Below, in pieces: positions 1 to 37,168 of a stretch of 37,168 nucleotides of DNA. The first letter of the stretch is position 1. Every line of letters begins with the position of its first letter. Where the stretch lies: positions 1 to 37,168 of the forward strand of contig JAJZRE010000022.1 in the NCBI GenBank assembly GCA_021802945.1, in the 5' to 3' direction. This stretch comes from Pseudomonadota bacterium. GTDB taxonomy: Bacteria; Pseudomonadota; Gammaproteobacteria; Burkholderiales; Thiobacillaceae. A model generated the notes under the pieces. The model was not told the DNA's origin. It worked only from the letters and a program-made list of their open reading frames with translations, and did not search any database. The position numbers and the translations under genes are program-made.

Positions 1-28
1 GATCATCACTTTTTAGGAGGCAATCGCC

Positions 29-454
29 ATGACGGAAGCAACGAAGCAGAAGCAGGTCTCGATCATGTGTTTTCACGACGAGCTGTGCCAGGTGTTCAAC
101 GCGCTGATGACGGCCTTGAGCCTGCTGCGGCAGGGCGCCAGGGTGACGGTGTTCTTCGGGTCGCGCGGCGTCAACGCCATCCACCGGGCGAAGATGCCGG
201 AACTCCGATGCCTGCCGGACATGCCCGAGATGGGCGAAGCGGTGATGAAGCGCATGGACGAGCTGGAATTGCCGCTGCTGGAAGATCTGTTCTTCATGTT
301 CACCGCCGAGGGCGGCCAGGTGCTGGCCTGCCCGCTCAACATCCCGCTGTTCGGCATGAGCGAGCGCGACCTGATCGATGGCGCGAAGATCGCGGATCCC
401 GCCCGCTACTACAAGGACGTGGTCATGCTGGCGGACATGAACCTGACCTTCTGA
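29..454 (+). CDS. DsrE/DsrF-like family protein
   Basis: The 141-residue soluble protein has the DsrE/DsrF-like pattern: an N-terminal strand (VSIMCFHDELCQVFNALMTA), then a helix and a Rossmann-like strand (ARVTVFFGSRGV). A conserved cysteine sits in the late strand-loop VLACPLNIPLFGMSERDLI, about residues 96-115. Proteins of this family bind or relay sulfane sulfur, or are small orphan members near sulfur genes. The start is clear: TTAGGAGGCA lies 7-14 bases before the ATG. The stop is one base from the next start, so it is probably cotranscribed with the glutamine amidotransferase. The gene is complete, with only 28 bases of window before it. The family call is firm and a sulfur-transfer role is inferred from the family and the nearby cysteine desulfurase. 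Confidence 0.8.
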   Translation: MTEATKQKQVSIMCFHDELCQVFNALMTALSLLRQGARVTVFFGSRGVNAIHRAKMPELRCLPDMPEMGEAVMKRMDELELPLLEDLFFMFTAEGGQVLACPLNIPLFGMSERDLIDGAKIADPARYYKDVVMLADMNLTF

Positions 455-455
455 A

Positions 456-1205
456 ATGTGCGAGTTATTCGGCGCCAGCAGCAGCACGCCTCGAACCTTC
501 TCCCGCTGGTTGCGCCCTTTTCGATTACGGGGTGGCGAATCCGCCGACAATCCCGATGGCTGGGGCGTCGCCTTCTGGTCGGGCGGTCATCCGCATATCG
601 AGAAATCCCCGGAACCCGGCTGGAGCAGCACACGCTTCCTGCAATTGTCGGAAAGCCTGGCTTCAGACCTGGTGATCGCCCATGTCCGCAAGGCACGCCA
701 TCCACCCGTGCCCAGCCTGGAAAACACCCATCCGTTCGTCCACGCCTGCTGCGACCGTGAATGGGTATTCGCCCACAATGGCCTGGTATCCGACATTGTC
801 GACCAATGGGCGCTCAATCCGTCTTGCCATCCGGTGGGCGAGACGGATTCGGAGCATGCCTTCTGCCAGATATTGGCCGGGATCGCCGGCACCTACGCCA
901 CCGACGATCATCGGCCCTGGCTCAATGCGCTGAATCGCCTCGCCGATGCCATCGCCACCCGGGGAAAATTCAATTTTCTTCTCTCGGACGGACGCATCCT
1001 GATTGCCTACGGTCATGATCGGCTCCACTACCTCGAAGCATCGGACGGTTGCGGTCGCTTCGCGCTGGTTGCGACCGAGCCGCTTGCCGACGGCCCGTGG
1101 CTGCCGTTCGCAGATCAAGCGCTACGCGTGTACAAGGATGGCGTGTTGCTGGCCTGCCATTCTTCACTGGGCGTAGCTCAAGCTTCGCTCGTGCAGCCAG
1201 GATAA
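456..1205 (+). CDS. class II glutamine amidotransferase (YafJ-like)
   Basis: The 249-residue protein begins Met-Cys-Glu-Leu-Phe-Gly. Cys2, exposed after Met removal, is the N-terminal nucleophile of class II (Ntn) glutamine amidotransferases. Other family signatures are DNPDGWGVAFW (about residues 32-42), VIAHVRKA (about 72-79), the HPFVH...FAHNG stretch (about 91-109) and TDSEHAF (about 129-135). There is no synthase or isomerase domain, so this is a stand-alone glutaminase domain like E. coli YafJ, whose acceptor substrate is unknown. The start lies one base after the preceding stop with no good Shine-Dalgarno site, which suggests translational coupling. The enzyme class is well supported but the physiological reaction is not known. 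Confidence 0.88.
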   Translation: MCELFGASSSTPRTFSRWLRPFRLRGGESADNPDGWGVAFWSGGHPHIEKSPEPGWSSTRFLQLSESLASDLVIAHVRKARHPPVPSLENTHPFVHACCDREWVFAHNGLVSDIVDQWALNPSCHPVGETDSEHAFCQILAGIAGTYATDDHRPWLNALNRLADAIATRGKFNFLLSDGRILIAYGHDRLHYLEASDGCGRFALVATEPLADGPWLPFADQALRVYKDGVLLACHSSLGVAQASLVQPG

Positions 1206-1217
1206 GGGCGCGGCGCG

Positions 1218-2402
1218 ATGCGTTCCTCGTCGCGGGGCAATGTGTTGATCCTGGCGCTGAGCCAGGCCTTGATGCTGTCCGCCATCGTCCTGTCCACGGC
1301 GCTCGCCGCGATTCTCGGGAGCATGCTCGCGCCCGACAAGGGGCTCGCAACGCTTCCCGTCATGGCCATGGTGATCGGCACCGCCGTCGCCTCGCTGCCT
1401 GCATCCATGCTCATGCGCCGCTATGGACGCCGTCCCGGCTTTCTGATCGGCGCGCTGCTGGGCATCGGCGGCAGCCTGCTGAGCGCGATGGCGCTCCACC
1501 AGAGCGCTTTTGCCGCGTTTGTCATCGGCCACTTCCTGCTGGGCAGCTACCAGGGCTTCGCCAATTACTACCGCTTCGCCGCGGTCGAAGCCGCCGGTCC
1601 GGATCATGCCAGCAAGGCCATCTCCCTGGTCGTGGCCGGCGGCGTGGTCGCGGCCTTTCTCGGCCCCCAACTCGGACTATGGGGGCGCGACTGGATCGGC
1701 GGACAGATATTTGTCGGCTCCTATCTCGCGCAGGGCGTCCTGAGCCTCATCGCACTGGTTCTGCTCTCCCGCCTCCACCTGCCCAGGGTGGTTGCCACGC
1801 ACGCCGGCACCCCGCGCCCGCTCCGCGAAATACTGGGCCAGCCCGTCCTCCGGGTTTCGATTTTCGGCACCGCCATCGGCTATGCCGTCATGATGATGGT
1901 GATGACGGCGACCCCGCTGGCGATACTGGGCTGCGGCCTGCCAGAGACGAGCGTGACGCCGGTGATCCAGTGGCACGTGGTGGGGATGTTTGTGCCGTCC
2001 TTCTTCACCGGCGCCCTGGTCAAGCGCTACGGTGCGCCGCGCATCATGCAGATCGGCTTCATCCTGCTGCTTGGCAACGTCGCGCTGGCCTTGTCCGGCG
2101 TCGAGTTCCTGCATTTTCTGTCGGCACTCATCCTGCTTGGCGTCGGCTGGAATTTTGCCTTCATCGGCGGAACCACGCTGCTGACGCAGACCTATCGGCC
2201 CGCCGAACAGATGAAGGTGCAGGCGGCGAACGAATTCGCCGTCTTCGGCCTGGTGGCGCTGGCCACCCTCTCGGCAGGCTGGCTCTACGACCGCTTCGGC
2301 TGGATCACGCTGAACCTCGCGGTGGTGCCCCTTCTGCTCGCTGCGTTGATCGCGGCCATCGGCATCGAACGGAGCATGCGTCAGACGGCGCCGGCGGTCT
2401 GA
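1218..2402 (+). CDS. major facilitator superfamily transporter
   Basis: The 394-residue protein is strongly hydrophobic, with about 12 predicted membrane segments in two six-helix halves. The loop between helices 2 and 3 carries an MFS motif-A-like sequence, MLMRRYGRRPGFLIGALLG (about residues 64-82). The second half has the matching VKRYGAPRIMQIGFILLLG (about 268-286). It is therefore an inner-membrane secondary transporter, but the sequence does not reveal the substrate. GATAAGGG about 7 bases upstream supports the ATG. It follows the amidotransferase by 12 bases and precedes the cysteine desulfurase in the same direction. The family call is strong; export of a small molecule is only a guess. 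Confidence 0.88.
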   Translation: MRSSSRGNVLILALSQALMLSAIVLSTALAAILGSMLAPDKGLATLPVMAMVIGTAVASLPASMLMRRYGRRPGFLIGALLGIGGSLLSAMALHQSAFAAFVIGHFLLGSYQGFANYYRFAAVEAAGPDHASKAISLVVAGGVVAAFLGPQLGLWGRDWIGGQIFVGSYLAQGVLSLIALVLLSRLHLPRVVATHAGTPRPLREILGQPVLRVSIFGTAIGYAVMMMVMTATPLAILGCGLPETSVTPVIQWHVVGMFVPSFFTGALVKRYGAPRIMQIGFILLLGNVALALSGVEFLHFLSALILLGVGWNFAFIGGTTLLTQTYRPAEQMKVQAANEFAVFGLVALATLSAGWLYDRFGWITLNLAVVPLLLAALIAAIGIERSMRQTAPAV

Positions 2403-2460
2403 CCATGTCTCCAATCAGATTATGTCCAATGGTCTCAATCAAGGAATGGAGCAGATCGGG

Positions 2461-3603
2461 ATGACGCCCATGATTTACCTCGACTACAACGCCACCACGC
2501 CGGTCGATCCGCATGTGCTGGAAGCCATGCTGCCGTACCTTGCCGTTCACCATGGCAATCCGTCTTCCGATCATGAATATGGCCGGCGCGCGAAGGCTGC
2601 GGTGGAGGCCGCCCGCGCCGAAGTGGCGGCGTTGATCGGCGCAACGCCTGCGGAAATCGTCTTCACCGGGTGCGCGACCGAAGCCAACAATCTGGCCCTG
2701 CTGGGCGCTGCGCGGGCAGCCCGGCCCGGCGGGCGCACCATATTGGTGACGTCCGCCATCGAGCACCCCTCCGTGCTGAACCCCCTGCGCCATCTGGCAC
2801 GAGAAGGCTACTCGGTCACGGAGCTGCAGGTGGATGCCGCTGGCCGGGTGCAGCCGGATCGCGCGGCGAAGCACATCACGCCGGAGGTGGCACTGGTGTC
2901 GGTGATGCTGGCCAACAACGAGACCGGCAGCCTGCAGGCCGTGCGTGCGATGGCCGATCTCGCCCATGCCGCGGGTGCGTTGATGCATGTGGATGCGGCC
3001 CAGGCGGTCGGCAAGGTGGCGGTGGACGTGAAAGCGCTGGGGGCCGACCTCTTGACCCTGGCCGGCCACAAGTTTTACGCGCCCAAGGGCGTGGGTGCGC
3101 TGGTTGTGCGAACGGGCGTCGTTATTGAGCCGATCCAGTACGGCGCCGGCCACGAACACGGCCTGCGCCCCGGCACCGAAAACGTGCCCCATATCGTCGC
3201 CCTGGGCGAGGCGGCGCGGCTGGCACGGACAACGCTGGCGCAGGAAGCCGCACGCATGACAGCGCTGCGCGACCGCCTGCACGGGCTGCTCGCCGCCGCC
3301 ATTCCCGGCCTGCGCCTAAACGGCCATCCGACCGAATGCCTGCCCAACACGCTCAATATTTCCTTCCCGGGTGTGGCGGGCTGGCAGGTGCTGGCCGCCG
3401 CTCCCGCCGTCGCCGCGTCCACCGGCTCTGCCTGCCATGCCGGCGACCATGCGGTGAGCGGCGTGCTCGCGGCGATGGGGCTGACGCGCGAAGCGGCGGC
3501 AGGCGCGGTGCGGTTGTCGCTGGGCCGGTTCACGACCGACGCCGAAATCGACCGGGCGGCCGATGCATTGATCGGTGCCTGGAGATCGCCGACGGCAACA
3601 TGA
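2461..3603 (+). CDS. NifS/IscS-like cysteine desulfurase (class V aminotransferase)
   Basis: This PLP enzyme of about 380 residues would remove sulfur from cysteine to give alanine and an enzyme persulfide. From the chosen start, the visible landmarks are YLDYNATTPVDP (6-17), TGCATEANNLAL (69-80), His102 stacking over PLP in SAIEHPS, HVDAAQAVGK (176-185), the Schiff-base lysine Lys204 in AGHKFYAPKG, and the catalytic Cys325 in GSACHAG. The short Cys loop fits group II more than IscS. In-frame ATGs also exist at 2422, 2446 and 2470. I chose 2461 because GGAG lies 9 bases upstream and the family consensus starts just after it. The gene overlaps the methyltransferase start by 4 bases. The partner is unknown: there is no iscU or sufE here, and the DsrE-like protein is the only nearby sulfur-carrier candidate. 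Confidence 0.9.
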   Translation: MTPMIYLDYNATTPVDPHVLEAMLPYLAVHHGNPSSDHEYGRRAKAAVEAARAEVAALIGATPAEIVFTGCATEANNLALLGAARAARPGGRTILVTSAIEHPSVLNPLRHLAREGYSVTELQVDAAGRVQPDRAAKHITPEVALVSVMLANNETGSLQAVRAMADLAHAAGALMHVDAAQAVGKVAVDVKALGADLLTLAGHKFYAPKGVGALVVRTGVVIEPIQYGAGHEHGLRPGTENVPHIVALGEAARLARTTLAQEAARMTALRDRLHGLLAAAIPGLRLNGHPTECLPNTLNISFPGVAGWQVLAAAPAVAASTGSACHAGDHAVSGVLAAMGLTREAAAGAVRLSLGRFTTDAEIDRAADALIGAWRSPTAT

Positions 3604-4241
3604 ACCCCGCCGACTACGATGCCTGGTACCACACCGCGCGCGGGCGCTGGATCGGCGAAACCGAATACGCGCTGGCCGCGCGAGCGCTGGCCGCACGGCC
3701 GGGCGACAGCCTGCTCGACGTCGGCTGCGGCACCGGCTGGTTCACCCGCCGCGCCGCGGCCGACGGCCTTGTCGCGACGGGGCTCGACCCCAATCCCGTC
3801 TGGCTGGAGTATGCGCGCGCGCACAGCAGCCCGGCACTGAGCTGGGTGGAGGGCGATGCGCGCGACCTGCCGTTCGCCGACGCCAGCTTCGACCATGTGC
3901 TGTCCATCGCCGCCTTGTGTTTCATCGACGACGAGCGGCGGGCGGTGGCCGAGGCCGTGCGGGTGGCGCGCCGCCGCTTCGCCATCGGCTGGCTCAACCG
4001 GGCCAGCCTGCTGTATGGGCAGAAAGGCCGGCACGGCGGCAGCGGCGCCTATCGCGGCGCACGCTGGCACACCGCGCGCGAGGTGCGCGCATTGTTCGCG
4101 GGATTGCCGGTGCGGAATCTGACGCTGCGTTCGGCCATTTTTCTGCCTTCGGGAACGCGAGGGGCCGCCTGGCTGGAGCGAAGCCTGCCCAATGTGCTGC
4201 CATGGGGGGGGATGTTGCTGGCGACCGGAGAAAAATCCTGA
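3600..4241 (+). CDS. class I SAM-dependent methyltransferase
   Basis: The protein of about 213 residues has the Methyltransf_11 pattern. Motif I is LLDVGCGTGWF (38-48), with the acidic strand-2 end in GLDPNPVWLEYAR (about 62-74). The motif II/III region is GDARDLPFADASFDHVLSI (about 84-102), followed by ERRAVAEAVRVARR. The remaining C-terminal part is basic and has no extra domain. The ATG overlaps the cysteine desulfurase stop as ATGA, so the two genes are translationally coupled. The methyl acceptor cannot be read from the sequence; a small molecule is likely for this fold and size. It is the last gene of the left block, and about 100 bases separate it from the MoxR operon. Confidence 0.85.
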   Translation: MNPADYDAWYHTARGRWIGETEYALAARALAARPGDSLLDVGCGTGWFTRRAAADGLVATGLDPNPVWLEYARAHSSPALSWVEGDARDLPFADASFDHVLSIAALCFIDDERRAVAEAVRVARRRFAIGWLNRASLLYGQKGRHGGSGAYRGARWHTAREVRALFAGLPVRNLTLRSAIFLPSGTRGAAWLERSLPNVLPWGGMLLATGEKS

Positions 4242-4345
4242 CCCGTGCTGCCGGCCAAATTGTGCAGCCAGATTAGGCCTAAGCACCCATTGCCGCCATC
4301 GGGTCGTCCCGATAATGTCGGCTCATTTCAGTGACTGGAATTCCC

Positions 4346-5298
<953 letters not shown>

Positions 5299-5302
<4 letters not shown>

Positions 5303-6261
5303 TTCCCGCCCCGTTGAAGCGGCTGCGGCGCGCGCGCGCGCAACCCGACGCCCCCGCCTTGGTGCATGCCCCGCTGCTCGCCGCCGGCGACATCGCCGGG
5401 CTCGCCGCGCAGGCCGGCCTGCTGGCGACGCTGCCGGTGCGCGAGGTGCACGACCATCATGCGGGCGACTGGGCGTCGCGCTGGCTCGGGCGCGGGCTGG
5501 ATTTCGAGGAATCGCGGCTGTACAGCCCGGGCGACGACATCCGCGACATGGACTGGCGCACCACCGCGCGCACCGGCCGCCCGCACCTGAAAATCTACCG
5601 CGAGGAGCGGCAGCCGCTGGTGCATCTGGTGGTCGACCGCGGCGCCACGATGCGCTTCGGCACGCGCCGCCGTCTCAAGGTCGCCCAGGCGGTGCGCGTG
5701 GCCGCCGTGCTGGCGTTCGCCGCCGCCGGGCACAACGGCGTGACCGGCGCCACGCTGTGGAACGCGCAGGATGAAACCCTGCCGGCGCGCCATGGCCACC
5801 TGGCGGCGCTGGGCCTGATCGAGCAGGCGGCGGCGCCGTGCCCGCCGCTCACTGACCTCGCGCCGACCGACGCCTTGCACCATGCCGACCGCCTCGCCGC
5901 GCTGGAAGCGAGCCTGCCGCGCGGCGCGCGGCTGGTGCTGATCAGCGATTTCGCATGGCTGGCCGACGTCCACGAGGCGCAGCTGGCGCGTCTGGCCGCG
6001 CGCTGCGACGTGTGGGCGATCCAGGTCGTCGATGCCGCCGAGCGCGCCCTGCCGGAGATGGGGGTGGCGTGTTTTCACGACATGGCGAGCGGCCAGCGGG
6101 CGTGGCTCGACACCGCGCAGGGCTCGGTACGCAGTGCTGTCCGCACGGCACTGGCCGACCGTCTGGCTGCGCAGGCTGCGCGCCTGGCACGCGCCGGGGT
6201 GCGCCATCAGCCGGTGGACAGCGACGCCGACGATCTGGCCGCGCTGCTCGCACATGGCTGA
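5299..6261 (+). CDS. DUF58 domain-containing protein
   Basis: The protein of about 320 residues, read from a GTG that overlaps the MoxR stop (GTGA), has the DUF58 signature. This is SPGDDIRDMDWRTTARTG followed by HLKIYREERQPLVHLVVDRG at about residues 75-116. The second half resembles a degenerate VWA fold, with LVLISDFAWL near residue 213. There is no membrane segment, so it is probably cytoplasmic or peripheral. DUF58 proteins regularly follow moxR in BAT-type operons and are thought to work with the VWA proteins. The biochemical role is not established. The short 8-base overlap with the next gene supports coupled translation. Confidence 0.88.
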
Positions 6262-6682
6262 CCCGCGCAACGAACTGGCCGACATCATCGTGCCGGCCGC
6301 GCCTGCCATGGCGGCGCCGGCTGGCCACAGCCTGTTGCTGTGGCCAGCCGTGGGGCTGGTGGGGGTGGCCTGCGTCATGCTGCTCGCCTGGCTGTGGCAT
6401 CGCCGCCGCCCTGCGCGCGCCTTGCGCGCGATTGCCGCTGCGGCGGCGCAGCAGCAGGACACGCCGCCGGCGCTGGCCGCCCGGCTCGACGCCTGGGCGC
6501 GCGCGGGTTTCCGGCTGGTGCGGGTGGATGCGGCAAGTTGCCCGTCCGGCCTTGATCCGGTCGTGTGGTACGACTGGGTGAATACGCTGGAACAAGTGCG
6601 GTTTGCGCCGCCGCAGCCCGATGGTTTCGCAGTCGTAATGCGTTTGTGTGAACGCGCTCGCTCGTGGAGGCGCCATGCTTGA
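6254..6682 (+). CDS. DUF4381-family membrane protein
   Basis: The protein of about 142 residues has a short soluble N-terminus, one membrane helix (LLLWPAVGLVGVACVMLLAW, about 27-46) and a cytoplasmic tail starting HRRRPARALRAI. The tail ends in WVNTLEQVRFAPPQPD, typical of the DUF4381 C-terminus (LNxxLYGPxP-like position). DUF4381 proteins sit between DUF58 and the first VWA gene in many MoxR/BAT operons and are presumed assembly partners. The start overlaps the previous gene by 8 bases and the end overlaps the next ATG by 8 bases. It is short for the family (usually about 150-170). Family membership is inferred from topology, place and the C-terminal pattern. Confidence 0.75.
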   Translation: MADPRNELADIIVPAAPAMAAPAGHSLLLWPAVGLVGVACVMLLAWLWHRRRPARALRAIAAAAAQQQDTPPALAARLDAWARAGFRLVRVDAASCPSGLDPVVWYDWVNTLEQVRFAPPQPDGFAVVMRLCERARSWRRHA

Positions 6683-7679
6683 ATGGGCGTTGCCGCTGGG
6701 GCTTGAACTGGCGCATCCCTACTGGCTGTTCCTTCTGCTGCCGGTCACGGGTTGGGGCTGGCTGGCGTGGCGACGCGCGCAGGGTGAAGCGCCGGGCGTG
6801 GTTCTCAATCATCCGGCGCTGCCGCTGGCGGCGGTGGGGCATCTGCCCGCGCCCAGCCTGCGCTGGCCGGTCCTGTTGCGCGGGCTGGCGTTTGCCCTGC
6901 TGGTGCTCGCTTTGGCGCAACCACGCGAAGTCGGTGGCTGGATCACGCCGCCGCCCGAGGGGCGCGACATCGTGCTGCTGATCGACACCTCGCTCACCAT
7001 GAGCATCCGCGATTTCAAACAGGGTGACCGCGAAGTCGAACGCATGAGCGTGCTGAAGGACACGCTGAGCCGCTTCATCCAGGGCCGGCCCGGCGACCGT
7101 TTCGGCGTGATCGTGTTCGGCAGCGAGGTGGCGACGCTGACGCCGCCGACCTTCGACCGCACCCTTGTCGCCGCGCAGATCCAGCGTATCCAGGTCGGCA
7201 TGGTGGGCAGCGATACTGCGCTCGGTGACGCGCTCGGCATGGCACTGAAGGAGGTGCGCACGCGCCGCCTGCGCCCGGCCATCATCCTGGTGAGCGACGG
7301 TGCCGACAACAACGCCGGCAGCCTGACCCCCGCCGAATCGCTGGCGGTGGCGCGTCAGGCCGGGGTGGCGATCCATGCCCTGCAATTCGGCAGCGATCCC
7401 TACGCGGCGGGGCGCGCCGCACGCGCTGGTTCCGCATCAATCGAGGCCGACCCGCAACCGGGTCTGGCCGATCTGGCGCGCCTCACCGGCGGGCATTACG
7501 ACGACATCCGGAGCGCGGCCGACGCCACGCGGGTGATCCAGGCGGTCGGCCGGCTCGAACCCACGCTGGCGTCGCCCGCCCGCCACCGGCAGGTGCACGA
7601 GTGGTACTGGCTGGCGCTCGCGCTGGCGGCAATCACGCTGGTCGCCGCGCAGGGATGGGTCCTGAGGCGCTCGGCATGA
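6675..7679 (+). CDS. BatA-like von Willebrand factor A domain membrane protein
   Basis: This protein of about 334 residues has two N-terminal membrane helices (about 14-30 and 66-82). A VWA domain follows, whose MIDAS motif is IDTSLTMS at 103-110; the usual DxSxS appears as DTSLT with Thr in the last place. The remaining MIDAS elements are TPPTFD and LVSDGADNNAG. A C-terminal helix (WLALALAAITLVAAQGWVL) anchors the domain again, which is the BatA topology with the VWA domain in the periplasm. GGAGG lies 4 bases before the ATG. The stop overlaps the next start. In the family the VWA domain binds a metal and partner proteins. No substrate is known for this operon. Confidence 0.87.
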   Translation: MLEWALPLGLELAHPYWLFLLLPVTGWGWLAWRRAQGEAPGVVLNHPALPLAAVGHLPAPSLRWPVLLRGLAFALLVLALAQPREVGGWITPPPEGRDIVLLIDTSLTMSIRDFKQGDREVERMSVLKDTLSRFIQGRPGDRFGVIVFGSEVATLTPPTFDRTLVAAQIQRIQVGMVGSDTALGDALGMALKEVRTRRLRPAIILVSDGADNNAGSLTPAESLAVARQAGVAIHALQFGSDPYAAGRAARAGSASIEADPQPGLADLARLTGGHYDDIRSAADATRVIQAVGRLEPTLASPARHRQVHEWYWLALALAAITLVAAQGWVLRRSA

Positions 7680-9409
7680 TGGACGTATGGGCGAATCTGC
7701 ACTGGCGCGAACCGCTGTGGCTATGGCTCGCGGCGGTGCCGCTGCTGCTGGCGGGCTGGCGTGCGCTGCGCCGAGCGCGCGTGCTGCGCTATGCCGATGC
7801 CGACTTGCTGCCGTGGGCGGCCAGCCTGTCAGCGGCGAGGCGCGACGCCTGGCCGCGCGCGCTGGCGCATGCGCTGGCCTGGGGGCTGCTGGCGCTGGCG
7901 GCGGCGGGTCCGCGCCTGCCGCTCGACTGGCGCGAAGGTCAGATCGCGCCGCGTCATGTCGTGACGGTGATGGTGGCGCTGGACGTATCGGCGTCGATGC
8001 ACGCCAGCGACATCGTTCCGGATCGCCTGACGCGCGCGCGGCTCGAATTGCTGGACTGGCTGCCCAGACTTCGGGGCGAACGCGTTGGCTTGATCATCTA
8101 CGCAGGCGCGGCAGGCGTGCTGCTGCCACCGACCGACGATATCGATCTGCTGCGGCGTGCGCTTGACCAGGTCGATTCGCACCTGATCGAAGCCCCGGGC
8201 ACCAATCTGGCGGCGGCACTCGACCTGGCCCGGGCGCAACTCGCCGCTGCGCCCGGGCACGCCAAAGCGGTGCTGCTGGTGAGCGATGCCGAAAGCGACA
8301 GCGTTGAACCCGCCGCGCAGGCGGCCGTGGAGGCCTTGCGTCAAGCACATCTTCCGCTGTTCGTACTGGGCGTGGGCAGCGAGGCCGGCGCGCCGGTGCC
8401 ACTGCCCGATGGCGGGTTTGCCGAGCGCGACGGCGTGCGCGTGCTGAGCCGCATGGATGCGGCGACGTATGGCCAATGGGCGCGTTCGACCGGTGGCCGC
8501 TTCGTCGAGGCCGCCGATGGCGACGGCGACTGGGCGGCCCTGCACGACGGCGGGATTGCCAAGCTGCCGGGCGATCCGGTTACGGCTGGCTCGGTACGCG
8601 CCTGGCGGGAACTTTATGCCTGGTGTCTTGTGCCGGCGCTGGCGCTCTTCATGGCGGTGTATCTGCCGCGCCGCACGGTGGCGACCGCCGCCGTGGCGGT
8701 GCTGGTTGCGACCCTCGTCCCGCCGCCCGCGCAGGCCGACGAGGCAGCGGCCTGGCAGGCCTGGCAGGCCAAACGCTACGCCAGCGCGCAAACCCAGTAT
8801 GCGCAGCTTGGCGGCTACGCCGGCCAGATGGGCGCGGGCGCCGCCGCCTGGCGGCAGGCGGACTTCGCGGCGGCCGCGCGGCATTTCGGCGCCGCCCTGC
8901 TGCTGGCGGCGAACGACCGCGAGCGCGCCGACGCGCTCTATAACCTCGGCAACGCGCACTACGCGCGCAGGCAATGGCAGGCCGCCGTCGAGGCTTACCA
9001 AACCGTGCTGCGCATGAGGCCCACGGATTTCCGTGCGCGCGCCAATCTGGAAACTGCCTGGCAAAAGCTGCAGCGCCAGTCGCGCGACGTGCCGATGCAG
9101 GGCGATCTGCGCAGCCGGCACGGCTTTCTGGCCGAGGGCCATATCCAGACCGACAATGTGAACGGCCACATCCCGGACGAGCCGGAATCCGTGGTGCCCG
9201 GCATGCAGGTCGAACGCGGCCATGTTCAAGGGGAGGGCGCGCGTGCCGCCGCGCCGACCGGATCGCCGGCCGGGACCGGCGTCGACAGCCGGCTCGCGCC
9301 CTCCGGGCTGAAAAAGATGGAGCGCTTGCAGGATCACCCGCAAACGATGCTGCGGAACATCCTCAAGCAGGATGCGGGCGGCAAGGCCGGGGAGCGGCCG
9401 GCATGGTGA
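7676..9409 (+). CDS. BatB/BatC-type fusion: VWA domain plus TPR repeats
   Basis: The protein of about 577 residues joins two parts that are often separate genes. Residues 1-340 form a BatB-like unit. It has N-terminal helices (about 13-28 and 63-78), a VWA domain with a full MIDAS motif ALDVSASM (101-108) and LLVSDAESDS, then a membrane helix pair around residues 312-345. After PPPAQADEAAAW comes a periplasmic BatC-like part with TPR repeats, notably ADALYNLGNAHYARRQWQAA. A low-complexity, charged tail follows. Two ATGs are adjacent (7676 and 7679); the first overlaps the upstream stop as ATGA. Its 3' end overlaps batD. The domain reading is confident, the cellular role is not. Confidence 0.87.
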   Translation: MMDVWANLHWREPLWLWLAAVPLLLAGWRALRRARVLRYADADLLPWAASLSAARRDAWPRALAHALAWGLLALAAAGPRLPLDWREGQIAPRHVVTVMVALDVSASMHASDIVPDRLTRARLELLDWLPRLRGERVGLIIYAGAAGVLLPPTDDIDLLRRALDQVDSHLIEAPGTNLAAALDLARAQLAAAPGHAKAVLLVSDAESDSVEPAAQAAVEALRQAHLPLFVLGVGSEAGAPVPLPDGGFAERDGVRVLSRMDAATYGQWARSTGGRFVEAADGDGDWAALHDGGIAKLPGDPVTAGSVRAWRELYAWCLVPALALFMAVYLPRRTVATAAVAVLVATLVPPPAQADEAAAWQAWQAKRYASAQTQYAQLGGYAGQMGAGAAAWRQADFAAAARHFGAALLLAANDRERADALYNLGNAHYARRQWQAAVEAYQTVLRMRPTDFRARANLETAWQKLQRQSRDVPMQGDLRSRHGFLAEGHIQTDNVNGHIPDEPESVVPGMQVERGHVQGEGARAAAPTGSPAGTGVDSRLAPSGLKKMERLQDHPQTMLRNILKQDAGGKAGERPAW

Positions 9410-10854
9410 GGATGTTCGTTGCTTTGACGCTGCTCGCGTGCGGGATGGCCCACGCAGCCACGCTGACGGCGCGGCTGGACAAACCGGCGGTGGCGCTGGG
9501 CGAGGCCGTCACGCTGACCCTGCAATCGCGCGAATCCGATCTCGACAAACTGGACACCGCCCCGCTCGACGGCGCGTTCGATGTGTTTTCGCGCACGCGC
9601 AGCCAGGGCGCGGAGGGCGACATGCTGGTGCTGACGTTGTACCCGCGCAGGGCGGGGGTGCTCAGCGTGCCGGCGCTATCCATCGAAGGCCGGCGCAGCA
9701 CCGCGCTGCCGCTGACGGTGACCGACGGCAGCGATACCGTACCGCGCGTGGCCGCGCACTGGACGCTCGCGCCCGCCGAACCCCGGGTGAACGAGCCGGC
9801 TCGCCTGACGCTGTCCATCTGCGACGACGGCAGCCTGCAATGGCGCCGCCCGACCCTGCCGATCGCGGCGGGGCGCCTGCTGCGCGAACTGGGCGAGGAC
9901 GAAGGCGTGGGCATGCAAGGCGGCGAACCCTGTACCTTGCACCGCTATTACTGGGCCTTGCTGGCGACCCAAAGCGGCGACGCCACGGTGGCCGTTCCCA
10001 TGCTCGACGCCGATCGCTTCGGCGCGCGGCTGCGTTTCCCCGGAGCGGAATCGCACTATCGCGCGCTGGCCTTGCCAGCCTGGTTGCCGGCACACGTGCC
10101 GCCGGTTGCGCCGCAGGTGAGCGCCGATCCCCTGCCCGAGCGCTGGCCTTTGCAGCGCCCGCTGGCCTGGCGCGTCGACGTGACAGGCGGCTACAGCGAG
10201 GACGACCTGCAAGCGCTGCTCGACCTGCAGTTGCGCGATTCGCCCGCGCTGGGCGTGTACCCGCCGCTGATCGAAACGGAACCGGTGGACGCAGTCGATT
10301 CGCCGCTGTCGCGCTATCGGATCACGCTCTATCTGCAACCGCGTGTCGATGGACGCGTCATCGTGCCGACGCTCCGTTTGCCGTGGTACGACACCGGGCG
10401 TGGCCAACTGGCCAGCGTCGCGATTTCCGGCAGGGCGCTGGACGTGTTCGACCCGCGCTGGCGTCTTGCGCGACAGGTGATCGTTGCCGGGACGGCGGCG
10501 TTGCTGCTGGTCGCCGCCGGCTGGAGGGTTCGTCGCATGGTGCGCTGGCGCTTGGCGCGGCGAAGGGGCCTGCGCGCGATTCGTGCCGCGGCGGATTGGG
10601 GTTCGTTGGCACACGCGGTGCGCCGGTTCTCGCTGACCGGCCAGCCGGAAGCGCCCAGCCTGGGTGCATGGCAGCGGAGGATGCAGCAGGAAACGGGGCG
10701 TTGCGTGGATGAAAAGCTGGTGGCCGCGCTGGAGGCGCGATGCTACGGACAGGCGTCGCCTGGCGAAGTGGATTTGAGGGCAGCCTGGGTGCTTGCCTTG
10801 TCGAGGGCGCGCCCGGAATCAGTCAACCTCAGGCAATGGAGCGTGCGGCCATGA
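9403..10854 (+). CDS. BatD-family exported protein
   Basis: The protein of about 483 residues starts with a signal peptide (MVRMFVALTLLACGMAHA) followed by ATLTARLDKPAVALGEAVTL. That is the typical BatD opening with Ig-like strands and the pattern of promising-side beta domains. Further Ig-like stretches run to about residue 345. A membrane helix (about 359-376, VIVAGTAALLLVAAGWRV) and a basic cytoplasmic tail of about 100 residues complete the BatD architecture. The start overlaps the VWA-TPR gene by 7 bases. BatD is thought to form a membrane complex with BatA, BatB and BatC that helps cells under oxygen or envelope stress in some bacteria. That role is from the family, not from this sequence. 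It is the last gene of the operon. Confidence 0.82.
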   Translation: MVRMFVALTLLACGMAHAATLTARLDKPAVALGEAVTLTLQSRESDLDKLDTAPLDGAFDVFSRTRSQGAEGDMLVLTLYPRRAGVLSVPALSIEGRRSTALPLTVTDGSDTVPRVAAHWTLAPAEPRVNEPARLTLSICDDGSLQWRRPTLPIAAGRLLRELGEDEGVGMQGGEPCTLHRYYWALLATQSGDATVAVPMLDADRFGARLRFPGAESHYRALALPAWLPAHVPPVAPQVSADPLPERWPLQRPLAWRVDVTGGYSEDDLQALLDLQLRDSPALGVYPPLIETEPVDAVDSPLSRYRITLYLQPRVDGRVIVPTLRLPWYDTGRGQLASVAISGRALDVFDPRWRLARQVIVAGTAALLLVAAGWRVRRMVRWRLARRRGLRAIRAAADWGSLAHAVRRFSLTGQPEAPSLGAWQRRMQQETGRCVDEKLVAALEARCYGQASPGEVDLRAAWVLALSRARPESVNLRQWSVRP

Positions 10855-11024
10855 AAATACGCTCTGCTGAAAAAAGCGCGCTACCGGGTCCGATCATTTC
10901 GGCGCGGGTCCTGATTTCGAATCCGGCTGCGACGGTGGAAACGAACCACAATCCGGGTTCAATGAGACACAGAATCGCTGGTCGCTATTGCAGCGATAGC
11001 CCTGTCTAAGCGGCGAATAAGCCT

Positions 11025-12258
11025 ATGCCACTCAATTCCACCTCCACTACGTCGATCGGCAAGATCCGGGAGCGCGATTCGGCCTGGTCGGTTTTTCTCG
11101 TCTTCCTGCGCCTTGGCCTGACTTCCTTCGGTGGTCCCATCGCGCATCTGGGTTACTTCCGCGACGAGTTCGTGACGCGCCGACGCTGGTTGACGGAACG
11201 CAGCTATGCGGACCTGGTGGCGCTCTGCCAGTTTCTGCCCGGGCCGGCGAGCAGCCAGGTCGGGATGGCGCTGGGGCTGTCGCGGTCGGGCTACAGCGGG
11301 GCGCTCGCGGCCTGGGCGGGCTTCACCCTGCCGTCTGCGATTGCCATGATCCTCTTTGCGCTGGGCGTCACCCGCTACGGCGACGCCATCGCCCCCGGTA
11401 CGCTGCATGGTCTGAAGGTGGTCGCGGTTGCCGTGGTGGCGCAGGTGGTATGGGGCATGGGGCGCAACCTGTGCCCGGATGTGCTACGCGCCACGTTCAT
11501 GGCAATCGCCGCGTGCTTCATCCTGTTGGTGCCGTCGGCGTGGGGGCAGGTTGGAGTGATTGCCGTCGCGGGCGTCGCAGGCCTGCTGTTGTTCAAGCCC
11601 ATGCAGGCAGGCTGCCGCGCACGATCTCTTGCCTGTCGCGGTCAGCCGCCGTGCCGGGGCTATCTGGCTGTCGTTGTTCTTCGCCCTGCTGGTCGGTTTG
11701 CCGGTCTGGACCAGACTGTTTCCGGGGCAAGTCGTGGCGATGGTGGATGCCTTCTACCGCGCCGGGTCACTGGTATTCGGTGGGGGACACGTCGTGCTGC
11801 CGCTGTTGCAAGCCGAAGTCGTGCCGCCCGGCTGGATCGGCAATGAAGCCTTTCTCGCGGACTATGGTGCTGCACAGGCCGTACTTGGCCCATTGTTCAC
11901 ATTCGCTTCGTTTCTTGGGGCGTCCATGAACATCGGGCCTTCTGGCTGGCTGGGCGGCATGATATGTCTGGTGGCCATTTTTTCCCCGTCGTTTCTGCTT
12001 GTCGCCGGGGCGTTGCCGTTTTGGGAAAGCCTGCGTCGCAGTGTGCGTACGCAGGCCGCGCTGGCCGGGGTCAATGCGGCAGTGGTCGGCCTGCTGCTGG
12101 CTGCGCTCTATCAGCCAGTCTGGACGAGTGCGATCCAGCAGCCGCGGGGCTTCGGCCTGGCACTGGTGGCGCTGCTTGCGCTGATGGTCTGGAAGCTTCC
12201 GCCGTGGCTGGTTGTAATGGGCGGCGGTGCCGCGGGATGGCTCTTGAGTGTCGTGTGA
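11025..12258 (+). pseudogene. chrA: frameshifted chromate transporter chrA (CHR family)
   Basis: A two-domain CHR transporter is split over two frames. The first frame (from ATG 11025) carries the N-terminal CHR domain, with LGLTSFGGPIAHLGYFRDEF, LPGPASSQVGMALG and several membrane helices, up to FKPMQ at about 11606. From there the homologous sequence continues one frame over (AAAHDLLPVAVSRRAGAIWL), through the second CHR domain with FGGGHVVLPLLQAEVV, and ends at 12258. The break lies in ATG-CAGG-CAGG-CTG (11601-11613). Removing one CAGG copy gives one continuous reading frame of about 409 residues. Continued in its own frame, the first half ends at 11846. ChrA proteins export chromate in antiport or symport. 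Unless frameshifting or slippage rescues it, the gene is probably inactive as a full-length protein. Each half resembles a short CHR protein, so partial function cannot be excluded. Confidence 0.85.
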
Positions 12259-12400
12259 TGGGAAGACGCCTGTCTTCAGGCTGGGAAACGTCACAGGCGC
12301 GCAGGCTCACGGCCACGAGATAGACGGGGCAGGGCAGCTGATTGAGCCGAGTCGGGCGTGCGACTGGATCGCGCAAATTCACAAGCCGCTTAGCCAAAAG

Positions 12401-12424
12401 AAAAAGGGGCTTGCGCCCCTTTTT
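12401..12424. terminator. bidirectional intrinsic terminator (chrA / soxB)
   Basis: A perfect 10-bp inverted repeat, AAAAAGGGGC and GCCCCTTTTT, encloses the loop TTGC. It has A and T tracts on both sides, so it can end transcripts from soxB (minus) and from chrA (plus). The rest of the 12259-12440 gap shows no gene. Confidence 0.85.
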
Positions 12425-12440
12425 CTCGTGTTTCTCAAAC

Positions 12441-14183
12441 TCAGGACACCCCGCCCTTGTAGTCCGCGATACCGGGGTTGGATTTGCCGACGCCGACGAT
12501 TCTGGGCTCGTTCAGCTTCAGGCCCTTGATCACCTTCTTGTCGCGCAGGTAGGTGGCGACGACGTCCCAGATCGGTTCTCCGGTGACCCCTTCGCCGACC
12601 GGCGCCCAGCCGGCGACCTTGTAGGTCTTCTTGGCATCGACCGGCTTGCCGTTGATGCGCATGTCGGAGATCCGCTTGCCGATGGTCTGGTTCGGGCTGA
12701 CGGTGTATTCGATGCCGCCCACGCGCACCATGTCGCCGCCCTGCTGGTAATAGGGATCGGCGTTGAACAGGTTGTCGCACACGTCTTCCATGACGGACTT
12801 GATCGTCTCGCCCGTCATGTTGGTCAGCGTGGTCTGCGGATACGTGATCGCCGTCTGGTCCATCAGGCGTTCCATGGTGATCTCCTCGCCCGGCAACAGG
12901 GTGGTGCCCCAGCGGAAGCCGGGCGAGAAGGCCGCATCCGCGCCTTTCACGTCCATCAGCGCATCGACGATGAGCTGGTCCCAGGTGCCGTTGAAATTGC
13001 CGCGGCGATAGAGGAAATCGTCGGAAACGGCGAGCTTCTCGTTCAGCTTCTTCTCGTAGGGCGCGCGCACCTTCTTGATCAGTGCCGTCATCGCTGGATC
13101 CGCCGGCAGCAGGTTGGAGAACACCGGCAGCAGACGGTACTTGAAGCTCACCACGCGCTTGCCCTTGACCTCGAAGTCCATCACGCCGAGGAACTTGCCG
13201 TTGGAGCCGGCGTTGGTCACCAGCGTGACGCCCTTGGCATTCTTGACCTGGACCGGCTGCGGCACGCCGTCGTGCGTGTGTCCGCCGAAGATGGCGTCGA
13301 TGCCGGTGACGCGGCTGGCCATCTTGAGGTCGACGTCCATGCCGTTGTGCGACAGCACCACGACCACCTGCGCGCCCTTGGCACGTGCCTCGTCCACCCA
13401 TTTCTGCATGCTGTCGTCGCGGATGCCGAAGCTCCAGTCCGGCACCATGTAGCGCGGGTTGGCGATCGGGGTGTAGGGGAAGGCCTGGCCGATGACGGCG
13501 ACTTTCACGCCGTTCATCACCTTCATGACGTAGGGCTTGAACACCTGGTCGCCGAAGTCGTTGGTGACGATATTCTGTGCGACGAAATCGATATTGGCCT
13601 TCTTGAAGTCCTTGTTGACGATTTCCACCACGCGATCCGCGCCAAAGGTCGATTCCCAGTGCGGCGTCATGATGTTGACGCCCAGCCTGATACAGGCGTC
13701 GACCATGTCCTGCGCGTTGGTCCACAGCGAGGTGGCGGAACCCTGCCAGGTGTCGCCGCCGTCGAGCAGCAAGGCGCCGGGGCGCTGCGCGCGCAGCTTG
13801 TCGACCAGCGTCTTCAGGTGGGCGAAGCCGCCGACCTTGCCGTAGACCCTGGCGGCCTCGGTGAAGTCGAGGTAGGTGAAGGCGTGGGCCTCGGCGCTGC
13901 CGGGCTTGATGCCGTACTGCTTCAGCAGGTACTGGCCGACCAGATGCGGCGGCTTGCCGAGCGCGCTGCCGATGCCCAGGTTGACGTTGGGTTCGCGGAA
14001 CCAGATCGGCAGCAGCTGGGCGTGGCAGTCGGTGAAGTGCAGCAGAGAGACGTTGCCGTGGCGCGGCACATCGTAGAAATTGGACGGCGCATTGCCCGCC
14101 AGCGCGGACTTGCTGTCCAGTGCCATGCCGGACGCAGCGGCGACAGCGAGTAGTTGCAGGAACTCGCGACGGTTCATGTGCAT
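12441..14183 (-). CDS. soxB: SoxB thiosulfohydrolase (sulfate thiol esterase)
   Basis: SoxB hydrolyses the terminal sulfonate from SoxY-bound S-thiosulfonate, releasing sulfate in the periplasm. This 580-residue protein begins with a Tat signal (RREFLQLLAVAAASGMA, 5-21). The metallophosphatase-type dimanganese site is visible in HFTDCHAQLLP (49-59, Asp52 and His54), DGGDTWQGS (141-149), LSHNGMD (about 277-283) and GGHTHDG (300-306, His302 and His304). The C-terminal 5'-nucleotidase domain follows. Length and motifs match the family. GAGGA lies about 8 bases before the ATG at 14183; a second ATG two codons later is less well spaced. It lies downstream of soxA but behind a strong terminator, with a 156-base gap, so it may have its own promoter. 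Confidence 0.97.
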   Translation of the reverse strand: MHMNRREFLQLLAVAAASGMALDSKSALAGNAPSNFYDVPRHGNVSLLHFTDCHAQLLPIWFREPNVNLGIGSALGKPPHLVGQYLLKQYGIKPGSAEAHAFTYLDFTEAARVYGKVGGFAHLKTLVDKLRAQRPGALLLDGGDTWQGSATSLWTNAQDMVDACIRLGVNIMTPHWESTFGADRVVEIVNKDFKKANIDFVAQNIVTNDFGDQVFKPYVMKVMNGVKVAVIGQAFPYTPIANPRYMVPDWSFGIRDDSMQKWVDEARAKGAQVVVVLSHNGMDVDLKMASRVTGIDAIFGGHTHDGVPQPVQVKNAKGVTLVTNAGSNGKFLGVMDFEVKGKRVVSFKYRLLPVFSNLLPADPAMTALIKKVRAPYEKKLNEKLAVSDDFLYRRGNFNGTWDQLIVDALMDVKGADAAFSPGFRWGTTLLPGEEITMERLMDQTAITYPQTTLTNMTGETIKSVMEDVCDNLFNADPYYQQGGDMVRVGGIEYTVSPNQTIGKRISDMRINGKPVDAKKTYKVAGWAPVGEGVTGEPIWDVVATYLRDKKVIKGLKLNEPRIVGVGKSNPGIADYKGGVS

Positions 14184-14297
14184 GGGGTTTTCCTCAAGGA
14201 TGAACGGAGAAGTGGTTCGTATTGTCGGTTCAGGAATGCCCTGCGTAAATAGTAGCTCCCGCTCATGTTCAACGAGTCATGCGGACCAGCGAAAATG

Positions 14298-14323
14298 AAA
14301 AAGCCCGGTTGCCCGGGCTTTTT
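14298..14323. terminator. intrinsic terminator between soxA and soxB
   Basis: An 11-bp inverted repeat, AAAAAGCCCGG and CCGGGCTTTTT, encloses the loop TTGC, with A and T tracts on both sides. It lies 17 bases after the soxA stop in the direction of transcription, so it should end most soxXYZA transcripts before soxB. Between it and soxB (14184-14297) there is no gene. That stretch is where a separate soxB promoter would have to lie, though I see no convincing -35/-10 pair. Confidence 0.85.
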
Positions 14324-14339
14324 CGTGTGCCGAAGCAGC

Positions 14340-15185
14340 TTACTTGCGGAACACCGACGCCTTCATCGGCAGACCGTTCGACATGGCGGAGTGGAAATAC
14401 TCCAGGTCGTTCATGACGGTGCTGTCCTGCGCGGGCGGCACGGCACGGATCATCTTGAAGCAGCCCGTGTAGCGGTTCTGCAGCGTCACCAGATTGTCCC
14501 CGCCGCGGAACACGGGCCAGTGCACGGCCTGGCCGACAACCGGCGAGAGCAGTTCGGAACGCAGGCGCTTGCCGGCGTTCTGAATGTGGCAGGTGGCGCA
14601 GGCAAAGTTGAGCTGTCCCGTGCGCCGGAAGAAGGTTGTCCTGCCCGCTTCATACGCCGCCGTGGCCTTGGGGCCCTGGACCTTGATGTTCATGATCATG
14701 CCGTCGGACAGGGTCCGCATATAGGCGCTGAGCGTGCCCATGGTCTTCGGGTCGCTGGTCTTGAAGGGTGCTTCGCCATTCGCCACGCGGCAGTCGTTGA
14801 TGGCGTCTTCCAGCGTCACGACCTTGCCCTTGGCCTCGTCGAACATGGGGTAGTGGCCCGCGATCATCTTGCCGCCGTCGGGCAGGCAATCGGCATAGGT
14901 CTTGCCGTTCTTGAAGGGGGTTTCCCACATCTTGCGGCCGGCATCGATCTGCGAGTCGAAGGGGGGGAATTCCATGATGGCGTCGTATTGCGCCTTGCTG
15001 TCGGGATCGAACGCCAGCGCGCCGTAGACATAGTCGTCGATCTTGACGTTGGGGTACTTGGATGTGAAGTACTTGATGAGGCTCTGCTTGTCCTGTTCGG
15101 GCGAAGCGTGTGCCGTAGCGACACCCAGGGCCATGCCCAAACCAGCCATCCCCGCCAGCAGTTTCATGATGATTTGTTGTTTCAT
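14340..15185 (-). CDS. soxA: SoxA, c-type cytochrome subunit of SoxAX
   Basis: SoxAX joins thiosulfate to the SoxY carrier cysteine, passing electrons to a cytochrome. The 281-residue SoxA has a Sec signal (MKLLAGMAGLGMALGVATAHA, cleaved near residue 27) and one haem site, CATCH at 196-200. The active-site cysteine persulfide ligand is Cys242 in RYTGCFKMIRA. The N-terminal haem motif is absent; the cysteines Cys100 and Cys132 could form the disulfide seen in monohaem SoxA. GGAGG lies 5 bases before the ATG. The gene follows soxZ by 69 bases and is followed by a terminator. It belongs to the monohaem class; confidence in identity is high. Confidence 0.96.
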   Translation of the reverse strand: MKQQIIMKLLAGMAGLGMALGVATAHASPEQDKQSLIKYFTSKYPNVKIDDYVYGALAFDPDSKAQYDAIMEFPPFDSQIDAGRKMWETPFKNGKTYADCLPDGGKMIAGHYPMFDEAKGKVVTLEDAINDCRVANGEAPFKTSDPKTMGTLSAYMRTLSDGMIMNIKVQGPKATAAYEAGRTTFFRRTGQLNFACATCHIQNAGKRLRSELLSPVVGQAVHWPVFRGGDNLVTLQNRYTGCFKMIRAVPPAQDSTVMNDLEYFHSAMSNGLPMKASVFRK

Positions 15186-15254
15186 GCCGTCCTCCAGAAA
15201 CCTGATGATTGAAGCGGAAGCGGGGCCTGGCGCCCCGCTCGTGTCTTGCCCGAC

Positions 15255-15569
15255 TCAGCCGATGGTGGCTTCGGCGCTGTTCTTCTCGCCTTTGTTGTCG
15301 GCCCAGTTGACGACGACCTTGTCGCCTTTTTTCGGCCCCTTGACCTTGAACCCCAGATAGGGGTTCTTGGAGATGCCGCCGGAGAGGCCGGCATCCAGCA
15401 CCTTGGCGCCGTTGACGGTGGCCGTCACGTCGGTGATGTAGTGGGCAGGGACGAGCTGGCCGGTCTTGGCGTCCTTACGCAGGCCGGTTTCCATCGGGTG
15501 GTTCATCAGCACTTTGACATCGGCAACATCGCCGGCCATCGTGGCTCGGATACGCATCGGTTCAGCCAT
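15255..15569 (-). CDS. soxZ: SoxZ sulfur carrier complex subunit
   Basis: SoxZ pairs with SoxY in the periplasm and helps present the carrier arm to the Sox enzymes. The 104-residue protein has the single Ig-like SoxZ domain, with the family stretches VKVLMNHPMETGLRKD (about 18-33), PAHYITDVTATVNG (about 41-54) and the C-terminal PKKGDKVVVNWADNKGE. It has no signal peptide, as usual, because it is exported by riding on the Tat signal of SoxY. AGGAAAG precedes the ATG by about 7 bases. It lies between soxY and soxA in the expected order and is full length. Confidence 0.96.
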   Translation of the reverse strand: MAEPMRIRATMAGDVADVKVLMNHPMETGLRKDAKTGQLVPAHYITDVTATVNGAKVLDAGLSGGISKNPYLGFKVKGPKKGDKVVVNWADNKGEKNSAEATIG

Positions 15570-15648
15570 TTGGCTTTCCTTTCCTAAAATTCACGCCCTT
15601 GACGGGCTATATCAATTCGACAATTGGGTGGGGCAAAGGGCGGGGGAA

Positions 15649-16116
15649 TTAACCGCCGCAGCCGCCGATGGTGACCTTGACTTCCTTGGCGGCCGTGTAG
15701 GTCTTGCCGCCTGCCGTCACGACGGCGCGAACCAGCGAGGTCTGCCCCATCTTGATGCGAGTCGAGATGTAGCCCTGGGCGCCGCCCATCAGGCCGAAGT
15801 CGGCAACCAGGGGGGTGGCGTTCTTTTCGGCCATAATGGCGATGGCGGAGGTGCCGGCGATGCCGCTGGTCACTTCAACCGGCACCACGGCGCCGTTCTC
15901 GGCGATGTCCGGGGCCTTGATGGTGATGTCCCTGGAATCGATGGGGGCGGATGCGCCCATGTTCTTCATGGCATCACCGACACTCTTGGCCTCAAAGGCG
16001 CTGCGCGGGACGCCCGCCAGGGCCTGAGTCGGCTTCAGCAGGCCGGCGGCCACGGCCACGGCCACGGTGCCTGCGCCAGCGGCGCCTTTCAGTACGTTTC
16101 TACGAAGTGCATTCAT
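15649..16116 (-). CDS. soxY: SoxY sulfur-binding carrier subunit
   Basis: SoxY carries the sulfur intermediates covalently on a C-terminal cysteine. This protein of about 155 residues ends in VTIGGCGG, the flexible carrier arm with the binding cysteine third from the end. The N-terminus has a Tat-type signal, RRNVLKGAAGAGTVAVAVAA, ending near ALAG. The ATG at 16116 has AGGAGA 8 bases upstream; a TTG at 16140 would extend it by eight residues and would include that ribosome-binding site, so it is unlikely. soxX lies 36 bases upstream in the same operon. SoxYZ from this operon would be charged by SoxAX and processed by SoxB. No SoxCD is present to oxidise the remaining sulfane sulfur. Confidence 0.96.
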   Translation of the reverse strand: MNALRRNVLKGAAGAGTVAVAVAAGLLKPTQALAGVPRSAFEAKSVGDAMKNMGASAPIDSRDITIKAPDIAENGAVVPVEVTSGIAGTSAIAIMAEKNATPLVADFGLMGGAQGYISTRIKMGQTSLVRAVVTAGGKTYTAAKEVKVTIGGCGG

Positions 16117-16152
16117 TGGGCATATCTCCTGATTGAACAATGCAACGGGTAA

Positions 16153-16515
16153 TTACAGACCGTACACGAAGTCGGTCACTTTATCGATTTCGGATTCCGT
16201 CAACACCCCGTTCTTGCCGAACGGAATCATGCTGGTGGACGGGTTGGCCACAGTCGCGTCCCAGATCTGCGCGCGCAGCTTGGCCTTGTCGGGGTAGCGC
16301 GCGCTCATGGCGATCAGAGGCGGACCGATCAGACCTGCGGACACCGCGTCGGGCACGGTCGGCATGGCATGGCAGGCCAGGCAGTTGCCTTTGCTCTTGT
16401 CGAACGCGATCTGCTTGCCGGTCATTTCCTTGGCGGCATCCGCGGCGAGCGCGCTGCCCGTCAGCGTGATTGCGCCCAAAGCACATGCCGTGATTAGCTG
16501 ATGCAACTTTCGCAT
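16153..16515 (-). CDS. soxX: SoxX, cytochrome c subunit of SoxAX
   Basis: The 120-residue SoxX has a Sec signal peptide (ACALGAITLTGSALA, cleaved near residue 25) and one haem site, CLACH at 45-49. The axial methionine is Met96 in TSMIPFG, typical of class I c-type cytochromes. It accepts electrons when SoxA joins thiosulfate to SoxY. Two ATGs occur; I chose the second (16515) because TAGGAGG lies 6 bases before it and directly abuts the first. It is the first gene of soxXYZA(B). The operon lacks the soxR/soxS/soxV/soxW genes often found elsewhere, and nothing in the window resembles a dedicated sox regulator. Confidence 0.95.
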   Translation of the reverse strand: MRKLHQLITACALGAITLTGSALAADAAKEMTGKQIAFDKSKGNCLACHAMPTVPDAVSAGLIGPPLIAMSARYPDKAKLRAQIWDATVANPSTSMIPFGKNGVLTESEIDKVTDFVYGL

Positions 16516-16606
16516 GGTCATCCTCCTATTTTTTGACTTGATGGTGAAAGCGTCTGCCGCTTGGAAGTGCCGTGCAGTGAACGCTATCCAGTGATGGATG
16601 ACACGA

Positions 16607-16636
16607 AGCATAGTGGAATTGCTTTTTGCCATGCAA
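16607..16636 (-). promoter_or_regulatory. candidate sigma70-type promoter of soxXYZA
   Basis: On the minus strand TTGCAT (16636-16631) and TATGCT (16612-16607) are separated by 18 bases, about 90 bases upstream of the soxX start. The region 16516-16717 between soxX and bepA holds no gene. It carries two near-copies of AATTTGGCC just upstream of this site, possible activator half-sites. Assigned by eye only. Confidence 0.4.
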
Positions 16637-16717
16637 GGCCACGGGCCAATTTTTACGGCCAAATTGCAGGGTAAATTCCTACCAGCGGCGCCAAATAAGG
16701 GATTCTGCCGCGCGAGG

Positions 16718-18136
16718 TTAATTCTTGCGTTGCGATTTTTCGGCCTCCTTCCATTCGCGTCGCCGCGCTTCGGCAGCGGATTTCTCGTGGAAGCCGCCAT
16801 CGCCTGCCTTGAGGCCGAGGTTGATCTGTTCGATGGCGGCAACCAGGTCGCCGCTCAATGCGTCCGCCTCGGCCTGGGCGCTATGACTCAGCAAGCGGTG
16901 TCCGAGCTGGGCGTGGGTCTGCGCTGCGAGCCGCCACAGCCGGCGGTCGAGCGGATAGAGCGTCAGCTGCTTTTCGACCCGCGCGAGCGCGTCGCGGTTA
17001 CGGCCCGCGGTCAGCAGGGCATTGATATAGCCATACTGCAAGGGCCGGTAGCCGGGGTAGGCCTCGCTGGCTGACTGGTAGCGCTGCAGGGCAAGCGTCA
17101 GGTTGCCGCCCGTGAATGCGGTATAGGCGGCGAGTTGCAGGATCATCGGATCGCTGTTCTTTCCGGGCGACAGTTTTTGCACTTCGGCCTCGGCTTCCCT
17201 GAACTGGCGCGCACGCAGCAGCGCGCTGACGAGTCCGTAGCGGGCGGCGGTCTCGTTGCTGTAGCGCTTTTCCTTCAGGGTGCCGCGTGCCGCGCGCACG
17301 GCGTCGTCCGGGGTGTTTTCCCGTGCGCGCAGGCGGGCGCGCACGAGCTGGAAGTCGAGGCTGTCCTCCACCTGGCGATACGGTGCCGATTCGCTGCGCG
17401 CTTCCATGTCGGCGATGCGGTCGCTGGTGAGCGGGTGGGTGCGCAGATAGGCCGGCGCACTGGTGTCGTAGAACCGGTTGGCGCGCTGAAGGCGCTCGAA
17501 AAACGCGCTCATGGCGTGGGGATCGAAGCCGGCCCGGGTCAGCATGTCGTAGCCCAGGCGGTCGGCTTCGCGCTCGAAATCCCGGCTGTAGTTGAGCTGG
17601 TTCTGGATCGAGTAGGCCTGGGTGGAGGCAATGGCCGCGCTCGCCACATTGGGGTTGGAGCGTGACGCCAGCAGCGCCAGCGCCAGGGCGGCCATGGTCG
17701 GCCAGTAGCTCTGGCTTCGGGCGGCGGCCATGCGGGCGAGGTGATTCTGGGTGACGTGGGCGATTTCGTGCGCGATCACGCTTGCCAGTTCGGATTCGCT
17801 TTGTGCCGCGAGCAGCAGGCCGGTATGGACGCCGACGTTGCCGCCGGGCAGCGCAAAGGCATTGATGGTGGGGTCGTCGACCACGAAAAAGGTGAATGTC
17901 CGCTGGTTGAGCGCGCTGACCGAGACCAGCCTGTAGCCGAGCTGGTTGAGGTAGTTCTCGATTTCAGGGTCGTCCAGATAGCGCGGATCGGCATACACTT
18001 CACGCATGATGGTGCGCCCCAGCGTCTGCTCTTCCTGGTCGGAAAAGTACTGTCTCGACACCTCGCCCAGGTCGGGCAGGTCGGCGGCCAGCACCGGCTG
18101 GATGGCCAGAATGAATGCGAGCAGGATGCGCAGCAT
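16718..18136 (-). CDS. M48-family metalloprotease with TPR region, BepA-like
   Basis: The protein of about 472 residues starts with a signal peptide (MLRILLAFILAIQPVLA). It has the zinc site HEIAH (123-127, in SVIAHEIAHVTQNHLARM) with a third ligand in FEREADRLGYDML. The C-terminal half has TPR-like helices (about 300-440). This is the architecture of BepA/YfgC, a periplasmic chaperone-protease that helps assemble or degrade outer-membrane proteins such as LptD. The open frame extends upstream to 18262, but the signal peptide places the true start at 18136. There is no clear Shine-Dalgarno site (the upstream run is C-rich). It reads toward soxX but is probably a separate unit. Its 5' flank carries the palindromic element at 18206-18473. 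BepA orthology is inferred from domain order. Confidence 0.87.
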   Translation of the reverse strand: MLRILLAFILAIQPVLAADLPDLGEVSRQYFSDQEEQTLGRTIMREVYADPRYLDDPEIENYLNQLGYRLVSVSALNQRTFTFFVVDDPTINAFALPGGNVGVHTGLLLAAQSESELASVIAHEIAHVTQNHLARMAAARSQSYWPTMAALALALLASRSNPNVASAAIASTQAYSIQNQLNYSRDFEREADRLGYDMLTRAGFDPHAMSAFFERLQRANRFYDTSAPAYLRTHPLTSDRIADMEARSESAPYRQVEDSLDFQLVRARLRARENTPDDAVRAARGTLKEKRYSNETAARYGLVSALLRARQFREAEAEVQKLSPGKNSDPMILQLAAYTAFTGGNLTLALQRYQSASEAYPGYRPLQYGYINALLTAGRNRDALARVEKQLTLYPLDRRLWRLAAQTHAQLGHRLLSHSAQAEADALSGDLVAAIEQINLGLKAGDGGFHEKSAAEARRREWKEAEKSQRKN

Positions 18137-18205
18137 CAGCAGGGGGGAATGACGGCGGTCGACAGCATTTCGATTAGGATGCGCGGATTGTCCACTAGGT
18201 TCCGG

Positions 18206-18473
18206 AGGGCTCGTTAATGAATAAATTGGGCATACGTTGCTGCGTATTCGGGATGGATGCAAGGCGCGAGGCGCAGCGAATGGTTATTCCCTTCGCAAGC
18301 CTTGCAACGCCGCAGACGCCCGAATACGCAGCAACCCTCCGGGCTGGGGGCGCTTTGAGCGCATCCCGGTGTTGCAAGCCGCTTGTTGTGAATGGCACAA
18401 CCGCACGTCTTGCGCCTTGGTCTGCACCCAAAGTGACCCCAGCGTATGTCCAATTTATTCATTAACGAGCCCT
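18206..18473. mobile_element. 268-bp nested-palindrome element (MITE-like) between bepA and moaC
   Basis: The ends are 31-base terminal inverted repeats (18206-18236 and 18443-18473) that match at 30 of 31 positions, beginning AGGGCTCGTTAATGAATAAA. Directly inside the left arm, overlapping it by one base, is a second, perfect 17-bp inverted repeat, GTTGCTGCGTATTCGGG (18236-18252) and its complement at 18319-18335. Between those is GCAAGGC...GCCTTGC. A further small stem, GTTGTG/CACAAC, lies at 18385-18401. No transposase is encoded. Each strand holds an 82-codon open frame starting MNKL, a result of the symmetric ends. The size, terminal repeats and lack of genes fit a miniature inverted-repeat element. 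No certain target-site duplication is visible. The right end is 3 bases from the moaC start. Confidence 0.8.
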
Positions 18474-18476
18474 AGA

Positions 18477-18971
18477 ATGAGCGAGTTCACCCACTTTGAT
18501 GAACGCGGCCGTGCCGTCATGGTCGACGTGGCCGGCAAGGACGATACCCGTCGCATTGCCGTGGCGGGCGGTCGCATCCACATGTTACCCGATACCCTGA
18601 CGCGCATTCTGGGCGGAGAGGCAGCCAAGGGCGACGTGCTCGGCATCGCGCGCATCGCGGCGATCCAGGCGACCAAGCGCACCGCCGAACTGATTCCGCT
18701 CTGCCATCCGATCGCATTGACCAGGGTCGGCGTCGAGTTCAGCCACGACACCGCCGGATCATGGATCGACTGCACGGTGACCGCCGAAACCGTCGGCAAG
18801 ACCGGCGTGGAAATGGAGGCGCTGACCGGCGTCAGCGTCGCGCTGCTGACCATCTACGACATGTGCAAGGCGGTCGATCGCGGCATGCGCATGACGGACA
18901 TCCGGCTGCTGGAAAAGCAGGGCGGGCGCTCAGGCCACTGGCAGGCGGCCTCTTCCGGGGGCGCCGAGTAG
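18477..18971 (+). CDS. moaC: cyclic pyranopterin monophosphate synthase MoaC
   Basis: MoaC converts the MoaA product 3',8-cyclo-7,8-dihydro-GTP to cyclic pyranopterin monophosphate in molybdenum cofactor synthesis. The protein of about 164 residues is full length. It shows the family landmarks: [14 protein letters not shown] (15-28), [20 protein letters not shown] (51-70) with Lys51, LCHPIALT (75-82) with His77, [23 protein letters not shown] with Asp128 and Lys131, and the C-terminal KQGGRSG. It is one of several genes needed for the cofactor of SoeA, 2 kb downstream. Its start lies only 3 bases from the palindromic element and has no Shine-Dalgarno site in the usual place, so its translation signal may have been displaced. 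Confidence 0.96.
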
Positions 18972-19040
18972 TCCGATCGTCATCTTGTGCGGTGCGCGCA
19001 CTGCGGCAAGATGGGCGGTTGTGGCCGCTTGAGTGATCGT

Positions 19041-19742
19041 ATGCGTTTTTTCAGAATGCTTCTGCCGGGACTATGGCTGTGCGCGTTCGCTGCGCACGCC
19101 GGCATGCCGGACTATCAGACGTTTCCCGCCGCGGGCCCGCGCCTGCTGCTCTGGGTGGCTTCCGAGCGCGGACGGAGCGAGCCCGAGCTTGCCGCGGCGC
19201 GGCAACTGGCCGCGCAGGGCGTGGAGGTCTGGTCGCTCGACCCCGCCAACGCCTATTTTCTGCCCCAGTTGCCGAGCAGCATGGATGCGCTGCCGGTGCG
19301 GGATCTGGCGGCCTGGCTGCGTGCCGCGCAGGCGAGCGGCAAGCAGGTGACGGTTGTCGCGGTGGCGCGTGCGGCCGTGCCGGCGCTGCGGGCGGCGGCC
19401 TTGCTTGGGGCGGAACGGCGGAGCCGGCTCTGCGTGGTGCTGATGCATCCGAATCTCTATACGATGGCGGAGCCTTTGGACGCGCCGGCGTATCTCGACC
19501 CGGGCAACCTCTCCGGTTTGCGCGTGCGCGTGCTGCAGCCGCGCCGCTCGGCCGCCACGCCGTGGCTGCCGGGGCTGCTGGACCACCTGGCGCGACATGG
19601 CGCGACCGTGAGCGACGCGATTCTGGAGAATTTGCGCGAAGGCTACTGGGCGCGCGAAACGCCGACCGATTTTGAAGTGGCCGGAAGCCGCCGCATGGCT
19701 GCCATGCTGCTGCACCAACTCGATACCTGGGGATGCAAGTGA
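19041..19742 (+). CDS. exported hydrolase-like protein of unknown function
   Basis: The protein of about 233 residues has a signal peptide (MRFFRMLLPGLWLCAFAAHA, 1-20). The body resembles the alpha/beta-hydrolase fold: LLLWVASERG at the first strand, then VEVWSLDPANAYFLPQL, and VTVVAVARAAVPALRAAALL where the nucleophile elbow should be. That elbow would be GxSxG but reads VARAA, so no catalytic serine is visible. The sequence is weakly reminiscent of AcvB/VirJ-type proteins. ATG 19041 is chosen because the signal peptide begins there. An in-frame ATG at 18987 would add 18 residues ahead of it. The 3' end overlaps the thioredoxin gene by 10 bases, so the two are probably cotranslated. The function is unknown. 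Confidence 0.65.
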   Translation: MRFFRMLLPGLWLCAFAAHAGMPDYQTFPAAGPRLLLWVASERGRSEPELAAARQLAAQGVEVWSLDPANAYFLPQLPSSMDALPVRDLAAWLRAAQASGKQVTVVAVARAAVPALRAAALLGAERRSRLCVVLMHPNLYTMAEPLDAPAYLDPGNLSGLRVRVLQPRRSAATPWLPGLLDHLARHGATVSDAILENLREGYWARETPTDFEVAGSRRMAAMLLHQLDTWGCK

Positions 19743-20266
19743 GAAGAATACTGACTGGTCTGGCCGTCGGCCTGTTGTGGATCGCCGGCGCCGGCGCGGC
19801 CGGCTTCGAGACGCGCGCCGCCTCGCCGGCGCCGGAACTGAGGGCGCCCGATCTGGCGGGTGCGTCCAGGACCCTGGCCGATTACCGCGGCAAGGTGGTG
19901 CTGCTCAACTTCTGGGCCACGTGGTGTCCGCCCTGCCAACGCGAAATGCCGTCGCTGGCGCGCCTGCGCGCCAAAATGGCGGGACGGCCGCTGGAGGTCG
20001 TCGCGATCTCCAGCGCGGAAACGCCGGAGGAGGTGAACGCCTATCTGTCGAAAATGAAGCTGGGTTTCCCCGTCCTGCTCGACACCGACGGCAGCAACAC
20101 GCGGCGCTGGAAAGTGTTCGCCCTGCCCACCACGTTCGTGCTGGATGCCGGGGGGCGGGTGCGCCACGTGTTGACCGGACCTGCCGAGTGGGATGAGGGC
20201 GAAGCCCTGGCTGTGGTCGAGTCCATGCTGGCCAAATTGCCGGAACCCGCGAAACAGACGAAATAA
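19733..20266 (+). CDS. TlpA/ResA-like thiol-disulfide oxidoreductase
   Basis: The 177-residue protein has an N-terminal signal or anchor (residues 5-23), a thioredoxin-like domain with the active site WCPPC (Cys65 and Cys68 in FWATWCPPCQREMPSL) and the cis-proline region FALPTTFVLDAGG. This makes it an exported TlpA/ResA-type reductase acting in the periplasm. Such proteins often keep cysteines reduced for haem attachment in cytochromes c (such as SoxA and SoxX) or for the SoxY carrier cysteine, but that link is inferred here from location only. It starts inside the previous gene. A 258-base gap follows before soeA. Confidence 0.88.
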   Translation: MQVRRILTGLAVGLLWIAGAGAAGFETRAASPAPELRAPDLAGASRTLADYRGKVVLLNFWATWCPPCQREMPSLARLRAKMAGRPLEVVAISSAETPEEVNAYLSKMKLGFPVLLDTDGSNTRRWKVFALPTTFVLDAGGRVRHVLTGPAEWDEGEALAVVESMLAKLPEPAKQTK

Positions 20267-20524
20267 AGATGTTCAAGTCCTTAATTAATAAGGCCTTTTG
20301 ATTGGCTGGCCTTATGGGGCCATCAGCCATTTTGCTTGCCATGCGACGGACAGAAAGTGCAAAATAACAATATATTCGGAATGTTTAATATATAGCCATC
20401 CCCGCAGCATCCAGTGCCGATGCGCTGGCGCTGCTTCCAGCAGTCACCTAGTGTTATATCCGGGTAGGGAACGTGCGGCTCCTTTAGAGGAGCCGCCGGG
20501 GATAATTTTGAATCCAGAGACCGC
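20267..20524 (+). promoter_or_regulatory. soeA upstream region with hairpins
   Basis: This gap holds no gene. An inverted repeat ATAAGGCC/GGCCTTAT (20288-20315) follows tlpA and may be a weak terminator, without a good T tract. An AT-rich stretch with AATATATT (20369-20376) and TTAATATATA (20385-20394) is the likely promoter zone of soeABC. A strong hairpin, GCGGCTCCT-TTAG-AGGAGCCGC (20475-20496), lies in the presumed leader, 28 bases before the soeA ATG. The only Shine-Dalgarno-like sequence near the ATG is weak (AGAGA), so the hairpin, which contains AGGAG, might influence initiation. Confidence 0.5.
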
Positions 20525-23398
20525 ATGAACGCCAAGATCAAACTCGAAAATCACGACGCGCAGGAAATCAAGTACACCACCTGCTACATGTGTGCCTGCC
20601 GCTGCGGCATCAAGGTGACGCTGGAGGACAACAAGGTCCGCTTCATCCAGGGCAACCGCAACCATCCCACCAACCAGGGCGTGCTGTGCGCCAAGGGTTC
20701 GGCCGGGATCATGAAGCAGTATTCCACCGCCAAGCTGACCCAGCCTTTGATGCGCAAGCCGGGCACCGAGCGCGGCGAGGGTGTCTATGAGGCGATTTCC
20801 TGGGACCAGGCGCTCGACATCCTGACCGACCGGCTGGAGGAAATCCGCTCGACCGACCCGTCGAAGCTCGGCTTCTTCACCGGCCGCGATCAGATGCAGG
20901 CGCTGACCGGCCTGTGGGCGCAGCAGTTCGGCACCCCCAACTGGTCGGCGCACGGCGGTTTCTGTTCGGTCAACATGGCGGCGGCGGGTCTGTATTCCAT
21001 CGGTTTCTCGTTCTGGGAATTCGGCGCGCCCGACTGGGATTACGCCAAGTACTTCCTGATGTGGGGCGTGGCGGAAGACCATTCGTCCAACCCGATCAAG
21101 ATCGGCCTGGAAAAACTCAAGCGCCGCGGCGGCAAGTTCGTCACCGTCAACCCGGTGCGCACCGGCTATTCGGCGATCGCCGACGAATGGCTGCCGATCA
21201 AGCCCGGCATGGACGGCCTGCTGGCCATGTCGATGGTGCACGTGCTGCTGAAGCACGAGAAGTTCGACTACGAATTCCTGGTGCGCTACACCAACGCCTC
21301 CTGGCTGGTGGTGCAGACCCCGGGGCAGAAAGGCGACGGCCTGTTCCTGCGCGACGAGAACGATCACCCGCTGGTCTGGGATATCGACAAGGAAGCATTC
21401 AGGAACGGCATCGACGGCGACATCGCCCCGGCGCTGTTCGGCGAATTCGTGGCGCCCGACGGCCGCCGCGTCAAGACCGTGATGTCGCTGATGGTCGAGC
21501 GTTATCTCGACGAGCGCTACGCGCCGGAAAACGTGGCCCTCGAATGCGGCCTGCCGGCCGAGAGCATCGAGCGCATCGCGCTGGAAATGGCGCACGTGGC
21601 GTTCCAGGAAACGGTCGAGCTGCCGATCGAGTGGACCGACGTGTGGGGCCGCAAGCATGACAAGGTCGTGGGCCGCCCGGTGGCGATGTACGCGATGCGC
21701 GGCATTTCCGCCCACTCCAACGGCTTCCACTCCTGCCGCGCGATCCACATGATCCAGATGCTGCTGGGCGCGCTCGACGCGCCGGGCAACTTCCGCGCCC
21801 GCGCGCCGTATCCGAAGCCGATCCCGCCGCACCAGCTGCCGGAAAACAACATCGACATCATCAACGCGCCGAACACCCCGCTGTCGCGTCCGCCGCTCGG
21901 TTTCCCGACGCGCCCGGAAGACCTGGTGATCGACGAATTCGGCAATCCGCTGCGCATCGACAAGGCCTATTCGTGGGAAGTGCCGATCGCCTCGCACGGC
22001 CTGATGCACATGGTCATCACCAACGCGACCAACCACGATCCCTATGCGCTCGACACCCTGATCCTGTTCATGGCCAACATGGCGTGGAACTCGACCATGA
22101 ACACGGCCAACATCCAGGACATGCTGCGCGCCAAGGATCCGGAAGAGCCCGGCCAGTACAAGATTCCGTTCCTGGTGGTGATCGATGCCTTCCATTCGGA
22201 GATGACCAACTTCGCCGACCTGATCCTGCCGGACACCACCTACCTCGAGCGGCACGACTGCATCTCGCTGCTCGACCGGCCGATTTCCGAGCCCGACGCG
22301 GCGGCCGACGCGATCCGCTACCCGCTGGTCAAGCTTGACCGCGACGTGCGCCCGTGGCAGGAAGTCATGGTCGAGCTCGCCTCGCGCCTGAAATTCCCGG
22401 CCTTCACCAAGCCCGACGGCACACGCAAGTTCAAGGACTACCCCGACTTCATCGTCAATTTCGAGCGTTCGCCTGGCGTGGGCTTCCTCGCCGGCTGGCG
22501 CGGCAAGGACGGCACGAAGTCGCTCAAGGGCGAGCCCAATCCCAACCAGTGGGACAAGTACATCGAGAACCAGAGCTTCTTCGCGCACCACTGGCCCGAC
22601 AACCAGAAGTACATGCGCTACGCCAACAAGGACTACCTCGAGGTGGCGGCGGACGTCGGTTTCGTCGGCAAGGTCGAGCCCATCATCATGCAGTTCTATT
22701 CCGAGCCGCTGCAGAAATTCCGCCTGGCGGGGCAGGGCCTGTACGACGGCCCGCAGCCCAACAACCAGGTCGACCGCGAGCGCCTGGTGAAGTATTTCGA
22801 CCCGCTGCCGATGTGGTACGAGCCGCTCGAGCAGCAGCGCGTGGACAAGGAGGAATACCCCTTCTTCGCGCTGACCCAGCGCCCCATGTTCATGTACCAC
22901 TCGTGGGATTCGCAGAACGTGTGGCTGCGCCAGATCATGGCGCAGAACTACATGTACATGAACAGCCGCCGCGCGGCCGAAATGGGCATCCAGGACTTCG
23001 ACTGGATCTGGGTCGAGTCGCACAACGGCAAGATCCGCTGCCAGGTCAAGACCATGGAAGGCACCCAGGAAGACACCATCTGGACCTGGAACGCCATCGG
23101 CAAGCAGAAGGGCGCATGGGGCCTCAAGGAAAACGCCTCCGAGGCGACCAGGGGCTTCCTGCTCAACCACCTGATTTCCGAGCTGCTGCCGGAGAAGGCG
23201 GGCGAGCGCCGCGTCACCAACTCCGACCCGGTGACCGGCCAGGCCGCGTGGTTCGACCTGCGCGTGAAGATCTGGAAGGCCGCGCCGGGCGAAACCGGCT
23301 CGTGGCCGCAGTTCGACGCGCTGAAGAAGCTGCCGGGCGACAACTACGATCGGCCGGACGTGCTGCGCTACGACGCGCGCAGCCACGAAAAGAACTGA
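20525..23398 (+). CDS. soeA: SoeA, molybdopterin subunit of cytoplasmic sulfite dehydrogenase
   Basis: SoeABC oxidises sulfite to sulfate at the cytoplasmic face of the membrane and passes electrons to quinone. The 957-residue protein is a DMSO-reductase-family molybdoenzyme. The N-terminal [4Fe-4S] site is C-x2-C-x3-C-x27-C (Cys20, 23, 27, 55). The probable molybdenum ligand is Cys147 in HGGFCSVNMAAAG, as in the PsrA/Soe group. The C-terminal molydopterin-dinucleotide-binding region starts near YPFFALTQRPMFMYHSWDSQN. There is no Tat signal, unlike PsrA or PhsA, which supports the cytoplasmic SoeA assignment. Length is close to the roughly 970 residues of SoeA proteins. It is followed by soeB and soeC in the typical order. 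Tetrathionate or polysulfide reductase relatives are the alternative, but the missing Tat signal and the sulfur-oxidation context argue for SoeA. Confidence 0.9.
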   Translation: MNAKIKLENHDAQEIKYTTCYMCACRCGIKVTLEDNKVRFIQGNRNHPTNQGVLCAKGSAGIMKQYSTAKLTQPLMRKPGTERGEGVYEAISWDQALDILTDRLEEIRSTDPSKLGFFTGRDQMQALTGLWAQQFGTPNWSAHGGFCSVNMAAAGLYSIGFSFWEFGAPDWDYAKYFLMWGVAEDHSSNPIKIGLEKLKRRGGKFVTVNPVRTGYSAIADEWLPIKPGMDGLLAMSMVHVLLKHEKFDYEFLVRYTNASWLVVQTPGQKGDGLFLRDENDHPLVWDIDKEAFRNGIDGDIAPALFGEFVAPDGRRVKTVMSLMVERYLDERYAPENVALECGLPAESIERIALEMAHVAFQETVELPIEWTDVWGRKHDKVVGRPVAMYAMRGISAHSNGFHSCRAIHMIQMLLGALDAPGNFRARAPYPKPIPPHQLPENNIDIINAPNTPLSRPPLGFPTRPEDLVIDEFGNPLRIDKAYSWEVPIASHGLMHMVITNATNHDPYALDTLILFMANMAWNSTMNTANIQDMLRAKDPEEPGQYKIPFLVVIDAFHSEMTNFADLILPDTTYLERHDCISLLDRPISEPDAAADAIRYPLVKLDRDVRPWQEVMVELASRLKFPAFTKPDGTRKFKDYPDFIVNFERSPGVGFLAGWRGKDGTKSLKGEPNPNQWDKYIENQSFFAHHWPDNQKYMRYANKDYLEVAADVGFVGKVEPIIMQFYSEPLQKFRLAGQGLYDGPQPNNQVDRERLVKYFDPLPMWYEPLEQQRVDKEEYPFFALTQRPMFMYHSWDSQNVWLRQIMAQNYMYMNSRRAAEMGIQDFDWIWVESHNGKIRCQVKTMEGTQEDTIWTWNAIGKQKGAWGLKENASEATRGFLLNHLISELLPEKAGERRVTNSDPVTGQAAWFDLRVKIWKAAPGETGSWPQFDALKKLPGDNYDRPDVLRYDARSHEKN

Positions 23399-23430
23399 GC
23401 CGTACCCAGAAAAATAGAGCGAGCAAAACT

Positions 23431-24126
23431 ATGAGACTTGGATTGGTCATCGACCTCGACGTGTGCGTGGGCTGCCATGCCTGCGCCATCGCCTGCAAGG
23501 AATGGAACGCCTCCGGCACCATCGGCCCGTTGTCCGACTACCAGCCCTACGGCGCCGAGCCGTCGGGCGTGTGGTTCAACCGGATCCGCCATTACGAGAT
23601 GGACGAGTATCCGAACAACAAGACGGTCAACTTCCCGATGTCGTGCATGCACTGCGAGGACGCCGACTGCGTCACCGTGTGCCCGACCGGCGCCTCGTAC
23701 AAGCGTCCCGAGGACGGCATCGTGCTGATCGACCAGGACAAGTGCATGGGCTGCAACTACTGTTCGTGGGCCTGCCCCTACGGCGCGCGCGAGCTCGACC
23801 GTTCCAGCGGCACGATGAAGAAGTGCACCCTGTGCGTCGACCGCATCTACGACCAGGCGCTGCCGGTCGAGGAGCGCCAGCCTTCGTGCGTGCTGACCTG
23901 CCCGGCGCACGCCCGCATGTTCGGCGACTTCGACGATCCCGATTCGGCCGTGTCGCGCACCGTGCGCGAGCGCGGCGGCTTCCCGCTGATGCCCGAGCTC
24001 AACTACAACCCGACCAACACCTACCTGCCGCCGCGCCGCAAGCCGGTGATCCCGGTCGACACCCAGCCCAGGGGCGGCCTCAAGGAAAGCATCAAGCAGT
24101 TCGCCAACAAGCTGGTGCGCCGTTGA
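23431..24126 (+). CDS. soeB: SoeB, iron-sulfur subunit of sulfite dehydrogenase
   Basis: This protein of about 231 residues carries four [4Fe-4S] motifs of the DmsB/NrfC type. The first is CVGCHACAIACKEW (Cys12, 15, 18, 22), then CMHCEDADCVTVCP, then CMGCNYCSWACPYG, and the last is KCTLCVDR with CVLTCPAHA. It would transfer electrons from SoeA to the membrane subunit SoeC. There is no signal peptide, in line with a cytoplasmic SoeA. The start is 32 bases after soeA and the spacing supports one operon. A ribosome-binding site is only weakly visible upstream (AGAGCGAG). The unusual repeat block at 24162-24329 lies between its stop and soeC. Confidence 0.93.
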   Translation: MRLGLVIDLDVCVGCHACAIACKEWNASGTIGPLSDYQPYGAEPSGVWFNRIRHYEMDEYPNNKTVNFPMSCMHCEDADCVTVCPTGASYKRPEDGIVLIDQDKCMGCNYCSWACPYGARELDRSSGTMKKCTLCVDRIYDQALPVEERQPSCVLTCPAHARMFGDFDDPDSAVSRTVRERGGFPLMPELNYNPTNTYLPPRRKPVIPVDTQPRGGLKESIKQFANKLVRR

Positions 24127-24161
24127 ACCGTGCTGCCCAACAAATAGAGCCAGGAGAATCC

Positions 24162-24244
24162 ATGCATCCCGCTTTTCGGCTCCGACATAGCCTGAAGGTT
24201 GATCTCCGCCGAAATGCGGGATGCTGATTAATTAGGAAATCATC
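24162..24244 (+). repeat. leader repeat copy 1 with 21-codon ORF and 16-bp inverted repeat
   Basis: This is the first of two tandem copies ahead of soeC. It opens with an ATG behind a good ribosome-binding site (AGGAGA, 24152-24157) and encodes MHPAFRLRHSLKVDL plus six residues, stopping at TGA 24225-24227. The arms GCATCCCGCTTTTCGG (24164-24179) and CCGAAATGCGGGATGC (24209-24224) pair at 15 of 16 positions around a 29-base loop. Over its first 63 bases it matches copy 2 at 54 positions. Confidence 0.8.
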
Positions 24245-24329
24245 ATGCATCCAGCATTTCGGCTGCGACATAACCTGAAGGTTGGTCTTCACCGAAATGC
24301 CGAATGCCTAAATTTATTAGGGGATCAAT
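24245..24329 (+). repeat. leader repeat copy 2, ending at the soeC start
   Basis: This second copy begins with ATG behind TTAGGAAATC and encodes MHPAFRLRHNLKVGL in the same register as copy 1. It has no stop before soeC, so its frame runs across the soeC start out of register. The arms GCATCCAGCATTTCGG (24247-24262) and CCGAAATGCCGAATGC (24292-24307) pair at 14 of 16, with AACCT/AGGTT (24272-24283) in the loop. The unit ends with TTAGGGGATCAAT, the soeC ribosome-binding site. The right arm is also complementary to the first codons of soeC (GCATCCGGCATTTT). Confidence 0.8.
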
Positions 24330-25268
24330 ATGCATCCGGCATTTTCTGTCATCTTCTTCACCGTGGCGTCGGGCGCCGGCTTCGGCCTGTTCTCGCTGCT
24401 GTTCATCGCCGACACCTTCAAGCTGGGCGGCGGTTTCACCCCCGCCCAGCTCGTCATCGGCGGAATCGTCGCGCTGGGCCTGATCGGCTTCGGCCTGCTG
24501 TCGTCCACCTTCCACCTCGCCAACCCGAAAAACGCCTGGCGCGCCTTCAGCCGCTTCCGCACTTCGTGGCTGTCGCGCGAAGGCGTGTTTGCCGTGGTGT
24601 TCATGCCGCTGGCGCTGGTCTACCTGGCCTGCATCGGGTTCGATGCGCCGCTGTGGCTGCGCGAAACCTTCGGGCTCCTGTCGGCCGTACTGGCCTGGAT
24701 CACGGTGTTTTCCACCGGCATGATCTACGCCTGCCTGAAAACCATCCGCCAGTGGAACACCCCGCTGGTGCCCGCCAACTATCTGGCGCTGGGCTACGCC
24801 AGCGGCAGCCTGCTGCTGCTGCTGGGGGCGGTCATGGCCGGCCTCGACACCCTGCCGTATATCGCGATGGCGGCGCTGATCGTCTCGATCGCCGCGGTGC
24901 TGAAGGCGATCTACTACTTCTGGATCCGCAGTCCGGGACTGACGCCGACCATCAATACCGCAACCGGCCTGACCCGCGCCAAGGTCAAGCTGCTGGACAC
25001 CGGCCACACCCACGGCACCTTCCTCACCCAGGAGTTCGGCTTCCAGATCGCGCGCAAGAAGGCCGGCCTGCTCAAGATCGTCGTGTTCGGACTGGGGTTT
25101 GTACTGCCCGGCCTGATGCTGGTGTGGGTCTTCAACGAGCGGGACGGACAGGCTGCTGCGATCATCGCGGCCTTCGCCGGGATCGCAGGCGCCGCCGTCG
25201 AGCGCTGGCTGTTCTTCGCGGAGGCGCGCCATGTCGTGAACCTGTACCACGGCGCGCAGCGCTGCTAA
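24330..25268 (+). CDS. soeC: SoeC, membrane anchor of sulfite dehydrogenase
   Basis: The 312-residue integral membrane protein is of the DmsC/NrfD-like anchor type, with about eight hydrophobic helices. It starts MHPAFSVIFFTVASGAGFG, the typical start of this anchor family. It is expected to bind quinone and receive electrons from SoeB. The ATG has AGGGGA 6 bases upstream. Family features include FHLANPKNAWRAFSRFRTSW (about 61-80) and TGMIYACLKTIRQW (about 130-143). It is the third gene of soeABC but lies 203 bases after soeB, far more than the soeA-soeB gap, because of the tandem leader repeats. Confidence 0.92.
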   Translation: MHPAFSVIFFTVASGAGFGLFSLLFIADTFKLGGGFTPAQLVIGGIVALGLIGFGLLSSTFHLANPKNAWRAFSRFRTSWLSREGVFAVVFMPLALVYLACIGFDAPLWLRETFGLLSAVLAWITVFSTGMIYACLKTIRQWNTPLVPANYLALGYASGSLLLLLGAVMAGLDTLPYIAMAALIVSIAAVLKAIYYFWIRSPGLTPTINTATGLTRAKVKLLDTGHTHGTFLTQEFGFQIARKKAGLLKIVVFGLGFVLPGLMLVWVFNERDGQAAAIIAAFAGIAGAAVERWLFFAEARHVVNLYHGAQRC

Positions 25269-25292
25269 TCCGCTTGCGGAGTGGGGGCATGC

Positions 25293-25333
25293 TTGGCGCG
25301 TCTCCCGCTTTGGGGTATATTAGAAAGTTCTAA
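25293..25333 (+). promoter_or_regulatory. rhd-tusA promoter with overlapping palindromic operator
   Basis: TTGGCG (25293-25298) and TATATT (25316-25321) with 17-base spacing form a good sigma70-type promoter. The palindrome TTAGAA-AG-TTCTAA (25320-25333) overlaps the -10 and the expected start of transcription, so a bound dimer there would block polymerase. An ArsR/BigR/SqrR-type persulfide-responsive repressor would be a logical partner, but none is encoded in the window. Confidence 0.6.
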
Positions 25334-25360
25334 TTTCTCCATAACAGGAGTGTGACGCTT

Positions 25361-25690
25361 ATGTTCGGACTGTCAGGATTCAAGGAAGTCGATCCCGGTT
25401 ACGTGGCGGAAATCGCAGCCAAGGGCGCGCATCTGATCGACGTGCGCACCGAGGCCGAAGTCGCGCAGGGCGTGATCGATGGCGCCATCCATATCCCGCT
25501 GCACCTGCTGCCGCTGCGTGCGGCCGATATCCCGCAGGACAAGCCCGTCGTGATCTACTGCCGCTCGGGTGCGCGCTCGGCCCAGGCCTGCGCGTTCATG
25601 GCCTCCAAGGGCTACGACAACATGCACAACCTGGCTGGCGGCATCATGGCCTGGGCGCGTTCCGGCAACGCGCTGAGCCAGCCGCGCTAA
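25361..25690 (+). CDS. rhd: single-domain rhodanese (sulfurtransferase) of the rhd-tusA-dsrE2 cluster
   Basis: The protein of about 109 residues is one rhodanese domain. Cys67 in YCRSGARS is the persulfide-forming cysteine, with LIDVRTEAEVAQG (25-37) and HIPLHLLPLRA as the usual domain landmarks. It would pick up sulfane sulfur and hand it to TusA in the cytoplasm. The ATG at 25361 has AGGAG 10 bases upstream; a GTG at 25352 is only one base from the same site and is unlikely. The order rhd, tusA, dsrE2 is the one described for sulfur oxidisers such as Allochromatium vinosum. It begins 92 bases after soeC and has its own promoter. Confidence 0.92.
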   Translation: MFGLSGFKEVDPGYVAEIAAKGAHLIDVRTEAEVAQGVIDGAIHIPLHLLPLRAADIPQDKPVVIYCRSGARSAQACAFMASKGYDNMHNLAGGIMAWARSGNALSQPR

Positions 25691-25748
25691 AGGACCGCGG
25701 ACGGCCAGGATATGGCCGAATTTTCCTATTGCCGCGTCGCAAATTCGG

Positions 25749-25777
25749 TTGCAATGGGGGCGCTTCTGGTTTAAGGT
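25749..25777 (+). promoter_or_regulatory. weak candidate promoter of tusA
   Basis: TTGCAA and TAAGGT are separated by 17 bases in the 143-base gap between rhd and tusA. The -10 match is poor, so this is only a candidate. It is worth noting because the gap is wider than expected inside an operon. Confidence 0.25.
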
Positions 25778-25833
25778 ACCGCAGCGTTTTTTAGTACATG
25801 CCGATTTAATGGATTTACCGTAAGGAGAACTAC

Positions 25834-26061
25834 ATGAATTTCGATAAAGAACTCGACGCGCGCGGCCTGAACTGCCCGTTGCCCATCCTCCGCGCGAAAA
25901 AAGCCCTGGCTGAAGTCGCCAGCGGCCAGGTGCTCAAGATCCTGTCGACCGACCCGGGTTCGGTCAAGGATTTCGCCGCTTTCGCCAAGCAGACCGGCAA
26001 CGAGCTGCTGTCCACCGCCGAAGCGGGTGGGGAATTCACCTTCTTCATGAAGAAGAAGTAA
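25834..26061 (+). CDS. tusA: TusA sulfur carrier protein
   Basis: The 75-residue protein has the TusA/SirA fold and the signature LDARGLNCPLPILRAKKAL, with the sulfur-carrying Cys14 in the CPxP motif. In sulfur oxidisers TusA receives sulfane sulfur from rhodanese and delivers it to later oxidation steps. AAGGAG lies 6 bases before the ATG. A strong terminator follows 16 bases after the stop, so much of the transcript may end here and give more TusA than DsrE2. Length and motif are fully normal for the family. Confidence 0.96.
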   Translation: MNFDKELDARGLNCPLPILRAKKALAEVASGQVLKILSTDPGSVKDFAAFAKQTGNELLSTAEAGGEFTFFMKKK

Positions 26062-26077
26062 GCACGAAACCAAATCC

Positions 26078-26117
26078 AGCGCCGTTGTTCGAATGAACAT
26101 ACGGCGCTGTTTTTTTA
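26078..26117 (+). terminator. intrinsic terminator between tusA and dsrE2
   Basis: A 13-bp stem (AGCGCCGT-TGTTC with GAACA-T-ACGGCGCT, one bulged T) around the loop GAAT is followed by GTTTTTTTAA. This is a typical rho-independent terminator. It lies only about 20 bases before the dsrE2 start, so dsrE2 depends on read-through or on an unseen promoter. Confidence 0.88.
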
Positions 26118-26137
26118 ATAGCGACAGGAGAGACAAC

Positions 26138-26647
26138 ATGGATACCAAGAAAATGGCCATCATCGCAACGAAGGGCACGCTGGACTGGGCCTACCCCCCG
26201 TTCATCCTGGCTTCGACGGCGGCTGCGCTGGGCTATGAAACCCAGATTTTCTTCACCTTCTATGGCCTCCAGCTGGTCCGCAAGGATCTGTCTGTCCTGA
26301 AAGTGAGCCCCCTGGGCAACCCCGGCATGCCGATGAAGATGCCGTTCGGACCCAAGTGGTTCAAGAGCATCAACTGGAACATGCCCAACGCCATCCAGGC
26401 CATCATTCCCGGCTATGAAAACGTGGCGACCGCGCTGATGAAGCAGACCATCGCCAACAACGGCGTGGCCACCATCCCCGACCTGCGCGAGCTGTGCCAG
26501 GAAGCGGACGTCAAGTTCATCGCTTGCCAGATGACCGTCGAACTGTTCGGTTTCGACCATTCCGACTTCATCGACGGCCTCGAGTACGGCGGCGCCGCGA
26601 CCTTCTTCGAATTCGCCGGCGAAACAGACATCTGCCTGTTCATCTGA
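26138..26647 (+). CDS. dsrE2: DsrE2-like sulfur-trafficking protein
   Basis: The 169-residue protein belongs to the DsrE/DsrF/DrsH-like family. It starts with KKMAIIATKGTLDWAYPPFI and has the membrane-leaning segment FILASTAAALGYETQIFFTF (22-41). Cys120 (DLRELCQEADV) and Cys130 (FIACQMTVELFGF) are the likely sulfur-handling residues; the second lies in the most conserved family stretch. It ends with the family pattern FIDGLEYGGAATFFEFA. CAGGAG lies 7 bases before the ATG. Next to rhd and tusA it matches the rhd-tusA-dsrE2 cluster of sulfur oxidisers, where DsrE2 takes part in cytoplasmic persulfide relay. Assignment to DsrE2 rather than DsrE3 rests on this context and the family pattern. Confidence 0.87.
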   Translation: MDTKKMAIIATKGTLDWAYPPFILASTAAALGYETQIFFTFYGLQLVRKDLSVLKVSPLGNPGMPMKMPFGPKWFKSINWNMPNAIQAIIPGYENVATALMKQTIANNGVATIPDLRELCQEADVKFIACQMTVELFGFDHSDFIDGLEYGGAATFFEFAGETDICLFI

Positions 26648-26670
26648 CAAACAGATTGCAGCACGATGAA

Positions 26671-26704
26671 AAAAAAAGAGCCGAGTGACATCGGCTCTTT
26701 TTTT
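26671..26704. terminator. intrinsic terminator after dsrE2
   Basis: A perfect 14-base inverted repeat, AAAAAAAGAGCCGA with TCGGCTCTTTTTTT, has the loop GTGACA. A and T tracts flank it on both sides, so it can work in either direction. Confidence 0.9.
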
Positions 26705-26847
26705 ATGTGTCTTTTGTACCACATCCGGTTAGGATTATTCGCCGGGTTGCGCCTGCCGGCTTGTCTTGATCCTGGTGCGCGCGTAGCCTTCTGGGCAGGT
26801 CATACAACAAGTTGATCTGTAGTTATTTTGCCCATAAGGAGACATCA

Positions 26848-28122
26848 ATGAAATTCACCCGCGTATTCGCATTCATGGCGCTGGCCGGTCTGGCCGGCAG
26901 CGCCTTCGCCACCAACGGCTATTTTTCACACGGCTACGGCATGAAAGCCAAGGGCATGGCCGGCGTGTCCACCACGAACACCGACGACGCCATGGGTGGC
27001 GCCAACAACCCGGCCTCCATGGCGTTTGCGGGCAACCGCCTGGATCTGGGCGTGGACCTGTTCAGCCCGATTCGTGAAGCGAGTCGTACTGGCAGCACTA
27101 CTTCGGGTCTGAATGGCACGTCCGAAAGCGATTCCAACTATTTCCTGGTTCCTGAGCTCGGCTATACGCACCAGATGAGCAGCAATCTGGCGCTGGGCGT
27201 GACGGTATATGGCAACGGCGGCATGAACACCAACTACAAACCTCTTAGTGGGTTTGGAAATACGAACATCCTGGGCGGGCAGGGCAAGTTGGGCGTTGAC
27301 CTGATGCAGTTGATTGTTGCGCCGACCGCCGCCTACAAAGTTGCGCCGAACCATTCAATTGGCATTTCTCCGCTGATCGGCTACCAACGCTTCAAGGCTG
27401 AGGGTTTGGATGCCTTTATACCGATGTCTTCCGCCGGCGGTAATTTGACCAACAAGGGCTATGACGATGCCTTTGGTTACGGCGTTCGTATTGGCTACAT
27501 GGGGAAGATCACCCCGACCGTGACCATCGGCGCGGCCTACGCGTCAAAGATGAAGTTTGACGAGTTCTCCAAGTACAAAGGCCTGTTTGCCGAACAGGGC
27601 GGCTTTGATATTCCCGAGAACTACAACCTCGGCGTGGCCTGGCAGGCGACTCCTGCGGTCAAGCTGGCGGTGGATTACCAGCGCATCAACTACAGTGGTG
27701 TGGCATCGGTATCGAACCCACTTCTTCCTAACCTTATGACCGCTCAGCTGGGCACCAACGGCGGCGCAGGTTTCGGCTGGGACGACATTAACGTGTGGAA
27801 GCTGGGCGCAGAGTACAAGTACAGCCAGCAGTTGACGCTGCGTGCCGGTTACAGCCACACGGACAGCCCGATCAGCGCCAGCACCAATCCCACGTCGCCC
27901 GACTTTAGTGAAACTTCGTTCAACATCATTGCGCCCGCTGTGATCAAGGACCATGTCACGCTGGGCTTCACCTACGCGCTGGCATCTGGCAACGAAGTCA
28001 CCATGGCCTACATGCACGGCTTCAAGAATGACGTTTCCGGGCCCGGCGCGGTCATGGGCGGAACGGAAAAGATCCAGATGTACCAGAACTCGTTGGGCAT
28101 CCAGTACAGCTGGAAGATGTAA
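26848..28122 (+). CDS. OmpP1/FadL/TodX-family outer-membrane channel
   Basis: The protein of about 424 residues has a signal peptide (MKFTRVFAFMALAGLAGSAFA). The mature N-terminus TNGYFSHGYGMKAKGMAGV includes the FadL-type hatch opening (TNGxxxxGxGxKxxGMAG). Glycine-rich, alternating beta strands typical of a 14-strand barrel follow, including the NPASMAF signature near residue 53. FadL-type channels let hydrophobic compounds cross the outer membrane, but the substrate here is unknown; uptake of elemental sulfur or polysulfide is a speculation drawn only from its place among sulfur genes. AAGGAG precedes the ATG. It has its own terminator. Codons are less GC-biased than in neighbours (more third-position A and T). 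Confidence 0.88.
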   Translation: MKFTRVFAFMALAGLAGSAFATNGYFSHGYGMKAKGMAGVSTTNTDDAMGGANNPASMAFAGNRLDLGVDLFSPIREASRTGSTTSGLNGTSESDSNYFLVPELGYTHQMSSNLALGVTVYGNGGMNTNYKPLSGFGNTNILGGQGKLGVDLMQLIVAPTAAYKVAPNHSIGISPLIGYQRFKAEGLDAFIPMSSAGGNLTNKGYDDAFGYGVRIGYMGKITPTVTIGAAYASKMKFDEFSKYKGLFAEQGGFDIPENYNLGVAWQATPAVKLAVDYQRINYSGVASVSNPLLPNLMTAQLGTNGGAGFGWDDINVWKLGAEYKYSQQLTLRAGYSHTDSPISASTNPTSPDFSETSFNIIAPAVIKDHVTLGFTYALASGNEVTMAYMHGFKNDVSGPGAVMGGTEKIQMYQNSLGIQYSWKM

Positions 28123-28149
28123 TTTACAGCTGCACCTGGGCTGATCTGG

Positions 28150-28178
28150 AACCGGGGTCTGATGGCCCCGGTTTTTTT
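28150..28178 (+). terminator. intrinsic terminator after the FadL-type gene
   Basis: The inverted repeat AACCGGGG/CCCCGGTT (28150-28157 and 28166-28173) is followed by a T tract. It ends 28 bases downstream of the gene. Confidence 0.85.
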
Positions 28179-28225
28179 ATGCAGGTCGCTGGATGCATTG
28201 CCCCTGAATTGTCAGGGGACAACAA

Positions 28226-28249
28226 AAAGCGCGGCAAAATCCGCGCTTT
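28226..28249 (-). terminator. intrinsic terminator after valS
   Basis: The 9-bp inverted repeat AAAGCGCGG/CCGCGCTTT (28226-28234 and 28241-28249), with loop CAAAAT, is followed on the minus strand by TTTTTGTT. It lies 24 bases past the valS stop. Confidence 0.82.
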
Positions 28250-28272
28250 CTTGTTGCCGGCACGTCCAGTCA

Positions 28273-31011
28273 TCAGCCCAGCCGCGCGTGCTGCGCCTCC
28301 AGTTTCTGCAGCATGGCGGCAAAGTCGGCCAGCCGCGCCTGCTCCTGCAGCACCACGGCAGCCGGTGCCTTGTCGACGAAGCTGGGGTTGGCCAGCTTGG
28401 TTTCTGCTTTCCTGATCTCGCCCTGGATGCGGGCGATTTCCTTGGCCAGGCGGGCGCGCTCGGCGTCCTTGTCGATTTCCACCACCAGCATCAGCCGCAT
28501 GTCGCCGACCAGCGCGACCGGGGCGTCGGCGTCGGCCAGCGTGGCGACGGCGCTGACCTCGGACAGCTTGCCGAGCGCGCTGATGTAGGGCGCGAGCACG
28601 TTGATCGCGGCCGTGTCGCCTTCGATCACCAGCGGCACGCGCTGGGCGGGCGACAGGTTCATTTCGCCGCGCAGGGTGCGGCAGGCGTTGACGAGTTCCT
28701 TCAGCAACTGGATGCGCGCGACGCTGTCGGGGTGGCGCCGTGCTTCGTCAAGCTGCGGATAGGGTGCAAGCATGATGCTGTCGCCGTGGACCCCGGCGAG
28801 CGGCGCGACCTTCTGCCACAACTCCTCGGTGATGAAGGGGATGACGGGGTGGGCGAGTCGCAGCGTGGTTTCGAGCACGGTGGCCAGCGTGCGTCGCGTG
28901 GCGCGCTGCTGTTCGGCTGAACCTGTGTTGAGCTGCACCTTGGCGAGCTCGAGGTACCAGTCGCAGAACTCGTCCCAGACGAATTCATAGACCGCACGCG
29001 CCGCCTGGTCGAAGCGGTAGGCGGCGAAGGCGTCGTGGACGTCGTTGACGGCCTGCTGCAGACAGGCGGCGATCCATTTGTCGGCGTCCGAATAATCGAA
29101 TGCGGCGCCGGAGTCGAGGCCGCAGTCGTGGCCTTCGAGGTTCATCAGCGCGAAGCGGGTGGCGTTCCACAGCTTGTTGCAGAAGTTGCGGTAGCCCTCG
29201 GCGCGCTGCAGGTCGAATTTGATGTCGCGGCCGTGCGTGGCCAGGCTGGCGAAGGTGAACCTCAAGGCATCCGTTCCGTAGGCGGCGATGCCCTCGGGGA
29301 ATTCCTTGCGGGTGCGCTTCTCGATGCCGGCGGCCTGCCTGGGGTTCATCAGGCCCTGGGTGCGCTTGGCGACCAGCTCGTCGACCGCGATGCCGTCGAT
29401 GAGGTCGATCGGATCGAGCACGTTGCCTTTCGACTTGCTCATCTTCTGGCCTTCGGCGTCGCGCACGAGGCCCGTCACGTACACCTCGCGGAACGGCACC
29501 TTGCCGGTGAAGTGCAGCGACATCATCACCATGCGGGCGACCCAGAAGAAGATGATGTCGAAGCCGGTGACCAGCACCGAGGTCGGCAGGAAGCGTTCGA
29601 GTTCGGGCGTCTGCCCGGGCCAGCCCAGGGTGGAGAAGGGCCACAAGGCGCTCGAGAACCAGGTGTCGAGGACGTCGTTGTCCTGCGTCAGCTCGCGGCC
29701 GCCGGCCTGCTTTCTCGCCTCTTCCTCGCTGTGCGCGACGTAGAACTCGCCGTCGGCGTCGTACCAGGCGGGGATGCGGTGGCCCCACCACAATTGCCTG
29801 GATACGCACCAGTCCTCGATGTTCTCCAGCCACTGGCGGTAGGTCGTCGTCCAGTTTTCCGGCACGAACTTCAGCTCGCCCGAGTCGACGGCGGCGAGGC
29901 CCTGCCTGGCGAGGCCTTCCATGCTCATGAACCACTGGTCGGTGAGCATCGGTTCGATGACGGCGTGGGTGCGGTCGCCGCGCGGGATCATCAGCTTGTG
30001 CGGCTTGGCCGAGACCAGCAGGCCCTTCGCCTGCAGTTCGTCGAGCAGCTTCTGGCGCGCGTCGTAGCGGTCGAGACCCTGATATTCGGCCGGGCAGACC
30101 TCGTTCATTTTGGCATCGAGCGTCAGCACGCTGATCGCCGCCAGCTTGTGGCGCTGCCCCACCTGCCAGTCGTTGAAGTCGTGCGCCGGGGTGATCTTGA
30201 CCACGCCGGTGCCGAATTCGCGGTCGACGTACTCGTCGGCGATGATGGGGATGCTGCGTTCGGCGACCGGCAGGCGCACCTGCTTGCCGATGAGATGGCG
30301 GTAGCGCTCGTCCTCCGGATGAACCGCGACGGCGCTGTCGCCGAGCAGGGTTTCCGGGCGGGTGGTGGCGACGGTCAAAAAGCCGGAGCCGTCTTCCAGC
30401 GGATAGTTGATCTCCCACATGAAGCCGTCTTCCTCGGCACTGACGACTTCGAGGTCGGACACCGCCGTGCCGAGGACCGGATCCCAGTTCACCAGCCGCT
30501 TGCCGCGGTAGATGAGCCCCTCGCGGTAGAGCCGCACGAACACTTCGGTGACGGCCTTCGACAGGCCGGCGTCCATGGTGAAGCGCTCGCGGCTCCAGTC
30601 GGGGCTGGTGCCCAGCCGGCGCATCTGGCGGGTGATGGTGGAGCCGGAGTGTTCCTTCCATTCCCAGACTTTTTCGAGGAATTTCTCGCGGCCGAGGTCG
30701 TGGCGCGAGATGCCCTGCGCGTCGAGCTGTCGCTCGACCACGATCTGGGTGGCGATGCCGGCATGGTCGGTGCCCGGCTGCCACAGGGTGTTGTCGCCCG
30801 CCATGCGGTGATAGCGGGTCAGCGCGTCCATCAGGGTGTGCTGGAAGGCGTGGCCCATGTGCAGCGTGCCGGTGACGTTGGGCGGCGGCAGCATGATGCA
30901 GTAGGCGGGCGCTTCGGCGTGGCCGCTTGCCTTGAAGTAGCCGGCGCTTTCCCACTGGGCGTACCAGCGTTTTTCGATATCAGCCGGTTCGAAGGATTTG
31001 GCGAGTTCCAT
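28273..31011 (-). CDS. valS: valyl-tRNA synthetase
   Basis: This 912-residue class Ia enzyme charges tRNA-Val. Visible features are the HIGH-type motif [14 protein letters not shown] (42-55), the [14 protein letters not shown] region (75-88), an editing (CP1) domain, and the KMSKSKGN catalytic loop. The C-terminal part has a coiled-coil arm ([24 protein letters not shown]). Length is normal for bacterial ValS. It closes the minus-strand unit pepA-holC-hypothetical-valS, a familiar proteobacterial order. The intergenic stretch upstream contains a weak hairpin (TGGGAC-TT-GTCCCA) followed by T residues, which may partly terminate the upstream message. Confidence 0.98.
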
Positions 31012-31106
31012 GGCGTGCGCGCAAAACCGCCATTATCCCAAAAAAAGCCTGGGACAAGTCCCAAAAACCCGTGACAGGCGTCTAAAAACCCCGTGACGAT
31101 GCGGTC

Positions 31107-31532
31107 TCAGCTCGATGGGTCGCGCGGCTGCTTGAGTTTCTCGGCGACCGCGTCGCGCACGATTTCCCGCACGTTGACGTCGAGCTGGGAGAGCAGGCTG
31201 GACACCGTCTGGTCGATGTTCTTGCGCAACTCGGCGGCGACCTGTCTTTCCATCACTTCGGACAGGCGGGGCGCCAGTTCGCTCATCAGTTGTTCGGCCA
31301 GCACGTTGTCCACGACGGGATCGGGCGCCTGGTCCGGCTCGGCAGGGGCATGCGGGGCGGCCGCAGCTATCGCTTTCGCCGGAGGGGTGCCGCGGTCGAT
31401 CACATCGGTCAGCACGGGCAGCCAGGCATCAGGCGGAGGGCCGGGCCGGGCGGGTGGCGGGGGCGCGTCGCCGGCGCCACGATGCTTTTTCAGCAACGCA
31501 TCCATCTTGCTCAACAGGGGACTGTCGCTCAT
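31107..31532 (-). CDS. small hypothetical protein between holC and valS
   Basis: The 141-residue protein is not one I can name. It has a proline-rich N-terminal third (DAPPPPARPGPPPDAW) and an alanine/proline linker. The helical C-terminal half (about 80-132) carries heptad-like repeats: LAEQLMSELAPRLSEVMERQ, then LRKNIDQTVSSLLSQLDVNV. It has no signal peptide or membrane helix, so it is likely a cytoplasmic coiled-coil or oligomerising protein. The start lies 10 bases after the holC stop in the same direction, which suggests cotranscription. The ATG has a Shine-Dalgarno-like AGGAGG 6 to 7 bases upstream. Similar small genes of unknown role are common beside holC in betaproteobacteria, from memory. 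Confidence 0.7.
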   Translation of the reverse strand: MSDSPLLSKMDALLKKHRGAGDAPPPPARPGPPPDAWLPVLTDVIDRGTPPAKAIAAAAPHAPAEPDQAPDPVVDNVLAEQLMSELAPRLSEVMERQVAAELRKNIDQTVSSLLSQLDVNVREIVRDAVAEKLKQPRDPSS

Positions 31533-31541
31533 GTGTGCCTC

Positions 31542-31970
31542 CTATCCGGCGTGCTGCCGCAAGTCATGCGTCTTCAGGGCGTAGCCGCGCGCCTGATAGA
31601 AACGGTAACGCGTCCGGCCCTGTTCGCGTCCGGCTTCATCCTGGCCGACGATCTCGATCAGGCGTTCGAAGCGGGCAAACGCGGGCGGCTGTTCGGTGTG
31701 CAGGTTGATCATCACATCCGCCTGGCGCAGGGCGTCGGCATTGGCGCCGATCAGCACCGGCGTTTCGGCCGCCAATGCGTCGCTGTCGCGGCAGTGCGGC
31801 ACGAAGCTCAGCGCCGGCGTTGTCCACAGCAGGCGGTCGATGGCGCTCGCCACCGCGGCGTCCGGGGCGTAGATCATCACCTGCCTGCCCTGGCCGTGCG
31901 CCTTGGCGGCGACGCGGCGGGCGACGTCGAGCGGGTTGTCGGCAAAGGTGTAGAAGGTGATTTCGGTCAC
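31542..31970 (-). CDS. holC: DNA polymerase III chi subunit
   Basis: This 142-residue protein matches HolC. It opens TEITFYTFADNPLDVARRVA and continues with the strand-turn KAHGQGRQVMIYAPD. The stretches ALSFVPHC and VLIGANADALRQADVMINLH (about 71-90) are typical, as is the C-terminal RFERLIEIVGQDEAGREQGR. HolC (chi) links the clamp loader to single-strand binding protein. It sits between pepA and valS, the classic arrangement. The spacing to pepA is 10 bases, so the two are likely cotranscribed. Divergence is within the range normal for chi. Confidence 0.92.
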   Translation of the reverse strand: MTEITFYTFADNPLDVARRVAAKAHGQGRQVMIYAPDAAVASAIDRLLWTTPALSFVPHCRDSDALAAETPVLIGANADALRQADVMINLHTEQPPAFARFERLIEIVGQDEAGREQGRTRYRFYQARGYALKTHDLRQHAG

Positions 31971-31980
31971 GGCTGGCGGG

Positions 31981-33495
31981 TTACTTCTGGGCGCGGTTCA
32001 AGAGGAAATGCACCAGCAGCGACACGGGTCGGCCGGTCGAGCCCTTCTTCTCGCGGCCGCCTATCCAGGCCGTGCCGGCGATGTCGAGGTGCGCCCAGTG
32101 GTATTTCCTGGCGAAGCGCGACAGGAAGCAGGCCGCGGTGATCGAGCCGGCCGGGCGGCCGCCGATGTTGGCCATGTCGGCGAGGCTGCTCTTCAATTGA
32201 TCCTGATAGTCGTCCCACAGCGGCATGCGCCAGACGCGGTCCCAGGCATGGTCGGCGGCGTGCTCGATCTCGCGCGCCAGCGGGTCGTGGTTGCTGTAGA
32301 GCGCGCTGGGGTGGGCGCCGAGGGCGATCACGCAGGCGCCGGTGAGCGTGGCCAGGTCGACCACGGCGTCGGGTTCGAAGCGTTCGGCATAGGTCAGCGC
32401 GTCGCACAGGATCAGGCGGCCTTCGGCGTCGGTGTTGAGAATTTCGATGGTCTGCCCGGACATCGAGGTGACGATGTCGCCGGGTTTGTTGGCGTTCGCG
32501 TCGGGCATGTTCTCGCACGAGGGGATGAGGCCGACGACGTTGAGCGCGAGGCCCAGTTCGCCGATGGCGCGGAACGCGCCGAGCACCGCGCCGCCGCCGC
32601 TCATGTCGTAGTTCATCTCGTCCATTTCCGCGGGCGGCTTGAGCGAAATGCCGCCGGCATCGAAGGTGATCGCCTTGCCGACCAGCACCACCGGTTTGTC
32701 CCCCTTCTTGCCGCCCTCGTGCTTCAGCACGATGAAGCGCGGCGGCTTGTCGCTGCCCTTGCCGACCGACAGGAAGGCGCCCATGCCGAGTTTGTCGCAG
32801 GCGGCGTAATCGAGGACCTCGCAGCCGAAGCCGTGGGCCTTGGCCAGCTTCTTCGCCTCGCCGGCCAGGTAGTCCGGGGTGCAGATGTTGGACGGCGTAT
32901 TGCCCAGGTCCTTGGCGAGGTTGATGCCGCGGGCGATGGCCAGGCCGCGTGCCAGACCGGCTTCGCCGAACTTCAGCTCGCCGCGCCGCGACACGGCGAA
33001 GGTGACGCGCTTGAGCGGACGGCGCGCCTCGCTCGGCTTGCTCTTCAGGCGGTCGAAGCGGTATAGCGCGTCGTGCACGCTGATCACGGCCTGTTCGATG
33101 TTCCAGGTGACGTCGCGCTTCTTGACCGGGATTTCGGACAGCGTGATGGTGGCCTCCATCGAGCCGGTGTCGCGCAGGGTCCTGGCTGCGCAGGCGATGG
33201 CATCCCGATAGGCTTTTTCGTGGAACTCGCGTTCCCTGCCCAGTCCGATCAACAGGACGCGGTCTGCCAGGATGTTGGGCACCTTGTGCAACAGCAGCGT
33301 GCTGCCGGCCTTGCCTTCCATGTCGCCGCCGCGCAGGATGTCGGACAGGTAGCCGTCGCTGGTGCGATCGATGTCGATCGCCGGGCCCGACAGCTTGCGG
33401 CTCTCGAACACGCCGACGACGACGCAGGCGGTGCGCTGCTTTTCGGGCGCGCCGCTTTTTATGCTAAATTCGAGTTCGATTTCCTTGTTTTCCAT
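31981..33495 (-). CDS. pepA: leucyl aminopeptidase PepA (M17)
   Basis: The protein of about 504 residues removes N-terminal amino acids with a two-metal site. The catalytic half shows the M17 signatures: VLVGKAITFDAGGISLKP (metal-binding lysine and aspartate), MNYDMSGGGAVLG, and NTDAEGRLILCDALTYA with its catalytic arginine. The N-terminal domain is shorter in conservation. The frame opens at a TTG (33507), but the ATG at 33495 gives the more usual start. It is divergent from lptF, as in many proteobacteria, with about 129 bases between them. Some PepA proteins also bind DNA, but nothing here shows that. Confidence 0.96.
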   Translation of the reverse strand: MENKEIELEFSIKSGAPEKQRTACVVVGVFESRKLSGPAIDIDRTSDGYLSDILRGGDMEGKAGSTLLLHKVPNILADRVLLIGLGREREFHEKAYRDAIACAARTLRDTGSMEATITLSEIPVKKRDVTWNIEQAVISVHDALYRFDRLKSKPSEARRPLKRVTFAVSRRGELKFGEAGLARGLAIARGINLAKDLGNTPSNICTPDYLAGEAKKLAKAHGFGCEVLDYAACDKLGMGAFLSVGKGSDKPPRFIVLKHEGGKKGDKPVVLVGKAITFDAGGISLKPPAEMDEMNYDMSGGGAVLGAFRAIGELGLALNVVGLIPSCENMPDANANKPGDIVTSMSGQTIEILNTDAEGRLILCDALTYAERFEPDAVVDLATLTGACVIALGAHPSALYSNHDPLAREIEHAADHAWDRVWRMPLWDDYQDQLKSSLADMANIGGRPAGSITAACFLSRFARKYHWAHLDIAGTAWIGGREKKGSTGRPVSLLVHFLLNRAQK

Positions 33496-33624
33496 GTCTG
33501 TGCTCAAAAAAATACAGTTTGCCGATGCGTCGACGAGCGACGTTGCCGATTTGGCGATTATTGGCGCGGGCGCGGTGGAATGTCAAAAGCCCCTGCGTGT
33601 CGTTGGCGATTTCCGGATGCCCTC
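33496..33624. promoter_or_regulatory. divergent pepA / lptF promoter region
   Basis: The 129-base region must hold outward promoters for both pepA and lptF. I do not see unambiguous -35/-10 pairs. A run CAAAAAAATACAG (33504-33516) lies just before the pepA start on the other strand, and an AT-rich TTGGCGATTATTGG follows (33551-33564). No gene or repeat is visible. Confidence 0.35.
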
Positions 33625-34704
33625 ATGCTCTACCGCCGCGCACTGACCCGCGAGATGGCCCTCACCACCGGCGCCGTGCTGACGGTGCTGATCGCGATCG
33701 CGCTGGTGGTGCTGTTCATCCGCCTGCTCGGCGACGTGGCGCGCGGCGAGCTCGCCAATGAGGCGGTATTCGCCTTTCTCGGGTTCTCGCTGCTGTATTT
33801 CTTGCCGGTGTTGATGACGATATCGCTGTTTGCCGGCGTACTGCTGCCCTTGTCGCGCATGTGGCGAGACAGCGAAATGGTCATCTGGTTCAATGCCGGC
33901 CTCTCGCTCGCGCAATGGATGCGGCCGGTGCTGACGTTCGCTGTTCCTTTGTCGCTGGTCATCCTGCTGCTTACCCTGGTTCTCAATCCCTGGGCACAGA
34001 CCAAGAAATACGAGTATCGCCAGGATCTGCGCAGCCGCAGCGAGAGTTCGCTGATCGCCCCCGGCCTGTTTGCCGAATCGGCTGAGGGGCAGCGCGTCTA
34101 TTACGTGGAGTCGCTGAACCCGCTGACCGGGATCGTGCGCAACGTCTTCATGCAGTCCCGGATCGACGGTCAGCTCGGGCTGGTGGTGGCGCGCGAAGGC
34201 AATTACATCCAGCGGCCCGACGGTTCGCGCTATCTGGTGTTCAGGGATGGGCGCCGCTATGAAGGCACGCCCGGCCAGCTTGACTACCGCATCGTGCAGT
34301 TCGAGCGATACTGGATGCGGCTCGATCCGGTTCCCGTGACGGGCAAGGATACCGGTATCCGCCAGGCGCCCCTGAACGAACTGCTGGCCGACAAGACGCC
34401 GCCGGCGCGGGCCGAACTGCTGTGGCGCGTGGGGGTGCCGATTTCGGCGCTCATCCTTGCCGTCATGGCCATTCCGATCAGTTTCGTCAACACGCGGGCA
34501 CGCCGCTCCTACGGACTGCTGATCGCGCTGCTGCTGTACTTCGTCTACAACAACCTGCTGTCGTTGACGCAGGCCTGGGTGGCGCAGGGCAAGCTCAACC
34601 CGTGGGGCGGGATGCTGGCGTCGCACCTGGTGATGCTGTTGGCCGTGGTCGTATTGTTCTACCTGCGCACCCGTCAATTCGCGCCGCGCAGGAAACGCGC
34701 ATGA
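33625..34704 (+). CDS. lptF: LPS export ABC transporter permease LptF
   Basis: LptF and LptG form the permease that drives lipopolysaccharide to the cell surface with the ATPase LptB. The protein of about 359 residues has membrane helices at about 15-35, 50-75 and 95-120. A periplasmic beta-jellyroll follows (about 130-250), and three more helices lie near 265-350. MLYRRALTREMALTTGAVL is the typical opening. The open frame extends far upstream, but the ATG at 33625 fits the family start. It overlaps lptG by 4 bases. Length and layout are normal. Confidence 0.95.
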   Translation: MLYRRALTREMALTTGAVLTVLIAIALVVLFIRLLGDVARGELANEAVFAFLGFSLLYFLPVLMTISLFAGVLLPLSRMWRDSEMVIWFNAGLSLAQWMRPVLTFAVPLSLVILLLTLVLNPWAQTKKYEYRQDLRSRSESSLIAPGLFAESAEGQRVYYVESLNPLTGIVRNVFMQSRIDGQLGLVVAREGNYIQRPDGSRYLVFRDGRRYEGTPGQLDYRIVQFERYWMRLDPVPVTGKDTGIRQAPLNELLADKTPPARAELLWRVGVPISALILAVMAIPISFVNTRARRSYGLLIALLLYFVYNNLLSLTQAWVAQGKLNPWGGMLASHLVMLLAVVVLFYLRTRQFAPRRKRA

Positions 34705-35774
34705 GACTGCTCGCGCGCTACCTGGGCGGGCAGGTGCTGGTTGCAGCGGGCTTCGTGCTGCTGGCGCTGCTGGTGCTGTTTGCATTTTTCGACGTGATCC
34801 AGGAACTGGGCAGCCTGGGCCGCAACCATTACGGCCTCGGCCAGGCTGCGGTGGTGGTGATGCTCAATGTCCCCGGGCATCTGTATGAAATCCTGCCGGT
34901 GGCGGCCCTGATCGGGACGTTGTTCGCCTTGTCGCGGCTGGTCGGCAATTCCGAATATGCGGTGATGCGCGTGTCGGGCCTGTCGAACTGGCGCGTGGCG
35001 GGCTATTTCAGCGCAATCGGCGTGCTGCTGTCGCTGCTGGTGCTGGTCATCGGCGAATACGTCGCGCCATGGTCGGAGCAGGCGGCGCAGCGATACAAGT
35101 TGCTGGCCACCCACTCGGTGGTGGCGCAGCAGTTCCGTTCCGGCCTGTGGGTCAAGGATCGCAGTGCGTTCATCAATGTGCGCGAAGTGATGCCCGACAA
35201 TACCCTGCGCGATATCGAAATTTACGGCTTCGACCCCGACGGCAGCCTCGGCTGGATTCGTGCGGCCGCAGAGGCCCACTGGCGCGGCGGATCGACCTGG
35301 GATCTGCAACAGGTGGTGGAAACCCGCTTCGACGCCAACGGCATCCGCGCGACCCGGAGCGCGCACCAGGACTGGCGGTCGGTGCTTACCCCGGACATCC
35401 TCAGCGTGCTGCTGGTGGCACCGGAGAAAATGTCGGCGCGCACCCTGTGGCGCTACGTCGCGCATCTCAAGAAAAATGGCCAGAAGGCCACGCGCTACGA
35501 GCTCGCCCTGTGGTCGAAGTTCATCAGCCCGTTCGTCATCCCGATCATGATGCTGATCGCGATGCCGTTCGCGATCCAGGGGCCGCGCACCGGCGGCACC
35601 AGCAGCAAGATCTTCATCGGCATCCTGGCCGGGCTCGGCTTCCATCTGCTGAGCCGGCTGTTCGGCCACCTGGGCCTGCTGAACGACTGGCCGGTTGTCG
35701 CGGTGTCTGTCCTGCCATTGCTGATTTTCCTCGCCATCGCGCTGATGGGCATCCGGTGGGTGGACCGGCGCTAG
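34701..35774 (+). CDS. lptG: LPS export ABC transporter permease LptG
   Basis: The 357-residue partner of LptF opens MRLLARYLGGQVLVAAGFVLL and shows three N-terminal helices (about 12-118). A periplasmic jellyroll follows (about 130-265), then three C-terminal helices, including the conserved ISPFVIPIMMLIAMPFAI at about 275-292. Its start overlaps the lptF stop as ATGA, so the two subunits are translated together. The stop overlaps the likely GTG start of the next gene. It is complete and full length for the family. Confidence 0.96.
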   Translation: MRLLARYLGGQVLVAAGFVLLALLVLFAFFDVIQELGSLGRNHYGLGQAAVVVMLNVPGHLYEILPVAALIGTLFALSRLVGNSEYAVMRVSGLSNWRVAGYFSAIGVLLSLLVLVIGEYVAPWSEQAAQRYKLLATHSVVAQQFRSGLWVKDRSAFINVREVMPDNTLRDIEIYGFDPDGSLGWIRAAAEAHWRGGSTWDLQQVVETRFDANGIRATRSAHQDWRSVLTPDILSVLLVAPEKMSARTLWRYVAHLKKNGQKATRYELALWSKFISPFVIPIMMLIAMPFAIQGPRTGGTSSKIFIGILAGLGFHLLSRLFGHLGLLNDWPVVAVSVLPLLIFLAIALMGIRWVDRR

Positions 35775-36565
35775 ATTCGTTGCCGAAGCGATTGGCTGCG
35801 TGCCTGCACGCCAGCCAGCCGGAGGACAAGGCGGCTGGCGTGCACGCGTTGCAGGCCGACTGGCTGGCGGGCAGGATCGATCTTGCGGTCGAGGCGTCGC
35901 GCATTCCCATCAACCAGCCGGGGCAACCCGACAAACCCGCGCGCGTTCCCCCACAGAAGGTCCCGCGCCGCCGCGTCGACACCCTGCCTGGCCGCGCCGC
36001 GCTCGTCCATGCGCTGGCGCATATCGAATTCAATGCCATCAACCTGGCGCTCGATGCCGCCCATCGCTATCCGGGCATGCCGGCGGCGTATTACGCCGAC
36101 TGGCTCTCGGTTGCGGACGAGGAAGCACATCACTTCGAACTGCTGAACGCGCATCTGGCGACGCTTGGCCATGTCTACGGCGACTTTCCCGCGCACAACG
36201 GCCTGTGGGACATGGCGCTGAAAACCGCGCACGACCCGCTGGTGCGGATGGCGCTGGTGCCGCGCGTGCTGGAAGCGCGCGGGCTCGACGCCACGCCGCT
36301 CATCGTCGACAAGTTGAAGGCCGTGAAGGACACGCGCATGGTCGAGATTCTTGCCGTGATCGAACGCGACGAGATCGGCCACGTCGCCATCGGCAGCCGC
36401 TGGTTCGGCTGGCTGTGCGAGGCGCGCGGGCTGGATCCCGAGGTGACGTTCCGCCAGTTGCTGGAGGATTACGACGCCCCGCCCCTGAAACCGCCGTTCA
36501 ACCTGGCGGCGCGTCGCAAGGCCGGCTTCAGCGAACCGGAACTGGACTGGCTGGGCGGACTCTAG
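35756..36565 (+). CDS. DUF455 ferritin-like protein
   Basis: The protein of about 270 residues matches the DUF455 family of ferritin-like helical proteins. Candidate metal ligands are in ALAHIEFNAINLALD (about 91-105), VADEEAHHFELLNAH (about 121-135) and IERDEIGHVAIGSRWF (about 202-217), an E...ExxH...ExxH-type arrangement. The best start is uncertain: a GTG at 35756 overlapping lptG by 19 bases, or TTGs at 35780 and 35792. No ATG is available in the relevant stretch. The function of DUF455 proteins is not established, though a diiron or redox role is suggested by the ligands. It follows lptG directly and ends one base from an opposing gene. Confidence 0.82.
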   Translation: MGGPALDSLPKRLAACLHASQPEDKAAGVHALQADWLAGRIDLAVEASRIPINQPGQPDKPARVPPQKVPRRRVDTLPGRAALVHALAHIEFNAINLALDAAHRYPGMPAAYYADWLSVADEEAHHFELLNAHLATLGHVYGDFPAHNGLWDMALKTAHDPLVRMALVPRVLEARGLDATPLIVDKLKAVKDTRMVEILAVIERDEIGHVAIGSRWFGWLCEARGLDPEVTFRQLLEDYDAPPLKPPFNLAARRKAGFSEPELDWLGGL

Positions 36566-36566
36566 C

Positions 36567-37037
36567 TCACAAGCCCAGCGTCGTTGCCGACACGCTGGCC
36601 GGCGCGCGCTGCCACATGGCCTCGAAGCTGTGATTCAACTCAGTCGCGCGGGCGGCATCGTCCTCATGGAGCGCGCCGCGCACCACGGTTTTGTCGGCGC
36701 GCAGCAGCACGCCGTGGCGGTCGGCCACCACGAACGCCTGGTCGGGACGCGGCGCGTCGGGATCGGCCTGACGGATTTCAAGGACATGGCCGAAGTCCCG
36801 CAGCAGCAGCATCAGGCGGGGCTGGTCGCGCGCCACGCGGCTGATGTCGTCGAGCAGAATCTCGATGCGGCGCCCGCCACCCGCCACGCACAGCGCCCGC
36901 AGGGCGGCGAGCCGGGGTGCGTCGTGGAGGTCCAGCAGGCCCAGGTCATGGTCGTACACGCGGAGCTGGCGGTGCGTGCCGGCCAGCAGGGTGTCGAACG
37001 CGGCCCGGAATTCGGATGGGGTCTCAAAGGTATTCAT
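36567..37037 (-). CDS. DUF7931-like protein of unknown function
   Basis: This 156-residue protein has no signal or membrane segment. Its pattern (RQLRVYDHDLGLLDLHDAPR, IEILLDDISRVARDQPRLM, then FVVADRHGVLLRADKTVVRG) resembles the non-catalytic phospholipase-D-like fold of a small betaproteobacterial family that I recall as DUF7931. No HKD motif is visible, so nuclease or lipase activity is not expected. It is convergent with the DUF455 gene, with one base between the stops. Its start overlaps the stop of the gene entering from the right edge. The family name is from memory. Confidence 0.65.
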   Translation of the reverse strand: MNTFETPSEFRAAFDTLLAGTHRQLRVYDHDLGLLDLHDAPRLAALRALCVAGGGRRIEILLDDISRVARDQPRLMLLLRDFGHVLEIRQADPDAPRPDQAFVVADRHGVLLRADKTVVRGALHEDDAARATELNHSFEAMWQRAPASVSATTLGL

Positions 37038-37168
37038 GCAGCGTCGATCTCCAGCCAGCCGGCCGCGTACCAGTCATAAAAACGCTCGCGCAGCGCGGCG
37101 GGCAGGGGCGGGGCGAGGCGGCGCTGGTCGGCCAGTTGCCGCAATGCAGCCGACTCCTCGACTGCGGG
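37034..37168 (-). CDS. C-terminal end of an unidentified protein (cut by the window edge)
   Basis: The last 44 residues of a minus-strand gene are present, ending LRERFYDWYAAGWLEIDAA before TGA. The stop overlaps the next start as ATGA, so the two genes are translationally coupled. The fragment is too short to name. Confidence 0.65.
   Translation of the reverse strand, partial: PAVEESAALRQLADQRRLAPPLPAALRERFYDWYAAGWLEIDAA

Follow-up and report, generated by a model that had tools for sequence, protein, structure and literature searches.

Tandem units before soeC are probably copies of a small mobile hairpin element with a replacement gene end

The soeB-soeC locus

The window, which is the whole 37,168 nt stretch of DNA analysed here, carries neighbouring genes that fit a molybdopterin enzyme, a 4Fe-4S subunit and a DmsC-type anchor. 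The soe gene names are taken from the initial annotation of this DNA; compared with NCBIfam, soeC matches no family at an E-value of 1e-10 or below. The features of the region are the following, where E is the hairpin element described in this work and the bar in a motif marks a boundary.

23431..24126, forward strand: soeB (4Fe-4S subunit), upstream neighbour; open reading frame with Pfam Fer4_11 at 1.8e-23 on 23398-24123
24152..24172, forward strand: left flank of unit 1 with the ribosome-binding site AGGAG and ATGCATCCCGC; a putative ancestral start of soeC, now displaced
24173..24214, forward strand: E hairpin of unit 1, with left arm TTTT, core and guide-like GAAA end (24211-24214)
24215..24224, forward strand: X' arm of unit 1 (TGCGGGATGC), complementary to the start copies on either side
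24225..24259, forward strand: leader (TTAGGAAATCATC) together with a copy of the soeC start (ATGCATCCAGCATTT); presumably both the right end of unit 1 and the target of unit 2
24257..24297, forward strand: E hairpin of unit 2, with guide-like GAAA end (24294-24297)
24298..24307, forward strand: X' arm of unit 2 (TGCCGAATGC), complementary to the functional soeC start
24308..24345, forward strand: leader and functional soeC codons 1-5 (ATGCATCCGGCATTTT), which we read as brought by the element; the TTTT|C boundary lies at 24345/24346
24330..25268, forward strand: soeC (DmsC-type membrane anchor); open reading frame of 312 amino acids, Pfam DmsC at 5e-25

The two tandem units that the initial annotation described before soeC are real: a direct repeat of 64 nt (24161-24224 and 24244-24307, 86% identity, spacing 83), in which lie the inverted repeats I1 (24164-24180/24208-24224, 17 nt, 94%) and I2 (24247-24262/24292-24307, 16 nt, 88%). 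The ribosome-binding site and start codon reported for each unit were found as AGGAG and AGGAA upstream of ATGs at 24162 and 24245. The first ATG opens a frame of 21 amino acids (MHPAFRLRHSLKVDLRRNAGC) and the second one of 362 amino acids (24245-25333), which crosses soeC out of register as had been said; the soeC start itself, previously placed at 24332, was off by two and its ATG is at 24330. The arms are nearly interchangeable, as was claimed. With G-T pairs allowed, the right arm R1 pairs at 16/17 positions with the left arm L1 and at 16/17 with L2, while R2 pairs at 14/17 with L2 and, in agreement with the complementarity noticed earlier, at 13/17 with the soeC start. Folding of the spacer RNA, which had been suggested as a check, gave for the 274-nt leader a z of -3.12 against dinucleotide shuffles, with 1 of 200 shuffles folding as well. 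The repeat observation is more than chance, and the same element recurs in other genomes.

No curated Rfam family lies over the units in window positions 23900-24700. The sole Rfam match there is asX3, with 20 bits against a gathering threshold of 40, at 24421-24526 downstream of the units; at 24421-24451, inside soeC, there is a 14-nt inverted repeat with a 3-nt loop.

A dispersed hairpin element

The two units look like head-to-tail copies of a dispersed hairpin element, here called E. One exact-pattern scan gave 100 stretches, and among the 80 matches listed many carry the titles Gallionella, Sideroxydans, Nitrosomonadales or Methylophilaceae, and two Thiobacillus; the core letters of E are invariant by design of the scan pattern, the left half (CGACAT) and the arms lying outside it. 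In an alignment of 79 sequences the outer stem covaries, with 61 both-side cells against 30 in shuffled alignments and 0 of 500 shuffles as high. Pairing between the left arm and the guide is partial, pair 6-42 being unpaired in 34 of the 79 aligned elements, and the centre stem may in places be longer and of other sequence.

The covariance model built for E (model R1, distinct from arm R1) matches unit 1 at 24171-24219 (E-value 9.2e-11) and unit 2 at 24254-24302 (E-value 8.7e-13). Within the genus it finds E in 11 of 56 genomes at an E-value of 0.1 or below, 7 of them at 0.001 or below, and in the order in 61 of 250 genomes and 36 of 120 genera at 0.001 or below, with up to 20 matches per genome; 11 genomes picked for carrying E have 1-16 matches each. 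The initial annotation had proposed searching for the repeat in this genome and its relatives. In the window's genome the structure model finds these two copies only, the next best match of a DNA search being 18 nt long (E-value 0.77), while copies at unrelated sites are present elsewhere. A 41-nt E query gave no match at an E-value of 0.1 or below in the plasmid and phage collections, and our searches of open-licence papers turned up no account of E or of gene-restoring hairpins.

Arrays of at least three E units, mostly of similar spacing, are present in G152:C23, G216:C1 and L121. At locus L106, E lies within what we take to be a sequence resembling a group II intron. The record is titled Klebsiella pneumoniae, though E is otherwise found mostly in betaproteobacterial records, so the name of this bin may be wrong.

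Element plan, insertion sites and orientation

The plan of the element is TTKT, E, GMAA, a hairpin and a terminal TTKT|C. The second stem, which joins the middle arm to the right arm, lies above the 95th percentile of shuffles in 45 of the 85 elements with enough flank and above the 99th in 38. In these 45 the pair of bases after the right arm is TC in 34 and TG in 8, with a TC background of 6%; the middle and right bases match in 43/45, which is partly built in by the stem search. The mutually exclusive folds noted before soeC are an instance of this three-arm plan, in which alternative stems arise since the left and the right arm are both possible partners of the middle one.

At L160 the insertion is clean, at CTCAAACATATT|CGTCGG (ATATT|CGTCGG), with no duplication. 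L118 and L151 occupy the same site with ATATT changed to ATTTT, where L160 keeps ATATT, and at three other empty sites one or two left bases are changed (TTGCT to TTGTT, GTGCT to GTGTT, CTAC to CTATT). Clean insertion does not explain these left-base changes. No long target duplication was seen at the non-genic empty sites. Direct repeats in the flanks exceed the 99th percentile in 20 of 85 elements; long inverted flanks as a general rule were rejected, with 2 of 85 above that percentile. An insertion point within a widespread repeat, CCCTGCGTTG..TCGACTGG, is occupied or empty depending on the record (L111, L149, L184, L189). Close neighbours share their orientation in 29 of 30 cases, head-to-tail, these cases having been picked by eye among the matches listed.

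Y1_Tnp is present in 7 of the 11 E genomes. No E was found at an E-value of 1 or below within about 1.5 kb on each side of 18 Y1_Tnp loci, and no Y1-like open reading frame in 203 loci, most of them holding E; neither set contained a linked REP transposase of the GTAG type. It is possible that a transposase acts in trans from elsewhere.

Relationship to known systems

Some integrative elements restore the 3' end of a tRNA or other gene on insertion; these carry an integrase and measure many kilobases. E would share with them the rebuilding of an interrupted gene by an element-borne homologous end, with the old end left as a remnant, but its unit, roughly 100 nt long, is non-coding. IStrons, which combine a group I intron with an IS according to an excerpt of PMC4227781, likewise make a mobile element harmless on landing in a gene; they do so by RNA splicing, whereas E would do so by a replacement gene end in DNA.

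Members of the IS200/IS605 family have hairpin ends, and a 4-nt guide beside the hairpin pairs with the 4-nt cleavage or target site, as described in excerpts of PMC6006769 and PMC8266576. E has GMAA 5' of its second hairpin and a matching TTKT on the far side, a left flank motif that resembles the right end, and non-genic empty sites without long duplication. It differs in that no transposase gene was found in the loci searched, in its one shared guide, which lies 3' of the first hairpin and not 5', and in a right part that may be host gene sequence. The insertion of E resembles the IS200/IS605 logic, by analogy, and E is a candidate member; the guide-like GMAA points to a similar single-strand chemistry.

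The initial annotation had offered a REP-type insertion that happened to share the soeC start. As a repeat insertion this was near the mark; the shared start is not chance, because the unit carries a soeC start. That E is an ordinary REP of the GTAG or CGTC superfamily, landed at soeC by chance, we regard as quite unlikely. The short imperfect palindrome with bulge and internal loop is like REP/REPIN sequences (those mobilised by TnpA-REP, or RAYT), and a short bulged hairpin of low to moderate copy number with no linked transposase recalls the CGTC REPs of PMC3733652. Against this, the GTAG/GTGG or CGTC tag is absent 5' of the hairpin foot in the alignment of 79 elements, there are at most 20 matches per genome among the 250 genomes of the order, and gene-end copies lie beside E. 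REP dimers, by the same source (PMC3733652), are mostly head-to-head and rarely head-to-tail, so that the direct tandem arrangement of E neighbours runs against their habit of inverted pairs.

The soeB-soeC spacer across the genus

soeC is present in 49 of 56 genomes of the genus, and 46 spacers were parsed; outside these are G054 and G014, where short spacers were seen, and G010. Many spacers of the genus are short and start like ..CCAGGAGAATCCATGCATCCCGCTTTCTCAGTC. By eye the unit is found in 8 of the 46, namely G000 and G015 (two units each), G047, G041, G034, G036, G024 and G042. The structure model matches at soeC at an E-value of 0.1 or below in G000, G015 and G047 only. In the other five the E core is eroded and gives no match to model R1, the unit being assigned by eye, and G042 has no second ATG.

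Comparison of orthologous spacers, another proposal of the initial annotation, showed that G005 and G044, the nearest relatives of G000 and G047 after each other, are both without the unit. The left remnant of G000 and G047 reads as the start of G044 and G016, and CCAGGAGAATCCATGCATCCCGCTTT, from the left flank of unit 1, recurs at the empty sites of G005, G016 and G044; the leader type of 24225..24259 is present in G047 too. The soeB genes of G000 and G047 are close to those of the sisters, and their soeC leader shows no resemblance to the leaders of G005 and G044. Against these two sisters soeC is identical at 12/15 positions in nt 1-15, at 44/45 (G005) and 42/45 (G044) in nt 16-60, with a range of 42-44/45 for G000 and G047, and at 221-226/240 in nt 61-300. 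Judged from these comparisons, the leader and codons 1-5 appear as a foreign segment between sister-like flanks, which suggests that soeC now starts from a leader supplied by the element.

On a soeBC tree of 45 of the 46 rows (7 with the unit; G034 was too short and left out) the unit label is patchy and needs at least 5 changes, of which starred branches force 3. With shuffled labels the average is 6.7, so the label is somewhat clustered on the tree. Changed soeC start codons are common to G011, G018, G023, G025 and G051, which lack E, and part of the start signal may thus predate the units. This observation, together with the recurrence of the same genes across species (dksA, hisC, aspartate aminotransferase, hemE), would fit homologous recombination that moved gene ends with E already downstream and no site-specific insertion. 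We nevertheless consider such recombination an unlikely explanation, since soeC becomes sister-like straight after codon 5 (as in G005), neighbouring units are head-to-tail, and the TTKT-anchored gene-end copies described below exceed those of permuted flanks.

Other sequences are found in the same spacer. G003, G049 and G022 (L060, L070, L071) have a different repeat, GTCATTGCGAG..AAGCAATCC, which fits a CGTC-type REP as characterised in an excerpt of PMC3733652, and G011, G030, G038 and G051 (L059, L067, L074, L079) have other hairpins and no second start, that of G051 keeping TTTTGGC, perhaps an eroded E. The soeB-soeC spacer may be a hot spot for hairpins.

Gene ends and tRNA genes beside E

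E is found at the 3' ends of dksA, rpoA, hisC, hemE, nrdA, acsA and pheS, and also in the anticodon loops of tRNA-Ser and tRNA-Phe genes. HisC, HemE, DksA and acetate-CoA ligase exceed the NCBIfam cut-offs with at least one model, while aspartate aminotransferase and NrdA (a 200-aa fragment) were named from a best match below cut-off, and RpoA (L107, L174), PheS, UbiA and 3-hydroxyacyl-CoA dehydrogenase from Pfam. A TTKT-anchored copy of the gene end above the 99th percentile of permuted flanks is present in 28 of 107 elements, on the right in 25, on the left in 4 and on both sides in one; the copies are direct and 10-56 nt long, and the cases are not independent, as the same genes recur in related species. 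The other 79 elements have no significant gene-end copy. The copies at pheS and ubiA were seen by eye. At L034 (G094) the ubiA start is present again in tandem next to E, which together with soeC makes two gene-start cases.

The reading frame across the boundary is that of the gene end in 16 of 19 loci tried, three being misassigned (L107, L174, L114) and the frame of L129 having 38 aa only; the stop codon is 4-36 nt away from E. Displaced ends were set against functional ones in 20 cases, which are 18 of the 25 right-side cases plus L163 and L097. Excluded were L129 and the second unit of L123, as identical tandem copies, and also L136 and the four units at soeC. Differences at codon positions 1, 2 and 3 number 58, 42 and 133. 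In the 14 cases with identity of at least 0.6 they number 25, 12 and 79 (chi-square P 5e-13), the six cases of lower identity standing outside the test and inside the total. Displaced and functional ends alike thus seem to have a history as coding ends; some of the codon-position bias could come from pairing with X'. The initial annotation had seen in the third-position differences between the two copies before soeC a slight hint of coding constraint; it was right in this, and the pattern at gene ends suggests why. By our own count, 15 of the 20 remnants can still be read as a homologous C-terminus that stops close to where the gene normally does.

ARAGORN placed a tRNA gene within about 150 nt of E at 8 of 8 loci picked for their tRNA-like flanks, with the 5' half after E. 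In L229, L239, L261 and L173 the half-tRNA similarity stops at the tRNA 5' end or no more than about 6 nt from it; L244 is an array and stands outside this reading of extent.

Direct copies flanking 28 of 107 elements, and tandem copies at L123 and L129 that are identical over 53 nt, are what one would expect of an ordinary insertion with a long target-site duplication, the copies drifting apart afterwards. The third-position bias and the homologous, properly terminated remnants speak against this reading, as do the non-genic empty sites without long duplication and the tRNA similarity ending near the tRNA 5' end. At soeC the non-functional left copy is that of the sisters and the functional start differs, the reverse of duplication followed by decay. 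We hold this explanation to be very unlikely.

Possible effect on soeC translation

As one possibility the initial annotation named a translational switch or attenuator specific to soeC, with leader peptides and mutually exclusive stems setting the amount of SoeC. The equal pairing of R1 with L1 and L2 agrees with this, as does the remnant ATG of the first unit, which in the 6 genomes keeping it heads an open reading frame of 14-21 aa. Predicted accessibility of the AUG is also lower with units, at 0.26 in the 8 unit-bearing leaders against 0.55 in the 38 others (P 0.004). That of the Shine-Dalgarno sequence is predicted at 0.52 with units against 0.41 without (P 0.046), and for the whole initiation region there is no predicted difference (P 0.25), so that the region as a whole is not less accessible. 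The frame of unit 2 enters soeC out of register. By eye 38 of the 46 parsed leaders lack the unit, and E with the same three-arm plan is found at unrelated genes, so that it is neither conserved in nor specific to soeC leaders. Some relatives preserve the start-hiding pairing less well than the enclosing hairpin; it is weak in G036 and G024 (10 and 11 of 17), while X-X' pairing reaches at least 14/17 in 7 of 9 units. A switch as the reason for the unit is hence highly improbable; a side effect of the units on soeC translation is possible, going by the predicted folding.

A proposed route of insertion and its meaning

We think it quite probable that a small mobile hairpin element, non-coding and with a replacement gene end, is present before soeC in two tandem copies. 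In this element the conserved hairpin E flanked by TTKT would come first, then the guide-like GMAA, and then a second, variable hairpin with TTKT at the very end; insertion would take place 5' of C at NYT|C or TTKT|C sites. At sites within a gene end or the anticodon loop of a tRNA gene, surviving elements would bring a homologous end or half-tRNA from another lineage, which would rebuild the host gene and leave its original end behind as a remnant. In the case of soeC, the X' arm, the ribosome-binding site and codons 1-5 (..ATGCATCCRGCATTTT) would come with the unit. The first MHPAF peptide would go back to the old soeC start, and the second tandem unit would have made the next one; we read the MHPAF peptides as displaced soeC starts. 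A new right end would recreate the target, which fits the head-to-tail neighbours. A gene end may first have been captured from a donor when a TTKT|C inside the next gene was used as the right end, and mobility of this kind would proceed by a single-strand, transposition-like mechanism.

We lean towards a broader reading, in which tiny non-coding elements home into fixed sites in conserved genes (dksA, rpoA, hisC, hemE, nrdA, acsA, pheS, soeC, tRNA-Ser, tRNA-Phe), each sub-lineage adapted to a single gene through a foreign allele of its end, and spread between species by swapping the terminus at little cost to the host. If this is true, very small non-coding DNA would live in highly conserved genes by means of a replacement gene end, and short gene segments would have a simple way of passing from one species to another. 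It would also be a source of odd duplicated starts, stops and half-tRNAs, which may be misread in annotation as leader peptides or switches, and the set of insertion sites would be a starting point from which to seek the enzyme that moves the element.
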